Below, piece by piece: positions 1 through 64,000 of a stretch of 64,000 nucleotides of DNA. The stretch is taken from contig NZ_JANFQF010000001.1 of NCBI RefSeq assembly GCF_024438035.1, positions 481,514 to 545,513 of the forward strand. Direction: 5' to 3'. The DNA is from Rhodococcus tibetensis. GTDB taxonomy: Bacteria; Actinomycetota; Actinomycetes; Mycobacteriales; Mycobacteriaceae. The stretch's first letter is position 1, and every line of letters starts with the position of its first letter. Under the pieces are notes generated by a model, which worked only from the letters and a program-made list of their open reading frames with translations, was not told the origin of the DNA and did not search any database. A program made the position numbers and the translations under genes.

Positions 1-925
1 CGCGGAGTCGCAGCGGGGCCAGATGGTCGAGCGAACTCCGAAAGCCCGTGCACCACAGGATCACGTCGGCGTCCTGCTCGCGCCCATCTGCCCAACGGAC
101 ACCGGTGGCCGTGATCTCGCTGAACATCGGCAACCGCTCCAGCACCCCGCGTTCGCGGGCGGCGCGAATAGCGGGAGTCACCGGCAGACCGGTCACGGAC
201 ACCACCGATCCCGGCGGGAGACCGCGGCGGACCCGATCCTCGACGAGGGCGACCGCGGCACGACCGATCTCGGGTGTGAACGGCTCGTCCCGGAACTCGG
301 GCAGGCGGCGGGTGACCCACGTGGTGGTGGTGACCCGGGAGATCTCGTCCAGCAATTGCACCGCCGAGATGCCGCCGCCGACAACCAGCACGTGGCGTCC
401 CGCGAACTGCTGCGCCGACGAGTAGTCCTTGGTGTGCACCTGCTGTCCGCCGAACAACTCGGCGCCCGGATAGCGCGGAATGAACGGGCGCTCCCAGGTG
501 CCCGTGGCATTGACGAGTCCGCGTGCCGTGAAAGTGCCGGTGTCGGTCTCGATCCGCAACCGTTGGCCTCGGGCACACACCACACGCGTGTGCACGGGCC
601 GGTGCACCGGCAATTCGAACTGCTTCTCGTACGTCGCGAAGTACTGAGGAACGGCGGTCGACGCCTGAACCTGGGCCGCCGCCGCATCGGCGACCTCGAC
701 ACCCACCGCATCGGCGAAAGTGAGGCCGGGAAGATCGTGCACTCCGTTGACCGTGCTCAGGGTCAGTGACGGCCAGCGGTACTGCCAGGCGCCCCCGGGC
801 CCGGCCGCATGGTCGAGAACTACGAACCCGGTCTCGGGCTCCACCCCGAACTTGCGCAGGTAGTAGGCGACGGACAACCCTGCCTGACCGGCCCCGATCA
901 CCACCACGTCGATGTCGCTACTCAT
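1..925 (-). CDS. FAD-dependent monooxygenase/oxidoreductase, 3' end outside window
   Basis: The frame starts at an ATG and runs off the left edge, so about 308 N-terminal residues are visible. The N-terminus has a dinucleotide-binding Rossmann motif (VVVIGAGQAGLSVAYYL, residues 6-22). A second nucleotide-binding glycine motif (VLVVGGGISAVQLL) lies near mid-protein, and an ILWCTGFRSS motif near the visible end is the family's conserved ATG-type motif. This order is typical of class B flavin monooxygenases and related NAD(P)H oxidoreductases, which use FAD and NADPH to oxygenate carbon, nitrogen or sulfur. The substrate cannot be read from the sequence. The gene is divergent from echA6 across about 137 bp, and that spacer carries an 8-bp inverted repeat (956-963 and 1009-1016). 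Confidence 0.85.
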   Translation of the reverse strand, partial: MSSDIDVVVIGAGQAGLSVAYYLRKFGVEPETGFVVLDHAAGPGGAWQYRWPSLTLSTVNGVHDLPGLTFADAVGVEVADAAAAQVQASTAVPQYFATYEKQFELPVHRPVHTRVVCARGQRLRIETDTGTFTARGLVNATGTWERPFIPRYPGAELFGGQQVHTKDYSSAQQFAGRHVLVVGGGISAVQLLDEISRVTTTTWVTRRLPEFRDEPFTPEIGRAAVALVEDRVRRGLPPGSVVSVTGLPVTPAIRAARERGVLERLPMFSEITATGVRWADGREQDADVILWCTGFRSSLDHLAPLRLR

Positions 926-1062
926 GTTCGTCCTTACCTCCACCTAGACAACTATCCGACTGGCTCCTGTGTTCCGGCCGTCCCGGCGTGTGGTTGGCTG
1001 GCAGCGGTCCAGTCGGGTGGGCACGTCAGCAACGCAATGGACAGCAAGCACGAGGAAAGCGA

Positions 1063-1800
1063 GTGGACATGATCGGGACGAGTCGTGACGGCGACGTCTT
1101 CACCCTCGAATTACAACGCCCCGACCGCCGGAACGCCCTGAACACCGAGATTTGCGAGCGCCTGCGCGAGGAGATGGAGAAGTCCGTGACCGACGGCGGA
1201 CGAGTGATCGTGCTCACCGGACAGGGCACCGCGTTCTGCGCGGGAGCCGATCTGTCGGGCGACGTGTACGCCGACGGGTTCACCGACACGCTGCTCGAGA
1301 TGCTGCACACCATCGACTCGGTCCCCGTCCCGGTGATCGCCGCGATCAACGGTCCCGCCATCGGCGCAGGAAGCCAACTGGCCCTCGCCGCCGACCTGCG
1401 GGTGGTGGCCCCCGAAGCGCGTTTCGCCATCCCGGCTGCCAAGCTCGGTATCTCCGTCGACCGGTGGACCGTGCACCGGCTGGCGTCGCTGATCGGCGGC
1501 GGCCCGGCCCGCACCATCCTTCTCGGGGCCGAGGAGGTCGGTGCCGACGAGGCCCTCGCCCACGGTCTCGCCAACAAGCGTGGCGACCTCGCGGTCGCAC
1601 AGCGCTGGGCGCACTCCATCGCCCGGCTTGCCCCGCTGTCGTTGCAGCACCTCAAGATGGTTCTCAACGACGACGGCACGCAGAGCCCGCCGCCGCCCGA
1701 GCAGCTCGCCGCACTCCATGCCGCGTGGAAGAGCTACGACGCCCACGAAGCACGGATGGCACGCGCGGAGAAGCGGCCCCCGGTGTTCCGGGGCCGATAG
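1063..1800 (+). CDS. echA6: Non-catalytic crotonase-fold acyl-CoA-binding protein EchA6
   Basis: A crotonase-fold protein of 245 residues, close in length and sequence to mycobacterial EchA6 (Rv0905), for example in LQRPDRRNALN, GTAFCAGADLSGD and INGPAIGAGSQLAL. Known EchA6 binds long-chain acyl-CoA and hands it to FAS-II for mycolic acid synthesis instead of hydrating it. Both glutamates used by true enoyl-CoA hydratases are missing: Gln replaces the first (GAGSQLAL), and no acid lies at the second site (AKLGISVD). This supports a non-enzymatic role. GTG 1063 is preferred because GAGGA lies 6 bases upstream; ATG 1069 is the alternative and matches the N-terminus of the M. tuberculosis protein. 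It heads a block in the same order as M. tuberculosis Rv0905-Rv0909. Confidence 0.9.
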   Translation: MDMIGTSRDGDVFTLELQRPDRRNALNTEICERLREEMEKSVTDGGRVIVLTGQGTAFCAGADLSGDVYADGFTDTLLEMLHTIDSVPVPVIAAINGPAIGAGSQLALAADLRVVAPEARFAIPAAKLGISVDRWTVHRLASLIGGGPARTILLGAEEVGADEALAHGLANKRGDLAVAQRWAHSIARLAPLSLQHLKMVLNDDGTQSPPPPEQLAALHAAWKSYDAHEARMARAEKRPPVFRGR

Positions 1801-1844
1801 TCGGCCCCGGCACCTACCGCGCACTCGTGGTTACAGTTGTCGGG

Positions 1845-2960
1845 ATGAACGCGAAACGCGCTGTGACCACTGTCCTGGCAACTGCCACACTCGGGTGGCT
1901 GACGAGGGCTGCGTGGGGACTGCCCGCGCAGATCGGGGCATCCCGCGCCAAGGTGCGTCCCTACGCCGCGGTGTCGCCGAGATACCGGGGCAAGCAGTTC
2001 CACAACTCCGATCCGGGCAGCACGATGCTGCCCGGATCGGAGACCGGAATTTTGAAGGCGCTCATCACCCGGGGTGCGGCGGGCCGACCGCGCAGGCCGA
2101 TTCCCTTGGCCACGCCTCTCGCACCGGTCGAGGCAGCCGACGTCGCGGTCACCTGGTACGGCCATTCGAGCGTGCTCGTCGAGGTCGACGGCTACCGGGT
2201 GCTGGCCGATCCGGTGTGGAGTCGCCGGGTGTCGCCGTCGACGTTCCTCGGTCCGTCGCGTATGCATCCCACACCCGTGCCACTGTTAGACCTGCCTGCG
2301 GTGGACGCCATCGTCATCTCGCACGATCACTACGACCACCTCGACATGGCGACGGTGCGGGAACTCACCTCCAGCCAAAAGGCGCCGTTCGTCGTCCCGG
2401 TCGGGCTCGGCGCGCACCTGCGCCGGTGGCGGGTGCCGGAGGAGCGGATCGTCGAACTCGACTGGGACGAGGCGACCACGGTGGGTGCGCTCACGCTGAC
2501 ATGCACCGAAGCACGGCACTTCTCCGGTCGCGGGCTCGTCCGCAACACCACGCAGTGGGCGTCGTGGGTTCTCGCCGGCCCCGAGCGCAAGGTGTTCTTC
2601 GGTGGTGACAGCGGGTACACCCCGAGGTTCGCGGACCTCGGTCGCCGCTACGGGCCGTTCGATCTGACGCTGTTGCCGGTCGGCGCCTACGACCCGCGTT
2701 GGGCCGACATCCACATGAACCCGGAAGAGGCGGTGCAGACACACACCGACCTCGAACAGGGTGACGCCACCCGGGGGCTGCTGGTTCCCGTGCACTGGGC
2801 AACGTTCAATCTCGCCTTTCACGCGTGGTCCGAACCGATCGTCCGGCTCGTCGAGGCCGCGAAGGCCAGCGGCACGACGGTCGCCGTGCCCATGCCGGGC
2901 CAGCGCATCGACGTGGCCAAGCCGACTCCGCAGACGCCGTGGTGGATCACCCTCGGCTGA
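1845..2960 (+). CDS. Metallo-beta-lactamase-fold hydrolase, NAPE-PLD/Rv0906-like
   Basis: A protein of 371 residues with the metal-binding HxHxDH motif at residues 160-165 (SHDHYDHLD) and later metal-ligand regions around GGDSGYTPRF and PVHWATFNL. The combination of GHSSVLVEVDG, the metal motif and a C-terminal HWATFNL segment is typical of the NAPE-PLD-like branch of the metallo-beta-lactamase superfamily, which includes Rv0906. Substrates are unknown in bacteria; phosphodiester or lipid amide bonds are likely targets. The N-terminus has a short hydrophobic stretch after KR (residues 6-19) that may be a membrane anchor or signal. It lies 44 bp after echA6, as in mycobacteria. Confidence 0.85.
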   Translation: MNAKRAVTTVLATATLGWLTRAAWGLPAQIGASRAKVRPYAAVSPRYRGKQFHNSDPGSTMLPGSETGILKALITRGAAGRPRRPIPLATPLAPVEAADVAVTWYGHSSVLVEVDGYRVLADPVWSRRVSPSTFLGPSRMHPTPVPLLDLPAVDAIVISHDHYDHLDMATVRELTSSQKAPFVVPVGLGAHLRRWRVPEERIVELDWDEATTVGALTLTCTEARHFSGRGLVRNTTQWASWVLAGPERKVFFGGDSGYTPRFADLGRRYGPFDLTLLPVGAYDPRWADIHMNPEEAVQTHTDLEQGDATRGLLVPVHWATFNLAFHAWSEPIVRLVEAAKASGTTVAVPMPGQRIDVAKPTPQTPWWITLG

Positions 2961-3073
2961 TCTGTCGGACCGGGTGCCGGGTGCTCACTTCATCTCGTTC
3001 GGGAAGCTGTCCTGGATCGGGTCGATCGGCGGGGTGACCGCCCGTCGTCGCCTCGTTGCGTAGCCTTTGGATC

Positions 3074-5524
3074 ATGGCGTACGACGAGACCGGTACGGAC
3101 GGCATTGCAGTTCTCGCTGCGGACGGCTTGACCGCCGACCAGGTTGCGGAGCGGGTGGCCGCGGGCAAGACCAACGACGTGCCGGACCGCGCCAGCCGGT
3201 CGATTCGCGACATCGTGCGCGCCAACGTCTTCACGCGGATCAACGCGATCCTCGGCATTCTGCTCGGCATCGTCCTGGCGACGGGTTCGATCATCGACGG
3301 GATGTTCGGCCTGCTCATCATTGCGAACAGTGGCATCGGCATCATCCAGGAAGTGCGCGCCAAGCGGACTCTGGACAAACTCGCGATCGTCAGCCAGACC
3401 AAACCTGTGGTGCGCCGGGACGGGACAGCCGTGGCGATGGCACCCCGCGAGGTGGTGCTCGACGACCTCATCGAACTGGGGTCGGGCGACCAGATCGTCG
3501 TCGACGGTGTCGTGGTGGAGGCGAGCGCGCTCGACATCGACGAATCGCTGCTCACCGGTGAGGCCGACCCCGTGCACAAATCGGTCGGTGATCCGGTTCT
3601 GTCGGGGAGTTTCGTCGCTGCCGGCAGCGGCTGCTACCGCGCGACGAAGGTGGGCAGTGACGCCTACGCCGCGAAACTAGCGGAGGAGGCAAGCAAGTTC
3701 ACGCTCGTGCACTCCGAGTTGCGCAGCGGGATCGACAAGATCCTGAAGTTCATCACCTACCTGATGATTCCGGCCGGGTTGCTCATCATCTACAACCAGT
3801 TGTTCTCGAGCGGCCAGTCGCTGCGACCGGCGTTGAACGGCATGGTGGCGGCACTGGTGCCGATGGTCCCTGAAGGACTGGTCCTGATGACGTCGATCGC
3901 GTTCGCGGTCGGCGTCGTACGGCTCGGACAGCGCCAGTGTCTCGTACAGGAGTTGCCCGCCATCGAAGGGCTCGCCCGGGTAGACGTGGTCTGCGCCGAC
4001 AAGACCGGCACACTCACCGAGAACGGGATGCGCCTGTCCGAACTGCGTTGCGCCGAACCCGAAGACGCCGGGCCGGCAGGTGTTGCACTCGCCGCCATGG
4101 CGGCAGACGACCCACGCCCCAATGCGAGTGTCCTGGCGATCAGAGAGGCGTTCCCGGACAACCCCGGCTGGGGTGAAGCGACAGCGCAGGCACCGTTCTC
4201 GTCGGCGAAGAAGTGGAGCGGACAGTCTTACGGCTCCCATGGGAACTGGGTGCTCGGCGCACCGGACGTTCTCCTGGACCCGGGCAGCGTCATGGCTCGG
4301 CAGGCGGAGGATGCGGGTGCGTCGGGGCTGCGGGTGCTGCTGCTCGGCAGCTGCGACGTTCCGGTCGACCATCCGGCGGCGCCGGGTGTCGTCACGCCTC
4401 GCGCTCTGGTGATCCTGGAGCAGCGGGTGCGACCCGATGCGCGCGGCACCCTCGAGTACTTCGCGAGCCAGAACGTCACGGTGAAGGTGATTTCCGGGGA
4501 CAACGCCGTGTCGGTCGGGGCCGTGGCCGGGTCGCTCGGCCTCCCCGGTGGTGAGCGACCCGTGGATGCACGCACCCTCCCGTCGGACCCCGAGAGCCTC
4601 GCCGACACACTCGAGGATTCCACCACCTTCGGCCGGGTACGGCCGGATCAGAAGCGGGAAATGGTGGCAGCGTTGCAATCTCGCGGCCACACGGTCGCGA
4701 TGACGGGTGACGGGGTCAACGACGTTCTCGCGCTCAAGGACGCCGACATCGGGGTATCGATGGGATCGGGAAGCCCCGCGACACGGGCTGTGGCGCAGAT
4801 CGTGCTGCTGGACAACAAGTTCGCCACGTTGCCGTACGTGGTCGGTGAGGGCCGCCGGGTGATCGGCAACATCGAACGCGTCTCCAATCTCTTCCTCACC
4901 AAGACCGTTTACTCGGTGCTACTGGCGTTCCTGATCGGCCTGACGGGCGCGCTGTCGCAAGTATTCGATTTCGAACCGGTGCCGTACCCCTTTCTGCCGA
5001 GGCACGTGACCATAGCCGCGTGGTTCACCATCGGCATTCCCGCGTTCATCCTCTCGCTCGCACCCAACAACGAACGTGCCCGCTCCGGCTTCGTGCCGCG
5101 GGTCATGCGGCTGGCGGTGCCGTCGGGCGTGATCATCGGCGTCACGACGTTCATTTCGTATCTCCTGGTCTATGCCGGGCCCGAGCAGACCCAGACACAG
5201 AAGGTGCAGGCGGGCACATCGGCACTGATCACCCTCATCATGATCGCGTTGTGGGTGCTCGCGGTCGTCGCCCGCCCGTACGTGTGGTGGAAACTGGTAC
5301 TGATCTTCGGGTCGGTCGCGGCATACCTCGTCCTGTTCGCACTCCCGTTCACGCGGACGTTCTTCGAGCTCGACCCCACCAATGTGGCTGCCACGACGTC
5401 GGCGCTCGCGTGCGGTCTCGTCGGCGTGGTTCTCGTCGAGGTGGCGTGGTGGGTGACGGGGCGCTTGCACGGAGAGCATCGACGACTCTTCGCACCACCG
5501 GAAGATCTGCCGGGCCGCCAGTGA
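3074..5524 (+). CDS. ctpE: P-type cation-transporting ATPase CtpE
   Basis: An 816-residue P-type ATPase. The phosphorylated aspartate is D309 in [10 protein letters not shown], the actuator loop is LLTGEADPV (T161-E163), and the hinge is [12 protein letters not shown] (544-555). Hydrophobic segments flank the catalytic domains, with several more after residue 610. Sequence and gene order point to CtpE (Rv0908), reported in mycobacteria as a calcium-uptake pump; its ion here is an inference. A heavy-metal-binding N-terminal domain and a CPC membrane motif are absent, which argues against a copper or zinc pump. ATG 3074 is chosen over the longer TTG frame at 3056. Confidence 0.9.
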
Positions 5525-5678
5525 GGGCGGCGGCTCGAGGACCAGCGAGAGTGCCCGAGCACCGGGCCTGATACCGGGACCGTTGGCGTCGGCGGCTCGA
5601 TGCTGTGAGACTGGTTGCGCTGCGAGTGTTCGATCTCGCGCAGAGGCTAGGTGCGCAAGCACCGGAGGAGGAAGAACG

Positions 5679-5870
5679 ATGAGTTTTGCCGACACACTGA
5701 AGGGCCTGCTGGGCAAGGGAAAGGCCGCGGCATCACAGAACGCGGACAAGGTTCACGGCGCCATCGACAAGGCCGCCGACATCGCGGACAGCAAGACCGG
5801 CCGCAAGTACAGCGACAAGATCGACAAGGCTGCCGACGCCGCGAAGAAGGCCGTTCCTCCCAAGGAATGA
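5679..5870 (+). CDS. Rv0909-family putative antitoxin
   Basis: A small, charged, Ala/Lys/Asp-rich protein of 63 residues with a strong Shine-Dalgarno sequence (GGAGGAGGAAG) before ATG 5679. Features such as MSFADTLKGLL, SQNADKVHGAIDKA and KYSDKIDKAAD match the pattern of M. tuberculosis Rv0909, proposed as the antitoxin of the Rv0909-Rv0910 pair. It looks helical and has no visible DNA-binding motif. It directly follows ctpE as in mycobacteria, but its expected partner is not next door: the Rv0910-type gene lies 9.7 kb downstream at 15527. A strong hairpin terminator follows. Confidence 0.75.
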   Translation: MSFADTLKGLLGKGKAAASQNADKVHGAIDKAADIADSKTGRKYSDKIDKAADAAKKAVPPKE

Positions 5871-5890
5871 CCATCCTTCCCGTCTAGTTC

Positions 5891-5924
5891 GTGTGGGCCC
5901 CGGTTCTCGAGCCGGGGCCCACAC
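5891..5924 (+). terminator. Strong hairpin terminator after the antitoxin gene
   Basis: A perfect 13-bp stem (GTGTGGGCCCCGG with its complement) and an 8-nt loop, without a U tract, starting 20 bp after the antitoxin stop. This is a common actinobacterial terminator form. It separates the ctpE block from the antiporter gene. Confidence 0.8.
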
Positions 5925-5976
5925 GCGTCTGCGGTCATGAGCCGCGATCTCGGGGCGGGCACGGCACAATCGAAGT

Positions 5977-7605
5977 GTGAACGGCGTCCTCGTGCTCCTC
6001 GTCATCATCGCGGCCATCGCTGTGACGAGTCTCGCCAAGCGCCGGGATCTGCAGCCACCACTGGTTCTGGTGACGATCGGCGCGATCGCCTCCTTCATCC
6101 CTGGCCTACCGCGCCTCGAGCTCGACCCGGAAGCCATCCTCGGAGTTGTGCTGCCGCCGCTCCTGTATTCGGCGGCCCTCAAGTTTTCGGTGGCCACCTT
6201 CCGCCGTCACCTCGGGCCCATCCTCCGGCTCGGCATCTTCACAGTGCTGGCCACGGCTTTTGCCGTCGCCTTCTTCGCCTCGTGGTTGTCGCCGGAGCTG
6301 ACGCTGGGAGCAGCCCTGGTGCTCGGAGCCGTGGTCGCGCCGACGGACGCGGTCAGCGCTGTCGCTGTCGGCCGCAGGCTCGGGTTGCCGAATCGGGTGA
6401 TCGCCATACTCACCGGTGAGGGCCTGGTGAACGATGCCACCGCCCTGACACTGTTCGCCGTGGCCGTCTCGGCCGTGGTCGGGACGGATGTTCCGGTTCA
6501 CCCGGTGCTGTTCTTCGTCTACGAGGTGGTCGGTGGAGTGGTGGTCGGGCTGGTCCTCGCGAAGATCGTGGAGTGGGTCCGCCGACGCATGTACGACTCG
6601 CCGCTGGAAACGGTGCTGGGGCTGATGCTTCCCTTCGCGGCGTACCTCGCCGCCGGGCAACTGCACGCCTCCGGCGTCCTCGCGGTGGTCACGGCTGGAT
6701 TTCTGATGGGCCACAAGGCAACCGACGCGTCGGTGTCCACCCGCATCCAGGAGCGGTCCCTGTGGGAGAGCGTGGACCTCGTACTCGAGATGTTCGTATT
6801 CGCCTACATGGGCTTGCAGCTCAAGTTCGTGATCGGCGACGTCCGCGACAACGGGTTGCCGGTGCACCACATCTTCTTCTACGGCTTCGCAGTCCTCTTC
6901 GTCGTGATGGCGGTGCGACCGGCGTGGATATTGCTGCACCGGCTTCGCCGCCGCGTCGGTCTGGTGGTGCGGACGCCGGGCAACACCGTGGAACTGGGCT
7001 GGCGCGAAAGCCTCGTGGTGTCGTGGGCCGGTATGCGCGGGGTGGTCACGATCGCCGCCGCGGCCGGTATCCCCATGACGCTCGCGAGCGGAGCGCCTTT
7101 CCCGGGCCGCGAAGTGATCCAGGCCATCGCCTTCGTGGTCGCGGTGGGAACCCTGCTCATCCAGGGCGCCACGATGCCGCTGCTGATCCGAGTACTCGAT
7201 CTTGCCGACCCCCTCGAACGTCAGCGGGAAGAGGAACAGGTGAAGCACGCGCGCACCATCTCACGCGAGGCGGGGGACCGGTTCCTCGACGGATTCGCCG
7301 AGCATCCGCCCTCAGGGGTCGACCCCGCAGAAGTGACCGACATTCTGACACGGGTACGCCGATCGATGCGGGCACGGTCGCAAGCCGAAGAGGCGGAAGA
7401 GCCCGGTGCGAAGGCGCGGGCCGGCGTGGTCTTCGACGACATCCGGCGGGCAGCGCTGCGGGCGCAGCGGCAGGCGCTGATCGATGCCCGCGATACAGGC
7501 ACCCTCGATGACGAGGTGATGCGTACCGTATTGGAAAGCCTCGACGTGGAAGAGGCTGCAGCGGAAGAGCGGGTCCGAAGGCGTCGAGAATGGGGTGCGC
7601 GATGA
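5977..7605 (+). CDS. CPA1-family Na+/H+ antiporter
   Basis: A membrane protein of 542 residues with about 12 hydrophobic segments and a charged cytoplasmic tail from about residue 410. The cation-site motifs of CPA1/NhaP antiporters are present: GAVVAPTDAVS (118-127) and GEGLVNDATALTLF (147-160), the latter with the conserved Asn-Asp pair at 152-153. It should exchange Na+ or K+ for protons across the plasma membrane. The start is GTG 5977. Its stop overlaps the next start in ATGA, so it is probably translationally coupled to the lipase gene. Confidence 0.9.
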   Translation: MNGVLVLLVIIAAIAVTSLAKRRDLQPPLVLVTIGAIASFIPGLPRLELDPEAILGVVLPPLLYSAALKFSVATFRRHLGPILRLGIFTVLATAFAVAFFASWLSPELTLGAALVLGAVVAPTDAVSAVAVGRRLGLPNRVIAILTGEGLVNDATALTLFAVAVSAVVGTDVPVHPVLFFVYEVVGGVVVGLVLAKIVEWVRRRMYDSPLETVLGLMLPFAAYLAAGQLHASGVLAVVTAGFLMGHKATDASVSTRIQERSLWESVDLVLEMFVFAYMGLQLKFVIGDVRDNGLPVHHIFFYGFAVLFVVMAVRPAWILLHRLRRRVGLVVRTPGNTVELGWRESLVVSWAGMRGVVTIAAAAGIPMTLASGAPFPGREVIQAIAFVVAVGTLLIQGATMPLLIRVLDLADPLERQREEEQVKHARTISREAGDRFLDGFAEHPPSGVDPAEVTDILTRVRRSMRARSQAEEAEEPGAKARAGVVFDDIRRAALRAQRQALIDARDTGTLDDEVMRTVLESLDVEEAAAEERVRRRREWGAR

Positions 7606-8837
7606 CAGGTCCGTCGAGACGGCGTCCGGGATGGTCCGTTCTACTCGCCCTTACCGGTGTCGTGGCGCTGACTGCGTGCGGGGCGGACGCGTCCGCCCCG
7701 TCCCCTCCTCCCGCAGCGACCTCCAGCCCGCAATTCCCGCCTGCTCCCACGGGAACCGAGCGCGGCGCGCTGACCTCGCAGAATCCGGTGGCCGCCATCG
7801 ACGAGGCGATCACGAATCTGGGGGCGACGGCCACTCGTGTGCTCTACCGGTCGACGTCCGGTGTCGACGGAGCCGGCACCGAAGTGGTGGGCACCGTGTT
7901 CACACCGGCAGGACCCGCTCCCGAGGGCGGTTGGCCGGTAGTCACGGTGGGGCACGGCACCACTGGAGTCACCGACGACTGTGCACCCTCGGCGTCACCG
8001 ACGCTGTCGGGCACGACCGGACTCGTCGCGCCGCTTCTGCAGGCGGGGTATGTGGTGACTGTCAGTGACTATCAAGGCCTCGGCACCGACGGCCCGCACC
8101 CCTACCTCGAACCCGTCACCGCGGCCTACAACCTCATCGACGCTGTCCGAGCAGCTCGCAACGTGGTGCCCACTGCGTCGACGCGCTGGGCTGCGGTGGG
8201 GATCTCGCAGGGTGGTCAGGCGTCGTGGGCGGCAGCCGAACATGCGGACGACTACGGGGACGGGCTCGAGTTTTTCGGGTCGGCGAACCTGTCGCCCGCG
8301 GCTGATCTGTCGGCCATCATGGACGACGGCACCGCTGCCCCGTTGTCGTTGCCGCAGAAAATGTTCCTGCCGTATCTCCTGGAGGGCCTTTCGGTGCTGC
8401 ATCCGGAACTCGATCCGGCCGACTACATGCGCGGCGTGCTCGCCGACAACCCCGAGGTCACGCTGTCGTGCGTCACGGCGAGGTTGTCCGAGAAGTGGAC
8501 CGTGGCAACCCAGCTCACCCCGGCCGACACGGGACCGCGCACCGCAGCCGCCGCCGAACGGATGAACGGCTGGCTCGAGGACACCGCGCTGCCTCGCGAG
8601 CGTGCCGAGGGACCGATGCTCGTTGTGGTCGGCGAACGTGACAATCTCATTCTGCCGCAATGGACTTCGGAAGCCGTCGACAAAGCGTGCGAACAGGGTG
8701 ATGTGATCGAGTTCGAATCCCGACCGGGCGAGGGACACGCCGACGGACGGGCCGTGCCCGGTGCGGTGCAGTGGATCGCCGACCGCTTCGCCGGTGTACC
8801 GGCGCCGAATACCTGTGGCGAAGGCGGGACGCCGTGA
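7602..8837 (+). CDS. Secreted lipoprotein lipase/esterase, LIP family
   Basis: A protein of 411 residues with a lipoprotein signal: positive N-terminus, hydrophobic core and lipobox ALTAC (Cys26), followed by a Pro/Ser-rich linker. An alpha/beta-hydrolase domain carries VGHGTTGVTDDC (117-128) and the nucleophile elbow GISQGG (Ser202). The likely acid and histidine are in GERDNLI and EGHADG near the C-terminus. The pattern matches LIP-type secreted lipases (PF03583 type) of actinobacteria and fungi. It probably hydrolyses acyl esters outside the cell while lipid-anchored. ATG 7602 overlaps the antiporter stop; the in-frame ATG 7590 would spoil this coupling. Confidence 0.85.
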   Translation: MTGPSRRRPGWSVLLALTGVVALTACGADASAPSPPPAATSSPQFPPAPTGTERGALTSQNPVAAIDEAITNLGATATRVLYRSTSGVDGAGTEVVGTVFTPAGPAPEGGWPVVTVGHGTTGVTDDCAPSASPTLSGTTGLVAPLLQAGYVVTVSDYQGLGTDGPHPYLEPVTAAYNLIDAVRAARNVVPTASTRWAAVGISQGGQASWAAAEHADDYGDGLEFFGSANLSPAADLSAIMDDGTAAPLSLPQKMFLPYLLEGLSVLHPELDPADYMRGVLADNPEVTLSCVTARLSEKWTVATQLTPADTGPRTAAAAERMNGWLEDTALPRERAEGPMLVVVGERDNLILPQWTSEAVDKACEQGDVIEFESRPGEGHADGRAVPGAVQWIADRFAGVPAPNTCGEGGTP

Positions 8838-9199
8838 GCGAGTCTCTGATCGAGCGGCTGCGAGCGCTGTGCCTGGCATTGCCTGAAGCCACCGAACGCG
8901 TCAGTCACGGGGAACCGGCGTGGTTCGTCCGCCGGTCACCCCAGTTCGCGACCCTCGCAGACCATCACCACGACGACCGCATGTCATTCTGGGCCGCCGC
9001 TCCCGCTGGCGCGCAGCAGGATTGGGTTCGGCGCAACGAGGAACGATTCTTCGTGCCGCCCTACGTCGGCGGTCGAGGATGGGTGGGTGTGTACCTCGAC
9101 GTGCCGCAGGATTGGCGGGACATCGCGGACATCGTCGAGGAGGCATACCGCACTGTGGCTCCGAAAACTCTGATCGCTCGACTGGACGCCGGAGAATGA
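8834..9199 (+). CDS. YjbR/MmcQ-family protein
   Basis: A 121-residue cytoplasmic protein with the features of the YjbR/MmcQ fold: an N-terminal CLALPEATERVSHGEPAW segment, an FVRRSPQFATL strand, and a C-terminal DIVEEAYRTVAPKTL helix. Family members are small CyaY-like proteins thought to bind DNA or other ligands; no enzymatic role is established. GTG 8834 overlaps the lipase stop (GTGA), and its own stop overlaps the next start (ATGA), so it lies in a run of overlapping genes. Confidence 0.8.
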   Translation: MSESLIERLRALCLALPEATERVSHGEPAWFVRRSPQFATLADHHHDDRMSFWAAAPAGAQQDWVRRNEERFFVPPYVGGRGWVGVYLDVPQDWRDIADIVEEAYRTVAPKTLIARLDAGE

Positions 9200-10359
9200 G
9201 CGGTCGTGGTCTGTTCCACTGGTTGCGGGCGAGACAAGAGCTGACCACACCCACCGAACGAGCAGTCCATACCACCCTGCACACGGCGTCGCTGGCGGCC
9301 GGATCGTTGCGGCGGGGACTCGACGAGACCTCGGCGGAGGAGGCGGCACCCCATTTGCGCCGACTCACCGGCGCCCCGGCCCTCGCGATCTTCGATGCCG
9401 CCGGGCAGCTCCTCGCCTGGAACGGCCCGCACGAGGCAGTGGCGGAACAACTTCACGATGCCGCGCGCCGGGCCGTCGACGGTGAGCGCCGGGTGCTCGT
9501 CGCCTACGGGGGACTGGTCCGCAGCGCCGGTGACCACGGGGTGCGGGCGCTCATCGCGCAGCCGCTGCTCATCGAGGCCACCGGCGTGGTTGGAGTACTC
9601 GGTGTCGTCACTACCCAAGACCCGGGTCCAGGCATGCTGGGCGCCGTCACGGAGGTGGCCCGGTATGCGTGCAGTCAGATCGAGCTCGCCGACCTCGATG
9701 CGTCCCGGGCCAGCCTCGACCGCGCCGAGGTGCGTGCCCTGCGCGCGCAGATCAGCCCGCACTTCATCTACAACGCGTTGAACACGGTCGCGTCGTTCGT
9801 GCGCACCGATCCGGACCGGGCGAGGGAACTGATCCTCGAGTTCGCCGATTTCACGAGGTATTCGTTCCGGTCGGCGGGGGAGTACACGCTACTGGCGGAC
9901 GAACTGCGCAACATCGACCGGTACCTCACCCTCGAGCGCGCCCGATTCGGTGACGCGCTGAACGTGAAACTGCAGGTGGCCCCCGAGGTCCTGAACGTGG
10001 TGCTGCCCTTCCTCGCGCTCCAACCGCTCGTGGAGAACGCGGTGCGCCACGGAATTTCCGGCAAACCCGAGGGCGGAACCGTCAGCATCGTCGCCGCCGA
10101 CGAGGGTACGGACTGCGTGATCAGCGTCGAGGACGACGGGATCGGGATGGACCCCGAACTGCTGCGGTCGGGGTCGCTCGACGCCGTCGCCGAGTCGTCC
10201 GGGATGAAGGAGACGGCACACGTCGGGCTCGCCAACGTCGACGACCGGCTGCGCGCCGCATTCGGCAACGACTACGGGCTGGTGGTGGAGACCGCGCCGG
10301 GAGCTGGCACCAAGGTGAGCATGCGCGTTCCCAAGTTTCGGCAGGGGATTCGCCCGTGA
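9196..10359 (+). CDS. LytS-type sensor histidine kinase, cytosolic
   Basis: A 387-residue kinase of the LytS/YehU class (His_kinase PF06580 type). The phosphoacceptor region is QISPHFIYNALNTV with His189. The ATP-binding domain shows PLVENAVRHGI, EDDGIGMDPEL and HVGLANVDDRLR. Residues 20-170 form a GAF-like sensory region. No transmembrane segment is visible, which is unusual because LytS and BtsS kinases normally have a multi-pass sensor, so this one probably reads a cytoplasmic signal. It overlaps the YjbR gene and lies 33 bp before its LytTR regulator. The symporter genes downstream suggest it senses a carboxylate such as acetate or pyruvate; that is inference. Confidence 0.9.
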   Translation: MSGRGLFHWLRARQELTTPTERAVHTTLHTASLAAGSLRRGLDETSAEEAAPHLRRLTGAPALAIFDAAGQLLAWNGPHEAVAEQLHDAARRAVDGERRVLVAYGGLVRSAGDHGVRALIAQPLLIEATGVVGVLGVVTTQDPGPGMLGAVTEVARYACSQIELADLDASRASLDRAEVRALRAQISPHFIYNALNTVASFVRTDPDRARELILEFADFTRYSFRSAGEYTLLADELRNIDRYLTLERARFGDALNVKLQVAPEVLNVVLPFLALQPLVENAVRHGISGKPEGGTVSIVAADEGTDCVISVEDDGIGMDPELLRSGSLDAVAESSGMKETAHVGLANVDDRLRAAFGNDYGLVVETAPGAGTKVSMRVPKFRQGIRP

Positions 10360-10392
10360 ACCGGTGGGGTCCGTGCGAAAATTGCTTCCGTT

Positions 10393-11205
10393 GTGAACGA
10401 CACTGACGACATGGCCCTCCGAGCGTCCGGTACCGACGCGCCGCTCACCGTGCTGGCCGTCGATGACGAAAAACCCGCCCTCGACGAGCTGGCGTTCCTG
10501 CTGCGCGCCCAGGACGCGGTCGGGGAGATCCGCACCGCAGGTGAGGCCACGACGGCGCTGCGCATCCTGCGGGACGGTGAGATCGACGCCGTGTTCCTCG
10601 ACATCAACATGCCGGGCCTCGACGGTCTCGAACTGGCTGGAATCCTGTCGAACTTCGCGTCGCCGCCGCCGGTCGTGTTCGTCACCGCACACGACGACCG
10701 CGCTGTCGACGCTTTCGACCTCGGTGCCGTCGACTACTTGCTCAAACCGTTGCGCGAGGAACGTCTGGCCGAGTCGGTGCGGCGGATCGTCGAGGGCCGC
10801 CGGCGGCATGAACCACAGGCCGCGACCGCTGCGGTGTCGGACGAGGTGATTCCCGTCGAACTCGGCGGTGTCACCACTCTGGTCCACCGGTCGTCGGTCG
10901 AGTGGGTGGAGGCCGACGGCGACTACGCACGACTGCATACCGCCGATCGTTCACATCTCGTGCGCATTCCGATCTCCGCGCTGGAGACGCGCTGGGCCGA
11001 TGCCGGTTTCCTCCGCGTGCACCGTTCCTACCTGGTGTCGCTGCCGTTGGTGACGGGAATTCGCACCGTCGGCAACGGCCTCGTCGTCTGTCTACGCCAG
11101 CACGGCGACCTCCCGCCCGTCGAATTGCCGGTCAGTCGACGGCACACGCGAATGCTCAAGGATCGTCTGGTCCGCGCGCCGAAGCAGTCGTGGACCGCGC
11201 GATGA
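10393..11205 (+). CDS. LytTR-family response regulator
   Basis: A 270-residue regulator with a receiver domain (VDDEKPALDE; phospho-acceptor Asp70 in VFLDINMPG; lysine in YLLKPLREE) and a C-terminal LytTR DNA-binding domain (VEWVEADGDYARLHT, FLRVHRSYLVSL). It is the partner of the LytS-type kinase just upstream. Related pairs (BtsSR, YpdAB, LytSR) control uptake of pyruvate or similar carboxylates. The likely targets are therefore the two symporters downstream. GTG 10393 gives an N-terminal extension of about 20 residues; ATG 10411 is an alternative start. Confidence 0.9.
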   Translation: MNDTDDMALRASGTDAPLTVLAVDDEKPALDELAFLLRAQDAVGEIRTAGEATTALRILRDGEIDAVFLDINMPGLDGLELAGILSNFASPPPVVFVTAHDDRAVDAFDLGAVDYLLKPLREERLAESVRRIVEGRRRHEPQAATAAVSDEVIPVELGGVTTLVHRSSVEWVEADGDYARLHTADRSHLVRIPISALETRWADAGFLRVHRSYLVSLPLVTGIRTVGNGLVVCLRQHGDLPPVELPVSRRHTRMLKDRLVRAPKQSWTAR

Positions 11206-11561
11206 GCTCGCCCGAACGCGTCCGGGTGGTGCTGGCGCAGCGCCGAGGTGCCCGCATCGTCCGTACCCGTGTCGAGGTTCAGGAGCAGACCGCGGTCGGG
11301 GACGCCATGATTCGCGGGCTCGTCCGAGCCCAGCTGTGGCTCGCGGTCCGGCTTGCCGTCCTCGCGGCAGGTGTGCTGTGTGCGGTGCCGGTTGTCTTGT
11401 TGTCGTTCCCCGCGGTGTCGGAGGCGTCCGTGCTGGGAATTCGCCTGCCCTGGGTGGTGCTCGGCGCCCTGGTGTATCCGGTACTCCTCACCACCGGGTG
11501 GGTCTACATCAGGCAGGCCGAACGCAACGAGCAGGAATTCACCGACCTGGTAGACGACTGA
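11202..11561 (+). CDS. Small two-helix membrane protein, likely symporter partner
   Basis: A 119-residue protein with two hydrophobic segments (about 46-68 and 76-98) after a basic N-terminus and an acidic C-terminus. It overlaps the response regulator by ATGA and ends 7 bp before a sodium:solute symporter gene. It is not obviously DUF485, but its size, topology and position mirror the DUF485 protein paired with the second symporter (13515). A role as accessory subunit of the transporter is inferred from that parallel. Confidence 0.7.
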   Translation: MSSPERVRVVLAQRRGARIVRTRVEVQEQTAVGDAMIRGLVRAQLWLAVRLAVLAAGVLCAVPVVLLSFPAVSEASVLGIRLPWVVLGALVYPVLLTTGWVYIRQAERNEQEFTDLVDD

Positions 11562-11568
11562 GCACGCC

Positions 11569-13326
11569 GTGACCGCCGACCAACCGATTCCCTGGCTCAC
11601 ATTGGCCGGTCTGGCCGCGGCAGCCGTCGCCACCGTGGCCATCGGGATCTACGGCGTGCGGTTGGCCCGCACCACCTCCGACTTCCTGGTCGCCTCGCGC
11701 AGCGTCGGTCCCCGCTGGAACGCCGCGGCCATCTCCGGTGAATATCTTTCGGCAGCATCGTTTCTCGGAGTTGCCGGGCTCATCGCCAAGTACGGTGCGG
11801 ACGCGCTGTGGTACCCGATCGGGTTCACGGCCGGCTATTTGGGCCTGCTGCTGTTCGTCGCAGCGCCGCTGCGGAGGTCCGGGGCCTACACGGTGCCCGA
11901 CTTCGCCGAATTCCGGCTCGGCTCGGCACGGGTGCGGACCCTCGCGATGGTCGTCGTCGCCGTCGTCTGCGCGCTGTACCTCGTCCCGCAGTTCCAGGGG
12001 GCCGGCCTCACCCTGAACATCCTCCTCGGTGTCCCCAGCTGGGTCGGAGCGGCGGTCGTCGGGGTCATCGTCATCGCCAACGTGGTGGGCGGAGGCATGC
12101 GGTCCATCACCTTCGTGCAGGCGTTCCAGTACTGGCTGAAACTGACCGCTGTCGCGATCCCGGCACTGGTGTTGTCGGTGTACTTCTTCGCCGACTCCCA
12201 CCAGTTGGGTGCACCCGCACCGCCCACCGTCGACGAGCAGACCACAGTCGACATCACCACCGACGTCGTCGTGCAGGTTTCGGCTCCCGTCACGGTCGGG
12301 GGGTCGGGGACGATCGACGGAGTGTCGAACGCGGAGGCCGTCCAGCTCGCACCGGGTGAACACCATCTCGGCGAAGGCACCTCGATGATCCTCGAGGCGG
12401 GGTCGCCCGTGCCCGTCGTCGCGGGCGCACCGGCTGACAACTCCGACTGGATCACGCCTGGATGGGGTTTCGGGGGAGGGCATCCGACGTACCAGGTGTA
12501 CTCGCTGATCATCGCGACCTTCCTCGGCACGCTCGGGCTTCCACACGTCCTGGTCCGGTTCTACACCAACCCCGACGGACGAGCGGCGCGGCTGACGTCC
12601 CTCGCCGTCGTCGGACTGCTCGGGGTGTTCTATCTTTTCCCGACCCTGCTCGGCGTGTTCGCGCGGCTGTACGTGCCACAGCTGCTGATCACCGGCACAT
12701 CCGACGCCGCAGTGCTGCTGCTCCCCGGCTCGGTGTTCTCGGGCTGGGGCGGTCAGCTACTGGCTGCGCTCGTCGCCGCCGGCGCGATCGCCGCGTTCCT
12801 GTCCACGTCGTCCGGACTGCTCGTCAGCATCGCGGGGGTCCTCAGCACCGACGTGCTGCGCGGACGGGTCCGCGACTTCCGGATCGCCGCGATCCTCGCC
12901 GGGGTCGCGCCGCTCGCGCTGTCGCTGGCGGTGACATCGCTCGACCTGTCCCGAACTGTCGGACTGGTCTTCGCTGTCGCAGCGTCGACGCTGTGCCCGT
13001 TGCTGATCCTCGGCATCTGGTGGCGTGGACTCACCGCAGCCGGGGCCGGCGCCGGAATGACGGCCGGTGGACTCGTCGCCGGTACCGCCGCAGCTGTCGT
13101 CGTGCTCGGCGGCGTTCCCGACGACGTCGCCCACGGCTGGCCCGCCGCGATGGTCGCCTATCCCGCAGCGGTCAGCGTGCCGCTGGCTTTCACCACGATG
13201 GTGCTGGTCAGCAAGATGACCCAACGGCAGATCCCCGCTGACCTCGGCCGCATCTTCACGCGGATGCACTCCCCCGAACGGCTCGGCGTCGGCTCCGACC
13301 GGGAGAGGGAGCTCCGCTCCCCGTGA
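11569..13326 (+). CDS. Sodium:solute symporter family transporter
   Basis: A 585-residue SSS-family transporter with about 13 membrane segments. Family signatures include SGEYLSAASFLGVAGLIA (residues 54-71), VVGGGMRSITFVQAFQY (about 175-191) and GTLGLPHVLVRFYTNPD (near 324-340). An unusually long hydrophilic loop (about 205-300, Val/Thr/Asp-rich) interrupts the middle; such loops are seen in some actinobacterial ActP paralogues. It probably imports a short carboxylate with Na+ or H+. It differs enough from the 13874 gene to be a separate transporter of the same family, not a recent duplicate. Confidence 0.88.
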   Translation: MTADQPIPWLTLAGLAAAAVATVAIGIYGVRLARTTSDFLVASRSVGPRWNAAAISGEYLSAASFLGVAGLIAKYGADALWYPIGFTAGYLGLLLFVAAPLRRSGAYTVPDFAEFRLGSARVRTLAMVVVAVVCALYLVPQFQGAGLTLNILLGVPSWVGAAVVGVIVIANVVGGGMRSITFVQAFQYWLKLTAVAIPALVLSVYFFADSHQLGAPAPPTVDEQTTVDITTDVVVQVSAPVTVGGSGTIDGVSNAEAVQLAPGEHHLGEGTSMILEAGSPVPVVAGAPADNSDWITPGWGFGGGHPTYQVYSLIIATFLGTLGLPHVLVRFYTNPDGRAARLTSLAVVGLLGVFYLFPTLLGVFARLYVPQLLITGTSDAAVLLLPGSVFSGWGGQLLAALVAAGAIAAFLSTSSGLLVSIAGVLSTDVLRGRVRDFRIAAILAGVAPLALSLAVTSLDLSRTVGLVFAVAASTLCPLLILGIWWRGLTAAGAGAGMTAGGLVAGTAAAVVVLGGVPDDVAHGWPAAMVAYPAAVSVPLAFTTMVLVSKMTQRQIPADLGRIFTRMHSPERLGVGSDRERELRSP

Positions 13327-13363
13327 GTGCTTGACGAGTCTCTGCACTCCTCGAGCACGCACG
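13322..13363 (+). repeat. Dispersed intergenic palindromic repeat, copy A
   Basis: A 42-bp segment starting at the symporter's last codon. It aligns without gaps to 40380-40421, with 35 of 42 bases identical, including the shared block ACTCCTCG and the end GCACGCACG. The ends are imperfectly self-complementary. A related palindrome lies at 49300-49344. Confidence 0.65.
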
Positions 13364-13514
13364 GGTGGCGGAGCCGCTTGTCGCGGTCGGGTGACCGTTC
13401 GGCGCACACTCCGACAGCTCGGCGTGTGACTGCAGACACAGTCTGTTGTTGTGACTCACCTCTCATTAGCGTCGACCTTCAGTTCACATCATGCGTGCGA
13501 CCAAGGAGTCAGCA

Positions 13515-13877
13515 GTGACCACAGCCGATATCAGCGAGGGAGCGTCGCAAGAGCGCCGCGCCCCTGATGCGCAAGCCTTCCTCGACATGCAGGCGAGCCC
13601 CGAGTTCCAGGAGCTGCGGCACCGCCTCCGTAGGTTCGTCTTCCCCATGACGGCGTTCTTCCTCGCCTGGTATGCGGCATATGTACTCCTGGCCACCTAT
13701 GCGTCCGAGTTCATGGCAACCAAGGTGCTCGGCAACATCAACCTCGGCATCATCCTCGGCCTCGGGCAGTTCGTGACCACGTTCGCGATCACCGCCCTGT
13801 ACGTGCGGTTCGCCAACCGGGAACTCGATCCCCGTTCCGCCGCCATCCGTGAAGAGCTGGAAGGACCCGTCAAGTGA
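13515..13877 (+). CDS. DUF485-family small membrane protein
   Basis: A 120-residue protein with two membrane helices (PMTAFFLAWYAAYVLLATYA and a Gly-rich LGIILGLGQFVTTFAITALY). The motif SPEFQELRHRLRRFVFPMT is typical of DUF485 (YjcH family), which is almost always encoded next to ActP-type symporters and presumed to be an accessory subunit. GTG 13515 is preferred because AAGGAG lies 6 bases upstream; ATG 13491 would add 8 residues. It overlaps the actP start (GTGA). Confidence 0.88.
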   Translation: MTTADISEGASQERRAPDAQAFLDMQASPEFQELRHRLRRFVFPMTAFFLAWYAAYVLLATYASEFMATKVLGNINLGIILGLGQFVTTFAITALYVRFANRELDPRSAAIREELEGPVK

Positions 13878-15508
13878 TCACCACGCTCGCGGCCGGTACC
13901 GACGTCGGCAACCCGCTCCTCAACATCGCAATCTTCGCGGCCTTCGTCGTGATCACGATGACCATCGTGATTCGCGCGAGCCGCACCACCAAGAAGGCCT
14001 CGGACTTCTACACCGGAGGCGGTCAGTTCTCCGGACCGCAGAACGGGTTCGCCATCGCCGGCGACTATCTGTCGGCAGCGTCGTTCCTCGGTATCGCCGG
14101 AGCCATCGCGGTGTACGGGTACGACGGCTTCCTGTACTCGGTGGGCTTCCTCGTCGCCTGGCTGGTGGCTCTGCTGCTGGTCGCCGAACTCCTCCGCAAT
14201 ACCGGCCGGTTCACGATGGCGGATGTGTTGAGCTTCCGGCTGAAGCAGCGCCCGGTGCGGATGGCGGCAGCACTCTCCACGCTGGTCGTGTCGCTGTTCT
14301 ATCTGCTTGCGCAGATGGCGGGAGCCGGCGGACTCGTCGCGCTGCTGCTCAACATCGACGGCAAGGTAGGCCAGGCCATCGTCGTCGCCGTGGTCGGTGC
14401 GCTGATGATCGTCTACGTTCTCGTCGGCGGCATGAAGGGCACCACCTACGTGCAGATGGTCAAGGCTGTGCTGCTCGTCCTCGGTGCCGGTGTCATGTTC
14501 TTCCTCGTCCTGTTCGCGGTGCGCGGCAACTTCTCGCAACTGCTGGCCGACGCCCAGGCCACGGCCGCCGGTTCCACCAACGAGGCGATCGCCGGCCGCG
14601 ACCTGCTCAGTCCCGGCGCCAAGTACGGCATCAGCTCGATGAGCAAGCTCGACTTCATCTCGCTCGGTATTGCACTGGTTCTGGGTACCGCAGGCCTGCC
14701 GCACGTGCTGATGCGGTTCTACACGGTTCCCACCGCCAAGGAAGCTCGCCGCTCGGTCACCTGGGCGATCGGACTGATCGGCGCGTTCTACCTGTTCACG
14801 TTGGTCCTCGGTTACGGCGCCGCCAAGATGGTCGGACCGGACGCCATCCTCGCCGCACCCGGCGGTGAGAACGCGGCCGCGCCTCTGCTCGCGTTCGAAC
14901 TGGGCGGCACCATCTTCCTCGCCATCATCTCCGCGGTGGCGTTCGCGACGATCCTCGCGGTGGTGGCGGGTCTGGCGATTACGGCTTCGGCATCGTTCGC
15001 CCACGACATCTACGCCAGCGTGATCAAGCGCGGTAACGCGTCCGAAGAGTCGCAGGTGCGGGTCTCGCGCATCACCGTCGTCGTGATCGGCATCGTGTCG
15101 ATCGTCCTCGGCATTCTCGCGATGGGTCAGAACATCGCGTTCCTGGTGGCGCTTGCATTCGCCGTCGCCGCTTCGGCCAACCTGCCGACGCTGCTGTACT
15201 CGTTGTTCTGGAAGAAGTTCAACACCACCGGTGCGTTGTTCAGCATCTACGGCGGACTTATCAGCTGCCTCGTGCTGATCGTCTTCTCCCCGGCGGTGTC
15301 CGGCAAGAAGTCGTCGATGTTCCCGGGCGCCGACTTCGACCTGTTCCCGCTGGCCAACCCCGGCATCGTGTCCATTCCGCTCGCGTTCCTGCTGGGTATC
15401 GTCGGCACCTACGTCGGTCGCAGCAGGGCGGAGGATCCCGCCAAGCAGGCGGAGATGGAGGTTCGTTCCCTCACCGGTGTCGGCGTGGAGAAGGCTGTCT
15501 CGCACTGA
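13874..15508 (+). CDS. actP: ActP-like cation/acetate symporter
   Basis: A 544-residue SSS transporter with about 13 membrane segments. It has the strong family motifs AGDYLSAASFLGIAGAIA (54-71), VGGMKGTTYVQMVKA (about 178-192) and LGTAGLPHVLMRFYTVP. Length and the DUF485 neighbour match ActP, which imports acetate and related short carboxylates. It probably belongs to the regulon of the LytS/LytTR pair upstream, though about 190 bp of non-coding sequence before the DUF485 gene could carry a separate promoter. The C-terminal tail is hydrophilic and charged. Confidence 0.9.
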   Translation: MITTLAAGTDVGNPLLNIAIFAAFVVITMTIVIRASRTTKKASDFYTGGGQFSGPQNGFAIAGDYLSAASFLGIAGAIAVYGYDGFLYSVGFLVAWLVALLLVAELLRNTGRFTMADVLSFRLKQRPVRMAAALSTLVVSLFYLLAQMAGAGGLVALLLNIDGKVGQAIVVAVVGALMIVYVLVGGMKGTTYVQMVKAVLLVLGAGVMFFLVLFAVRGNFSQLLADAQATAAGSTNEAIAGRDLLSPGAKYGISSMSKLDFISLGIALVLGTAGLPHVLMRFYTVPTAKEARRSVTWAIGLIGAFYLFTLVLGYGAAKMVGPDAILAAPGGENAAAPLLAFELGGTIFLAIISAVAFATILAVVAGLAITASASFAHDIYASVIKRGNASEESQVRVSRITVVVIGIVSIVLGILAMGQNIAFLVALAFAVAASANLPTLLYSLFWKKFNTTGALFSIYGGLISCLVLIVFSPAVSGKKSSMFPGADFDLFPLANPGIVSIPLAFLLGIVGTYVGRSRAEDPAKQAEMEVRSLTGVGVEKAVSH

Positions 15509-15526
15509 CGCCGTTAGGCTGCAGCG

Positions 15527-15958
15527 ATGGCGAAACTAACGGTTGAGACGGACGTTCCTTTGACTCCCCAGGACACCTGGGACAAGGCATCGAATCTGCA
15601 GGAGTTCGACAAGTGGTTCGTGGTGCACGACGGTTGGCGCAGTGAACTCCCCGAAACGCTGACGGCAGGGACGGTTCTCAGCTCCGTGGTGACGGTCAAG
15701 GGACTGCGGAACCGGGTGAAGTGGACGATCAAGGAATACGACGCTCCGCGGCGGCTGGTTCTGAAGGGCGACGGTAAGGGCGGGGTCAAGCTCGGACTCA
15801 CGCTGGAGGTGAAGGCGAAGGGTGGGGGCTCCGAGGTCGTGTTCACCATCGAACTGGGCGGGGCGCCGCTGTTCGGACCCATCGGCTCCGGCGTCGCGAA
15901 GGCGCTGAGGGGCGACATCGAGAAGTCGCTGCAGACGTTCGTGGAGCTGTACGGCTGA
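15527..15958 (+). CDS. SRPBCC-domain protein, Rv0910-family putative toxin
   Basis: A 143-residue START/SRPBCC-fold protein. MAKLTVETDVPLTPQDTW, VKGLRNRVKWTI, LKGDGKGGVK and GGAPLFGPIGSGVAKAL follow the sequence of M. tuberculosis Rv0910, proposed as the toxin of the Rv0909-Rv0910 pair. The fold has a hydrophobic ligand pocket, so lipid or polyketide binding is an equally fair description. In mycobacteria the two genes are adjacent; here the antitoxin-like gene is at 5679, with ten genes in between. It starts 18 bp after actP, so it may be co-transcribed with that gene. Confidence 0.8.
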   Translation: MAKLTVETDVPLTPQDTWDKASNLQEFDKWFVVHDGWRSELPETLTAGTVLSSVVTVKGLRNRVKWTIKEYDAPRRLVLKGDGKGGVKLGLTLEVKAKGGGSEVVFTIELGGAPLFGPIGSGVAKALRGDIEKSLQTFVELYG

Positions 15959-16044
15959 ACGACTCACCTGCCGGGCCGTGATCGGAGCGAGGAAACTCCT
16001 CCCGCAGCGCACAATATGTATGTATTGGCGGCGGAAGGGTGTCG

Positions 16045-18318
16045 ATGGCGAACGCGGGAACCCGGCAGGTGACGGTCGACGGACATCGGCTGTCACTGAC
16101 CAACCTCGACAAGGTCCTCTACCCCGAGTCGGGTACCACCAAGCGTGAGGTGATCGAGTACTACACGCGGATCGCGCCTGCGATGATTCCCCACATCATC
16201 GACCGGGCCGCCACCCGTAAACGTTGGCCGAACGGCGTGGAAAGCGACCCGTTCTTCGAGAAGAACCTGGCGGCTTCCGCTCCCGCCTGGCTGCAGCGAC
16301 GGGCGCTGGAACACTCCGATCGTTCCGTGCACTACCCGATTCTCGACTCTGTGGCGGCCCTCGCCTGGGCGGGTCAGCAAGCCGCGCTCGAAATACACGT
16401 GCCGCAGTGGCGATTCGACGGGTCACACCGCGGACCGGCCACCCGCATCGTATTCGACCTGGACCCCGGACCCGGTGTCGGTCTGCCGGAATGCGCCGAG
16501 GTTGCCCGCGCCGTCCGCGACCTTGTGGCAGAACTGGGCTGGACCGCCTTCCCTGTGACGAGCGGCAGCAAGGGTATTCACCTGTATGTGCCGCTCGACC
16601 GGCAGTTGGAGGGATCGGGGGCGTCGACCGTCGCGAAGCAGGTGGCGACGGGCTTGGAGAAGTTGATGCCCGAACTGGTCACCGCCACGATGGCCAAAGC
16701 GGTCCGCGCTGGGAAGGTGTTCGTGGACTGGAGTCAGAACAATCCGTCGAAGACGACCATCGCGCCGTACTCGTTGCGGGGAAGACCGCAACCGTTCGTC
16801 GCGGCGCCCCGCAGCTGGGACGAACTCGACGATCCGGGGTTGCGGCAGTTGCGTTTCGAGGAAGTGCTCGAGCGGTGGGAATCGGACGGCGACCTGCTGG
16901 CCGATCTCGATCCGCCGTGGGAAAACGATGCGACCCTTGCGGACTATCGCCGTAAACGTGACCCGAATCGAACCCCGGAGCCGATGCCGGACAGGGTGAA
17001 TCCCGGGGCGGGCAACAGCTTTGTCATTCAGGAACATCACGCTCGGCGACTGCACTACGACCTCAGGCTGGAGCGGGACGGCGTCCTGGTGTCGTGGGCG
17101 GTGCCGAAGAATGTGCCGATCTCCACCGGTGAGAACCGGTTGGCCGTCCATACCGAGGATCACCCGCTCGAATACCTGACCTTCTCGGGCACCATCCCGA
17201 AGGGGGAGTACGGCGGCGGAACCATGACGATCTGGGACACCGGCACGTATGACGTCGAGAAGTGGCGCGACGACGAAGTGATCGTGCGCTTGCACGGTGA
17301 TCAGGTGGACGGGCGATTCGCGCTGATCCGCACCAAGGGCGATCAGTGGTTGATGCACTTGATGAAGGATCAGTCGGCCGGAGAGTCGACGTCCGCCGAA
17401 CTGCCGCATGATCTTTCCCCGATGCTGGCGACGCCGGGCGCCCTGGACGGACTCGACCCTGCCGAGTGGGCTTTCGAGGGAAAATGGGACGGCATCAGGG
17501 TGATCGCCGAGATCAGTGGGGGAGTGGTGCGTCTGCGCAGCCGGGCAGGCAACGACAAGACGCGGGACTACCCTGGATTGAGTTGGCTCGCAGACGCTCT
17601 CGCCGACCACGACGTCGTGCTCGACGGTGAGGTGGTTGCCTTCGACAGGCGCGGCATCACCAGTTTCAGCCTGCTGCAACAAGGTAACGAACCGCACTTC
17701 CTGGCCTTCGACGTGCTGTACCTGGACGGCGTGTCGTTGCTGCGAAAGAAGTACACCGACCGCCGTCGGGTGCTCGAAGCGCTTGCCGCGAAAGTCGACG
17801 ATCTCGTGGTGCCGCCGCAGCTGCACGGGACCGCGGAGGACGCGCTCGAAGAGAGTCGTCGCCGCAGTTGGGAAGGTGTGGTGGCCAAACGCCGCGAGTC
17901 CGTGTATTTGCCGGGCAAGCGTGGGTCGAGCTGGATCAAGGTGAAGAACTGGCGGACGCAGGAAGCGGTGATAGGTGGCTGGCGGCGCGGACAGGGCGGC
18001 CGGTCCTGGGGGATCGGTTCTGTCCTGCTCGGAATACCCGAGGACGGCGGGCTGCGCTACGTGGGCCGGGTCGGCACCGGATTCACCCAGCGCGACCTGG
18101 AAGAGCTCGCGTCCACCCTGGCTCCTCTCGAAACCGACGCCAGCCCCTTCATCGACGATCTCCCGACCGCTGACCGCAAAGGTGCGGTGTGGGTCGAACC
18201 CACCCTGGTAGGCGAGGTGCGATTCATGGAGTGGACCGGCGCCGGACGCCTACGGCACCCCAGCTGGCGTGGGCTGCGAGAAGACAAGCAGCCGGCGGAT
18301 GTGGTGGACGAATCGTAG
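16045..18318 (+). CDS. ligD: Multidomain NHEJ ATP-dependent DNA ligase LigD
   Basis: A 757-residue protein with the mycobacterial domain order polymerase-phosphoesterase-ligase. The polymerase (about 1-300) has the metal motif RIVFDLDPGPG. The phosphoesterase (about 325-450) has FVIQEHHARRLHYDLRLE. The ligase (about 465-757) has the nucleotidyl-acceptor Lys480 in EGKWDGIR, then LDGEVVAFD, EGVVAKRRESVY and WIKVKNWR. LigD repairs double-strand breaks with Ku by adding nucleotides, trimming ends and sealing. No ku gene is in the window. ATG 16045 is chosen because GAAGG lies 6 bases upstream; GTG 16039 is too close to that site. Confidence 0.95.
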   Translation: MANAGTRQVTVDGHRLSLTNLDKVLYPESGTTKREVIEYYTRIAPAMIPHIIDRAATRKRWPNGVESDPFFEKNLAASAPAWLQRRALEHSDRSVHYPILDSVAALAWAGQQAALEIHVPQWRFDGSHRGPATRIVFDLDPGPGVGLPECAEVARAVRDLVAELGWTAFPVTSGSKGIHLYVPLDRQLEGSGASTVAKQVATGLEKLMPELVTATMAKAVRAGKVFVDWSQNNPSKTTIAPYSLRGRPQPFVAAPRSWDELDDPGLRQLRFEEVLERWESDGDLLADLDPPWENDATLADYRRKRDPNRTPEPMPDRVNPGAGNSFVIQEHHARRLHYDLRLERDGVLVSWAVPKNVPISTGENRLAVHTEDHPLEYLTFSGTIPKGEYGGGTMTIWDTGTYDVEKWRDDEVIVRLHGDQVDGRFALIRTKGDQWLMHLMKDQSAGESTSAELPHDLSPMLATPGALDGLDPAEWAFEGKWDGIRVIAEISGGVVRLRSRAGNDKTRDYPGLSWLADALADHDVVLDGEVVAFDRRGITSFSLLQQGNEPHFLAFDVLYLDGVSLLRKKYTDRRRVLEALAAKVDDLVVPPQLHGTAEDALEESRRRSWEGVVAKRRESVYLPGKRGSSWIKVKNWRTQEAVIGGWRRGQGGRSWGIGSVLLGIPEDGGLRYVGRVGTGFTQRDLEELASTLAPLETDASPFIDDLPTADRKGAVWVEPTLVGEVRFMEWTGAGRLRHPSWRGLREDKQPADVVDES

Positions 18319-18331
18319 CGCTCCGATCTGC

Positions 18332-18922
18332 CTACTCGCCGACAGTCGTTCCGCCCACGGACCCGCCCACTCCGCCGGGGGCCTGCGGAACGCCCGGCGG
18401 CCGGGTCTTCGGTCCGCCACCGGCCGGGAAGGGATCGGTCTCGGGCGAAAGCACTTCGTGGTCGATCTTTCCGGGGAACGGGAACGGACGCTTCTTCGGT
18501 GGGACCGGGTCCACCACCACCGGAGGCTCGTCGACAGGAGGCACGACCACCGGAGGTTCGACGACGGGCGGCTGCGCAATCGGGGGAACCACGACCGGGG
18601 GTGCTGCGACGGGGGGACCTGCGACCGGGGGTGCTGCGACGGGGGGAACGAACACCGGCGGCGCGAAGACGATCGGCGGGACGACATCCGGTCCCGGCGC
18701 CGCGACCTCGCCATCGGCCGCGTTGGCGGGATCCACCGCGACGTCGCCAGGCACAGCAGCAATCCCGGGAAGAACCCGCTGCTGGGAGTTCCCCCTGTCG
18801 GAAATCGGTGAGGGTGCGCCGTCGATATGCCCACCGGCGAGGAGGACGACTGCCGTCCCTACGAACGAGAAGGCAATTGCGGCGGTGGTGCCGATAGCGA
18901 TGCGGGTTGCGGTGGTGGTCAC
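18332..18922 (-). CDS. Val/Pro-rich repeat protein with N-terminal membrane segment
   Basis: A 196-residue protein. GTG 18922 has GGAGG 7 bases upstream. An N-terminal hydrophobic segment (about 6-30) could be a signal or anchor. From about residue 75 to 150 it is built of short PPV units (APPV, VPPV, GPPV, EPPV), and the tail is Pro/Gly-rich. There is no enzyme motif. Such regions are extended and surface-exposed, so a cell-wall spacer or adhesin-like role is possible but unproven. It converges on ligD with 13 bp between stops. Long frames also exist on the opposite strand because of the repeat, but the Shine-Dalgarno sequence and signal support this one. Confidence 0.7.
   Translation of the reverse strand: MTTTATRIAIGTTAAIAFSFVGTAVVLLAGGHIDGAPSPISDRGNSQQRVLPGIAAVPGDVAVDPANAADGEVAAPGPDVVPPIVFAPPVFVPPVAAPPVAGPPVAAPPVVVPPIAQPPVVEPPVVVPPVDEPPVVVDPVPPKKRPFPFPGKIDHEVLSPETDPFPAGGGPKTRPPGVPQAPGGVGGSVGGTTVGE
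18592..18647. repeat. 30-bp period DNA repeat inside the PPV-coding region
   Basis: The 26-bp unit at 18592-18617 recurs exactly at 18622-18647, a 30-bp period. It encodes part of the PPV repeats. Identity at the DNA level, not only in protein, suggests recent slippage or recombination. Confidence 0.7.
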
Positions 18923-19043
18923 GTGTAGGCCTCCGGTGGGTATGGGGGGTGTGCCGGGTTGATGACTAAAGCGTGCGCTGAACCCGAGCTTCTCGACAGT
19001 GACCCCAGGGTGAGGATCCGCCACCCGGCGCGCGGGTAAACCT

Positions 19044-19061
19044 GCACAGAATCTTCACAAG
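19044..19061 (+). promoter_or_regulatory. Candidate PhoP-type direct repeat before the OmpR-type system
   Basis: Two 7-mers, GCACAGA and TCACAAG, separated by 4 bp and ending 41 bp before the regulator start. The 7+4+7 layout and the CACA core resemble binding sites of OmpR/PhoB-family regulators (mycobacterial PhoP: TCACAGC-N4-TCACAGC). Autoregulation is the simple reading; each half-site has two mismatches. Confidence 0.35.
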
Positions 19062-19102
19062 CCCTGACGGGGATCCGCACGTGCGGGCAATACAGTCGGG
19101 GC

Positions 19103-19789
19103 ATGAGCCAGCGAAGAGTGCTCGTCGTCGACGACGAGGCGACGATCTGCGAGTCGGTCGCCGCCAGGTTGCGTGCGGAGGGCTTCGACGTCGTCACGGC
19201 GTCCGACGGACCGGGCGCGGTTGCCGAATGCGAGGCCTCGGAGCCGGACCTGCTCGTTCTGGATGTGATGCTTCCCGGATTCGACGGACTCGAGGTCTGC
19301 CGGCGTGTTCAGGCCACGCGGCCCGTTCCGGTGCTGATGCTCACAGCCCGCGCAGACGAAACCGACATGCTCATCGGACTCGGGGTGGGTGCCGACGACT
19401 ATCTGAGCAAGCCTTTCAGTATGCGGGTGCTCGTGGCCCGGGTGCACGCGCTCCTGCGCCGCGCCGAGCGTGCCACCGAGGCCGTTTCCACCGGACCGGC
19501 CGGGATGTCGGTGGGCGATATCGAGGTGGATCTCGTCGAGCGCCGGGTCCGCCGAGGTAACGACGAAATACATTTGACAAGAACAGAATTCGACCTTCTT
19601 GCGCACTTTGCGTCGCGGCCCCGGGCTGCGATCTCCCGAGAGTCGCTGCTCGCGGAGGTGTGGGGATGGGGCGACGTGGCCGGCAGCAGGACCGTCGACA
19701 GTCACGTCAAAGCCCTGCGACGCAAACTCGGAGGCGACCTCATCCGCACCGTCCACGGAGTCGGTTACGCGTTGGACGTTCAGAAGTGA
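19103..19789 (+). CDS. OmpR/PhoB-family response regulator
   Basis: A 228-residue regulator with a receiver domain (VDDEATICES; acceptor Asp in LLVLDVMLPGFDG; LSKPFSMRVL) and a winged-helix DNA-binding domain (LTRTEFDLLAHFASRP, SRTVDSHVKALRRKLG, IRTVHGVGYAL). It is paired with the kinase that overlaps its stop codon. The stimulus and targets are unknown. The DUF4173 membrane protein downstream is a plausible member of its circuit. Confidence 0.92.
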   Translation: MSQRRVLVVDDEATICESVAARLRAEGFDVVTASDGPGAVAECEASEPDLLVLDVMLPGFDGLEVCRRVQATRPVPVLMLTARADETDMLIGLGVGADDYLSKPFSMRVLVARVHALLRRAERATEAVSTGPAGMSVGDIEVDLVERRVRRGNDEIHLTRTEFDLLAHFASRPRAAISRESLLAEVWGWGDVAGSRTVDSHVKALRRKLGGDLIRTVHGVGYALDVQK

Positions 19790-20814
19790 ACGCCGGTGAA
19801 CGGGTAGGCGGAAGCAGGATCGTCGACAGGTTGCCCAGACCGCTCGATCCGTTTCGCTCGTTCAAGGTCAAGACCGGGCTGCTTGTGGTCGCAGCACTGT
19901 TCCTCGCGTCCCTGATGTTCTGGGTCACGGCGCGTTGGCCATTCCGATACGCGCTCGCTCTGGCGTTGCTGGTGTCGTTGGCCGTGACGCAGATCCTGGC
20001 GCACGGTATGACGTCTCCCTTGCGGGAGATGACCGCCGCAGCACGTGCGATGGCAACGGGGGACTACTCCCGCCGGGTCCGCTCGACGTCGAGAGACGAA
20101 ATCGGTGAGCTGGCCCGCGCGTTCAACTCGATGGCTGAGGATCTCGAGGCGGCAGACCGATATCGGCGTGAATTGATCGGCAACGTGTCGCACGAGCTTC
20201 GCACACCGATTTCCGCACTTCAGGCACTGCTCGAGAACGTGGTCGACGGTGTGGAAAAACCCGATCCGGCGAGGATGCAGGTGGCGCTCGATCAGACCGA
20301 ACGGCTCGGCCGGTTGGTCGCCGAGTTGCTCGACCTGTCGCGCCTGGAAGAGGGTGCCGTGCAACTCGACCGCGAGCGCTTCACAGTCCGGGACTTCCTC
20401 GAGGATGTGGTCCGCCAAGCGGTGGGACCGGAAGGACCACGGCGGGTGCAGGTGGACGTGCAGCCTTCCGGACTCTGCGCCGATGCGGATGTCGCGCGCC
20501 TGCACCAGGCGGTGACGAACCTCGTCGACAACGCTCTACGGCACGGCTCGGCGCGCACCCAGGTCGTGGTGCGGGCCCGGCCCGGGCCGGAAGAGCACGG
20601 AGTGATCATCGAGGTGGAGGACGACGGACCGGGTATCACCCCCGGTGAGCGGTCACGGGCATTCGAGCGTTTTACGCGCGGCGGCTCCACGGACGGTGGG
20701 ACGGGGCTCGGGCTCGCGATCGCGCGTTGGGCGGTCGACTTGCACGCCGGCCGTATCGAGGTTGTCGACACCGCGCGCGGCTGCTGTATTCGGGTGACCC
20801 TGCCCGCCGGATAA
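19786..20814 (+). CDS. HAMP-containing sensor histidine kinase
   Basis: A 342-residue kinase. Two close hydrophobic segments (about 29-45 and 50-66) have almost no extracytoplasmic loop between them. A HAMP linker (SPLREMTAAARAMATGDYSRRV), the H-box (NVSHELRTPISALQALLENV) and the N, G1 and G2 boxes (LVDNALRHG, VEDDGPGI, GGTGLGLAIARW) follow. The missing periplasmic domain makes it an intramembrane-sensing type, often linked to cell-envelope stress. GTG 19786 overlaps the regulator stop. The tail from residue 320 is short and ordinary. Confidence 0.92.
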   Translation: MNAGERVGGSRIVDRLPRPLDPFRSFKVKTGLLVVAALFLASLMFWVTARWPFRYALALALLVSLAVTQILAHGMTSPLREMTAAARAMATGDYSRRVRSTSRDEIGELARAFNSMAEDLEAADRYRRELIGNVSHELRTPISALQALLENVVDGVEKPDPARMQVALDQTERLGRLVAELLDLSRLEEGAVQLDRERFTVRDFLEDVVRQAVGPEGPRRVQVDVQPSGLCADADVARLHQAVTNLVDNALRHGSARTQVVVRARPGPEEHGVIIEVEDDGPGITPGERSRAFERFTRGGSTDGGTGLGLAIARWAVDLHAGRIEVVDTARGCCIRVTLPAG

Positions 20815-20831
20815 CACGAACAGACCGAATA

Positions 20832-20849
20832 CGGGACCCGCCGGTCCCG
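20832..20849 (+). terminator. Hairpin after the kinase gene
   Basis: A 7-bp perfect stem (CGGGACC/GGTCCCG) with a 4-nt loop, 18 bp after the kinase stop. It could end or attenuate transcription before the DUF4173 gene. Confidence 0.5.
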
Positions 20850-20894
20850 CGATGATGCCTGTCCGATTCCGGGCGGTGCAACCAGGGAGGACGC

Positions 20895-22382
20895 ATGACA
20901 ATCGCACCTGCACAACCAGTTCGGCCGATGAGGACAAGATCGTGGCCGAGGGGGGTCTGGCGGCGTGACCGCACTTCGATAGCGCCTCGCGCGATCGTCC
21001 TCGCCGCCGTCGGAGCCGGGCTGGTCGCTGCCCTCACTCTGCAGATCACTGTGGTCGGTCTCGGATACGTGCTGACGGGTAGCGCTGTCGCGGTGGCCGT
21101 CTTCGCGACGCGCAGGGTCAGACCCACAGCTACGCAGGCAGTTGCGATCGTCACTGCAATTGCCTTGCTCGCTGTGCTCAGTGTTCGCGGCGCCGGCTGG
21201 CTGGCCGTGGTCTGTGTTGCCCTCAGCTGGGTGGTCGGGTCCTTCGCCGTGGTCGGGGGAAGAACGTGGACGGGTCTGGCGTCCGGTTCGTTCGCGCTGT
21301 GGTTCACACCGCTGCGGGTGATCCGTTGGACGCGACGGGGAGCGTCCCGCTGGCACTCCGCCGAAAGGGTATCGCTGCTCCGTGTTTTCGGGGTGGCGGT
21401 GGTCAGCGCCGTGCTGCTGCTGGTTTTCGGAGCCTTGTTCGCCAGTGCCGATGCGAAGTTCGCCGAACTGCTCGAACAGGCGACACCCTCGGTCCAGGTG
21501 TCCAATCCGCTCGGCAGGATCGCGCTCGGTGTCCTCGTGTGCGGTGGAACGCTGGGTGCGGCCTATCTGCTGAGACGCACCCCGCGAGTGGACGCACTCG
21601 CACCCGGGCCTGGTCGGCCGGTTGCCCGGTGGGAGTGGGCGTTTCCGCTCGCGATGCTGGACGTGCTGTTTCTCGGATTCGTCGCCGTGCAGTTGAGGGT
21701 GTTGTTCGGCGGGAACCGGCACGTATTGACGACGGACGATCTTACGTACGCCGAGTACGCCCGGCAGGGTTTCTGGCAGCTGCTGGCCGTGACGGGTCTG
21801 ACTTTGCTGGTGATTGCCGTCGCCATCCGCAAGGCGGCGCGGAGGGATACGCTCGATCGCACCCTGGTGCGGGTGCTGCTCGGACTGCTCTGCGTTCTGA
21901 CGCTCATCATCGTGGCATCGGCGGTCGCTCGGATGTCGCTGTACGAGAGCCATTATGGGTACACGCAGCTGCGTCTCCTGGTGTTGGTGACCGAACTGTG
22001 GCTGGGGCTGGTGTTCGTGCTGCTGATCGTTGCGGGGCTGCGGTTGTCGGGACGGTGGCTGCCGGGTGCGGTTCTGGGTTCTGCGGTGTGCGCAGTTCTC
22101 CTGCTGGCCGCGGTCGATCCGGACGCCTACATCGCGCACAGAAACGTGGAACGCTTCGAGCAGACCGGACGCATCGATGTGAGCTACCTGAGGTCGTTGT
22201 CGGTGGATGCAGTTCCCGCCCTGAATCGACTGCCGGAGCCCGAACGTTCGTGTGCCCTGTACCGGCTACAACGCGAGGTCGCCGAAGAGGCCGAGTGGTA
22301 CGAGTACAACGCAGCGCGGAACAGGGCGCGCGATCTGCTGTCCGAAGGCCCTGTCGGGAAGTGTGAGCGGGTCGCGTCCTAG
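20895..22382 (+). CDS. DUF4173 multi-pass membrane protein
   Basis: A 495-residue protein with about ten or more hydrophobic segments and no enzyme motif. The stretch TYAEYARQGFWQLLAVTGLTL and a following LYESHYGYTQLRL are hallmarks of DUF4173 (DUF4153-related) proteins of Gram-positive bacteria. Its function is unknown. The C-terminal 90 residues are hydrophilic and carry Cys residues (ERSCALYRLQ). ATG 20895 has GGAGG (CAGGGAGGACGC) upstream. It follows a two-component system, which hints at co-regulation. Its 3' third is overlapped antisense by the HNH frame from the minus strand. Confidence 0.85.
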   Translation: MTIAPAQPVRPMRTRSWPRGVWRRDRTSIAPRAIVLAAVGAGLVAALTLQITVVGLGYVLTGSAVAVAVFATRRVRPTATQAVAIVTAIALLAVLSVRGAGWLAVVCVALSWVVGSFAVVGGRTWTGLASGSFALWFTPLRVIRWTRRGASRWHSAERVSLLRVFGVAVVSAVLLLVFGALFASADAKFAELLEQATPSVQVSNPLGRIALGVLVCGGTLGAAYLLRRTPRVDALAPGPGRPVARWEWAFPLAMLDVLFLGFVAVQLRVLFGGNRHVLTTDDLTYAEYARQGFWQLLAVTGLTLLVIAVAIRKAARRDTLDRTLVRVLLGLLCVLTLIIVASAVARMSLYESHYGYTQLRLLVLVTELWLGLVFVLLIVAGLRLSGRWLPGAVLGSAVCAVLLLAAVDPDAYIAHRNVERFEQTGRIDVSYLRSLSVDAVPALNRLPEPERSCALYRLQREVAEEAEWYEYNAARNRARDLLSEGPVGKCERVAS

Positions 22383-23706
22383 GTTGCTGGAACGGCGGAT
22401 CGTCGCGTGCCGGATCTCGCACGGTGATGTCGGGGACGGTTGGGGGCGGTTGGCGCAGATCGTGGTGTCCGGCGCCGGTCTGTTTCACTGTCCACAGTCC
22501 TCGGGTTTCGAGGCGGTGATGGCGCCGGCAGAGGCAGGCGAGATTCGAGTCGACGGTCAGGCCACCGTTTCTGGGGTCGTCGTGGTCGAACGGAGTCGTA
22601 TGGTCGAGGTCGCAGTGTCGGGCGGGCACCTGGCAGTTCGGGAAGCGGCACTGCCCGTCCCGGGCACGGATGCGGCGGGACTGCGCGGTGCCGGGTGTGT
22701 AGGTGGTGGCGCAGGTGTCGTTACGGATCAGGTCCTTCGGTACGCCAGGGTGTTTCACGATGGCACTGAGGCCGAGGATGTGGCTGGCGTCGCCGGGTAC
22801 GTCGTTCTCGGTGAGGGCGTGGACGCGTTGGAAGACCCCGTCTGCGGCGAGAAGGCGGGCGGTGTCGGCGTCGATGGGCCCATACCCGTCGAGGTGGGCC
22901 GGGGTTTCGTCCAACCCGAGCAGTGTTTCGGCGTTGATTACGACCTGGATCAGTGGTGCCCGACGGGTAGGAGAGGGCCTGGTACGGGTGTGGCAGCCGA
23001 CGTCCAGGCAGCGGCAGAGGAGTCTGCCGCTGCCGTCTGCGAGTGCGGTCAGGGCGTCGGCACGGCGTTGGGCGAGGGTTCGGGGGTCGCCGGTGCAGAC
23101 GTCGTGGATGGCCATCTCGCGTAGCCGCATCCCGATCGTGTGGGCGTCGGCCGCGGGAAGATGTCCGTCGACGTAAGACATGCCGTTCTCGGCGGGGCGC
23201 ACCCGGACATCGCGGTCGGCGGCGGCGAGCTTCGCTCGGCGACGGAGACTACCGGGGTCATGTTTGGCGATCAGTCGGCGGCAGCGGGCGCGGAGCGTGG
23301 TGGGTGGCAGGTTTCGTCCGTCGAGGACTGCTGATTCGAGGATGTCGAGGGCGGCGTCGTTCACTCCGGTCAGCATGGCGGAGATGACGCGGGCCTGGGC
23401 CAGGCCGATCCGGCCGGTCGCAAACGCCTCGCGCGTCCGGTGAAGACGGTGTCGTAACTCCAGACCCAACTCGATCGACGCGGTGACCGTTCCTTCGTTC
23501 ATCCCCAGCGCAGCGGACAGTTCGACGGCGGCGTGCGCCGGATTGATCCCACGTTGCTCATCCTCGTCGGCGCACAGGTAGTAGTAGTCGGTAATCGCGT
23601 GGACCTGTGCGTACTGTGCCTGCGCGAGCTCGGCCTGCTGCGCCCGCAGGGCGTCCAGTGCCATGATGCCTGGTGGCGTCGCGTCTAACTCGTTCTGTAC
23701 CAACAT
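21907..23706 (-). CDS. DUF222/13E12-type HNH endonuclease-like protein with anomalous 3' extension
   Basis: The 599-residue frame starts with a DUF222 (13E12 repeat) domain and ends its conserved part with an HNH motif (RARDGQCRFPNCQVPA, CDLDHTTPFD, LACLCRRHHRLE; about residues 345-410). These proteins are common, often multicopy, in Rhodococcus and Mycobacterium; the HNH suggests nuclease activity, role unknown. The family is usually about 400-480 residues. Here, after about residue 440 (near 22385), the frame continues for 475 bp exactly antisense to the DUF4173 gene and becomes Arg/Pro/Thr-rich, as antisense reading of high-GC coding DNA does. The natural 3' end thus seems lost. GTG 23709 is an alternative start. 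Confidence 0.75.
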   Translation of the reverse strand: MLVQNELDATPPGIMALDALRAQQAELAQAQYAQVHAITDYYYLCADEDEQRGINPAHAAVELSAALGMNEGTVTASIELGLELRHRLHRTREAFATGRIGLAQARVISAMLTGVNDAALDILESAVLDGRNLPPTTLRARCRRLIAKHDPGSLRRRAKLAAADRDVRVRPAENGMSYVDGHLPAADAHTIGMRLREMAIHDVCTGDPRTLAQRRADALTALADGSGRLLCRCLDVGCHTRTRPSPTRRAPLIQVVINAETLLGLDETPAHLDGYGPIDADTARLLAADGVFQRVHALTENDVPGDASHILGLSAIVKHPGVPKDLIRNDTCATTYTPGTAQSRRIRARDGQCRFPNCQVPARHCDLDHTTPFDHDDPRNGGLTVDSNLACLCRRHHRLETRGLWTVKQTGAGHHDLRQPPPTVPDITVRDPARDDPPFQQPRTRPAHTSRQGLRTADRAPCSALRCTRTTRPLRRPRVVAGTGHTNVRAPAVDSGRELHPPTTTSGSSHRCVRSARSVPRFCARCRRPDRPRPAGELRTPQNPEPHPAATVPTTAAPQRSAARTPAPATVRSPTPGDAAACTHNGSRTATSERPPMPR

Positions 23707-23847
23707 CACTCACCCCCCGGTCGAATGTGCGTCGATACTACGTCCGCCCTCCGACACGACTTGTTCCGCTTGTTCCGTCCTGTCGGCCGGGGCAAAGGAT
23801 GCCAGCACCGTCGCGGTGAATGGTCGCCAGGCACCCGAGGGGAGTCG

Positions 23848-24437
23848 ATAAGCACCACACCCACACGGCACGCTCACCATCCGGCCCCTCCCGTCCTCCA
23901 ACGCCGGCCCACCACGGCTGCTGTCGGGTTCGCGGTGCTCGTCATGTTCGACGGCGGCACCGATCTCGCGCCGGTAACCGCAGCCGCCGCGCTGGTGTAC
24001 CTGGGTGCCGCACTGCTGCGACGCAGAGGTTCCGCGTGGCCGCTGTTCTTCGGAACGGTGGTAATGATCACCGCGGGAAAGGTGGCGGAGCGTGTCACGG
24101 AAGTCGGCGTCGACGTCACGTGGGTGCGGTGGGGCTCGGCGCCATCGGCGTCGGCTATACGGTGGGTCGAGCCGTCGTTCGGCGTACGTTCCGGGTACAG
24201 CCTGCGGTCCTGGCGATGGCCGCCTACGGTGCAGTGGCGGCCACGGCCATCATGGTGAGGCCTACCGCCGGGGCCCTCCTCGTCGGCGCCGGTTTACTCG
24301 CGCACGCCGCGTGGGACGTCTACCACTACCGGGCGAACAAGGTGGTCGACCGCTCACTCGCGGAGTTCTGCGGTGTGCTCGACACGCTGCTCCGGGTGGC
24401 GGTCATCGGGCTCGGCATCGTAGGCGCGGCGTCCTGA
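23848..24437 (+). pseudogene. Broken small membrane protein gene: frameshift and possible ATA start
   Basis: Two overlapping frames together make one plausible membrane protein. The upstream frame holds AVGFAVLVMFDGGTDLAP, AAALVYLGAALLRRRGS and FFGTVVMITAGKVAERV, then degenerates. The frame that continues it carries GLGAIGVGYTVGRAV, AVLAMAAYGAVAATAIMV, LLVGAGLLAHAAWDVYHYRA and LLRVAVIGLGIVGAAS. The switch lies near 24115-24130 and one extra base would restore a single frame. The natural N-terminus (STTPTRHAHHPAPP) is preceded by ATA, not ATG, 3 bases after AGGGGAG, so the start codon may also be damaged. Function unknown. A base-call error at the shift is possible. Confidence 0.65.
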
Positions 24438-24540
24438 GATGTGAGTAACTGTGCATCACAACTAGTTTCACTCATCGTTAGGTGGGCACCAGATTTCACG
24501 GTCCGATCCCAAGTTACGACCGTCGCACTAGACTCATCGG

Positions 24541-24918
24541 ATGAGGAATGCGATCGACGTTGCCCACGACTTATCGCAGATCGCCGAGGACTTCCTCGAC
24601 GCCGGTGCCCGATGTCGGGTGGATGAGTTCCTGGATGAGGGTGAAGAACGCCTCGCTGTCGAGACGATCCTGCGTGCTGCGGTTGCCGGCGAGTTCACCA
24701 TTCCCCGCCCTCTGCTGCATGAAGTGACTTCATGCTTTTTGGCCGGCGCGCGTTCCCAGCAGGTCGTGGCGGACCTCCGGTCGCTGGTCGACGCCGCACT
24801 GCGTCACAACCGAGGCGTCACCACGCGTCCATTACGAGCCGAAACTGGGCTGAACGTGCCCTCGGCAGGATTCGAACCTGCGACCTACCCTTTAGGAGAG
24901 GGTTGCTCTATCCCCTGA
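24541..24918 (+). CDS. Small acidic hypothetical protein, possibly MafI-like
   Basis: A 125-residue frame starting at ATG 24541. Residues 1-80 look like a real helical acidic protein (LSQIAEDFLDAGARCRVDEF, EERLAVETILRAAV, EFTIPRPLLHEVTSCFL). The pattern loosely recalls small MafI-type immunity proteins, but this is by eye only. The last 20 or so residues are read antisense through a tRNA-Arg gene, so the natural stop may have been lost or the frame may be fortuitous. The region is less GC-rich than its neighbours. No toxin gene is visible beside it. Confidence 0.4.
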   Translation: MRNAIDVAHDLSQIAEDFLDAGARCRVDEFLDEGEERLAVETILRAAVAGEFTIPRPLLHEVTSCFLAGARSQQVVADLRSLVDAALRHNRGVTTRPLRAETGLNVPSAGFEPATYPLGEGCSIP

Positions 24919-24929
24919 GCTACGAGGGC
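24857..24929 (-). tRNA. tRNA-Arg(CCU)
   Basis: A 73-nt cloverleaf on the minus strand. The acceptor stem is GCCCTCG/CGAGGGC with discriminator A. The D-arm contains AGCTCAGGGGATAGAGC. The anticodon stem is ACCCT/AGGGT with loop CTCCTAA and anticodon CCU (arginine, AGG codons). The T-arm is GCAGGTTCGAATCCTGC. CCA is not encoded. It reads the rare AGG codon. Confidence 0.95.
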
Positions 24930-25045
24930 GCGTGTACACCGGTGGCGTACGCCGTGGTGAGTGTAGCGGGAATTGTGGTGCACTCGCGATCCGGAGGGGA
25001 GGGCGGTCGGCGGAAGTTCCGGATCTGCGGAAGTATCTCCGCTGA

Positions 25046-25303
25046 TCAGGAGACGATCTCTCGCGCGCGGGAGGTGGCGTTCCGGTAGTGAAGTCCGCAG
25101 ACCTGCATGACCTGCCCGAGCGAGAGGTACCCGTCCGGGGTGGTCGCCTTCGCGAACTTGCCGTCGGCGCGCACCGCGACAGTCACGGTGGTCCGCTCGC
25201 AATCGATCCGGGCGAGTTCGTACTCGTCCACACCGTTGCTCGCACGGGCCGCGGTCCGTACGGTGCCCTGTGCGTACGCGATCTCGATGAGGTCGTCGAT
25301 CAT
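25046..25303 (-). CDS. Small conserved hypothetical protein, probably iron-regulated
   Basis: An 85-residue protein from ATG 25303, with GGAG 8 bases upstream. The sequence is compact and mixed alpha/beta (ARIDCERTTVTVAVRADGKF, PDGYLSLGQVMQVCGLHYRN) with no recognised domain. A 19-bp site matching the IdeR/DtxR consensus at 16 of 19 positions lies 31-49 bp upstream of the start, where it would cover the promoter. It is therefore probably repressed by iron-loaded IdeR. Function unknown; a role in iron stress is inference. Confidence 0.7.
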   Translation of the reverse strand: MIDDLIEIAYAQGTVRTAARASNGVDEYELARIDCERTTVTVAVRADGKFAKATTPDGYLSLGQVMQVCGLHYRNATSRAREIVS

Positions 25304-25333
25304 GAACTCAGCTCCTGCCTCGGTAAGTTCTAG

Positions 25334-25352
25334 GAAGGTTAGCCTTAGCTAG
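25334..25352 (-). promoter_or_regulatory. IdeR/DtxR iron box
   Basis: The 19 bp GAAGGTTAGCCTTAGCTAG agree with TWAGGTWAGSCTWACCTWA at 16 positions. The box lies 31-49 bp upstream of the 85-residue minus-strand gene and about 143 bp upstream of the permease on the plus strand. Confidence 0.7.
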
Positions 25353-25494
25353 GTGTGGCGTGTCAAGCCCTGCGTCCGACGAAGCTGCCCTCGAACGTGG
25401 TCCGCGAGGAATCCCCGCGTAACGTGACCCACGCTTTTGCGGACGCCAGACGCCGAGAGCGCCGGCACGTACTGAGAAAGGGTTGCAGGTTCCC

Positions 25495-26973
25495 ATGGCT
25501 GACCGAACTTCCTCGACGGGCGCGATCGGATCGGACGCGAGTGGAAATCCGCCAACGGGCTCGGCGGAAGCGCCGCATCTGTCCCGACAGTTGGCCAACC
25601 GTCACATACAGCTGATCGCGATTGGTGGCGCCATCGGCACGGGCCTCTTCATGGGGTCCGGGAAGACCATCTCGCTGGCAGGGCCTTCGGTCATCTTCGT
25701 ATACATGATCATCGGCTTCATGCTGTTCTTCGTGATGCGGGCGATGGGTGAACTCCTGCTCTCGAATCTGCAGTACAAGTCGTTCTCCGACTTCGCGGCA
25801 GACCTCCTCGGCCCGTGGGCCGGATTCTTCACCGGCTGGACGTACTGGTTCTGCTGGATCGTCACTGGAATCGCCGACATCATTGCCATCTCGGGATATG
25901 TGCAGTACTGGTGGCCCGATCTGCAGTTGTGGATACCGGCGGTCGTGGCCATTGCGGCTTTGCTGCTGCTGAACCTCCCGACCGTGCGGGCGTTCGGCGA
26001 GACCGAGTTCTGGTTCGCTCTGATCAAGATCATCGCGATCGTCAGTCTCATCGTCGTCGGTCTCGTCATGGTGTTCGCACACTTCACGGCACCGAACGGC
26101 GCGGAGGCCGGCTTCGACAACCTGTGGAACGATGGCGGCATGTTCCCTACTGGAGCAATGGGTTTCGTCGCAGGCTTCCAGATCGCGGTGTTCGCGTTCG
26201 TCGGCATCGAATTGGTCGGCACCACCGCGGCGGAGGCGAAAGATCCGGAGAAGAACCTTCCGAAAGCGATCAACTCCATCCCCATCCGCATCCTGTTGTT
26301 CTACGTGGTGTCGCTGATCGTGATCATCTCGGTCACGCCCTGGCGTGAGGTAGTGCCCGGCGAGAGTCCCTTCACGGCGATGTTCGCGCTCGCGGGTCTC
26401 GCAATCGCGGCCGGAGTGATCCAATTCGTGGTGCTGACCTCGGCCGCGTCGTCGGCGAACTCGGGCATCTACTCGACGTCACGGATGGTCTACGGTCTTG
26501 CCCGAGAGGGTGACGCACCCGCCCGATTGGGCACGCTCAGTTCGCGCAGGGTGCCTGCCAACGCCTTGATGTTCTCGTGCACTTTCCTGTTGTCGGCCAT
26601 CGCGCTGCTCTTCTCCGGTGATTCTGTGATCGAAGCGTTTACGACGGTCACCACGATTTCGTCCGTGCTCTTCATGTTCGTGTGGACGATGATCCTCGCC
26701 AGTTACCTGGTCTACCGCAAGCGTCGGCCGGAGCTGCACGAGGCGTCGGCATTCAAGATGCCCGGCGGTGTGGTGATGTGCTGGGTGGTACTGGCGTTCT
26801 TCGTGTTTCTTCTCTGGGCGCTGACGCAGGAAGACGACACACTCGAGGCGCTCCTCGTCACGCCCATCTGGTTCGTCGTGCTCGGTATCGCCTGGGCCGT
26901 GGTGCGCACGCGCGCCCCGCACAAGGCACGCTATGCCGCCTTCCGCGCCGAACTCGACGAGCGCAGATCATAA
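25495..26973 (+). CDS. APC-family amino acid permease, CycA-like
   Basis: A 492-residue permease with about 12 membrane helices. The N-terminal signature (LANRHIQLIAIGGAIGTGLF, then GSGKTISLAGPSV) and ASSANSGIYSTSRMVYGLA are typical of the amino-acid transporter branch that includes D-serine/D-alanine/glycine permease CycA, GABA permease and aromatic permeases. It imports an amino acid with protons; the exact substrate is not readable. ATG 25495 is taken; TTG 25483 is an in-frame alternative. It is transcribed away from the iron-box gene. Confidence 0.88.
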   Translation: MADRTSSTGAIGSDASGNPPTGSAEAPHLSRQLANRHIQLIAIGGAIGTGLFMGSGKTISLAGPSVIFVYMIIGFMLFFVMRAMGELLLSNLQYKSFSDFAADLLGPWAGFFTGWTYWFCWIVTGIADIIAISGYVQYWWPDLQLWIPAVVAIAALLLLNLPTVRAFGETEFWFALIKIIAIVSLIVVGLVMVFAHFTAPNGAEAGFDNLWNDGGMFPTGAMGFVAGFQIAVFAFVGIELVGTTAAEAKDPEKNLPKAINSIPIRILLFYVVSLIVIISVTPWREVVPGESPFTAMFALAGLAIAAGVIQFVVLTSAASSANSGIYSTSRMVYGLAREGDAPARLGTLSSRRVPANALMFSCTFLLSAIALLFSGDSVIEAFTTVTTISSVLFMFVWTMILASYLVYRKRRPELHEASAFKMPGGVVMCWVVLAFFVFLLWALTQEDDTLEALLVTPIWFVVLGIAWAVVRTRAPHKARYAAFRAELDERRS

Positions 26974-27086
26974 AGATTCGGTCACGGTGGCGCTGACCTA
27001 TATCGTTTTGTTACATTCGTCGCCAGACAGAGGAGTCCACCCCACACGGGGCGTGCTGCAATCCGACGACTGACGAGGTATCAACT

Positions 27087-27881
27087 GTGGGTTCCCACCA
27101 CCGCTCGAACGGGCAATCGCTCCGATTCGACATCGATCCGGACGCGGCGCGCGGGCGCCACCGCAATCAGCAGGCCGGAGCGGGAGTGGGCATGAAGGCC
27201 GCCACTGTAGCGGCCGCCACCGGTGCCCTCGTCGTCGGCGCAGCTCAGCTCGGTGCGGGCAGCGCGGCCGCTACCCCGGCCGACTCGCATGCAGTCGAGC
27301 CGGCTGCCCCTCAGGCCGTCCCCGGCCTGCCCTTCGAGATCCCTGCGGGCGTCCTGCCTGCCGGATTCGACGTGCCCGCAGATCTGGGCGCTGCCGTTCA
27401 GAATCTCGGCGGTCCCGACCTGGGGGCTCAGGCCCAGCAGTGGCTGAGCTCGGTGAACCCGGTCAAGCCGCACGCGGTGCAGCCGGTCTCGGGCACCCTG
27501 ACCTCCAACTTCGGCTCCCGCTGGGGAGCGCACCACGGCGGCATCGATATCGCGGCTCCCATCGGTACTCCCGTCCTCGCCGCTGCCGACGGTGAAGTCA
27601 TCGACGCCGGTGCTGCGTCCGGTTTCGGATTGTGGGTGCGGCTGCTCCATGACGACGGAACGGTGACGGTGTACGGGCACGTCAACGACTACACCGTCGC
27701 CGTCGGTCAGCGGGTCTCGGCCGGACAGCAGATCGCTCACGTGGGCAACCGTGGTCAGTCCACCGGCCCGCACCTGCATTTCGAGGTGCATGACGCCGCT
27801 GGAAACAAGGTCGATCCCGGCCGCTGGTTGAAGGAAAACGGCGTGTCCGTCACGTGGGGCGACGCCGGCGCCAACGCGTAG
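27087..27881 (+). CDS. Secreted M23-family peptidase (LytM domain)
   Basis: A 264-residue protein. A basic N-terminus and a hydrophobic Ala/Gly segment (about 37-60) form an export signal. A linker rich in Ala/Pro/Val follows. The C-terminal M23 domain (about 140-255) keeps the zinc ligands in GAHHGGIDIA and GPHLHFEVH. Such enzymes cut peptide cross-links in peptidoglycan during growth or division, outside the membrane. The start is GTG 27087. The 113-bp upstream region was checked for a c-di-AMP riboswitch, which precedes some actinobacterial wall hydrolase genes; no convincing match was found. Confidence 0.88.
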   Translation: MGSHHRSNGQSLRFDIDPDAARGRHRNQQAGAGVGMKAATVAAATGALVVGAAQLGAGSAAATPADSHAVEPAAPQAVPGLPFEIPAGVLPAGFDVPADLGAAVQNLGGPDLGAQAQQWLSSVNPVKPHAVQPVSGTLTSNFGSRWGAHHGGIDIAAPIGTPVLAAADGEVIDAGAASGFGLWVRLLHDDGTVTVYGHVNDYTVAVGQRVSAGQQIAHVGNRGQSTGPHLHFEVHDAAGNKVDPGRWLKENGVSVTWGDAGANA

Positions 27882-27884
27882 CCG

Positions 27885-28145
27885 TCATTCCGGCTCGAGA
27901 TCCGGGTCGTTGCGGAAGACCAGGGGACCACCGTCGAGCGCCACCGCCCATCGGCGCGACACGGCCCAGTTGCGGCCGTAGGACTCGTCGGTGATGTCCT
28001 GGACACCGCCGAATTCGTCGACGATGACCCCCGTCTCGAGTGGCCATTCCTTCTCGGGAAGCCCGGGATCGGCCGAATGTCGTGTCTTCACGCGCGTTCC
28101 CACGCTGAACTCTGGCGTCTTCTTGGAGTCGGTGTGAGGTGTCAT
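27885..28145 (-). CDS. Small hypothetical protein
   Basis: An 86-residue, charged, soluble protein (FSVGTRVKTRHSADPGLP, WPLETGVIVDEFGG, RNWAVSRRWAVALDGG). The strand-rich pattern suggests a small barrel, but no family is recognised. It converges on the M23 peptidase gene with a 3-bp gap between stops. ATG 28145 has GGAAGG (CGGAAGGATCCGAG) upstream, which supports a real gene. Confidence 0.6.
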   Translation of the reverse strand: MTPHTDSKKTPEFSVGTRVKTRHSADPGLPEKEWPLETGVIVDEFGGVQDITDESYGRNWAVSRRWAVALDGGPLVFRNDPDLEPE

Positions 28146-28262
28146 CTCGGATCCTTCCGCTGACCAGCGTCTGGTTCGAGGTTAGCCCGCCACCCCGGTC
28201 TCGCGCCGACCGAACGGATATGCTCGCGGAACGGAAATCGCAGAGCAGAGCAGAGGAGTGGC

Positions 28263-29771
28263 ATGGGCCGTGAGGTCACCTCTCGGACATTCAGCCGAGC
28301 AGATCGGCGTTTGTTCCGCCAGAAGGTGCTGATGTGCGCCGACGCGCTCGAGCGCATGCTGCAGGAGGGTGCGTTCGCGGACGACATCGATCCACCACGA
28401 CCGATGCTCGGCATGGAGATCGAGTTCAATCTCGTGCACGCCGACATGACACCGGCGATGTCCAATGACGCCGTGCTCGAATCGATCGACGACGACGCGG
28501 TGTTCCAGACCGAGCTGGGTCAGTTCAATGTGGAGATGAACGTCAAACCGGGGCCGCTCGTCGGTGACGGGACGTTCGACCTCGAGCGCACCCTCCGGGC
28601 GTCGCTGTCCGTTGTCGATGCCCGAATCCACCGCCATGATGCACAACTCGTGATGATCGGGATGCTGCCGACCCTCGAGCTCGAGCACTTGGACCGTGAG
28701 TGGATCTCGGCCAACCCACGGTACGAACTGCTCAACGAGCAGATTTTTGCGGCCCGTGGTGAGGACATCGAGCTCGACCTCGACGGTGTCGCTCTCGAAG
28801 GCCGTCCGCGGGAGCAACTACGCGCCGACAGCAATTCGGTTGTTCCCGAGGCGGCGTGCACATCGCTGCAACTGCATCTACGTGTGGCACCCGAGCAGTT
28901 TGCTGCGCATTGGAACGCCGCGCAGTGCCTCGCAGGCGCACAGGTCGCGCTGGCGGCCAACTCGCCATTTCTCGCGGGGAAGGCTCTGTGGCACGAATCG
29001 CGGATTCCGATCTTCGAGCAGGCTACCGATACCCGCCCCCTCGAGCTCAAGAATCAGGGCGTCCGGCCACGGGTGTGGTTCGGTGAACGGTGGATCACGT
29101 CGGTCTTCGACCTCTTCGAGGAGAACTCCCGGTACTTTCCGGCCCTCCTGCCGGAGGTGACCGATGTCGATCCGGCCGCCGAACTCGACGCCGGCCGCAT
29201 CCCCGACCTGAGTGAACTGCAAATGCACAACGGCACCATCTACCGCTGGAATCGTCCTGTCTACGACTGCGCCGACGGCAGACCGCATCTGCGGATCGAG
29301 AACCGGGTGTTGCCTGCCGGCCCGACGGTGCTCGACATCATGGCCAACGCCGCCTTCTACTACGGGGCGTTGCGCGGACTGGTCGAAGCCGACCGGCCCG
29401 TGTGGACGCGCATGTCGTTCAATGCGGCAGAGGAAAATCTGCGCGCCGGGGCCCAACACGGCATGGATGCCCAGATGTACTGGCCGGACGTCGGGCGGAC
29501 GGGTGCGGACGAGTTGGTTCTCCGCAGGCTCTTGCCGATCGCCGACCAGGGATTGGCGGCCTTCGGACTTTCGCAGAAGGCGCGGGACCGTTACCTCAGT
29601 GTCATCGAGGGGCGGTGCCTCACCCGGCAGACGGGGGCGGCGTGGCAACGCGCGCAGGTCGTTCGTCACGAAGACGCCGGAATGAACCGGCGGGACGCGC
29701 TGGCCGCCATGATGCGTCAGTATGTCGAGAACATGCGTGATGGGAGCCCGGTCCACACCTGGCGAGTGTGA
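28263..29771 (+). CDS. GCS2-family carboxylate-amine ligase (glutamate-cysteine ligase-like)
   Basis: A 502-residue soluble protein. MLGMEIEFNLVH (48-59), QFNVEMNVKPGPL, the central NSPFLAGKALWHESRIPIFEQ and the late LRIENRVLPAGPT are features of the GCS2 glutamate-cysteine ligase superfamily (PF04107 type), which joins an amino group to a glutamate carboxylate with ATP. It is longer than the approximately 430-residue EgtA/GshA types. Actinobacteria with mycothiol do not make glutathione, so its product may be another gamma-glutamyl or ergothioneine-related compound. Neighbours give no clear pathway. ATG 28263 is preceded by GAGGAG. Confidence 0.75.
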   Translation: MGREVTSRTFSRADRRLFRQKVLMCADALERMLQEGAFADDIDPPRPMLGMEIEFNLVHADMTPAMSNDAVLESIDDDAVFQTELGQFNVEMNVKPGPLVGDGTFDLERTLRASLSVVDARIHRHDAQLVMIGMLPTLELEHLDREWISANPRYELLNEQIFAARGEDIELDLDGVALEGRPREQLRADSNSVVPEAACTSLQLHLRVAPEQFAAHWNAAQCLAGAQVALAANSPFLAGKALWHESRIPIFEQATDTRPLELKNQGVRPRVWFGERWITSVFDLFEENSRYFPALLPEVTDVDPAAELDAGRIPDLSELQMHNGTIYRWNRPVYDCADGRPHLRIENRVLPAGPTVLDIMANAAFYYGALRGLVEADRPVWTRMSFNAAEENLRAGAQHGMDAQMYWPDVGRTGADELVLRRLLPIADQGLAAFGLSQKARDRYLSVIEGRCLTRQTGAAWQRAQVVRHEDAGMNRRDALAAMMRQYVENMRDGSPVHTWRV

Positions 29772-29908
29772 ACGCCCCGGACGCCGGCCGCTCGGCGCTT
29801 TGACGTGCTAACCATCGGTGACACCGGCACGGCTCGGGAGGACGATGAAACGGACCGGTCTTATTCACCCGGTCTATCCATCTGCCAACCGTACAAGGAA
29901 TGATCACC

Positions 29909-30355
29909 ATGCCGGTTACCGAGCAGTCCGTCGTCATCGCCCGTCCTCCGTCGGAAGTATGGGACTTTCTCACCGTCGCGGAGAATTGGCCCTCGTGGGA
30001 AGCGTCCATCGTCGAATGCGAGCAGCTCACCGACGGGGATCCCGGGGTGGGCACCCGGTGGCGGGGAGCAACGCGGATCCTGGGTAAGCGATTCGACTGG
30101 GTAAGCGAATTCGTCGAGTACCAGCCGGCGAAGGCGGGCGTGTCCAAATCGGTGGAGAGCAAGATCGGGTTCACCGCGGCAACGAGGCTCGAGGAGGTCG
30201 ACGGCGGCACCCTCTTCACCTATCGCGTCGACAGCGAAAGTGGTCTCGGCGGGATCTTCGGCAAGCTGGCAGACCCCATCGTCAACAAGGCGTACTCCCG
30301 CACTGTGCGGGCGAGTCTGGACAACCTCGCCGACCTGCTCACCACCGACCGCTGA
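29909..30355 (+). CDS. SRPBCC/polyketide-cyclase-like protein
   Basis: A 148-residue SRPBCC-fold protein. The N-terminal strand and loop (SVVIARPPSEVWDFLTVAENWPSW) and the C-terminal helix (SRTVRASLDNLADLL) are typical. Family members bind hydrophobic ligands or act as cyclases; no specific role is visible. ATG 29909 is preferred because AAGGA lies 9 bases upstream; ATG 29900 directly abuts it. It converges on hmp with 12 bp between. Confidence 0.75.
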   Translation: MPVTEQSVVIARPPSEVWDFLTVAENWPSWEASIVECEQLTDGDPGVGTRWRGATRILGKRFDWVSEFVEYQPAKAGVSKSVESKIGFTAATRLEEVDGGTLFTYRVDSESGLGGIFGKLADPIVNKAYSRTVRASLDNLADLLTTDR

Positions 30356-30367
30356 TCTCGGGAATTT

Positions 30368-31555
30368 TCATACCGCGGCGGTCCAGCTGTCGGGCCCGAA
30401 CACCTCGTAGTGGATGTTCTCGGCGGGCACGTCCTTCTCGAGCAGCGCCGCACGGATTCCGAGCATGAAGGGCAACGGGCCACACAGGTAGGCATGGCTT
30501 TCGGGGACGACGGCGAGGTCGTCGAGATCGGCGCGGCCCAGACGCAGACCTCCCGAAGGTCGGCGAGCGCCGAGGTCTTCGTACCAACGATGCATCACTG
30601 CGGAGGGCAGGCGTTCGACGAGTTCGGTCAACTCCGCGCGGTGCGCATGATCGCTGGGTGAACGGTCGGCGTGGATCACCGAAATCTGTCTCCGGTCCTC
30701 GGTGGCGGCGAGATGGCTGAGCATCCCGATCATCGGCGTACACCCGATTCCCGCCGAGGCGAGCAACAGCGGTGAATCGTCGTCCGGTAGCACGAGATCG
30801 CCGAACGGTAGCGACACGGTGAGAGCATCTTCCTCGAAGATGTTGCGATGCAGAAAGTTCGACACCTCGCCGCCCGAGACACTTTTCACGGTGATCCGCC
30901 AATCGTCGTGCGAGGGGGCGGACGACAGGCTGTACTGCCGGATTTGGCGCGCGCCGTCCGGGAGGCGGACAGCCACGGACACGTACTGCCCCGGTGAGAA
31001 CCCGGGAAGCGGGTCGTTGTCGACGGAGGTGAACACGAACGACACCGTGTCGGCGGACTCGTGTCGCCGTTCCCGAACACGCACGTCCCGCCAGACGTCA
31101 CCAGCCGCGACGCCGGCGGACGCGTAGAGGCCGGCCTCCATCGCGATGAGGGTCTCTGCCATCAGCCAGTACACCTCGTTCCACGCCGCGACGACCTCCG
31201 CGGTGGCGGCGTCGCCCAGGACCTCGGCGATGGCCTCGAAGAGATGGGTGTGCACGATCCCGTACTGCTCGGGTTCGATTCCCAGCGAGGCGTGCTTGTT
31301 CGCGATCCGCGACAGAATGAGGTCGGTGCGCGCCTGATCGGCCTCGAGTTGCAGGCGTGCGAACGCAGCGATGGCCCCGGCCAGCGCCTTCTGCTGTTCA
31401 CCCTTCTTCTGATTGCCGCGATTGAAAAGGTCCCGTTCGAGCTCGGGGTGGGCCGCGAACATCCTGCGGTAGAACAAGGATGTGATGTCGGTGACAGCGG
31501 CACCCACTGCAGGCAGGGTGGCGCGAACTATGTTTTTCGATGTGGCCGAGAGCAT
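30368..31555 (-). CDS. hmp: Flavohemoglobin (nitric oxide dioxygenase)
   Basis: A 395-residue protein, the usual Hmp length. The globin domain (1-140) has distal Tyr29 (ITSLFYRRMF) and proximal His88 (ANKHASLGI). The FAD domain (about 150-255) has RQIRQYSLSSAP. The NAD domain has SAGIGCTPMIGML and YLCGPLPFM. Hmp oxidises NO to nitrate with O2 and NAD(P)H. ATG 31555 gives a normal globin start; the open frame upstream is not conserved-looking. It sits next to the universal stress and DevR/DevS genes, consistent with an NO/hypoxia group. The 276 bp upstream separate it from the divergent stress protein gene. Confidence 0.95.
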   Translation of the reverse strand: MLSATSKNIVRATLPAVGAAVTDITSLFYRRMFAAHPELERDLFNRGNQKKGEQQKALAGAIAAFARLQLEADQARTDLILSRIANKHASLGIEPEQYGIVHTHLFEAIAEVLGDAATAEVVAAWNEVYWLMAETLIAMEAGLYASAGVAAGDVWRDVRVRERRHESADTVSFVFTSVDNDPLPGFSPGQYVSVAVRLPDGARQIRQYSLSSAPSHDDWRITVKSVSGGEVSNFLHRNIFEEDALTVSLPFGDLVLPDDDSPLLLASAGIGCTPMIGMLSHLAATEDRRQISVIHADRSPSDHAHRAELTELVERLPSAVMHRWYEDLGARRPSGGLRLGRADLDDLAVVPESHAYLCGPLPFMLGIRAALLEKDVPAENIHYEVFGPDSWTAAV

Positions 31556-31758
31556 GTCGTTCTCCGATCTTCTCGCGACGTCAGTGGAGTCGCACAGGCT
31601 CGAGGGTACTGCGATCCTCTCTTCGGATCCGTATGGTGTGACGGACGTCGCGTTAGCGAAATATGTTTCATTGCAACGTGTTCGGGCAAACTCAGCGGCA
31701 AACCCCACATCTTCGCACGCCTGGATCGAGCCGTACAGAGGCTGGAGTCCCTGGTTGG

Positions 31759-31780
31759 TGGTAACTTCGGTCCTTCGCCG
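31759..31780 (+). promoter_or_regulatory. Weak DosR/DevR-like box before the first stress protein gene
   Basis: The segment GTAACTTCGGTCCT (31761-31774) keeps ACT-N3-GTCC of the DosR consensus GGGACTWWAGTCCC (9 of 14 core positions). It is centred about 65 bp upstream of the stress protein start, a usual distance. The match is weak; the nearby devR gene makes it worth recording. Confidence 0.3.
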
Positions 31781-31831
31781 AAAGGTGAAGGGCGGCAGAC
31801 GTGAAATGGTGACCGGGGATAGTGTGGAGGC

Positions 31832-32716
31832 ATGAGCGCACGGGACCGCAACAGCGTCGTCGTCGGTGTCGACGGGTCGGACAACTCCAAGGCCGCAGTG
31901 CGAATGGCGGCGGAACTTGCCACCGAACGCGCACTGAATCTGAAGATCATCCACGCTCTCGATTTCGCCCCGTACGGTTTCGGTGGCCCCTACATGGACT
32001 CAGGGGGTGTGTACGAGTGGGTCGAGGCGAGCGGCAAGGCGATCCTCGCTGACGCCCAGGAGCAGGCGTACGTGGTCAACCCCATCATCGACCTCCACAC
32101 CGAGCTGTCCATCGGCAGCAGTGCACAGTGGCTCGTCGACCTCTCCGAGAGCGCCCGGATGGTGGTGGTCGGAGCGTCGGGGTCGGGAGCCGCGGCCACG
32201 GCCCTGCTCGGCAACACTGCGATCAATGTCACCAGTCACGCGCATTGCCCGGTCGTGGTGGTCCGCGGTGCCGCGCACTCCGGCGGACCGGTCGTCGTCG
32301 GGGTCGACGGAAGCCGCACCAGCGAACGCGCCATCTCGGTGGGCTTCCAGGAGGCTTCGTTGCGGAACGCGGCGTTGGTGGCCGTCCACGTCTGGAGCGA
32401 CCTCGGCCCCATGACGTTCGACGACCCGCGCAACGCTGCGCTGGTGCCCGCCGGGCTCGAGGAGGACGAGCGGGCAGTGCTCGCCGAACGACTTGCCGGC
32501 TGGCAAGAAAAGTACCCTGACGTGCAGGTTGCTCGGAAGGTGTACATAGACAATCCGCGAGCCCGCCTCCTCGAATGGTCGAAGAAGGCGCAGCTCGTGG
32601 TGGTGGGCAGCCGGGGCAGAGGCGGATTCAAGGGGATGCTGCTCGGCTCGACCAGCAACAGCCTGGTGCGTGCTGCCCTGTGCCCGGTGGTCGTCGTCAG
32701 GCCTGAACGCCCCTGA
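31832..32716 (+). CDS. Tandem universal stress protein
   Basis: A 294-residue protein with two Usp domains (about 8-143 and 149-291). Each starts with a VVVGVDGS motif. ATP-binding glycine loops are GASGSGAAATALLGNTA in the first half and [19 protein letters not shown] in the second. Tandem Usps of this length are typical of mycobacterial DosR regulons, where they act in slow growth under hypoxia. The ATG at 31832 follows GGAGG. A paralogue lies at 33869. Confidence 0.92.
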   Translation: MSARDRNSVVVGVDGSDNSKAAVRMAAELATERALNLKIIHALDFAPYGFGGPYMDSGGVYEWVEASGKAILADAQEQAYVVNPIIDLHTELSIGSSAQWLVDLSESARMVVVGASGSGAAATALLGNTAINVTSHAHCPVVVVRGAAHSGGPVVVGVDGSRTSERAISVGFQEASLRNAALVAVHVWSDLGPMTFDDPRNAALVPAGLEEDERAVLAERLAGWQEKYPDVQVARKVYIDNPRARLLEWSKKAQLVVVGSRGRGGFKGMLLGSTSNSLVRAALCPVVVVRPERP

Positions 32717-32774
32717 CCCGATCGGCGGCAGTAGTGTGCTGGGTTACAGAGAAAAGCCAGGATTGGGGAGCGAC

Positions 32775-33815
32775 GTGCGCATCGGAATGGGCTTGAACTA
32801 CAGCGGCGGTTTCGCCGAAACGGTTGATGAGGTCGCGGACCTGGAGAGGGCGGGCCTCGACATCGCGTTCGTGCCCGAGGCTTACTCGTTCGATGCGGTC
32901 AGCCAGCTCGGTTACTTGGCCGCCAAGACCACCACTCTCGAACTCGCCTCCGGGATTTTTCAGATTTACACCCGTACGCCGAGCCTGACGGCCATGACGG
33001 CCGCCGGTCTCGACTTCGTGTCCAACGGGCGCTTCGTCATGGGTCTGGGGGCGTCGGGCCCGCAGGTGATCGAGGGCTTTCATGGCGTCAAGTACGACGC
33101 CCCGCTCGGGCGCACCCGCGAGGTCATCGAAATCTGTCGTCAGGTGTGGCGTCGTGAGAAGGTCCAGTACCAGGGCAAGTACTACCAGGTGCCGCTTCCC
33201 GCAGAAAAGGGCACGGGCCTCGGCAAGCCGCTCAAGATAATCAATCACCCTGTGCGGGAACGCATCCCGATCATCATTGCTTCCCTCGGTCCCAAGAACG
33301 TCGAGATGACGGCCGAGATCGCGGAGGGCTGGGAGCCGATCTTCTACCACCCGGAGAAGGCGGCGAGTGTGTGGGGTGAGCCGCTGGCGAAGGGCAAGGC
33401 GAAGCGCGACCCCAGCCTGGGTGACCTGCAGGTGTACGCGTCACCGGCCCTCGCCATCGGTGAGGATGTGGAGCACATGCTCGATTGGGTGCGCCCCAGT
33501 CTCGCGCTCTACATCGGCGGTATGGGCGCCAAGGGTAAGAACTTCTACAACGACCTCGCGGTTCGATACGGCTACGAGAAGGAAGCCGAGACGATCCAGG
33601 ATCTCTACCTCGCCGGCAAGAAGGAGGAGGCCACTGCGGCAGTGCCCGACGAACTCGTCCGGGCCGTCTCGCTGATCGGACCGGAAAGTTACGTGGCGGA
33701 ACGCGTCGCGGCGTTCGCCGAGTCCGGCGTGACCACCCTCACCGTGTCGCCGCTCGCTGCCGACCGAGCCGGCCGCGTCCAGTTGGTCGAGAAGCTTCGC
33801 AAGATCTGCGGGTAA
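32775..33815 (+). CDS. LLM-class F420-dependent oxidoreductase (Rv3520c-like)
   Basis: A 346-residue TIM-barrel protein of the luciferase-like/F420 family. MRIGMGLNYSGGFAETVDEV, FVPEAYSFDAV, ASGIFQIYTRTP and FVMGLGASGPQVIEGFHG are the family's cofactor and barrel features, and the whole resembles Rv3520c of M. tuberculosis. It probably uses F420 for a redox step on an unknown substrate. GTG 32775 has GGGGAG 4 bases before it. It sits between the two stress protein genes, which suggests a link to low-oxygen metabolism. Confidence 0.8.
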   Translation: MRIGMGLNYSGGFAETVDEVADLERAGLDIAFVPEAYSFDAVSQLGYLAAKTTTLELASGIFQIYTRTPSLTAMTAAGLDFVSNGRFVMGLGASGPQVIEGFHGVKYDAPLGRTREVIEICRQVWRREKVQYQGKYYQVPLPAEKGTGLGKPLKIINHPVRERIPIIIASLGPKNVEMTAEIAEGWEPIFYHPEKAASVWGEPLAKGKAKRDPSLGDLQVYASPALAIGEDVEHMLDWVRPSLALYIGGMGAKGKNFYNDLAVRYGYEKEAETIQDLYLAGKKEEATAAVPDELVRAVSLIGPESYVAERVAAFAESGVTTLTVSPLAADRAGRVQLVEKLRKICG

Positions 33816-33823
33816 CCGAGCGG

Positions 33824-33851
33824 CCGAAGCCCGGCCCCGAAGCGGGTTCGG
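33824..33851 (+). terminator. Hairpin between oxidoreductase and second stress protein gene
   Basis: CCGAA and CCCG pair with CGGG and TTCGG around a 9-nt loop, with one bulged G. It begins 9 bp after the oxidoreductase stop and could end or dampen transcription. Confidence 0.45.
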
Positions 33852-33868
33852 AAGAAGGGAAGGTGACC

Positions 33869-34756
33869 ATGACCGGAAGTAGGCCGATCGTCGTGGGTGT
33901 CGACGGATCGGAGTCGGCGTCCGCCGCAGTCGTGTGGGCCGCCAGGACTGCGGCTGCGCTGTCCCTGCCACTGCGCATCGTGACTGTGGTGCATATCCCC
34001 GCCTTCTATTACACCGAGCCCTATCTGGCCGAGAGCTTCAAGGAAGAACTCGCCGACACGGCCAAGGCGCGTCTCGGCAGTGCCCGAGTGCTCGCCAAGC
34101 AGACTGTGGACGACGCCCTCGACATCACCACCGAGCAGCACGAGGGCAAGGTGAGTCAGACACTGATCGCGCTGTCGGCGAACGCGCACATGGTGGTGCT
34201 CGGCTCGCGCGGCCACGGTGAGTTCACCGGGTTGCTGGTCGGTTCCACCACGTCCTCGGTGGCGGCGCACGCGCTGTGCCCGTTGGTGGTGGTGCGCGGC
34301 AGAACGCTCGACGGGCTGCCGCCTACCGAGGGGCCGATCGTGGTCGGTGTCGACGGATCGGAAAGTAGCAAGGCTGCAGTGGACGTCGCTTTCGCGCAGG
34401 CGTCGGCGACGTCGTCGACGTTGGTAGCGGTAAACGTGTGGAGTGACGTCAGCGTCCAGCCGTCGCTCGGTGCCAGCCCGGACGACCCCTTGTGGGGCAG
34501 TGTTCAAACCGGGGAAGAGGTGGTGTTGTCCGAGCGGCTCGCCGGCTTCCAGGAGCGGTATCCCGATGTCACGGTCGAACGTGTCGTCGCGCGGGATCGT
34601 CCGGTGCGTGTCCTCAGTGAGTTCGCGGAGAAGGCGCAACTGGTCGTGGTGGGCAGCCGTGGTCGGGGTGGCTTCACGGGAATGCTGCTCGGCTCCACCA
34701 GTAATGCCCTCATGCACACCGCCGACTGCCCGGTGATGATCGTGCGGGAACAGTAG
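33869..34756 (+). CDS. Tandem universal stress protein
   Basis: A 295-residue protein with two Usp domains. [18 protein letters not shown] opens the first and [18 protein letters not shown] the second. ATP loops are [19 protein letters not shown] and [19 protein letters not shown]. It ends 4 bp before devR, an arrangement like the Rv3134c-devR pair of M. tuberculosis, so it is probably co-transcribed with devR and DevR-controlled. ATG 33869 follows GGGAAGG at good spacing. Confidence 0.92.
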
Positions 34757-34760
34757 CGAC

Positions 34761-35396
34761 ATGACCACGCGAGTGTTTCTCGTCGACGACCACGAGATCG
34801 TCCGGCGGGGCTTGGTCGACCTGCTCGGCACCGTGCCGGACCTGGATGTAGTCGGGGAGGCCGGCTCGGTTGCCGAGGCGATGGCGCGGATACCCGTCAG
34901 CGGCGCGGACGTTGCCGTCCTGGATGTCCGGCTACCCGACGGCAATGGTGTGGAGTTGTGCCGGGATCTTCGAGCCGCCCTGCCTGCCCTTCGCTGTTTG
35001 ATGCTCACCTCTTACTCGGACGACGAGGCGTTGTTCGACGCGATCATGGCGGGTGCGTCCGGCTTCGTCCTCAAGCAGATCCTCGGCACCGACCTGGTAT
35101 CCGCCGTCCGCACAGTGGGGCAGGGGGGTTCGTTACTCGACAGTCGTGCCACGTCGGCGATGATGGCGCGCATTCGGTCCGAGCGGAGAGAGGATCCGCT
35201 CGCTCAACTGTCGGAGCAGGAGCGGGCGGTATTCGAGCTGATCGGGGAGGGACTCACCAATCGGGAGATCGCTGAACGGCTGTTCCTCGCCGAGAAGACG
35301 ATCAAGAACTACGTATCGCGCCTGCTGGCCAAGCTGGGGATGCAAAGGCGCACTCAGGCAGCGGTATTGGCGACCGAGCTTCGACGCAGGCCCTGA
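34761..35396 (+). CDS. devR: Hypoxia/NO response regulator DevR (DosR)
   Basis: A 211-residue NarL-family regulator. It closely resembles mycobacterial Dev[50 protein letters not shown] with acceptor Asp55, and the helix-turn-helix end with [20 protein letters not shown] and [17 protein letters not shown]. DevR activates genes for survival without oxygen when phosphorylated by DevS or DosT. It directly follows a Usp gene as in mycobacteria. Unlike mycobacteria, its kinase gene is on the other strand, tail to tail. Confidence 0.95.
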
Positions 35397-35402
35397 CCGC
35401 GG

Positions 35403-37118
<1,716 letters not shown>

Positions 37119-37165
37119 TCATTCGAAGTAACGCTTATCCACTCACCGGGACGAGGAGAAGAAGA

Positions 37166-37789
37166 ATGAATCGACGGCACTTCGGACGACGGATCGCGGC
37201 AGGCCTGACCGCTGCAGTGGCAGCGACGATGATGTTTACCGGGGCGGCTTCGGCGCAGCCCACAGATTCTGTTCCTGCTGTCGACTCCACCACGGCGATC
37301 GCCAAGCTCCGGACCGCCGCAGCAGGTAACCCGGAAGCCGAGGCCGCCATCCAACGGCTGGCGCTGTCACCGACCGATGCGGCTGCGATCGACATCGCGC
37401 TGCCGGGGCAGATCTTCCAGGTCCCCGCGTACTCCGACACCGGCCAGGGCGGCCCCGTCCTCGGCCAGCTTTACGGCGCAGGCGTGGCAACCAACATGAA
37501 CAACCAGTTCCGCTTCGGGTTCTTCGGCGGACCGGGAACCATCGCCGCCAACCAGGCAGGTGCCCAACTCGAGGTCGTGTACTACAGTTTCGCCACCGGC
37601 GCCAGTGGCGTCGTCAAGCTGGACCAGAACAACGCGGCCGTACCCACCGTCATTTCCACCCCTCCGGTCGCGGGTCTCGGTGGCGGCCTGGTCGTGGCGG
37701 CGGTGTACGGATCGCTGAATCACCAGGTCGGTCCGAACGTCGTCAAGAGCACCATCTGGTGGCCCAGCCTGGGGTCCGTGCTCGCCTGA
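37166..37789 (+). CDS. Secreted protein of unknown function
   Basis: A 207-residue protein with a clear signal peptide: NRRHFGRRIAAGLTAAVAAT, then TGAASAQP with a likely cut after ASA (about residue 30). The two arginine pairs leave Tat export possible. The mature part is Ala/Val/Gly-rich with no enzyme motif, and repeated short strands (FRFGFFGGPGTIAANQ, QLEVVYYSFATG) suggest a beta fold. Rhodococcal and mycobacterial genomes carry similar unknown exported proteins. ATG 37166 has AGGAG upstream. Confidence 0.7.
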   Translation: MNRRHFGRRIAAGLTAAVAATMMFTGAASAQPTDSVPAVDSTTAIAKLRTAAAGNPEAEAAIQRLALSPTDAAAIDIALPGQIFQVPAYSDTGQGGPVLGQLYGAGVATNMNNQFRFGFFGGPGTIAANQAGAQLEVVYYSFATGASGVVKLDQNNAAVPTVISTPPVAGLGGGLVVAAVYGSLNHQVGPNVVKSTIWWPSLGSVLA

Positions 37790-37801
37790 CATTCGAGCAA
37801 C

Positions 37802-38527
37802 TCAGGTGGCAGGTTCGGCCGGCGGCCGGGCCTGCCACCACTCTTTCCAGCGCTCCTCGAGCTCGCTGAACTCTTCGTCGTCCAGTCCGTACACGGCCAG
37901 CAGTATCTGAGCGCCACCGTTCGGCCGCGCCGAATTGACCGGCTGCTCGCCGAACTGCAGTAGACCCGGGCCGAGGTCGTCGACGCTGACCGCAATCTGG
38001 TGCTCGCCGACGAAGCACACCACGCCGGACAGCAGATCACCCGTTGTGGATACGGCGCTGTAGTGATCTCCCCGCCTCGAGCCCGTGAGCTTGTCGAGCC
38101 CCAGTAGATGCTGTGCCGAATCGCCCTGCGCGACAGGGCCTTCGAGGAATAACGTACGACGATCGCCCAACCCGTGCTGTTCGATGCCGAACTTCAGGAA
38201 CTGCAGAAAAGTGGTCCAGCCCTCGGTGACGTCGTCATACCAGTCGGCAGCGTCCGGGATGCTGTCGCGGCGTGGCCGGGTGATCCTCACGATGGTGGTG
38301 CCCTCGTGTTCGTGGAGACTGAAGCGGTCACCTCCGCTCACGACGAGGCTGTACGAGGCGGGGTCCTCGACCACCTCGCCGAGATAGATCTCCTGGATCT
38401 CGGCGTCGAGGCCGTCATAGTCCCAGCCGTGCCAGCGCCGGATCAGCGCCGGATCGCGCAATGCCGGCCACACCACGGACGGAGCAGCAGCCACGGACAC
38501 CTCGATCGCGGGTTGCGTGTCGGTCAT
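37802..38527 (-). CDS. SRPBCC/AHSA1-type protein
   Basis: A 241-residue protein with an N-terminal SRPBCC domain (VSVAAAPSVVWPALRDPALI, the WHGWDYDGLDAEI segment, VTEGWTTFLQFLKFGIEQHG) as in activator-of-Hsp90 type proteins. The C-terminal half has a second, related strand pattern (GDLLSGVVCFVGEHQIAVSV). Function unknown; ligand binding or a cyclase-like role is possible. ATG 38527 is the normal start; the open frame reaches GTG 38560 inside the tandem repeat. The stop is 12 bp from the secreted-protein stop, tail to tail. Confidence 0.7.
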   Translation of the reverse strand: MTDTQPAIEVSVAAAPSVVWPALRDPALIRRWHGWDYDGLDAEIQEIYLGEVVEDPASYSLVVSGGDRFSLHEHEGTTIVRITRPRRDSIPDAADWYDDVTEGWTTFLQFLKFGIEQHGLGDRRTLFLEGPVAQGDSAQHLLGLDKLTGSRRGDHYSAVSTTGDLLSGVVCFVGEHQIAVSVDDLGPGLLQFGEQPVNSARPNGGAQILLAVYGLDDEEFSELEERWKEWWQARPPAEPAT

Positions 38528-38536
38528 GAAGACAGT

Positions 38537-38593
38537 GTCACATGGCGACGGTGAGGTCACATGGCGCCAGTGAGATCACATGGCGACAGTGAG
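38537..38593. repeat. Three tandem 19-bp repeats at a cupin gene end
   Basis: Units at 38537-38555, 38556-38574 and 38575-38593 share the core TCACATGGCG and differ at one to three positions. The third contains the last codons and stop of the cupin gene. Each unit, read on the minus strand, would encode the same Leu-Thr-x-Ala-Met-stop ending. Confidence 0.85.
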
Positions 38594-38902
38594 CAGAAAC
38601 GCCACGTCCTCCAACGCTTCGACGCTGTGCCGATCACTGGGGAGAACGAGGAAATCGCCGGACGAGCCCTTCCACGAGTCCTCGCCCGACACGAGGCTCA
38701 GCTTGCCGCTGAGAATGAACAGAGTGCCCTCGCCCGGGCTATCGTGCTCGGCCATCTTCTGACCTGCGGCGAGCGCCACGACGGTCTGGCGGAGACTGCG
38801 CCGGTGGCCGCCGTACACGGTCTGCGAACTGCGGCCGCTGGACGTCCCGGCTGCCAACTTCAGTTGCTGTCGGGCAAGGGCGGTCAGTGACTTCTTGTCC
38901 AT
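38576..38902 (-). CDS. Cupin-domain protein
   Basis: A 108-residue single-domain cupin. VVALAAGQKMAEHDSPGEGTL contains the first cupin motif in a shortened form (one His plus Glu), and DFLVLPSDRHSVEALED is the second. It lacks the full set of metal-binding histidines of classical cupins, so catalysis is doubtful; small-molecule binding or sensing is more likely. ATG 38902 is the start. Its 3' end is part of a tandem repeat. Confidence 0.75.
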   Translation of the reverse strand: MDKKSLTALARQQLKLAAGTSSGRSSQTVYGGHRRSLRQTVVALAAGQKMAEHDSPGEGTLFILSGKLSLVSGEDSWKGSSGDFLVLPSDRHSVEALEDVAFLLTVAM

Positions 38903-39044
38903 GAGACGAGTATGACCCAAGCCGCGCACCGATACCCGGTGAATGGGGTAACGGTGCGGTCGTGGCGGTGTGGTCAGCGCCGGGTGAGCGTCCACCCCCT
39001 GCAGTGCCGCGAACGCCCCGACCACGGCGGCCGCATGCTCGCGA

Positions 39045-39551
39045 TTACCTCGCAGGTAATGCCCGCGCGTAGGTGATCCACCGATACCGGGTGCCGTTCT
39101 TCGCAGACGTGAGCCACTCACCAGTGTCCTGCGCGCGCCAGGAGTCGTCGATCGGGGGTGCCCAGGCGTCGCCGTCGACCGTGACATCGACCTCCGTGAC
39201 GTATAGATGAGTAGCCAAAGGCATTGCTGCACTGTAAATCTGGCCACCGCCGATGATGCAGACGTCTTCGCCCGTGAGTGCCAGCGCCGATTCGAGCCCG
39301 GACGCGCTCTCCGCGCCGTCCGCAGTCCAGTCAGCCTGACGGCTGATCACGATGTTGCGTCGTCCGGGCAGCGGCCGGAACTTCGGGGGCAGCGAGTCCC
39401 ACGTTCTGCGGCCCATGATCACCGGGTGGCCCTGCGTCACCTTCTTGAAGTACGCCATGTCCTCGGGGACGTGCCACGGAATCGTGTTGTCCCGGCCGAT
39501 GACGCCGCCGACACCCTGTGCCCAGACCAGCTTGACCTGCCGCGCCGCCAC
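39045..39551 (-). CDS. folA: Dihydrofolate reductase
   Basis: A 168-residue DHFR. LVWAQGVGGVIGRDNTIPWH and VPEDMAYFKKVTQGHPVIMG hold the substrate and cofactor loops with the catalytic acid (the aspartate of PEDM); GRRNIVISRQ and IIGGGQIYSAAMPLA bind NADPH. It reduces dihydrofolate, which ThyA generates. GTG 39551 shares one base with the thyA stop (TAGTG), so the two are translationally coupled. Confidence 0.95.
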   Translation of the reverse strand: MAARQVKLVWAQGVGGVIGRDNTIPWHVPEDMAYFKKVTQGHPVIMGRRTWDSLPPKFRPLPGRRNIVISRQADWTADGAESASGLESALALTGEDVCIIGGGQIYSAAMPLATHLYVTEVDVTVDGDAWAPPIDDSWRAQDTGEWLTSAKNGTRYRWITYARALPAR

Positions 39552-40351
39552 TAGACGGCAACCGGCGCTTTGATGGCGGGATGGTGCCGGTAGTCGACGA
39601 TCTCCACGTCCTCGAAGGTGTAGTCGAAGATCGACTCCCGCTTGTTCAGCTTCAGCGTGGGGTACGGCAACGGCTCGCGACTCAACTGCTCGGTGACCTG
39701 GTCGACGTGATTGTCGTAGATGTGGCAGTCGCCGCCGGTCCAGATGAAGTCACCCGGTTCGAGACCGGCCTGCTGCGCCACCATATGGGTGAGGAGCGCG
39801 TAGCTGGCGATGTTGAAGGGAACGCCCAGAAACATGTCGGCGCTGCGCTGATACAACTGGCACGACAACTTACCGTCCGCCACGTAGAACTGGAAGAACG
39901 CGTGGCACGGGGCCAACGCCATCCGCGGGATGTCGCCGACGTTCCACGCCGACACAATGATGCGACGGGAATCCGGATCGGACCTCAGCGTGTCGATGGT
40001 CTGGGTGATCTGATCGATGTGCTCTCCTGACGGAGTCGGCCAGCTGCGCCACTGCACGCCGTAGACCGGGCCGAGTTCACCGTCCGCGTCGGCCCACTCG
40101 TCCCAGATGGTCACGCCGTTGTCCTGAAGCCACTTCACGTTGGAGTCGCCGCGAAGGAACCACAACAGTTCGTAGACGATGGACTTGAGGTGCACCTTCT
40201 TCGTGGTGATCAGCGGAAACCCGTCCGCCAGGCTCCAGCGCATCTGATGACCGAAAACGCTCTTCGTGCCCGTCCCGGTGCGGTCTGCCTTCGGCGTGCC
40301 GGTGTCCATCACGAGTCGGAGGAGGTCTTCGTACGGGGTCGGCACAGTCAC
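39551..40351 (-). CDS. thyA: Thymidylate synthase
   Basis: A 266-residue ThyA, normal length. Catalytic Cys is in [46 protein letters not shown] text ([21 protein letters not shown]) and [15 protein letters not shown] are conserved. It makes dTMP from dUMP with methylenetetrahydrofolate. It is in one operon with folA. GTG 40351 starts it; repeat copy B lies in the spacer to the divergent cobF. Confidence 0.95.
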
Positions 40352-40379
40352 GGCGCCCAGTTTAGGCGGCTCCGCCGCC

Positions 40380-40421
40380 CGTGAGTGGTTTGCGGGTCCC
40401 TGGACTCCTCGCGCACGCACG
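40380..40421 (+). repeat. Dispersed intergenic palindromic repeat, copy B
   Basis: Matches 13322-13363 in 35 of 42 positions without gaps. It lies between the divergent thyA and cobF genes, 18 bp before the cobF start. A GGCGGCTCCGCCGCC palindrome directly precedes it. Confidence 0.65.
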
Positions 40422-40438
40422 AGCGATAGCCTTCGCCC

Positions 40439-41179
40439 ATGCGTGAACTCTTCGTGATCGGCATCGGCGCCGGCGACCCCGACCAGGTGACGGTTCAGGC
40501 CATCAAGGCGATGAACAAGGCTGATGTGTTCTTCGTCATCGGCAAGGGCGACGAGAAGCAGGACCTCGTCGATCTCCGCACCACGATCCTCGAGGAACAC
40601 GTCACCGGTCCGTATCGCGTGGTCGACATCATCGACCCGCCGCGGAACCGGACACCCGATGACTACGAGGGCGTGGTGGACGACTGGCACGAGCGCCGGG
40701 CGGCACTGTTCGAGGCGGAATTCGCGTCCGAGCCGGGGGTCGGGGCGATCCTCGTGTGGGGCGACCCCTCTCTCTACGACAGCACGCTCCGGATCGTCGA
40801 GCGAGTGCTCGCCCGCGGCAACGTGTCGTTCGACTACTCGGTGATCCCGGGTGTCACCAGCGTGCAGTCGCTGGCCGCGCAGCACCGGATCGTGCTCAAC
40901 CGGATCGGCGAACCTATTCACATCACCACAGGTCGCAGGCTCGCCGAGGGACTCCCCGAGGGAGTCGACAACGCGGTGGTGATGCTCGACGCGAACACGG
41001 CGTTCGCCCAGGTCCCCGGCGACGACGTCCGGATCTGGTGGGGTGCCTACCTCGGCACACCCGACGAGGTGCTGATCGCCGGTCGCCTGCGTGAAGTCGA
41101 GAGCGAGATCCAGCGGGTGCGGGCCGAACTGCGTGAGCGCAAAGGCTGGATCATGGACACGTATCTGCTGCGGCGGTAG
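40439..41179 (+). CDS. cobF: Precorrin-6A synthase (deacetylating) CobF
   Basis: A 246-residue SAM-dependent tetrapyrrole methylase. The N-terminal [17 protein letters not shown] is the family's SAM motif, [14 protein letters not shown] and [17 protein letters not shown] are the second and third conserved blocks. The CobF branch (C-1 methylation with loss of acetate in aerobic cobalamin synthesis) is suggested by [19 protein letters not shown] and length. No other cob gene is in the window. Confidence 0.9.
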
Positions 41180-41188
41180 GTAAGTGGA

Positions 41189-41216
41189 AAGTGCGCAGGA
41201 GCGCACATCCGCACTT
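41189..41216 (+). terminator. Hairpin after cobF
   Basis: GTGCGC-AGGA-GCGCAC makes a 6-bp perfect stem with a 4-nt loop, nested in a wider AAGTGCG/CGCACTT pairing. It begins 10 bp after the cobF stop. Confidence 0.5.
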
Positions 41217-41237
41217 CCGTGCGGTTAGCCTGGTGCC

Positions 41238-42104
41238 ATGCCCGAGCTGCCGGAGGTGGAGGCGTTAGCCGAGTTCCTGCGGAAACATGCCGTGGGAGCG
41301 GTTGTCGGACGTGTGGACGTGGCCGCATTGAGCGTGCTGAAGACGTTCGACCCGCCGATCACGGCGTTGCAGGGCCGGGACGTGACCGGTGCTGCGCGCT
41401 TCGGTAAGCACCTCGCCCTCGACTGTTCCGGGTTGTGGCTCGTCACGCATCTTTCCCGCGGAGGCTGGTTGAGGTGGACCGACAACCCGTCGGCCGCACC
41501 GCCGAAACCGGGAAAGGGTCCGCTCGCGTTGCGGCTCCACTTCTTCACCCCGGAGGGCGCGACACCGGCATTCGACCTCACCGAGGCGGGAACGAAGAAG
41601 CGGCTCGCGGTGTGGGTGGTGCACGACCCGCAGGAGGTGGAAGGGATCGGGCGACTCGGCCCCGACGCCCTGGAGGTCACCGAACCTGACTTCGCCGCGC
41701 TGCTCGAGACTTCCTCGTCACGGATCAAGAACGCCCTCGTCGACCAGTCTCTGCTGGCCGGCGTGGGCAATGCGTACTCGGACGAGATCCTCCACACCGC
41801 GAAGATCTCGCCGTTCGCGACAGCGAAGACACTGCCCGAGGACGACGTCCACGTCCTGTACGACGCGATGCGCACGGTACTGACCGATGCCGTCGAACGG
41901 TCGCTCGGCCAGGATGCCGCGCGACTCAAGGGTGAGAAGAGATCCGGCATGCGGGTACATGCGCGCACGGGTCTGCCCTGCCCGGTGTGCGGCGACACCG
42001 TCCGTGAAGTGTCGTTCGCAGAGAAGTCTTTTCAGTACTGTGCCACCTGTCAGACCGGCGGCAAGGTGCTCGCGGATCGGCGGATGTCCAGGCTGCTGAA
42101 GTAA
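41238..42104 (+). CDS. Fpg/Nei-family DNA glycosylase
   Basis: A 288-residue enzyme with the N-terminal MPELPEVE (catalytic Pro2 and Glu3 after Met removal), the helix-two-turn-helix region ([20 protein letters not shown]) and a C-terminal zinc finger (CPVCGD ... CATCQTGGK). It removes oxidised bases and cuts the abasic strand. Without structure-guided alignment MutM and Nei-type subfamilies cannot be separated; the divergent middle suggests the second-type actinobacterial Fpg/Nei paralogue. Confidence 0.9.
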
Positions 42105-42130
42105 GTGTCTACACGCATATAGTTGTCGCC

Positions 42131-43342
42131 ATGCGTACACAGGCACCCGAGCGGTTCGGTACACCTCTGACGGCGGGCGCGATCCGCGTGATGCTGCTCG
42201 GGTCGGGCGAGCTGGGCAAAGAAGTCATCATCGCCCTGCAGCGACTCGGTGTCGAGGTGATCGCGGTCGACCGGTATGACAATGCGCCGGGGCATCAGGT
42301 GGCGCACCGGGCGCACACCGTCGACATGGGCAACCCGGATGCGCTGTTGCGTCTCGTCGACGCCGAGAAGCCGCACTTCGTGGTTCCCGAGATCGAGGCC
42401 ATCGCCACCGACGCGCTGGTCACCGTCGAGGAGTCCGGTACCGCCGTGGTGATCCCGACGGCGCGCGCCACTGCGCTCACCATGAACCGGGAGGGGATTC
42501 GCCGTCTCGCGGCCGAGGAACTGGGACTCCCGACGTCGCCGTACGAGTTCGCCGACTCGCTGGGCGGAGTGCGCGAGGCTGTCGAACGCATCGGCGTGCC
42601 CTGTGTCATCAAGCCGGTGATGTCTTCGTCCGGGAAGGGCCAGTCGACCGTCCGCGACACCGCCGACATCGAAAAGGCTTGGGAATACGCACTGTCCGGT
42701 GGCCGGATCAATCACGGACGCGTCATCGTCGAGGGGTTCGTCGACTTCGACTACGAGATCACTCAACTCACCGTTCGAGCCGTCGGCGCGGACGGTGAAA
42801 TACATACCGACTACTGCGAGCCGATCGGTCACCTGCAGGACGCCGGCGATTACGTGGAGTCGTGGCAGCCGCAGCCGATGAGCCCCGCAGCACTCGCCCG
42901 TGCGCGGGAGGTGGCGGGCAAGGTGACAGCGGCGCTGGGTGGCAGGGGAGTGTTCGGTGTCGAACTGTTCGTCAAGGGCGATGACGTCTATTTCTCGGAG
43001 GTCAGCCCTCGCCCGCACGACACCGGTCTGGTAACGCTACGCACCCAACGTTTCTCGGAGTTCGAGCTCCATGCGCGTGCCGTTCTCGGTCTTCCCGTCG
43101 ACACCACACTCGTAGCGCCCGGCGCGTCCGCGGTGATCTACGGCGGCATGGACGCCGTCGGTATCGGTTTCGAGGGTGTCGCCGACGCGATGTCCGTGCC
43201 GGAAACCGACCTGCGGTTGTTCGGCAAACCCGAAAGTTACGTCCGTCGGCGCATGGGGGTGGCCGTGTCCACGGGGCCCGACGTGGAGACCGCGCGCAGC
43301 AGGGCGCGCGATGCGGCGTCCCGCGTTCGCGTCGTCGAATGA
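42131..43342 (+). CDS. purT: Formate-dependent phosphoribosylglycinamide formyltransferase PurT
   Basis: A 403-residue ATP-grasp enzyme. [19 protein letters not shown] (20-38), [14 protein letters not shown] (the ATP lysine and loop), [12 protein letters not shown] and [27 protein letters not shown] blocks are the PurT pattern. It formylates GAR using formate and ATP, giving a folate-free third step of purine synthesis. In M. tuberculosis purT (Rv0389) directly precedes a rhodanese gene and metZ; here these come 4 kb further on. Confidence 0.95.
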
Positions 43343-43821
43343 GCACGGGAGCAGAGGCGCTTGTCGGCCTCGCCATCGCGGTCGGGTTGGTGGGCATCGT
43401 CATCCCGATTCTTCCCGGAACGATACTGATCTTCGCCGCGATTCTGGTGTGGGCAATCATCTCCGGCACCGCCACCGCCTGGGCAGTGTTCGCGGTCGCC
43501 ACGTTGTTCCTCGTGGTGAGCGGCGTCGTGAAGTACACCTGGCCCGGTCAACGGATGCGCAGCGCCGGCGTGCCCAACATGTCACTCGTCGTGGGTGGAC
43601 TGACGGGAATCGTCGGGTTCTTCGTCATCCCCGTCGTGGGGTTGTTTCTCGGTTTCATCGCGGGAACGTATGTGGCCGAGCTCTACCGGTTGCGCGTGCA
43701 CAACCGCGCGTGGGCGTCGACCTGGCACGCGTGCAAGGCAGTCGGGCTGTCGATGCTGATCGAACTGCTCGGCGCCCTGATCGCCTCCGGTGTCTGGCTC
43801 GCGGCCGTGGTCGCCACATAG
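43339..43821 (+). CDS. DUF456 membrane protein
   Basis: A 160-residue protein with four to five membrane segments. [37 protein letters not shown] and [20 protein letters not shown] fit DUF456 (YqgC-like) proteins of unknown function. ATG 43339 overlaps the purT stop (ATGA), so it is coupled to purT. Confidence 0.88.
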
Positions 43822-43896
43822 GGGTATCCAGAGACAGTCGTCACCTGCGAGTATGGAATGCGGAACGAGATCTCCCCACTCAGCGGAGGAACGCCC

Positions 43897-44679
43897 GTGA
43901 CTACGAAGACGACCTGGATCCTCGGTCCCCTCACCGTTATCGCCCTGGCTCTGAGCGGCTGTGGGGACGACTCGTCCGGCTCGTCGGCGGCGAGCGACAC
44001 CAGTGCTCCGAGCGCGGGCACCACCAGCCCTCCGAATGCGGGCACCACCTCTGCGGCCGCGGCCGCGCTGATGGAGCAAATCCCCTCACCGTTCGTGGAA
44101 AAACCCCAGCTCGAGAGAACCTTCCTCGGCGCGGTGGACGATTCGGACGCCTATGTCGCCGTTGTCACATCGGGTAGTGACGCTGTCGCGTTCCTGTGCG
44201 ACGGTCACGACATGTGGATGTGGATGTCCGGAGAGATGGACGGTGACCGGCTCGCACTGACCGCGCCGGACGGGTCGACGCTGACCGGCACGATGAGCGA
44301 CGGAAAGGTGTCGGGGACGGTCACCGGTGCGGGCATGACGGACAAGGCGTTCGAGGCCGAACCCGCAGCGGCCGATGAAGGCCTCTTTCGCGCCACCACC
44401 GACCACGACGGTGCCGACTACACCCTCGGTTGGATCATGAGCAGCGACGGGGTCCGTGGTCTGGAACGGCGCGCCGACGGATCGTCCACCGGCGGAATTG
44501 CCGTCGACCACGACGATATGGACGACCGGAACCGGGACCGGCGGCAGGAGCGCAGGGACAACGATCAGGCTGCGTGCCAGGAAATGGGTGGATACAACGA
44601 CTGGCTGGCGGCACAACCGCAGACACCACCGGTCAGCGAGATGATGTCGATGAACAGTATGCAGATGGAAGGCTGCTAG
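43897..44679 (+). CDS. Lipoprotein of unknown function
   Basis: A 260-residue lipoprotein. GTG 43897 has GGAGG 7 bases upstream. Signal LGPLTVIALALSGC ends in lipobox LSGC. A Ser/Thr/Ala-rich linker follows, then a beta-rich domain (TFLGAVDDSDAYVAVVTSG, VAFLCDGHDMWMWMSG, LTGTMSDGKVSGTV). The C-terminus is charged, then Met-rich and ends in Cys (MMSMNSMQMEGC), which could bind a metal. Its stop overlaps the stop of the convergent amidohydrolase by 4 bp. Confidence 0.75.
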   Translation: MTTKTTWILGPLTVIALALSGCGDDSSGSSAASDTSAPSAGTTSPPNAGTTSAAAAALMEQIPSPFVEKPQLERTFLGAVDDSDAYVAVVTSGSDAVAFLCDGHDMWMWMSGEMDGDRLALTAPDGSTLTGTMSDGKVSGTVTGAGMTDKAFEAEPAAADEGLFRATTDHDGADYTLGWIMSSDGVRGLERRADGSSTGGIAVDHDDMDDRNRDRRQERRDNDQAACQEMGGYNDWLAAQPQTPPVSEMMSMNSMQMEGC

Positions 44680-45431
44680 CAGCGTCCGTGTTCGGAACTG
44701 CAGCGGTACCAGTCTCGTGCGTTGTCGCCCATGACAGCATCGACATCGTCACCCACCGCCTCCGCAACGATGTCGATATCACTGTCCTGGAACACTCTTC
44801 GTGACCGGCTGCCGGGGAGGTCGGTACCGAACATCAGTGCCCGAGGATTGACGGCGTGAATCTTGCGGAGCACATCGCACACGTCGTCGATGGTGGTTCG
44901 TCCGAACCCGGTTGCCTTCACGCGTGCGCCGCGGTCGACGAGGTCGAGGAGGTAGGGCAGCCCACGGGTCGACATCCCGAGGTGGTCGATACAGACGGCG
45001 GGCAGCTTCGCGAATACCGGCCCCAGCGATAACAGGAGGGTGGCGTCGACGTAGAACTCGGCGTGCCATCCGGCGAGTTCGTACGCGCGCAGCGCCTGCT
45101 TGGTGAGCAGCTTGACATCGGTCGCGCTTCGGCGGAGGTTGAACCGGACTGCCCGAACGCCGGCATGATCGAGCCGCAGAATGTCTTCGTCGGTGGCGTC
45201 GGGCTCGAGGTGCGTGACGCCCACCCAGTTGGGGCCGAGTTCTTCCAACGCGGCCATCAGATAGTCCTGGTCGGTTCCCTGGTAGGAGGCCGTGACGACG
45301 GCGCCGCCGTCCACACCGAAACCCTCGGTCCGTTCACGGTAGTCGGCAATCGTGAAGGGGTCCGGCAGGTAGCCGTGATTCTCGAACACCGGGAACCGGG
45401 GATCGATGATGTGCACGTGGGCGTCAAACAC
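44676..45431 (-). CDS. Amidohydrolase-family (TIM-barrel) metal-dependent hydrolase
   Basis: A 251-residue protein with the N-terminal metal motif FDAHVHIIDPRFPV, CIDHLGMST in the middle and LMFGTDLPGSR near the end, as in amidohydrolase_2 (PF04909) enzymes such as lactonases and decarboxylases of aromatic breakdown. Substrate unknown. GTG 45431 starts the protein at once with the HxH motif, so the N-terminus is unusually short but complete for the family. Confidence 0.8.
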   Translation of the reverse strand: MFDAHVHIIDPRFPVFENHGYLPDPFTIADYRERTEGFGVDGGAVVTASYQGTDQDYLMAALEELGPNWVGVTHLEPDATDEDILRLDHAGVRAVRFNLRRSATDVKLLTKQALRAYELAGWHAEFYVDATLLLSLGPVFAKLPAVCIDHLGMSTRGLPYLLDLVDRGARVKATGFGRTTIDDVCDVLRKIHAVNPRALMFGTDLPGSRSRRVFQDSDIDIVAEAVGDDVDAVMGDNARDWYRCSSEHGRC

Positions 45432-45469
45432 AGTTCACATTTTGCCTTGCCGAGGGCGTACAACGCGCG

Positions 45470-45496
45470 ACGGGAGCCCCCGTCGGGGGCTCCCGT
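45470..45496 (-). terminator. Strong hairpin terminator after fprA
   Basis: A 12-bp perfect stem (ACGGGAGCCCCC with its complement) with a 3-nt loop, 17 bp after the fprA stop. No U tract, as is common in actinobacteria. Confidence 0.8.
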
Positions 45497-45512
45497 CGCT
45501 CACAATAGTCGC

Positions 45513-46904
45513 TCAGGCCTTGTCCGGCTCGCTGGCCTTGAGCATGTCTTCGCGTTCGACGACCTTGATGCGCTCGCGGCCCTCCGGCTCACCGAGGCTG
45601 CGCTCGTGCGCGTCGAGGCGGTACCACCCCTGCCAGGTGGTGTACGGGATCTGCTTGCCTTCGAGAAACTCGACGATGGCGTCCTCGGACGGGTTGGCCG
45701 GCTCGGCGAAGGTAGGCCGGTCCTCGAGCAGGTTTGCGACGGTCTCGTTGGCGTCACCCTTGGTGTGACCGATCAGGCCGACAGGGCCGCGCTTGATCCA
45801 GCCGGTGACGTAGGTGCCCGGCATGAACCGGGCCGCACCTTCGGCGGAGTCGTCGGCGATGACGCGTCCGGCCTCGTTGGGAACGGTGCCGGCCTGCTCG
45901 TCGAACGGCAGCTTCGCGATGTTCTGCGACAGGTATCCCACCGCGCGGTACACGGCTTGGACGTCCCAGTCGTTGAACTTTCCGGTGCCCTTGACGTTGC
46001 CGGTGCCGTCGAGCTGGGTGCGCTCGGTACGCAGACCGACGACCTTGCCGTCTTCGCCGAGGACCTCGGTGGGCGATTCGAAGAAGTGCAGGTACAGCTT
46101 GTGCGGCCGGTTACCGACGTCACGGATGGCCCAGTCCTGCAGGGTGTTGGCCACCATGTCGACCTGCTTGGAATTGCGGCGCGCCTGCTCGGAGCCCTCG
46201 TCGTAGTCGATGTCCTCGGGGTCGACGATGACCTCGATGGTCGGCGAATGGTCCAGTTCACGCAGCTCGAGGGGGGTGAACTTGGCCTGCGCCGGGCCGC
46301 GGCGGCCGAAGACGTGGACCTCGACGGCCTTGTTGGCCTTGAGTCCCTCGTAGACGTTGGCCGGGATTTCGGTGGGCAGCAGCTCGTCACCGGTCTTCGC
46401 GAGCACGCGGGCGATGTCGAGAGCGACGTTGCCGACGCCGAGGACGGCGACCTTCTCCGCGTCGAGCGGCCAGGTGCGCGGCACGTCGGGGTGGCCGTCG
46501 TACCAGGAGACGAAGTCGGCGGCGCCGTAGCTGCCGTCGAGGTCGATGCCCGGGATGTTCAGGTCGCGGTCGGCGTTGGCACCGGTGGAGAAGATCACCG
46601 CGTCGTAGAAGGTGTGCAGGTCTTCGAGGGTGATGTCGGTGCCGTAGTCGATGTTGCCGAGCAGGCGCACCGACGGCTTGTCGAGCACCTTGTGCAGGGC
46701 GGTGATGATGCCCTTGATGCGCGGGTGGTCGGGGGCGACGCCGTATCGGATCAGACCGAACGGTGCCGGCATCCGCTCGAACAGGTCGATGCTGATCCCG
46801 CCGTCCGAGGCGGCATCAGATTTCATGAGTGCATCGGCAGCGTAGATCCCGGCGGGACCGGCACCGACGATCGCTACGCGCAACGGACGTGTCTGATCAG
46901 TCAT
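45513..46904 (-). CDS. fprA: Ferredoxin/flavodoxin-NADP+ reductase FprA
   Basis: A 463-residue adrenodoxin-reductase-type flavoenzyme. FAD motif AIVGAGPAGIYAADALM (11-27), PFGLIRYGVAPDHPRIK, NADP motif VLGVGNVALDIARVL, FGRRGPAQAKFTPLELREL and GWIKRGPVGLIGHTKGDA are typical of FprA. It passes electrons between NADPH and ferredoxins, for example to P450s or iron metabolism. A weaker IdeR-like box lies upstream (46949-46967). A strong terminator follows. Confidence 0.93.
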   Translation of the reverse strand: MTDQTRPLRVAIVGAGPAGIYAADALMKSDAASDGGISIDLFERMPAPFGLIRYGVAPDHPRIKGIITALHKVLDKPSVRLLGNIDYGTDITLEDLHTFYDAVIFSTGANADRDLNIPGIDLDGSYGAADFVSWYDGHPDVPRTWPLDAEKVAVLGVGNVALDIARVLAKTGDELLPTEIPANVYEGLKANKAVEVHVFGRRGPAQAKFTPLELRELDHSPTIEVIVDPEDIDYDEGSEQARRNSKQVDMVANTLQDWAIRDVGNRPHKLYLHFFESPTEVLGEDGKVVGLRTERTQLDGTGNVKGTGKFNDWDVQAVYRAVGYLSQNIAKLPFDEQAGTVPNEAGRVIADDSAEGAARFMPGTYVTGWIKRGPVGLIGHTKGDANETVANLLEDRPTFAEPANPSEDAIVEFLEGKQIPYTTWQGWYRLDAHERSLGEPEGRERIKVVEREDMLKASEPDKA

Positions 46905-46948
46905 CTGGAGCGAACTACCTTCTGATGGGCGGACAACGAATGTTCAGC

Positions 46949-46967
46949 TTAAGTTAAGCCAGCCTAA
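46949..46967 (-). promoter_or_regulatory. Possible IdeR-like box before fprA
   Basis: TTAAGTTAAGCCAGCCTAA matches TWAGGTWAGSCTWACCTWA at 15 of 19 positions and lies 45 bp upstream of the fprA start. Iron control of a ferredoxin reductase is sensible, but the score is lower than for the box at 25334. Confidence 0.4.
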
Positions 46968-47158
46968 TCGGGTGGCCGAGGCGCGTATTCACGGCCCTCG
47001 GGCCGGGCCCGCACAACGGCAGCACTGGTCGACCTGAGCGCCTCCCATTGTCTGGACGTGCGGCCCTCGAGGGTAGTCGTCTCCGCGTTGGGGGGTCACA
47101 AACCAAGTTTGTAGCAGCTGCTCTATACACTGCTGGCACGCCGAAGTGGAGGGAAGTC

Positions 47159-47605
47159 ATGTCCGATCCGAGCGAATTGCCTCGAGGTGCCGCGGGGGGC
47201 GACCCGGAGGACCCCCGGCGCACTACCGCCACACCGTTCATCGCCGCCGTCGTCCTCGTCGTGGTGATCTTGGTCGCGATCGTGGTCGGCGGAATGCTCT
47301 CGCCCGCCGACCGCAACGTCACCGAGGCCGATCGCATCACCCGCTCGGTGGCCGATTACATCCAGGCCCACAACCACGACGACGCCGACCTGCAGAAGTC
47401 ACTGGTGTGCTCGACCTGGTCGGCAGACCGATCACCGCTCGAAGCCCGCGAAGGGGAGATCACACTGCAGGGTGTCGACTCGCCCGAGGTGAACGGCGAC
47501 CGCGCCCGGGCCGATGTTCGGATCACGGCCGAGGACGGTCGGGGTGAGACCACGAATACCTGGCAGCTGATTCGCTCCGATGACACGTGGGTCGTGTGCA
47601 ATTGA
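47159..47605 (+). CDS. Single-pass membrane protein with extracytoplasmic domain (Rv0361-like)
   Basis: A 148-residue protein. A 20-residue hydrophilic N-terminus and one membrane helix (FIAAVVLVVVILVAIVVGGM, about 27-46) are followed by an outside domain with two Cys (SLVCSTW and WVVCN) that could form a disulfide. The DUF4878/lumazine-binding-like pattern (IQAHNHDDADLQKSL, TNTWQLIRSDDTWVVCN) resembles the Rv0361 type of actinobacterial membrane proteins. Function unknown. ATG 47159 follows GGAGGG. Confidence 0.7.
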   Translation: MSDPSELPRGAAGGDPEDPRRTTATPFIAAVVLVVVILVAIVVGGMLSPADRNVTEADRITRSVADYIQAHNHDDADLQKSLVCSTWSADRSPLEAREGEITLQGVDSPEVNGDRARADVRITAEDGRGETTNTWQLIRSDDTWVVCN

Positions 47606-47650
47606 CGCTTGCCCGGACAGGCATCGAAGAGAGGGCTGTGAAAAGCTGAC

Positions 47651-48073
47651 ATGGTGAGTTACGCAGGCGACATAACGCCGGAGCATGCCTGGGAGCTGCT
47701 TCGCGAGAATCCCGACGCTGTGCTGGTCGACGTGCGAACCGACGCCGAATGGAAGTACGTCGGTGTTCCCGACACGTCCTCACTGGGTAGGCAGCCGGTG
47801 CTGATCGAGTGGGTGAGCTATCCCGACGGTGCCCGTAACGACAACTTCGTGAACCAGCTGAAGGAAGCGGGGATCACCGGGGGCGAGGACGCACCTGTCA
47901 TCTTCCTGTGTCGCTCCGGTCAGCGATCCATCGGTGCGGCGGAGGCCGCGACAGCGGCGGGCATCGGCCCGTCGTACAACGTGCTCGACGGTTTCGAAGG
48001 CTCCTTGGATGCCGACGGTCATCGTGGGGCGGTCGGCTGGCGGGCGCTGGGCCTGCCGTGGAGGCAGTGGTGA
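47651..48073 (+). CDS. Rhodanese-like protein (Rv0390-like)
   Basis: A 140-residue single-domain rhodanese with the active Cys87 in FLCRSGQRS and the N-terminal LVDVRTDAEWKYVGVPD. It may carry persulfide sulfur. It overlaps metZ by GTGA, the same pairing as Rv0390-Rv0391, so it may feed sulfide or persulfide to MetZ. Confidence 0.9.
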   Translation: MVSYAGDITPEHAWELLRENPDAVLVDVRTDAEWKYVGVPDTSSLGRQPVLIEWVSYPDGARNDNFVNQLKEAGITGGEDAPVIFLCRSGQRSIGAAEAATAAGIGPSYNVLDGFEGSLDADGHRGAVGWRALGLPWRQW

Positions 48074-49293
48074 GTGCAATTCCTCAGGGTGGCGCGTTCG
48101 AGAAGGCGCTGCCGGACGGCATCGGCCAGGGCACGATCAGTGTGCGCGGCGGAACCCTCCGATCGGGCTTCGAGGAAACATCCGAAGCGATCTTCCTGAA
48201 TTCGGGCTTCGTCTTCGAAAGCGCCGGAGCGGCCGAGGCGGCGTTCACCGGCGACATCGACCACTTCGTCTACTCGCGTTACGGCAACCCGACCGTGAAG
48301 ATGTTCGAGGAGCGGCTCCGTCTGATCGAGGGCGCGGAGGCGTGTTTCGCCACCGCGAGCGGAATGTCGGCGGTGTTCACCGCCCTCGGCGCGCTGCTGA
48401 AGGCCGGCGACCGCCTGGTGGCGGCGCGCAGCCTGTTCGGGTCCTGCTTCGTGGTGTGCAACGAGATCTTGCCCCGCTGGGGTGTCGAGACGGTGTTCGT
48501 CGACGGCGAGGACCTCGAGCAGTGGGAGAAAGCTCTGTCGGAGCCGACCGCTGCAGTGTTCTTCGAGACGCCGTCCAACCCCATGCAAACCCTCGTGGAC
48601 GTGCCCCGAGTGGCCGAGCTCGCGCATGCGGCAGGCGCGAAGGTCGTGCTGGACAATGTGTTTGCTACGCCGCTGCTGCAACGCAGTCTGGATCTGGGCG
48701 CCGATGTCGTCGTCTACTCCGGGACCAAGCACATCGACGGTCAGGGGCGGGTGCTCGGCGGTGCGATCCTCGGATCGCAGGAGTACATCGACGGTCCGGT
48801 GCAGAACTTGATGCGTCATACCGGTCCGGCGCTCAGTCCGTTCAATGCCTGGACCCTCTTGAAGGGGCTCGAGACGATGCCGATCCGGGTGCGGCACTCG
48901 GTCGGTTCCGCGTTGCAGATCGCGCGGTTCCTCGAATCGAATTCCGCCGTGGAATGGGTGAAGTACCCGTACCTCGAGTCGCATCCCCAGCACGAGCTCG
49001 CCACGCGCCAGATGAGCGGAGGCGGCACGGTGGTCACCTTCGCGCTCGCTGCAGCCGAGAACGAGGCCAAGAAGCGTGCGTTCGAAGTACTCGACGCGCT
49101 GCGACTGGTCAATATCTCGAACAACCTGGGTGATTCGAAGTCGCTCATCACCCACCCTGCCACCACGACTCACCGGGCAATGGGGCCCGAAGGACGTGCG
49201 GCAGTGGGAATCACCGATGGCGTCGTCCGGCTCTCCGTCGGCCTCGAAGACACCGAGGACCTTCTGTCGGATCTCGAGCACGCTCTGAGCTGA
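48070..49293 (+). CDS. metZ: O-succinylhomoserine sulfhydrylase MetZ
   Basis: A 407-residue PLP enzyme of the Cys/Met metabolism family. The PLP Lys220 is in YSGTKHIDGQGRVLGG; SRYGNPTVKMFEERL, CFATASGMSAVFTALGAL and FFETPSNPMQTLVDVP are typical of MetZ. It makes homocysteine directly from sulfide and the succinylated (or acetylated) homoserine. The start is GTG 48070 overlapping the rhodanese stop; GTG 48067 is an alternative. Confidence 0.93.
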   Translation: MSAIPQGGAFEKALPDGIGQGTISVRGGTLRSGFEETSEAIFLNSGFVFESAGAAEAAFTGDIDHFVYSRYGNPTVKMFEERLRLIEGAEACFATASGMSAVFTALGALLKAGDRLVAARSLFGSCFVVCNEILPRWGVETVFVDGEDLEQWEKALSEPTAAVFFETPSNPMQTLVDVPRVAELAHAAGAKVVLDNVFATPLLQRSLDLGADVVVYSGTKHIDGQGRVLGGAILGSQEYIDGPVQNLMRHTGPALSPFNAWTLLKGLETMPIRVRHSVGSALQIARFLESNSAVEWVKYPYLESHPQHELATRQMSGGGTVVTFALAAAENEAKKRAFEVLDALRLVNISNNLGDSKSLITHPATTTHRAMGPEGRAAVGITDGVVRLSVGLEDTEDLLSDLEHALS

Positions 49294-49299
49294 CCGCAC

Positions 49300-49344
49300 C
49301 GTGAGTACTTGTCGACGACGCGGAGTGTCGACAAGTACTCACGG
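49300..49344. repeat. Perfect 16-bp-arm palindrome between convergent genes, copy C
   Basis: GTGAGTACTTGTCGAC (49301-49316) and its exact complement (49327-49342) flank 10 bases. It sits 7 bp after metZ and just before the end of the convergent phosphatase gene, so it could end transcription both ways. Its start, CGTGAGT-x-CTTG, matches repeat copy A. Confidence 0.8.
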
Positions 49345-49347
49345 ATG

Positions 49348-50166
49348 TCAGACCGAGGTATCGGCCCGGTCGAACGGGTCGGAGGTGCGCCCGACGAGAT
49401 CGGCCACCGACTTGAGGACCGCCGTGGGGCGGTACGGGAACAGCTCGACCGAATCTCGAGTCGAGATGCCGGTCAGCACGAGAATGGTCTGCAATCCGGC
49501 TTCGAGCCCGCACACGATGTCGGTGTCCATGCGATCGCCGATCATCAGGGTGTTCGCGGAGTGCGCCCCGATGGCGCGGAGTGCGGAGCGCATCATCAGG
49601 GCGTTCGGTTTGCCCACGTAGTAGGGGTCGCGTCCGGTGGCCTTGCTGATCAGCGCGGCAACGGATCCGGTGGCGGGTAACGATCCTTCCCGGGACGGGC
49701 CGGTGGGGTCCGGGTTGGTGGCGATGAAGCGAGCGCCTCTCTCCACCAAGCGGATTGCGGTGGTAATCGCCTCGAAAGAATAGGTGCGGGTTTCGCCGAG
49801 AACCACATAGTCGGGATCGTTCTCGGTGAGGACGTAACCGATGTCGTGCAGTGCAGTGGTGAGACCGGACTCGCCGACCACGTAGGCGCTGCCGTTCGGG
49901 CGCTGGTTCGCCAGGAACGTGGCTGTCGCCAACGCGGACGTCCAGATGGATTCCTCGGGAATGTCGAGCCCTGTGCGGAGCAGCCGGGCGCGGAGGTCGC
50001 GGGGTGTCCTGATGGAGTTGTTGGTCAGCACGATGAAGGGGATCTCGGCCTCGCGGAGCTCTGCCAGGAAGAGGTCTGCCCCCGGGACCAGGTGTTCTTC
50101 GTGGACGAGAACTCCGTCCATGTCCATCAGGTAGGTCCAGCCGGGGTTCTCTACATCTGTGCTCAC
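49348..50166 (-). CDS. HAD-superfamily IIA phosphatase, NagD-like
   Basis: A 272-residue protein. HAD motif I is [14 protein letters not shown], motif II is [10 protein letters not shown], and the late motifs are VGKPNALMM and [15 protein letters not shown]. The class IIA cap and length fit NagD-type phosphatases of nucleotides or sugar phosphates. GTG 50166 is taken as start; GTG 50187 is possible. Confidence 0.88.
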
Positions 50167-50203
50167 CGATCCAGTATGAGGCAGCACCGGCCTGCATGCG
50201 CGG

Positions 50204-50971
50204 CTACGCCAAGAGCCGCCCCAGGCCGATCAGACCGACCACGACGATGGTCACCCGAAGCGCGACAGGGGACAGGCGGCGACCGTAGCGGGCCCCGAGC
50301 ACTCCGCCGAGGAGCGAGCCGACCGCGATGAGCCCCGCGGCAGCCCAGCTGATCCGGTCGAAGGCGACGAGCGTGTACGCGAGCGCGGCCACGACGTTGA
50401 CGATCAGCGAGAGCAGGTTCTTTGCACCGTTCATCCGCTGCAGACTCTCGGGGAGGATCGCCCCCATGACGCCCATCAGCAGAATGCCCTGCGCCGCCGT
50501 GAAATAGCCGCCGTAGATCCCGACGGCGAAGGTGCCGGCTGTGAGCAAGAGCAGACGCGGTCGACTGAGGCCGGCCTCGTGGCTGCCGCGCTCCTTCGCC
50601 CAGGCCTGGATCCGCGGCTGCAACACCACCAGCACGAGCGCGAGGATCAACAGCACCGGGACGATGAATTCGAACACCGACTCGGGCAGGTGCAGCAACA
50701 ACCAGGAGCCGAGGATCGCGCCGCACAGCGACGCCGGGATCTGCCAGCGGAGCCGGGACCCCTGGCCGGCCAGCTCGCGCCGGTAACCCCAGGTGCCGGA
50801 AACGCCACCGGCCACCAACCCCACCGCATTCGACATCGTGGCGGTTACGGGCGGAAACCCGAACGCCACGAGGGTGGGGAAGGTGATGAGCGTGCCGCTG
50901 CCGACGACCGCGTTGATCGCACCTGCGCCGACGCCGGCAACGAGGATCGCAAGGGCTTCGAGTGGAGTCAC
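50204..50971 (-). CDS. TSUP-family (TauE/SafE) transporter
   Basis: A 255-residue membrane protein with about eight helices. [40 protein letters not shown] and the second-half copy [20 protein letters not shown] show the duplicated TSUP pattern. Members export sulfite, sulfoacetate or related anions. It is divergent from the sulfur operon at 51.1 kb and could serve it by removing sulfite released from sulfonates, which is inference from context. Confidence 0.85.
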
Positions 50972-51148
50972 CGAGGCGACGTTACAAGGGCGACCGGGAA
51001 CCCTGCACCCGGGTTCCGGACGCGGGCGCCCGGGGCGCTGCCCACTCCATCCAACCCTGAGGCACCGGCCCGTGTCAGCACTTGTGCGCAGCCGGATTCG
51101 AACTCGCTCGATCTCTTATTGTCCTTGTGCAGCAGGGAAATACACGTA

Positions 51149-51177
51149 TTGACGAGTTGGCCGAATGCGGATAGTGT
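51149..51177 (+). promoter_or_regulatory. Promoter of the organosulfur operon
   Basis: TTGACG (51149-51154), 17-bp spacer, TAGTGT (51172-51177). It would start transcription at about 51184, right at the first riboswitch stem. The long spacer region 50972-51148 upstream holds no gene that I can support. Confidence 0.6.
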
Positions 51178-51186
51178 TCGCGTCAA

Positions 51187-51278
51187 CCATCCAGAGCGAC
51201 CGAGAGACCTGGCTCGTCGACGTCGCAGCAACCCTTCCGGCCTGTTTCGGGTGCGGGTGCTACCGCCAGGATCGATGG
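51187..51278 (+). promoter_or_regulatory. SAM-I-clan riboswitch
   Basis: The S-box elements are in order: CCAGAG, then GAGAGACCTGGCTCG, then AGCAACC (51227-51233), then GGTGCT (51256-51261). P1 pairs CCATC (51187-51191) with GATGG (51274-51278); P2 pairs GCGAC (51196-51200) with GTCGC (51222-51226); P3 pairs ACCC (51231-51234) with GGGT (51255-51258). It binds SAM. The 3' strand of P1 overlaps the first two bases of the leader-peptide Shine-Dalgarno GGAAGG (51277-51282), so SAM binding could reduce leader translation. A P4 hairpin is not evident. Confidence 0.82.
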
Positions 51279-51288
51279 AAGGCATCAC

Positions 51289-51363
51289 ATGACTCACACC
51301 GCACGCAGTACGTGGCGCAGACGGCACATCGACCTGTGCCGCACCAAGTCCTGCGGTTGTTGA
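51289..51363 (+). CDS. Cys-containing leader peptide
   Basis: A 24-codon frame from ATG 51289 to TGA 51361-51363, with GGAAGG 6 bases upstream. The product ends in RRRHIDLCRTKSCGC, with three Cys codons in the last eight. Actinobacteria carry such RRHxDLCR leader peptides ahead of sulfur and cysteine genes, where ribosome stalling at Cys codons during cysteine shortage changes mRNA folding. It lies directly after the riboswitch and before competing hairpins. It was too short to be picked up as an ordinary gene. Confidence 0.8.
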   Translation: MTHTARSTWRRRHIDLCRTKSCGC

Positions 51364-51380
51364 CGCAGGCCGATCACCAG

Positions 51381-51432
51381 CTCACCGTGCGCAGTGCTCG
51401 GTGAGCGCCTGAGGCGCGTCCGCACGGTGCGG
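51381..51432 (+). promoter_or_regulatory. Mutually exclusive attenuator hairpins
   Basis: CTCACCG (51381-51387) pairs with CGGTGAG (51399-51405); GCGCC-TGA-GGCGC and CCGCA-CGG-TGCGG (51420-51432) form further hairpins. Alternatively CACCGTGCG (51383-51391) pairs perfectly with CGCACGGTG (51421-51429), which excludes the first and third. This is the layout of an attenuator ruled by translation of the leader peptide 18 bp upstream. Confidence 0.6.
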
Positions 51433-51480
51433 GGCAACGCGCTTCCCTCTTCGATCCCTGCCTCGACGAAAGGCCGTGTT

Positions 51481-52446
51481 GTGATGTCTGTCATAAGTGC
51501 GCCCGTACCCGTGGAGGACTGCCTCGACGACGGCGCACTCGAGGTCGCCCGGACGTGGCATCCGTGGCGGTGGGTGATCAGTGCCCTCGTGCTGGTGCTG
51601 ATGGCGCAATTCGTCCACGGCCTCGTCACCAATCCGGGATGGGACTGGTCGACGTTCGCGCAGTACTTCACTGCCGGCTCGGTGCTGAAAGCACTGTGGA
51701 TGACGGTGAAGCTCACGCTGTGGGGGACGGTCCTCGGCTTCGTGTTCGGTGTGGTGCTCGCGGTAGGCCGCTTGTCGCACAACCCAGTGCTGCAGGTGAT
51801 CGCCTGGGTCTACATCTGGGCGTTCCGGTCGATACCTCTGATCGTGCAATTACTGTTCTGGTTCAACATCACCTACCTGTATCAGACTCTCTCCGTGGGA
51901 ATCCCGTTCGGGCCCGGTTTCTTCTCGTTCGAGGTCAACGGCGTCATCAGCGGGTTCACCGCGGCTGTCATCGGGCTGGCACTCCACCAGGCCGCGTATT
52001 CGGCGGAGATCATCCGCTCCGGCATCATCTCCGTGGACCACGGTCAGATCGAGGCCGCCCAGTCGCTGGGCATCCCGCGGCGACGTCAGTTCTTCACCAT
52101 CGTTCTCCCGCAGGCGATGCGGGGAATACTGCCCAACGCAGCGAACGAAGTGATCAGCCTGTTCAAGGGCACCTCGATCGTGTCCACGATGGCAATCGCC
52201 GAACTCTTCTATCAGGTCCAGGTGATTTTCGGGCGTAACGGCCGGGTGGTGCCGCTCCTCATGGTGGCCACCATCTGGTACATCGTCCTGACCACTCTGC
52301 TGTCGATCGGGCAGTACTACGTCGAGCGCCACTACGCACGCGGATCAGCGCGGGCGCTGCCGTTGACTCCCTGGCAGAAAGTCACCCGGAAGTACGCCGA
52401 GATCCGCGACTCCCGCGTCGCCGTACCGAGAGGCGCCACCAAATGA
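51481..52446 (+). CDS. Polar amino acid ABC transporter permease
   Basis: A 321-residue permease with about six membrane segments in the His/Glu/Gln/Arg-type class. [16 protein letters not shown] and the EAA loop ([21 protein letters not shown]) are typical; this class covers cystine, glutamine and S-substituted cysteine importers such as TcyL/TcyM. The GTG start follows GAAAGG by 7 bases; ATG 51484 is an alternative. It is the first gene under the SAM/cysteine leader and overlaps the ATPase gene. Confidence 0.9.
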
Positions 52447-53243
52447 CTGTCGACGAGATCACCGCGGACAACATCACGGCGGCCGACCTCGCCGTCGAGG
52501 TCCGCGGAGTGCACAAGTCCTTCGGGTCCCTCGACGTCCTCCGCGGTGTCGACCTGCTGGTCCGCAAGGGCGAGGTGACGGCGATCCTCGGTCCGTCGGG
52601 GTCGGGCAAGTCGACCCTGCTCCGCACCCTCAACCACCTCGAGAAAGTGGACAAGGGCACGATTCGGATCGACGGCGAACTGATCGGCTACCGGCGCAGA
52701 GGAAACAAGCTTCACGAACTCCGGGAACGCGACATCCTGAAGCAGCGGTCGCGTATCGGCTTCGTGTTCCAGAACTTCAACCTCTTCCCGCATCTCACCG
52801 TGCTCGAGAACGTTGTCGAGGCGCCCGTCTCGGCACAGGGCCGCGACCGGGCGGAAGTGATCGCAGAGGCTCACGCTCTGTTGGAGCGGGTAGGCGTCGG
52901 CGACAAGGCCCGTGACTATCCGCGCCAGCTGTCCGGTGGACAGCAGCAGCGGGTGGCGATTGCCCGCGCCCTGGCCCTGCGCCCCGCTGTGATCCTGTTC
53001 GACGAACCGACGTCCGCGCTCGACCCCGAACTGGTCGGTGAGGTGCTGGCCGTCATCAAGCAGTTGGCGCGGGACGGGGCCACGCTCGTCATCGTCACTC
53101 ACGAGGTCGGGTTCGCCCGTGAGGTCGCGGACAACGCGGTGTTCATGGACGCGGGAGTCGTCGTCGAACAGGGACCACCTGCACAGGTCATCGACAATCC
53201 GCGCCACGAGCGCACCCGGGCATTCCTCTCCCGCGTGCTCTAG
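52443..53243 (+). CDS. Polar amino acid ABC transporter ATPase
   Basis: A 266-residue ATPase. Walker A is [12 protein letters not shown], signature is [16 protein letters not shown], Walker B is [15 protein letters not shown], with switch His in VIVTHEVG. It is the type that powers GlnQ/TcyN-like amino-acid importers. ATG 52443 overlaps the permease stop by ATGA. Confidence 0.93.
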
Positions 53244-53293
53244 TTGTTTGCTCTCCACACACTTTTCGCACACAGACTTTTCGAAAGGCACAC

Positions 53294-54265
53294 ATGTCCT
53301 CCGCACGGTTCCGTACCAGAGTTCTGGCCTCCACAGTGGCCGCCGTCGCCCTGCTCACCGCTGCGTGCGGTGGCGGCGACACCGCGGCGGGAGGCACAGA
53401 GCCCTCCACGGCAAGCGGATACAACCTCACCGCCGAGCAGAACCGCATCACCACCGACAAGGTCGACGCGATCGCCGCCAAGGTCCCCCGACAGATTCGA
53501 GATCGCGGCACCCTCGTCGTGACCGGTGCAGCGGGTTCGGCTCCGCCCCTGCGGTTCTATGCCGATGACGACAAGACCCTCATCGGATCCGAAACAGACT
53601 TCGCCCACCTGATCGCAGACGTCCTCGGCCTCGAGGTGGACCTCCAGGCCGCGGACTGGGCACAAAACTTCGTCCGCGTCGACTCCGGGGAGGCGGACGC
53701 CTTCATCTCCAATGTCACCGTCACCGAGGAGCGCAAGGAGAAGTACGACTTCGCGACCTATCGCCTCGACACCATCGCCTTCGAGACGAAGAAGGACAGC
53801 GGCATTCGAATCACGGGACCGAAGGACGTCGCAGGACTGAAGATCGCGGTCTCCTCGGGCACCAATCAGGAGGCGCTGCTCGTGAAGTGGAGCGAGCAGA
53901 ACGTCGCAGCCGGACTCGCACCCACCGACATCACGTACTTCCAGAACGTCACCGACTACTACCTGCCGCTGGCTTCCGGCCGGATCGACGCTTATCTCGG
54001 CCCCAACCCGTCCTTGGCGTTCCATGTGGCGCAGTCGGGGGAGAGCGAGATCGCCGGCACCTTCTCCGGGGCCGGTGACGCCTTGCAGGGTGAGATCGGG
54101 GTCCTGACCAAGAAGGACAACGGACTGATCACCGCCGTGAACGAGGCGATCAATCATGTCATCGGAAATGGCACCTACGCAGAGGTTCTGAAGCGCTGGA
54201 ACATCGAGAACGAGGCAATCGACGCGTCGGTTGTCAACCCGCCCGGTCTTCCGAAGAACAGCTGA
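53294..54265 (+). CDS. Amino acid ABC transporter substrate-binding lipoprotein
   Basis: A 323-residue SBP_bac_3-type lipoprotein: signal with lipobox LTAAC (Cys about 25), and mature features LVVTGAAGSAPPLRFYADDD, IGSETDFAHLIADVLGLEV and FISNVTVTEERKEKYDFATY. It binds a polar amino acid or derivative outside the membrane for the permease and ATPase just upstream. Ligand uncertain; operon context suggests a sulfur compound. Confidence 0.9.
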   Translation: MSSARFRTRVLASTVAAVALLTAACGGGDTAAGGTEPSTASGYNLTAEQNRITTDKVDAIAAKVPRQIRDRGTLVVTGAAGSAPPLRFYADDDKTLIGSETDFAHLIADVLGLEVDLQAADWAQNFVRVDSGEADAFISNVTVTEERKEKYDFATYRLDTIAFETKKDSGIRITGPKDVAGLKIAVSSGTNQEALLVKWSEQNVAAGLAPTDITYFQNVTDYYLPLASGRIDAYLGPNPSLAFHVAQSGESEIAGTFSGAGDALQGEIGVLTKKDNGLITAVNEAINHVIGNGTYAEVLKRWNIENEAIDASVVNPPGLPKNS

Positions 54266-54290
54266 TCATCCGCTCTCGAGAGGAATCGAC

Positions 54291-54800
54291 ATGCATGCGA
54301 CCTTCGTCGAACAGAGCGACCCGCTTGCTGCTCCACTGCTGGCGGAACTCGCGTTCGAGTACAGCTCACGCTATGGGCGTACCCGCGACGAGATGTACCA
54401 GGACCTCGTGACCTATCCCTCCGAGGAGTTCGGCGCACCGGACGGGGCGCTACTGATACTGGTCGAGGGCGAAAATCCAGTGGCGGGCGGTGCGTTTCGC
54501 CGATACGACGAGGTGACCGCCGAGTTGAAGCGAATCTGGACCTCGGCGGAACACCGCAGACGGGGCCTCGGCCGGACAGTGCTGCGGGAACTGGAACACG
54601 AGATCGCGCGGCGCGGTTACTCCCGCATCTTCCTCACGACGGGCCCGCGGCAACCCGAGGCGGTCGGGCTGTATCTCGCCTCGGACTACACGCCGCTGTT
54701 CGATCCCACCCGGCGGCCGGAAGACATCGGTGTGCACGCATTCGAGAAGAGCATCGCCCTGTCGGCGTCGCCGAGACCGAGGGAGTTCCTGTCGGCATGA
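54291..54800 (+). CDS. GNAT-family N-acetyltransferase
   Basis: A 169-residue GNAT enzyme. The acetyl-CoA loop is AEHRRRGLGRTVLRELE, preceded by strand KRIWTS and followed by FLTTGPRQPEAVGLYLASDY. In Bacillus subtilis the ytm/sna operon pairs cysteine-type ABC transporters with a GNAT that N-acetylates S-substituted cysteines before flavin monooxygenases cleave them; the same pairing is seen here. ATG 54291 follows GAGAGGA. It overlaps the next gene (ATGA). Confidence 0.85.
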   Translation: MHATFVEQSDPLAAPLLAELAFEYSSRYGRTRDEMYQDLVTYPSEEFGAPDGALLILVEGENPVAGGAFRRYDEVTAELKRIWTSAEHRRRGLGRTVLRELEHEIARRGYSRIFLTTGPRQPEAVGLYLASDYTPLFDPTRRPEDIGVHAFEKSIALSASPRPREFLSA

Positions 54801-55852
54801 AGTTCCTTCTGATGACTCTCATCGCGCACCAGCCCGACCCCGTGACCGGCGAGAAGGTCGACACAGCGACACGTTTGCAGGAAGTGGTCGATTCGGCGGT
54901 CGTCGCCGAACAACTCGGCTACGACGGGTTCGCTGTCGGTGAGCGGCACGAACATCCGTTCCTGTCTTCGGCCCCGCCCGTAGTGCTCAGCGCGATCGCG
55001 GCGCGCACCACCGCACTGCAGCTGTGGACAGCGGTGACCACCTTGAGCCTGCTCGATCCGGTCCGGGCCTTCGAGGACTATTCGACGCTCGACAACCTGT
55101 CGGGCGGCCGCCTGCAGCTGATCATCGGCAAGGGAAACGGCACGGCCCAGGCCGAGTTGTTCTCCGTGACCCCCAGCGACCAGTGGGATCGCAATCGCGA
55201 GGGGTATGAACTTTTCCGGAAATTGTGGGAAAGCGACGACGTGACGTGGGAGGGCCGGTTCCGTCCTCGCCTCGATCACGCCGTCGCCCTTCCGCGACCA
55301 CTTCAGCCTCGGATCCGGATCTGGCACGGCAGTGCCACCAGTAGGGACTCGGTCGACCTGGCCGCGCGGTACGGCGACCCGCTCTTCTCCGCCAATGTCA
55401 CAGGCCCTGTCGAGCCGTATGCCGAACTCATTCGCCACTACCGCGAGCGGTGGATCGACTACGGCCACGACCCCGCCGACGCACTGGTGGGCGCCGGAAC
55501 TGCTGGCTTCTATGTGACACCCAACTCGCAGGACGCCGTCGATACCTGGCGCCCGATACACGCCGCACGGGTCGATTTCGCGCGCAGGACGGGCCTACCG
55601 GTGGTGTTCGACACGGTGGAAGACTTCGTGGAGCGAAGTTCGGCGCTCGTCGGCAGTCCGGAGCAGGTGATCGACAAGGTTGCGCGTTACCACGAGAAAT
55701 TCGGCCACCAGGTAATCCATCTCGGTGCCGATCGGGTGGGAATGAGCGACAAACAGCACCGAGAAAGCCTCGAACTGTTCCAGGCCGAAGTGGCGCCCGA
55801 GTTACGCGCGACCATTCCGAGCCGCCCCCTCACAACCCTTCAGTACACGTGA
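54797..55852 (+). CDS. LLM-class flavin-dependent monooxygenase 1
   Basis: A 351-residue luciferase-like TIM-barrel protein (LGYDGFAVGERHEHPFLSS, LDNLSGGRLQLIIGKGNG, FGHQVIHLGADRVGMS). These enzymes use FMNH2 or F420 and O2 to cleave C-S or oxidise C-H bonds. Overlaps the GNAT gene. The branch is nearer to general bacterial luciferase-like oxidases than to DszA. Confidence 0.85.
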   Translation: MKFLLMTLIAHQPDPVTGEKVDTATRLQEVVDSAVVAEQLGYDGFAVGERHEHPFLSSAPPVVLSAIAARTTALQLWTAVTTLSLLDPVRAFEDYSTLDNLSGGRLQLIIGKGNGTAQAELFSVTPSDQWDRNREGYELFRKLWESDDVTWEGRFRPRLDHAVALPRPLQPRIRIWHGSATSRDSVDLAARYGDPLFSANVTGPVEPYAELIRHYRERWIDYGHDPADALVGAGTAGFYVTPNSQDAVDTWRPIHAARVDFARRTGLPVVFDTVEDFVERSSALVGSPEQVIDKVARYHEKFGHQVIHLGADRVGMSDKQHRESLELFQAEVAPELRATIPSRPLTTLQYT

Positions 55853-55907
55853 GCGTTCCCGAATCCCGGGCCTCACTCGTACACGTCGTCGAAAAACGGA
55901 GTCCTCG

Positions 55908-57554
55908 GTGTCCTCAGTGACCTTGTCCTCGATTTTCTGCGGGAATGCCCGCACAACAACAGGTTTCGCAGTCGCCGCCGTGCTGGCGTCGGTACTCACC
56001 GCGTGCGGCGGCGATGCGAGCAACACCGCGGCGGACGCCGGTCCGCCGGGGCCCGGCGGAACTCTCCGCTACGGGCTGTCCCAGGCGCCGACGTGCGCAG
56101 ACCCCGCACAGTCCGGCACGAACCAGACGATCTACGTGACTCGTCAGGTGGTGGATTCACTGACTGACCAGGATCCCGAGACCGGCGAACTGACACCCTG
56201 GCTCGCGGAGAGCTGGGAGACGAACGCCGACGCGTCCTCCTTCACGTTTCACGTAAAGGAGGGGGTGACCTTCAGCGACGGAACTCCCTTCACTGCGGAT
56301 TCGGTGAAGAAGAATCTCGACGCCGTCGTGAACACGCTCACCGGGGCCAAGGCGCCTCTGGCTTCCAGCTACCTGACCGGATACACCGGAACCATCGTGA
56401 TCGATGCCCAGACCGCACAGGTCAACTTCTCGGCACCCAACGCGCAATTTTTGCAAGCGTCGTCCACCCCGCAGCTGGGCATTCTGTCGGATGCGTCCGT
56501 CGCCAAGTCGCCGGAGGAGCGCTGCACCGGCAACATCTCCGGGACCGGGCCGTTCACGTATGCCGACTACCAACAGGACAAGTCCGTCACGCTCGCGAAA
56601 CGCGCAGGATATCGCTGGGGTTCGGAGGTCTTCGGCCATGACGGTGAGGCTTATCTCGACAGGATCGAGTTCAGTGTGATCCCCGAATCCGGCGTCCGGA
56701 CAGGAAGCTTGTCTTCGGGTCAACTCGACGCGATCAGTGATGCGCTTCCCCAGGATGCGCCACAGATCGAGGGCGTGGGCGGGAAGGTGCTCACCACGTC
56801 CAACCCGGGCACACCGTTCGGGTTTCAGCCCAACGTGACTCGCGGTCCCCTCACCGATCCGGTGGTCCGTAGCGCCCTCGTTTCGGCGATCAACCGGCAG
56901 GAACTGGTCGATACCGTGCTCGGCCCCAATTTCAAGCCAGCCACCAGCACCTTGGCGAGCCGTACCCCGGGCTACGTGGCGCTGGCCGAGGTGACCTACG
57001 ACCAGGAAAAGACTAAATCGATCCTCGACCGCGCCGGCTGGACTCCCGGCGCCGACGGCATCCGGGAAAAGGCTGGGCAGAAGCTCAGCTTCCCGGTTCT
57101 GTTCAGCTCGGTGTTCGCGGGCAATCAGACCATCCTCGAACTGGTGCAACAACAGCTCAAAGAGGTGGGCGTGGATCTGCGTCTCGACCTCGTGTCGACC
57201 CCCGAATCCATTGCGCGCCAAAATGCCAAGGACTTCGACGCCGCCTACTACAACAGCACCCGCGCCGACGGCGACATCCTGCGCACCCAGTTCGGTCTCG
57301 ACGGACGGAACCTCAACAGCCGCGGCCCGATTCCCGCCCTCGACCAGGTGCTCGCCGAGCAGCTCGCCACCACCGACACCGCCGCTCGGAGCGAACTTCT
57401 CGGCGACGCCCAGCAGCAGGTGCTCGACAACGGACTGTGGATCCCCACCGTGGAACTGTCCCAGGCGATCGGTGCCGGCCCGAACGTGCAGGATCTGAAG
57501 TTCGAGGCTTCGGCTCGACTCCAGTTCTTCGACACCTGGATCAGCGGAAGCTAG
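55908..57554 (+). CDS. Peptide/nickel-type ABC transporter substrate-binding lipoprotein
   Basis: A 548-residue SBP_bac_5 family protein. Signal with lipobox LTAC (about residue 33) and long two-lobed mature domain (TPWLAESWETNADASSFTFH, VTFSDGTPFTADSVKKNLDA, GNISGTGPFTYADY). It binds oligopeptides or related ligands for the two permeases downstream. GTG 55908 has GGAG 6 bases upstream. Confidence 0.9.
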   Translation: MSSVTLSSIFCGNARTTTGFAVAAVLASVLTACGGDASNTAADAGPPGPGGTLRYGLSQAPTCADPAQSGTNQTIYVTRQVVDSLTDQDPETGELTPWLAESWETNADASSFTFHVKEGVTFSDGTPFTADSVKKNLDAVVNTLTGAKAPLASSYLTGYTGTIVIDAQTAQVNFSAPNAQFLQASSTPQLGILSDASVAKSPEERCTGNISGTGPFTYADYQQDKSVTLAKRAGYRWGSEVFGHDGEAYLDRIEFSVIPESGVRTGSLSSGQLDAISDALPQDAPQIEGVGGKVLTTSNPGTPFGFQPNVTRGPLTDPVVRSALVSAINRQELVDTVLGPNFKPATSTLASRTPGYVALAEVTYDQEKTKSILDRAGWTPGADGIREKAGQKLSFPVLFSSVFAGNQTILELVQQQLKEVGVDLRLDLVSTPESIARQNAKDFDAAYYNSTRADGDILRTQFGLDGRNLNSRGPIPALDQVLAEQLATTDTAARSELLGDAQQQVLDNGLWIPTVELSQAIGAGPNVQDLKFEASARLQFFDTWISGS

Positions 57555-57557
57555 AAC

Positions 57558-58547
57558 ATGACTCGATACCTCGGACTACGCGTGCTGCAGGCGATCGCCG
57601 TCCTCTGGGCGACGTTCACCGTGTCGTTCGCTGTGTTGTTCCTGCTGCCTTCGGACCCGGTGAGCATCGCCGTCGACTCGGCGACCACCGGAACGACGGT
57701 CGACGCGGCGGCCGTCGCGGAGCTGCAGGCGCGGTACGGGCTGGACCAGCCGGTGTGGGTGCAGTACTGGAACTCCCTGAGCCACGCCGTCCGTGGTGAC
57801 TTCGGGTACTCGATCGCCACCGGGCAATCGGTGACCGAGGCCATCGGGAACGCGGTGCCCAGTACACTCGCGCTGGCGTCCGCAGCGCTGGTTCTCGCGG
57901 TCCTGTTCGGGACCACGGTAGCGTTTTTCGCCACCTACACGCGGGTTCGCTGGGTCCGGAATCTGCTGTTCGCACTGCCCCCGCTCGGTGTCGCGGTGCC
58001 GACGTTCTGGGTGGGCTTGATTCTGCTGCAGCTGTTCTCGTTCCGGCTGAAGGCGCTTCCCGCGTTCGGTGACCAGGGGATCGCGGCCCTGGTCCTTCCC
58101 GCGGTGACGCTCGCGCTGCCGACCGGAGCCGTGATCGCCCAGGTGCTCGCGGCCAGTCTGCAGACCACGTGGCGGCAGCCGTTCATCGAAGCCGCGCGGG
58201 CGAAGGGCGCGTCCCGCTGGCGGATCCAGACGCGGCACGCGTTGCGTCTGTCGAGCATTCCCGCGTTCACCATCGCCGGAGTGTTGGTGGGTAATCTGCT
58301 GGCCGGTTCGGTCGTCGTCGAGACGGTGTTCTCACGTGCCGGCGTCGGGCGACTCACCCAGACGTCTGTGATGGCGCAGGACATACCGGTGGTCCAGGGA
58401 ATCGTGGTACTGAGCTCGGTCGTCTACGTAGTCGTCAATCTCGCCGTCGATCTGCTCTACCCGCTGATCGATCCCCGGATCGTCGAGGGCAGGCGCAGTT
58501 TTGACTCCAGCGCGACCGCGGATGCGGAGGAGAAGGTTCATGTCTGA
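57558..58547 (+). CDS. Peptide-type ABC transporter permease 1 (DppB-like)
   Basis: A 329-residue permease with six membrane segments. The N-terminal helix, the EAARAKGASRWRIQTRHALR coupling motif and GVLVGNLLAGSVVVETVFS are those of DppB-type proteins. ATG 57558 lies 3 bp after the binding-protein stop. Confidence 0.92.
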   Translation: MTRYLGLRVLQAIAVLWATFTVSFAVLFLLPSDPVSIAVDSATTGTTVDAAAVAELQARYGLDQPVWVQYWNSLSHAVRGDFGYSIATGQSVTEAIGNAVPSTLALASAALVLAVLFGTTVAFFATYTRVRWVRNLLFALPPLGVAVPTFWVGLILLQLFSFRLKALPAFGDQGIAALVLPAVTLALPTGAVIAQVLAASLQTTWRQPFIEAARAKGASRWRIQTRHALRLSSIPAFTIAGVLVGNLLAGSVVVETVFSRAGVGRLTQTSVMAQDIPVVQGIVVLSSVVYVVVNLAVDLLYPLIDPRIVEGRRSFDSSATADAEEKVHV

Positions 58548-59460
58548 CATTCTTACCAGGGACCTGATCGACGAGGCCGAAGGTTTCGGCTCTCCGCCGG
58601 TCGAACCGCCTCCCGTGATCGCGTCCTCGTCGGACAGCCGAGGACGCCGCGTGATGATGTGGTGGCGCCGCAATCTCGTGCTCGTTGCCTCGGCCGCCGT
58701 GATCCTCGTCGCCGTCGGATTCGCGGTGGCGCCGTCGGTGTTCGCGGGCGGCGACCCGCTGGTCGGGGTGCCCGCCCAGAAGCTGCAGGCGCCGAGTGCC
58801 GCGCATTGGTTCGGCACCGACAACATCGGACGTGACATGTATACCCGCGTGGTTCACGGCGCCGGATTGTCGCTGACCGCAACGCTGTCGGCTGTCGGCA
58901 TCGCCGTGGTGGTCGGTTCACTGATCGGCCTGCTGTCCGGTGCGGTCGGGGGAATAGTCGATGCGTTGCTGATGAGGCTCGTCGACGTGCTGCTGTCCAT
59001 ACCGGCGTTGCTGCTCTCGCTCGCGCTGGTGACTGCCCTGGGGTTCGGTACCGTCAACGTGGCTGTCGCAGTCGGTGTCTCACTGATCGCGAACTTTGCG
59101 CGCGTGATGCGCTCGGAGGTACTGCGAGTCCGCCGGTCTCTGTACGTGGAGGCCGCGTTCGCGTCGGGAGTCCGGTGGCACACGGTGGTCCGCCGGCACA
59201 TCCTGCGGAACTCATACGCACCCGTCGTCGCTCTGGCCGCCGTCGAGTTCGGCATGGCCGTGCTCGCCGTCTCCTCGCTGAGCTTTCTCGGATTCGGGGC
59301 GATACCACCGACACCCGAGTGGGGTTCGCTGATCTCCGAGGGCCGCAACTACCTCGCGACGGCGTGGTGGATGACCACCTTGCCCGGCCTGGTGATCGTG
59401 GCCGTCGTGTTGTCGGCGCACCGACTAGGGCATGCACTCGAACAGAGGGAGTCGCGATGA
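58540..59460 (+). CDS. Peptide-type ABC transporter permease 2 (DppC-like)
   Basis: A 306-residue permease: the long hydrophilic N-terminus, HWFGTDNIGRDMYTRVVHGA and VEAAFASGVRWHTVVRRHIL coupling motif are DppC-like. It overlaps the first permease by 8 bp, with GGAGGAGAAGG before ATG 58540. Confidence 0.92.
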   Translation: MSDILTRDLIDEAEGFGSPPVEPPPVIASSSDSRGRRVMMWWRRNLVLVASAAVILVAVGFAVAPSVFAGGDPLVGVPAQKLQAPSAAHWFGTDNIGRDMYTRVVHGAGLSLTATLSAVGIAVVVGSLIGLLSGAVGGIVDALLMRLVDVLLSIPALLLSLALVTALGFGTVNVAVAVGVSLIANFARVMRSEVLRVRRSLYVEAAFASGVRWHTVVRRHILRNSYAPVVALAAVEFGMAVLAVSSLSFLGFGAIPPTPEWGSLISEGRNYLATAWWMTTLPGLVIVAVVLSAHRLGHALEQRESR

Positions 59461-61128
59461 GTACCAGATCGGGGACAGCGGAGTCCGCACCGCTCCTGAC
59501 GGTGTCCGGGTTGCGGGTGGCGTACCGCAGTGCGAACGAGCCGGTGCTCGCCGTGAAGGGGGTCGACCTCACGGTGTCGCGCGGCGAGGTGGTGGCCGTG
59601 GTCGGGGAATCCGGCTCTGGCAAGTCCACCACCGCGCACGCGATTCTCGGGCTCCTCGCGGGTAACGGGCGCGCGATCGGCGGGGCCGTCACCTTCGACG
59701 GAGAACGCCTCGACACCCTGTCGGAGCGCGCGCTCGAGCGGATCCGCGGGACAAGGATCGGGCTGGTGCCGCAGGACCCGACCACCTCGCTCAACCCGGT
59801 GATCAGAGTGGGGGATCAGGTGGCCGAGGTGCTGCGGCTGCACGGCCTCGCCGACCGGCGGACCGCCCGGCTCGACGCTGTCCGCATCCTCGCCGAGGCC
59901 GGTATCGACAAGCCCGACGTGCGCGCCCGGCAGTACCCGCAGGACCTGTCCGGGGGGGCAGCGACAACGCGTCCTGATCGGCATCGCGTTGGCCTGCAAC
60001 CCCGAATTGGTGATCGCGGACGAGCCGACCAGTGCACTCGACGTCACGGTCCAACGCCGCATCCTCGACCACCTCGAGGCCCGCATCGCCGAATCGGGAA
60101 CCGCCGTCCTGTTGATCACGCACGACTTGGGTGTCGCGGCCGACCGCGCCGACCGGATCGTCGTGATGAGTCAGGGCGAAGTGGTGGAGTCCGGACCAAC
60201 CCGCGAGATCCTGACGAACCCGCAGCACGCATACACCCGGGCACTGCTGGCCGCCGCGCCGAGCCTGTCCGCGGCACCCCGGCGCACGGACGAGTTGACA
60301 GCCGCGGTCACGGTCGACCCGGTCCTGCGTGTGTCCGGGGTATCGAAGACATTCCGGATCGATCGGAGGATAGCGGTCGAGGCTGTCGAGAACGTCTCCT
60401 TCGCGGTCCCACGCGGCCGCACGCTGTCCTTGGTAGGAGAGTCGGGTTCCGGCAAGTCCACATTGGCCCGAATCGCGATCCGGTTGGAGACGCCGTCACG
60501 TGGCAGCGTCGAGTTCGACGGAGAGGACATCACGACGCTGCGGGGCGGTGCACTACGCGCCCTCCGCCGGCGAGTCCAGATCGTGTACCAGAACCCGTAT
60601 GCCTCGCTCGACCCGAAGCTTGCCGTCGCCGACATCGTGGCCGAACCGCTCGGTGCCTTCGGGATCGGGAACAGGGCGGAACGCTCGGAGCGGGTCGCCG
60701 AACTCCTCGAGCAGGTGGCGCTGCCGCGTACCTACCTCGAGCGGAAACCCGCGGAACTGTCCGGCGGCCAGCGTCAACGGGTCGCCATTGCACGGGCCCT
60801 GGCTCTGCACCCGGAACTATTGGTGCTCGACGAGCCGGTGTCCGCTCTGGACGTCTCGGTGCAGGCACAGATCCTCGATCTGCTGGCGTTACTGCAGCGA
60901 GAACTCGGCCTCAGCTACCTGTTCATCTCCCACGATCTCGCCGTTGTCCGGCAGATCAGCGACACAGTCGCCGTGATGCGATCCGGCCGCATCGTCGAAT
61001 TCGGTACCACAGCAGAGATATTCGACACGCCTCGTCGAGATTACACCCGTGAATTGCTCGACGCGATTCCCGGGCAGTCCATCGCTCGCCCACCGTCAGC
61101 ACAGCTGGAGGAAGCTCTTCATGCCTGA
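59457..61128 (+). pseudogene. Double ABC-ATPase of the peptide-type transporter, frameshifted
   Basis: Two ATPase domains in one gene, as in DppDF fusions. The first has Walker [12 protein letters not shown] and starts the signature QDLSGG, but a run of seven G (59952-59958) shifts the frame so that GQRQR becomes AATTR. Six G would read [11 protein letters not shown] and continue without a break into [19 protein letters not shown]. The second domain is intact ([43 protein letters not shown]). With six G the product would be 556 residues. It is either a true lesion, a slippage switch or a base-call error in a homopolymer. Confidence 0.85.
59951..59959 (+). other. G7 tract that breaks the ABC signature
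   Basis: Seven consecutive G between C59951 and C59959. Loss of one G restores the ATPase frame. Confidence 0.85.
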
Positions 61129-62263
61129 ACACTATCCCCTCATCGCCGTCGACCTGCATGGCGCCGGTCTGCATCCGCAGGCGTGGCGCCGCCCCGACTC
61201 GCGCGCGGAAGACCTCTTCACGGCCGGCTATTGGACCGACCTTCTGGGAGTTGCCGACAGAGCCGGAGTGGACCTCGCCTTCCTCGGCGACTCCTTCGCC
61301 CTCGCCACGACGGGGCACGGCGAACAGCAGGGGCAACTCGACGCCGTGGCGATCACGTCCCGTGCTGTGACGAGGACCCGGACGATCGGTCTGGTTCCAA
61401 CGGTCACCGTGACCCACACCGAACCGTTCCACGTGTCGAAGGCGATCGCGAGTCTCGACCACGCCTCTCTGGGCCGCGCCGGGTGGCAGCTGGATGTGTC
61501 GGCCGGTCGAGCCGAGGCCGAACTCTTCGGTCGGAAGGAGCCCCAGGACGACGCAGACCTGTGGTCGGAGGCGAGCGAAGCCATCGAAGCCGTGCGCCTG
61601 TTGTGGGACAGCTGGGAGGACGACGCCGAGATTCGCGACGTGGCGACGGGCCGGTTCATCGACCGGGACAAACTGCACTACATCGACTTCGAGGGAACCC
61701 ATTTCTCCGTCAAGGGGCCGTCGATCACCCCTCGCTCACCGCAAGGTCAGCCACTGGTCGTGCTCGGTGCGTACGACGAACACTCCCGCCGGGTGGCCGT
61801 GTCGCACGCCGACGTGATCCGCATCAGCGCCTCCACCCTCGACGCGGCCGGTCGGACCGCGGCGGAGGTCCACCACGGTGTGGGCGAGGCGGGCCGCGAC
61901 CGGAGCGCAGTCCGGGTACTTCTCGACATCGAGGTGCTGATCGCACACAGTGACAGTGACTCCCGCCGGGACCTCGCCCAACTGGAGAACTGGGCCGGGA
62001 CCCCGTATGAGCCTCGCTCGCTCCTCTACCGCGGCGACACGGCGGGACTGGCCGATCTCGTCACGGACGTGGTACACGCGGGCGAGGTGGACGGAGTGAC
62101 CTTCCGCCCGCTCGCCCTTCCCGCCGGACTGGACGCGATCACCGAGGCAGTACTGCCGCTCCTGCGACCGGACGGCACCGATCTCGGTGGCGGACTACTC
62201 CGGGAACGCCTCGGCTTCGACCGTCCCCTCAATCATTTCGCCCGAACAGGACTTCCTTCATGA
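61121..62263 (+). CDS. LLM-class flavin-dependent monooxygenase 2
   Basis: A 380-residue luciferase-like protein: [77 protein letters not shown]. The pattern fits the NtaA/SnaA/DszA/SsuD branch. It overlaps the ATPase gene and the third monooxygenase gene. Substrate unknown; likely a sulfur- or nitrogen-containing compound imported by the operon. Confidence 0.88.
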
Positions 62264-63636
62264 CGACACAGCGAGCGGCGCACCGCAAGCAGATTCACCT
62301 CGCAGCGCACTTCCCGGGGGTGAACAACACCACGGTGTGGAGTGACCCCGCATCGAAGAGCCAGATCGAGTTCGACTCCTTCGTACACCTGGCGAAAACG
62401 GCGGAGCGAGGGTTGTTCGACTTCTTCTTCCTCGCCGAGGGTCTGCGGTTGCGCGAGCACCGCGGCCGGATCCACGACCTCGACGTCGTCGGCCGGCCCG
62501 ACACCCTGACCGTGCTCGGTGCGCTGGCGGGGGTCACGACTCACCTCGGCCTCGCCGGAACGATCAACACCACCTTCAACGAACCGTACGAACTGGCGCG
62601 ACAATTCGCGTCACTCGATCATCTGTCGGACGGCCGGGCTGCGTGGAACATGGTCACCTCGTCGGATGCGTTCACCGGCGAAAACTTCCGGCGCGGGGGA
62701 TATCTCGACCGCAAAGACCGTTACGTCCGCGCACGCGAACTGATCGAGGGCGCTCGGCAGTTCTGGGACAGCTGGGATCAGGATGCGCTCGTGATCGATC
62801 GGGCGCAAGGAGTCTTCGCGCCCGAGTCGTCGATCCGCGAGGTCGCCTTCTCCGGCTCGCAATTCGACGTGCGGGGGAGGTTCACGGCTCCCCGTAGCCC
62901 GCAGGGGCATCCGGTGCTCCTGCAGGCGGGGGATTCGGACGAGGGCCGCGAGTTCGGGGCCGCCCAGGCCGACGCCATCTTCACCGTCCACGGCACACTC
63001 GAGGACGGCCGGAAGTTCTACTCCGACGTGAAGGGCAGGCTGGCGAAGTACGGACGCACAGCCGAGGAGCTCAAGGTGCTGCCCGCGGCCACGTTCGTTC
63101 TCGGTGAATCGGCGGCAGACGCGGCTGAGCGGGCCGATCACATCCGACACCAGCAGGTGAGCCCGCAGACGGCCATCGCGTTTCTCGAACAGGTTTGGGG
63201 GCGAGACCTTTCCGCGTACGACCCGGACGGTCCCCTGCCGGACGTCGAACCCGCCGACAATCCGGACATCACCCGCGGCCGCGTCCGGCACGTCAAGGAT
63301 CCGCGCGAGATCGCCGATGCATGGCGGGCGAAGGCCGAGGCAGAAAAGCTCAGCATCCGGGAGCTGATCATCGCAGTCACCGCCCGGCAACAGTTCGTGG
63401 GCACTCCGGCCCAGGTGGCCGAGGAAATCGACCACTACGTGCAGTCCGACGCCTGCGACGGTTTCATCCTCGTGCCGCACCTCACGCCGGCCGGACTCGA
63501 CGAGTTCGTCGAAAAGGTGGTGCCGGAACTGCAGGACCGTGGCAGTTTCCGCACCGAGTACTCGGGCACCACCCTGCGCAGCCATCTCGGGCTGAGTCAT
63601 CCGCACCTCGACAACGAAGGAGTACGAGCATCATGA
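62260..63636 (+). CDS. NtaA/SnaA/DszA-family FMNH2-dependent monooxygenase
   Basis: A 458-residue protein of the DszA/NtaA class, the full usual length. RKQIHLAAHFPGVNNTTVW, ERGLFDFFFLAEGLRLRE, RQFASLDHLSDGRAAWNMVT and RSPQGHPVLLQAGDSDEGRE are diagnostic. Members oxidise sulfones, NTA or alkylated cysteines with reduced flavin from a separate reductase. ATG 62260 overlaps the previous stop, and its stop overlaps the next start (ATGA). No flavin reductase is visible before the window ends. Confidence 0.92.
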   Translation: MTTQRAAHRKQIHLAAHFPGVNNTTVWSDPASKSQIEFDSFVHLAKTAERGLFDFFFLAEGLRLREHRGRIHDLDVVGRPDTLTVLGALAGVTTHLGLAGTINTTFNEPYELARQFASLDHLSDGRAAWNMVTSSDAFTGENFRRGGYLDRKDRYVRARELIEGARQFWDSWDQDALVIDRAQGVFAPESSIREVAFSGSQFDVRGRFTAPRSPQGHPVLLQAGDSDEGREFGAAQADAIFTVHGTLEDGRKFYSDVKGRLAKYGRTAEELKVLPAATFVLGESAADAAERADHIRHQQVSPQTAIAFLEQVWGRDLSAYDPDGPLPDVEPADNPDITRGRVRHVKDPREIADAWRAKAEAEKLSIRELIIAVTARQQFVGTPAQVAEEIDHYVQSDACDGFILVPHLTPAGLDEFVEKVVPELQDRGSFRTEYSGTTLRSHLGLSHPHLDNEGVRAS

Positions 63637-63882
63637 CCGCAGTCACCGAAGGCACGGCGTTCGAGCAGGATTGGCAGGACTGGCATTCTTCGCGCGAGGA
63701 GGCCTTCCGCGATCCGCTGGGGTGGTTGAGCCTCACCGCCCTGCACTGGCTGGTGGAAGCGGACTCGAGCTTCCCCGATCTGCCGGGACTGTGGCGGGCC
63801 GACGGTGGCCGCGTCGTCATCACCGCCCCCGCGGCGTCCGGCCTCGACATCGACGGTGTCGCGGTGGACGGCACGGCCACAC
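63633..63882 (+). pseudogene. DUF1684-family protein, cut by an insertion sequence
   Basis: ATG 63633 follows GAAGGAG. The first 80 or so residues (FEQDWQDWHSSREEAFRDPL, GWLSLTALHWLVEADSSFPD) are the conserved start of DUF1684 proteins, which have unknown function and are normally about 200-270 residues. At 63882-63884 the sequence changes to an IS630 end. The frame stays open into the IS, but the added residues are not from the family. It is the last gene seen in the organosulfur operon. Confidence 0.85.
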
Positions 63883-64000
63883 TAGTGTCCCGCGTCAGAA
63901 ATTCGTGCGATATATTTGGCCAGGGAATCGAGGATCTCCTCGGCGGTCTTGTGCCAGACGAACGGCTTCGGGTCGTCGTTCCAGGTCTTGATCCAGTTGC
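63882..64000 (-). CDS. IS630-family transposase, C-terminal part, truncated by window
   Basis: The minus strand reads NWIKTWNDDPKPFVWHKTAE, then EILDSLAKYIARISDAGH and stop at 63882. This is the normal C-terminus of IS630-type DDE transposases in actinobacteria. The rest lies beyond the window. Confidence 0.93.
   Translation of the reverse strand, partial: NWIKTWNDDPKPFVWHKTAEEILDSLAKYIARISDAGH
63883..64000. mobile_element. IS630-family insertion sequence, left end
   Basis: The element begins at a TA (63883-63884), the target duplicated by IS630 elements, inside the DUF1684 gene. The inner sequence starts GTGTCCCGCG. The right end is outside the window. Confidence 0.8.

Follow-up and report, generated by a model that had tools for sequence, protein, structure and literature searches.

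A SAM-I riboswitch and a cysteine-codon leader peptide in series ahead of a predicted sulfur-compound operon in Rhodococcus and other actinobacteria

The DNA analysed here (the window) is a stretch of 64,000 nucleotides from Rhodococcus tibetensis contig NZ_JANFQF010000001.1. On its forward strand a SAM-I riboswitch is followed at once by a short open reading frame (ORF) with three cysteine codons and then by a run of transporter and enzyme genes, with the following features:

51184–51281, + strand: SAM-I (S box) riboswitch aptamer, RF00162 (51.4 bits, E 6.8e-9, model positions 1–108 of 108)
51187–51191, + strand: P1 helix, 5' strand CCATC, partner of 51274–51278 in the cmscan alignment
51274–51278, + strand: P1 helix, 3' strand GATGG (cmscan alignment)
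51277–51282, + strand: leader Shine-Dalgarno sequence GGAAGG, its first two G inside P1 (read from the sequence)
51289–51363, + strand: Cys leader peptide ORF of 24 codons, MTHTARSTWRRRHIDLCRTKSCGC and a stop (read from the sequence; NF042934, 26.5 bits, E 3.4e-6)
51337–51339, + strand: Cys codon 17 (TGC), in the HxDLCR core (read from the sequence)
51352–51354, + strand: Cys codon 22 (TGC; read from the sequence)
51358–51360, + strand: Cys codon 24 (TGT), the final codon ahead of the stop (read from the sequence)
51380–51406, + strand: hairpin 1, conserved only in the nearest clade
51414–51442, + strand: outer stem with inner hairpin 51420–51432, no T run called behind it
51383–51391, + strand: 5' arm of a 9-bp alternative pairing, not conserved
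51421–51429, + strand: 3' arm of the same pairing, not conserved
51468–51473, + strand: second Shine-Dalgarno sequence GAAAGG, ahead of the permease start (read from the sequence)
51484–52446, + strand: amino-acid-type ABC permease (PF00528; best NCBIfam model a cystine permease, 139 bits against a cut-off of 300)
52443–53243, + strand: ABC ATPase (PF00005; TcyN-like, 321 bits against a cut-off of 406)
53294–54265, + strand: solute-binding protein, family 3 (PF00497)
54231–54800, + strand: GNAT acetyltransferase (PF00583)
54797–55852, + strand: luciferase-like monooxygenase (LLM; PF00296)
55908–57554, + strand: solute-binding protein, family 5 (PF00496)

The aptamer matches the full RF00162 model and lies above its gathering score in a covariance scan (51.4 against 44.4 bits). 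A first-pass annotation of this DNA had placed a 24-codon Cys leader in series with the riboswitch, and the arrangement is as it described: the aptamer ends 7 nt before the ATG of the ORF at 51289–51363. In relatives, GAAAGG or a near form of it stands ahead of a second small ORF or of the permease. No sigma-70 promoter was found in 51000–51600, and a search of a plasmid collection gave a single distant match that covers 28% of the query and lies within the aptamer. Upstream of the riboswitch a TauE/SafE-family gene (PF01925) runs divergently on the - strand (50204–50971). Behind the listed genes the same strand goes on with a BPD permease and a further two LLM proteins, with more transporter-like frames in between. 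Cystine-transporter models are the best matches for the permease and the ATPase and the second best for the binding protein, all of them under cut-off, and we infer that the operon would take up an organic sulfur compound and break it down. A number of relatives (loci L008–L011, L013–L017, L021–L027 and L029) have a second riboswitch-leader tandem about 5–7 kb from the first, ahead of an apparent homologue of the family-5 binding protein; the window's genome has a single RF00162 match (compare 55852–55908).

The leader's score of 26.5 bits against the NCBI family NF042934 ("putative leader peptide") is 0.5 bit under the curated cut-off of 27, so we describe it as resembling that family and do not call it a member. 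The same model is matched at E 0.01 or better by 30 of the 31 leaders compared (26 of 62 distinct peptides of the family and 5 of the 13 found in other genera). Pairwise differences among 66 distinct 12-codon leader windows are 0.33, 0.24 and 0.52 at codon positions 1, 2 and 3, and in the same three phases of the 36 nt behind the stop they are 0.68, 0.69 and 0.71. dN is smaller than dS in 93.6% of 1711 usable leader pairs, a share that, like the p-values, is to be taken loosely since similar loci are not independent. Judged by these comparisons, the leader is a coding frame under constraint. Residues R11, H13, D15 and C24 are invariant across the 31 aligned leaders, which come from several genera, and L16, C17 and R18 are each present in at least 90% of them; among the 66 distinct windows, H is kept in 64, D in 64 and R18 in 65. 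As for the cysteines, the core Cys (codon 17 position) is found in 76 of 84 core leaders at the listed places described below, and in 72 of the 84 the last Cys is separated from the stop by at most 3 codons. Loci L046 and L047 have lost the core Cys (HIDLRR) and retain two terminal Cys codons. The first-pass annotation had held that a lack of conservation of leader frame or hairpins in relatives would refute its reading; as far as the leader goes, the coding constraint, together with the recurrence described next, shows the frame to be kept.

RF00162 is present in 21 of 28 genomes of the genus and 114 of 401 genomes of the family. We compared 153 oriented SAM-I places (50 of the 52 listed in the genus and 103 from the list outside it, which does not name every such place), which are the best-scoring listed ones and not a random draw, with about 6 listed places left out; three of them (L047, L048 and L049) score under the Rfam gathering score, and L047 is counted among the 84 core leaders. 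A short Cys ORF occupies the slot directly behind the aptamer at 91 of these 153 listed places, 84 times with an HxD core, and the 84 represent 62 distinct peptides from 59 of 104 genomes and 9 genus codes. At 35 of the 153 the slot holds instead a frame of more than 100 aa, and 27 belong to neither class. Core leaders at the listed places start 1–12 nt past the aptamer and long frames 2–12 nt past it: there is one slot behind the aptamer, with two kinds of occupant, a Cys leader or a long frame. Genus code g23 has 1 leader among 25 listed places. In seven g6 (Rhodococcoides) loci (L073, L088, L094, L096, L125, L126 and L152) the slot contains a nine-residue ORF (MNICTCTHA and MNTCIRTPA are examples) from which the HxD core is gone and in which one or two Cys codons are left.

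Farther out, the leader motif was absent within 300 nt of the aptamer from all 59 best-scoring order- and phylum-level SAM-I loci inspected (59 of 60 new ones, L183 being left out), and 28 of the 29 best-scoring order-level loci have a frame of more than 100 aa that starts 6–17 nt past the aptamer. The first-pass annotation had also suggested a search for the same tandem order in other actinobacteria. In a pattern scan of named genomes (80 of 81 stretches listed), 45 stretches were titled Rhodococcus, Rhodococcoides or Williamsia; of the 35 listed stretches with other titles 18 were scanned with Rfam, and the tandem is present in 13 of the 18: six from Blastococcus, two each from Geodermatophilus, Kineococcus and Pseudonocardia, and one from a Micrococcales MAG. 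L287, which is among the 13, has in addition a longer frame that begins in the slot. On a reading of their sequences, the genes behind some of the 13 encode an ABC ATPase of the methionine-importer kind, a rhodanese, an LLM monooxygenase or a family-5 binding protein. The order is thus found in Rhodococcus, its relatives, Blastococcus, Geodermatophilus, Kineococcus and Pseudonocardia, and we take the tandem to be a genuine arrangement that is conserved and widespread.

The permease has an orthologue (at least 82% identity) in 21 of the 28 genus genomes, exactly the 21 that have RF00162; 20 of these carry riboswitch and leader, and one (G025) has the riboswitch without a leader. In G308 and several g23 genomes, too, the riboswitch stands directly ahead of the permease with no leader between. 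When presence of the leader is placed on a permease tree of 54 rows, 7 changes are needed, of which well-supported branches force at least 5, so the leader has no simple one-gain history; of the 18 rows scored as lacking an HxD leader, 7 have short Cys ORFs, and row L149 is a long branch of doubtful placement.

How the riboswitch and the leader are joined bears on what the riboswitch may do. The usual P1 (CCATC...GATGG) is present in 79 of the 84 tandem loci at the listed places and missing from 5, and the Shine-Dalgarno sequence is joined to P1 as GATGGAGG, GATGGAAGG or GATGGGAG in 79 of the 84 tandem loci and at 129 of all 153 listed places. If P1 is imposed on the fold of the window, 4 of the 6 Shine-Dalgarno bases become paired, and when the 5' strand of P1 is freed, 5 of the 6 are unpaired at 0.71–0.84. 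The unconstrained fold of aptamer and leader start, which is computed without SAM, likewise leaves 4 of the 6 bases hidden, and the folds with and without P1 are equal in energy; these two results make gating plausible and not a computed outcome. A riboswitch terminator between aptamer and leader was rejected, as 7 nt leave no room for one. Since the same 7 nt are too short for any separate platform and the Shine-Dalgarno sequence begins within P1, the riboswitch most likely gates translation of the leader. In addition, at other loci a long frame starts in the slot that the leader takes here, and whatever platform serves such a frame should serve the leader as well. The economical reading of these arrangements would make the riboswitch a translational OFF switch for whichever frame follows.

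Alternatively, the two elements could be independent neighbours, with the leader translated regardless of SAM. In its favour, the window's genome has four other sites at which a Cys leader lacks a SAM-I riboswitch; however, the tight spacing of 1–12 nt and the junction of Shine-Dalgarno sequence and P1 in 79 of the 84 listed loci argue against it, and we regard it as highly improbable. Three of those other leaders (L075, L077 and L078) lie before a sulfite/nitrite reductase gene (NIR_SIR), upstream of a rhodanese gene and before an SDF-family symporter gene. The fourth, MIAHWCRRHVDLCRTASGMCSS (L074 / L310, contig C30), follows a SAM-IV riboswitch at a distance of about 1.4 kb; an aminotransferase class V gene (PF00266) separates the two, so that the leader is within an operon and not at its head. 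In the window and its kin, the riboswitch and the leader do not look independent, and it is most likely that the riboswitch would act through translation of the leader. The ATG lies 105 nt past the aptamer start and has a Shine-Dalgarno sequence, which speaks against a transcript that begins at the ATG itself, as in a leaderless Cys uORF.

What would follow from leader translation depends on the RNA behind the stop codon. C exceeds G in the 60 nt behind the leader in 80 of 83 distinct tandem loci at the listed places, and does so in 43 of the 83 in the comparison stretch upstream of the aptamer. A C-rich, G-poor stretch of this kind, present behind the leader at most loci, is what Rho would need; a rho gene is present in the window's genome, and Rho has been suggested to act at mycobacterial Cys leaders, which have no obvious terminator (PMC1262725). 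The window's own stretch is near balance, with C minus G at +0.03 per base over 60 nt and C 0.36 and G 0.38 over 80 nt (the 80-nt table leaves out the last three permease rows). The window is thus barely C-rich, and it is in the window itself that a Rho step is least supported.

In classical attenuation a stalled ribosome would pick between mutually exclusive hairpins in 51380–51442, one of them an intrinsic terminator. The first-pass annotation had read the hairpins as such a switch, thrown by the 9-bp alternative pairing. The complementarity of 51383–51391 to 51421–51429 is exact and does overlap the stems of both hairpins (51380–51406 and 51420–51432), and to that extent its observation stands. 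As a switch, however, the pairing is unremarkable: of 1000 dinucleotide shuffles, 62 contain a perfect stem of 9 bp or longer and 10 contain one that also overlaps at least two hairpins, the region 51361–51475 folds with a z of -1.35 (20 of 200 shuffles are equally stable), and in the 9 nearest relatives (R. jostii/opacus-like) only 4 of the 9 pairs are kept in eight and 5 in one. These same relatives retain 6–8 of the 8 pairs of hairpin 51380–51406, 5 of the 6 pairs of the outer stem (51414–51419 with 51437–51442) and 4 of the 5 of the inner hairpin, and the consensus fold of the window clade (-49.5 kcal/mol) is lower than 29 of 30 column shuffles, all of which would suit an attenuator. But neither hairpin 1 nor the outer stem is seen when the R. 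erythropolis-like or the R. fascians-like clade, both of which keep the leader, is folded as a consensus; the folds of these two clades (-11.8 and -3.4) beat all 30 shuffles and are weak and different, and no post-leader structure common to the three compared clades was found. Nor was an intrinsic terminator with a T run found in 51000–51600. A trp-type transcription attenuator is recognised by conserved mutually exclusive hairpins and by an intrinsic terminator with a T run, and neither was found at this locus. We consider classical attenuation very unlikely, and the competing hairpins were dropped as a conserved platform on the grounds of the z of -1.35, the shuffle frequency, the 4–5 of 9 pairs, the missing terminator and the comparison of the three clades.

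A further alternative is a translational relay without termination, modelled on the M. tuberculosis uPPE2 relay or the M. smegmatis Cys leaders, in which the riboswitch would set leader translation and the arrival or stalling of the ribosome would set access to the second Shine-Dalgarno sequence and a coupling ORF. A relay from riboswitch to uORF has been shown in M. tuberculosis (PMC11260477), and a coupling ORF is indeed common here: in 29 of the 33 tandem permease loci a 9-residue ORF has its ATG exactly 26 nt before the permease start, with a TGA that overlaps that start (GTGA/ATGA), and 31 of the 33 have some such ORF. In the window, however, the matching ATG is fused in frame with the permease (51484), and in the nine R. 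jostii-like loci the leader stop lies 144–146 nt from the permease start and about 119 nt from the coupling ORF. Simulated stalling also fails to open the second Shine-Dalgarno sequence consistently: in comparison with the terminating state, opening of the next Shine-Dalgarno sequence rises by more than 0.1 in 8 of 33 loci and falls in 3 of 33. Opening by a stalled ribosome was rejected as a candidate effect, being inconsistent across the 33 loci, and a relay of this type seems rather unlikely. Four g23 loci (L142, L144, L149 and L163) have a seven-residue ORF, VIIEDPS, behind the riboswitch, with a TGA that overlaps the permease start; this may possibly be a relay without a Cys leader.

The probable reading is the following: the riboswitch would control translation of the leader, and the leader's Cys codons would control the operon, in series in one 5' leader. 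When SAM is bound, P1 would hold part of the Shine-Dalgarno sequence, the leader would go untranslated, and the untranslated RNA would end early, most likely via Rho. Without SAM a ribosome would enter the leader. If Cys-tRNA(Cys) is plentiful, it would complete the leader and depart, and Rho would get to the C-rich stretch just past the stop; if Cys-tRNA(Cys) is scarce, it would wait at the stop-proximal Cys codons and cover the start of that stretch, and transcription would continue into the operon. In the window clade the hairpins may supplement or replace the Rho step. Counting against this reading are the window's near balance of C and G, the equal energies of the two folds, the inconsistent opening of the next Shine-Dalgarno sequence, the 27 listed places of neither class, the 5 tandem loci without the usual P1 and the loss of the core Cys from L046 and L047. 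What stalls the ribosome could also be the peptide itself, a nascent R-x-H-x-D-L-C-R chain that may read a sulfur metabolite, which is compatible with this main reading. The invariant R11, H13, D15 and C24 and the L16, C17 and R18 kept at 90% or more in the 31 leaders favour an arrest peptide, since a pure codon sensor would have no need of such residues; the seven Rhodococcoides loci, whose coreless nine-residue ORFs keep one or two Cys codons, tell against it, and we hold an arrest peptide to be a somewhat doubtful possibility.

On this reading, a ribosome must be loaded before it can stall, and the need for low SAM together with low Cys would thus be built into the series order. The first-pass annotation had called the arrangement an AND gate, which fits if low SAM and low Cys are the inputs meant; in terms of the ligands it would be a NOR gate. 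Stated generally, the chances seem evenly balanced that this is a series gate in which the riboswitch licenses loading of the ribosome that acts as second sensor, cysteine or the nascent HxDLCR chain sets its stalling, sulfur salvage is ON only if both are low, and the module is reused across loci and genera with the leader as an exchangeable part. If this is true, it joins a metabolite aptamer and a ribosome-stalling leader, devices usually treated apart, in an order that enforces the logic. Rhodococcus is a genus used in desulfurisation work, and the prediction is that its sulfur salvage operons would respond separately to methionine and to cysteine supply. The same permease behind riboswitch and leader or behind the riboswitch alone (G025, G308 and several g23 genomes) offers a natural comparison.

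Riboswitch-controlled uORFs and Cys leaders have each been published already (PMC12810186, PMC11260477, PMC1262725 and PMC4633059). The literature searched, which also included PMC9481103, PMC9373788, PMC8079986, PMC12452182 and PMC13236596 and left subscription journals mostly outside its scope, gave no description of a Cys leader behind a SAM riboswitch, and this is not proof of novelty. The nearest relatives are the actinobacterial Cys leaders (NF042934, Ms4527A, Ms5788A; PMC1262725 and PMC4633059), which share the HxDLCR-type core, the stop-proximal Cys codons and the sulfur genes behind; the window's leader differs in having a Shine-Dalgarno sequence and in sitting right behind a riboswitch, and the M. 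smegmatis Cys attenuators are leaderless according to the title of Canestrari 2020 (cited in PMC13236596). Leaders with two aptamers, as described in a review in which the terms "leader peptide" and "uORF" do not occur, share the two-input logic and SAM-I as one input, but both of their sensors are RNA aptamers, whereas here the second would be a ribosome at work on the leader, whose loading the first controls. The tandem attenuators of Salmonella mgtCBR (PMC3641672) likewise have two small ORFs per leader that steer transcription of the operon; they differ in that the available text names no ligand-binding aptamer that gates an ORF. In the M. tuberculosis B12 riboswitch-uPPE2 relay (PMC11260477) the downstream gene depends on a small ORF under riboswitch control, with overlap of stop and start codons, but there is one input, the mechanism is termination-reinitiation, and the part available describes no sensing leader. 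Finally, uORF1 of M. tuberculosis Mbox-rv1805A (PMC12810186) likewise has several Cys codons among its rare codons. That system differs in its ligand (Mg2+), in the poor conservation of uORF1 and in that the regulated conserved ORF is uORF2, and amino-acid sensing is not among the proposals in the available text; the tandem described here hints that such sensing would be worth seeking in other riboswitch-controlled uORFs, of which Mbox uORF1 (PMC12810186) is an example.
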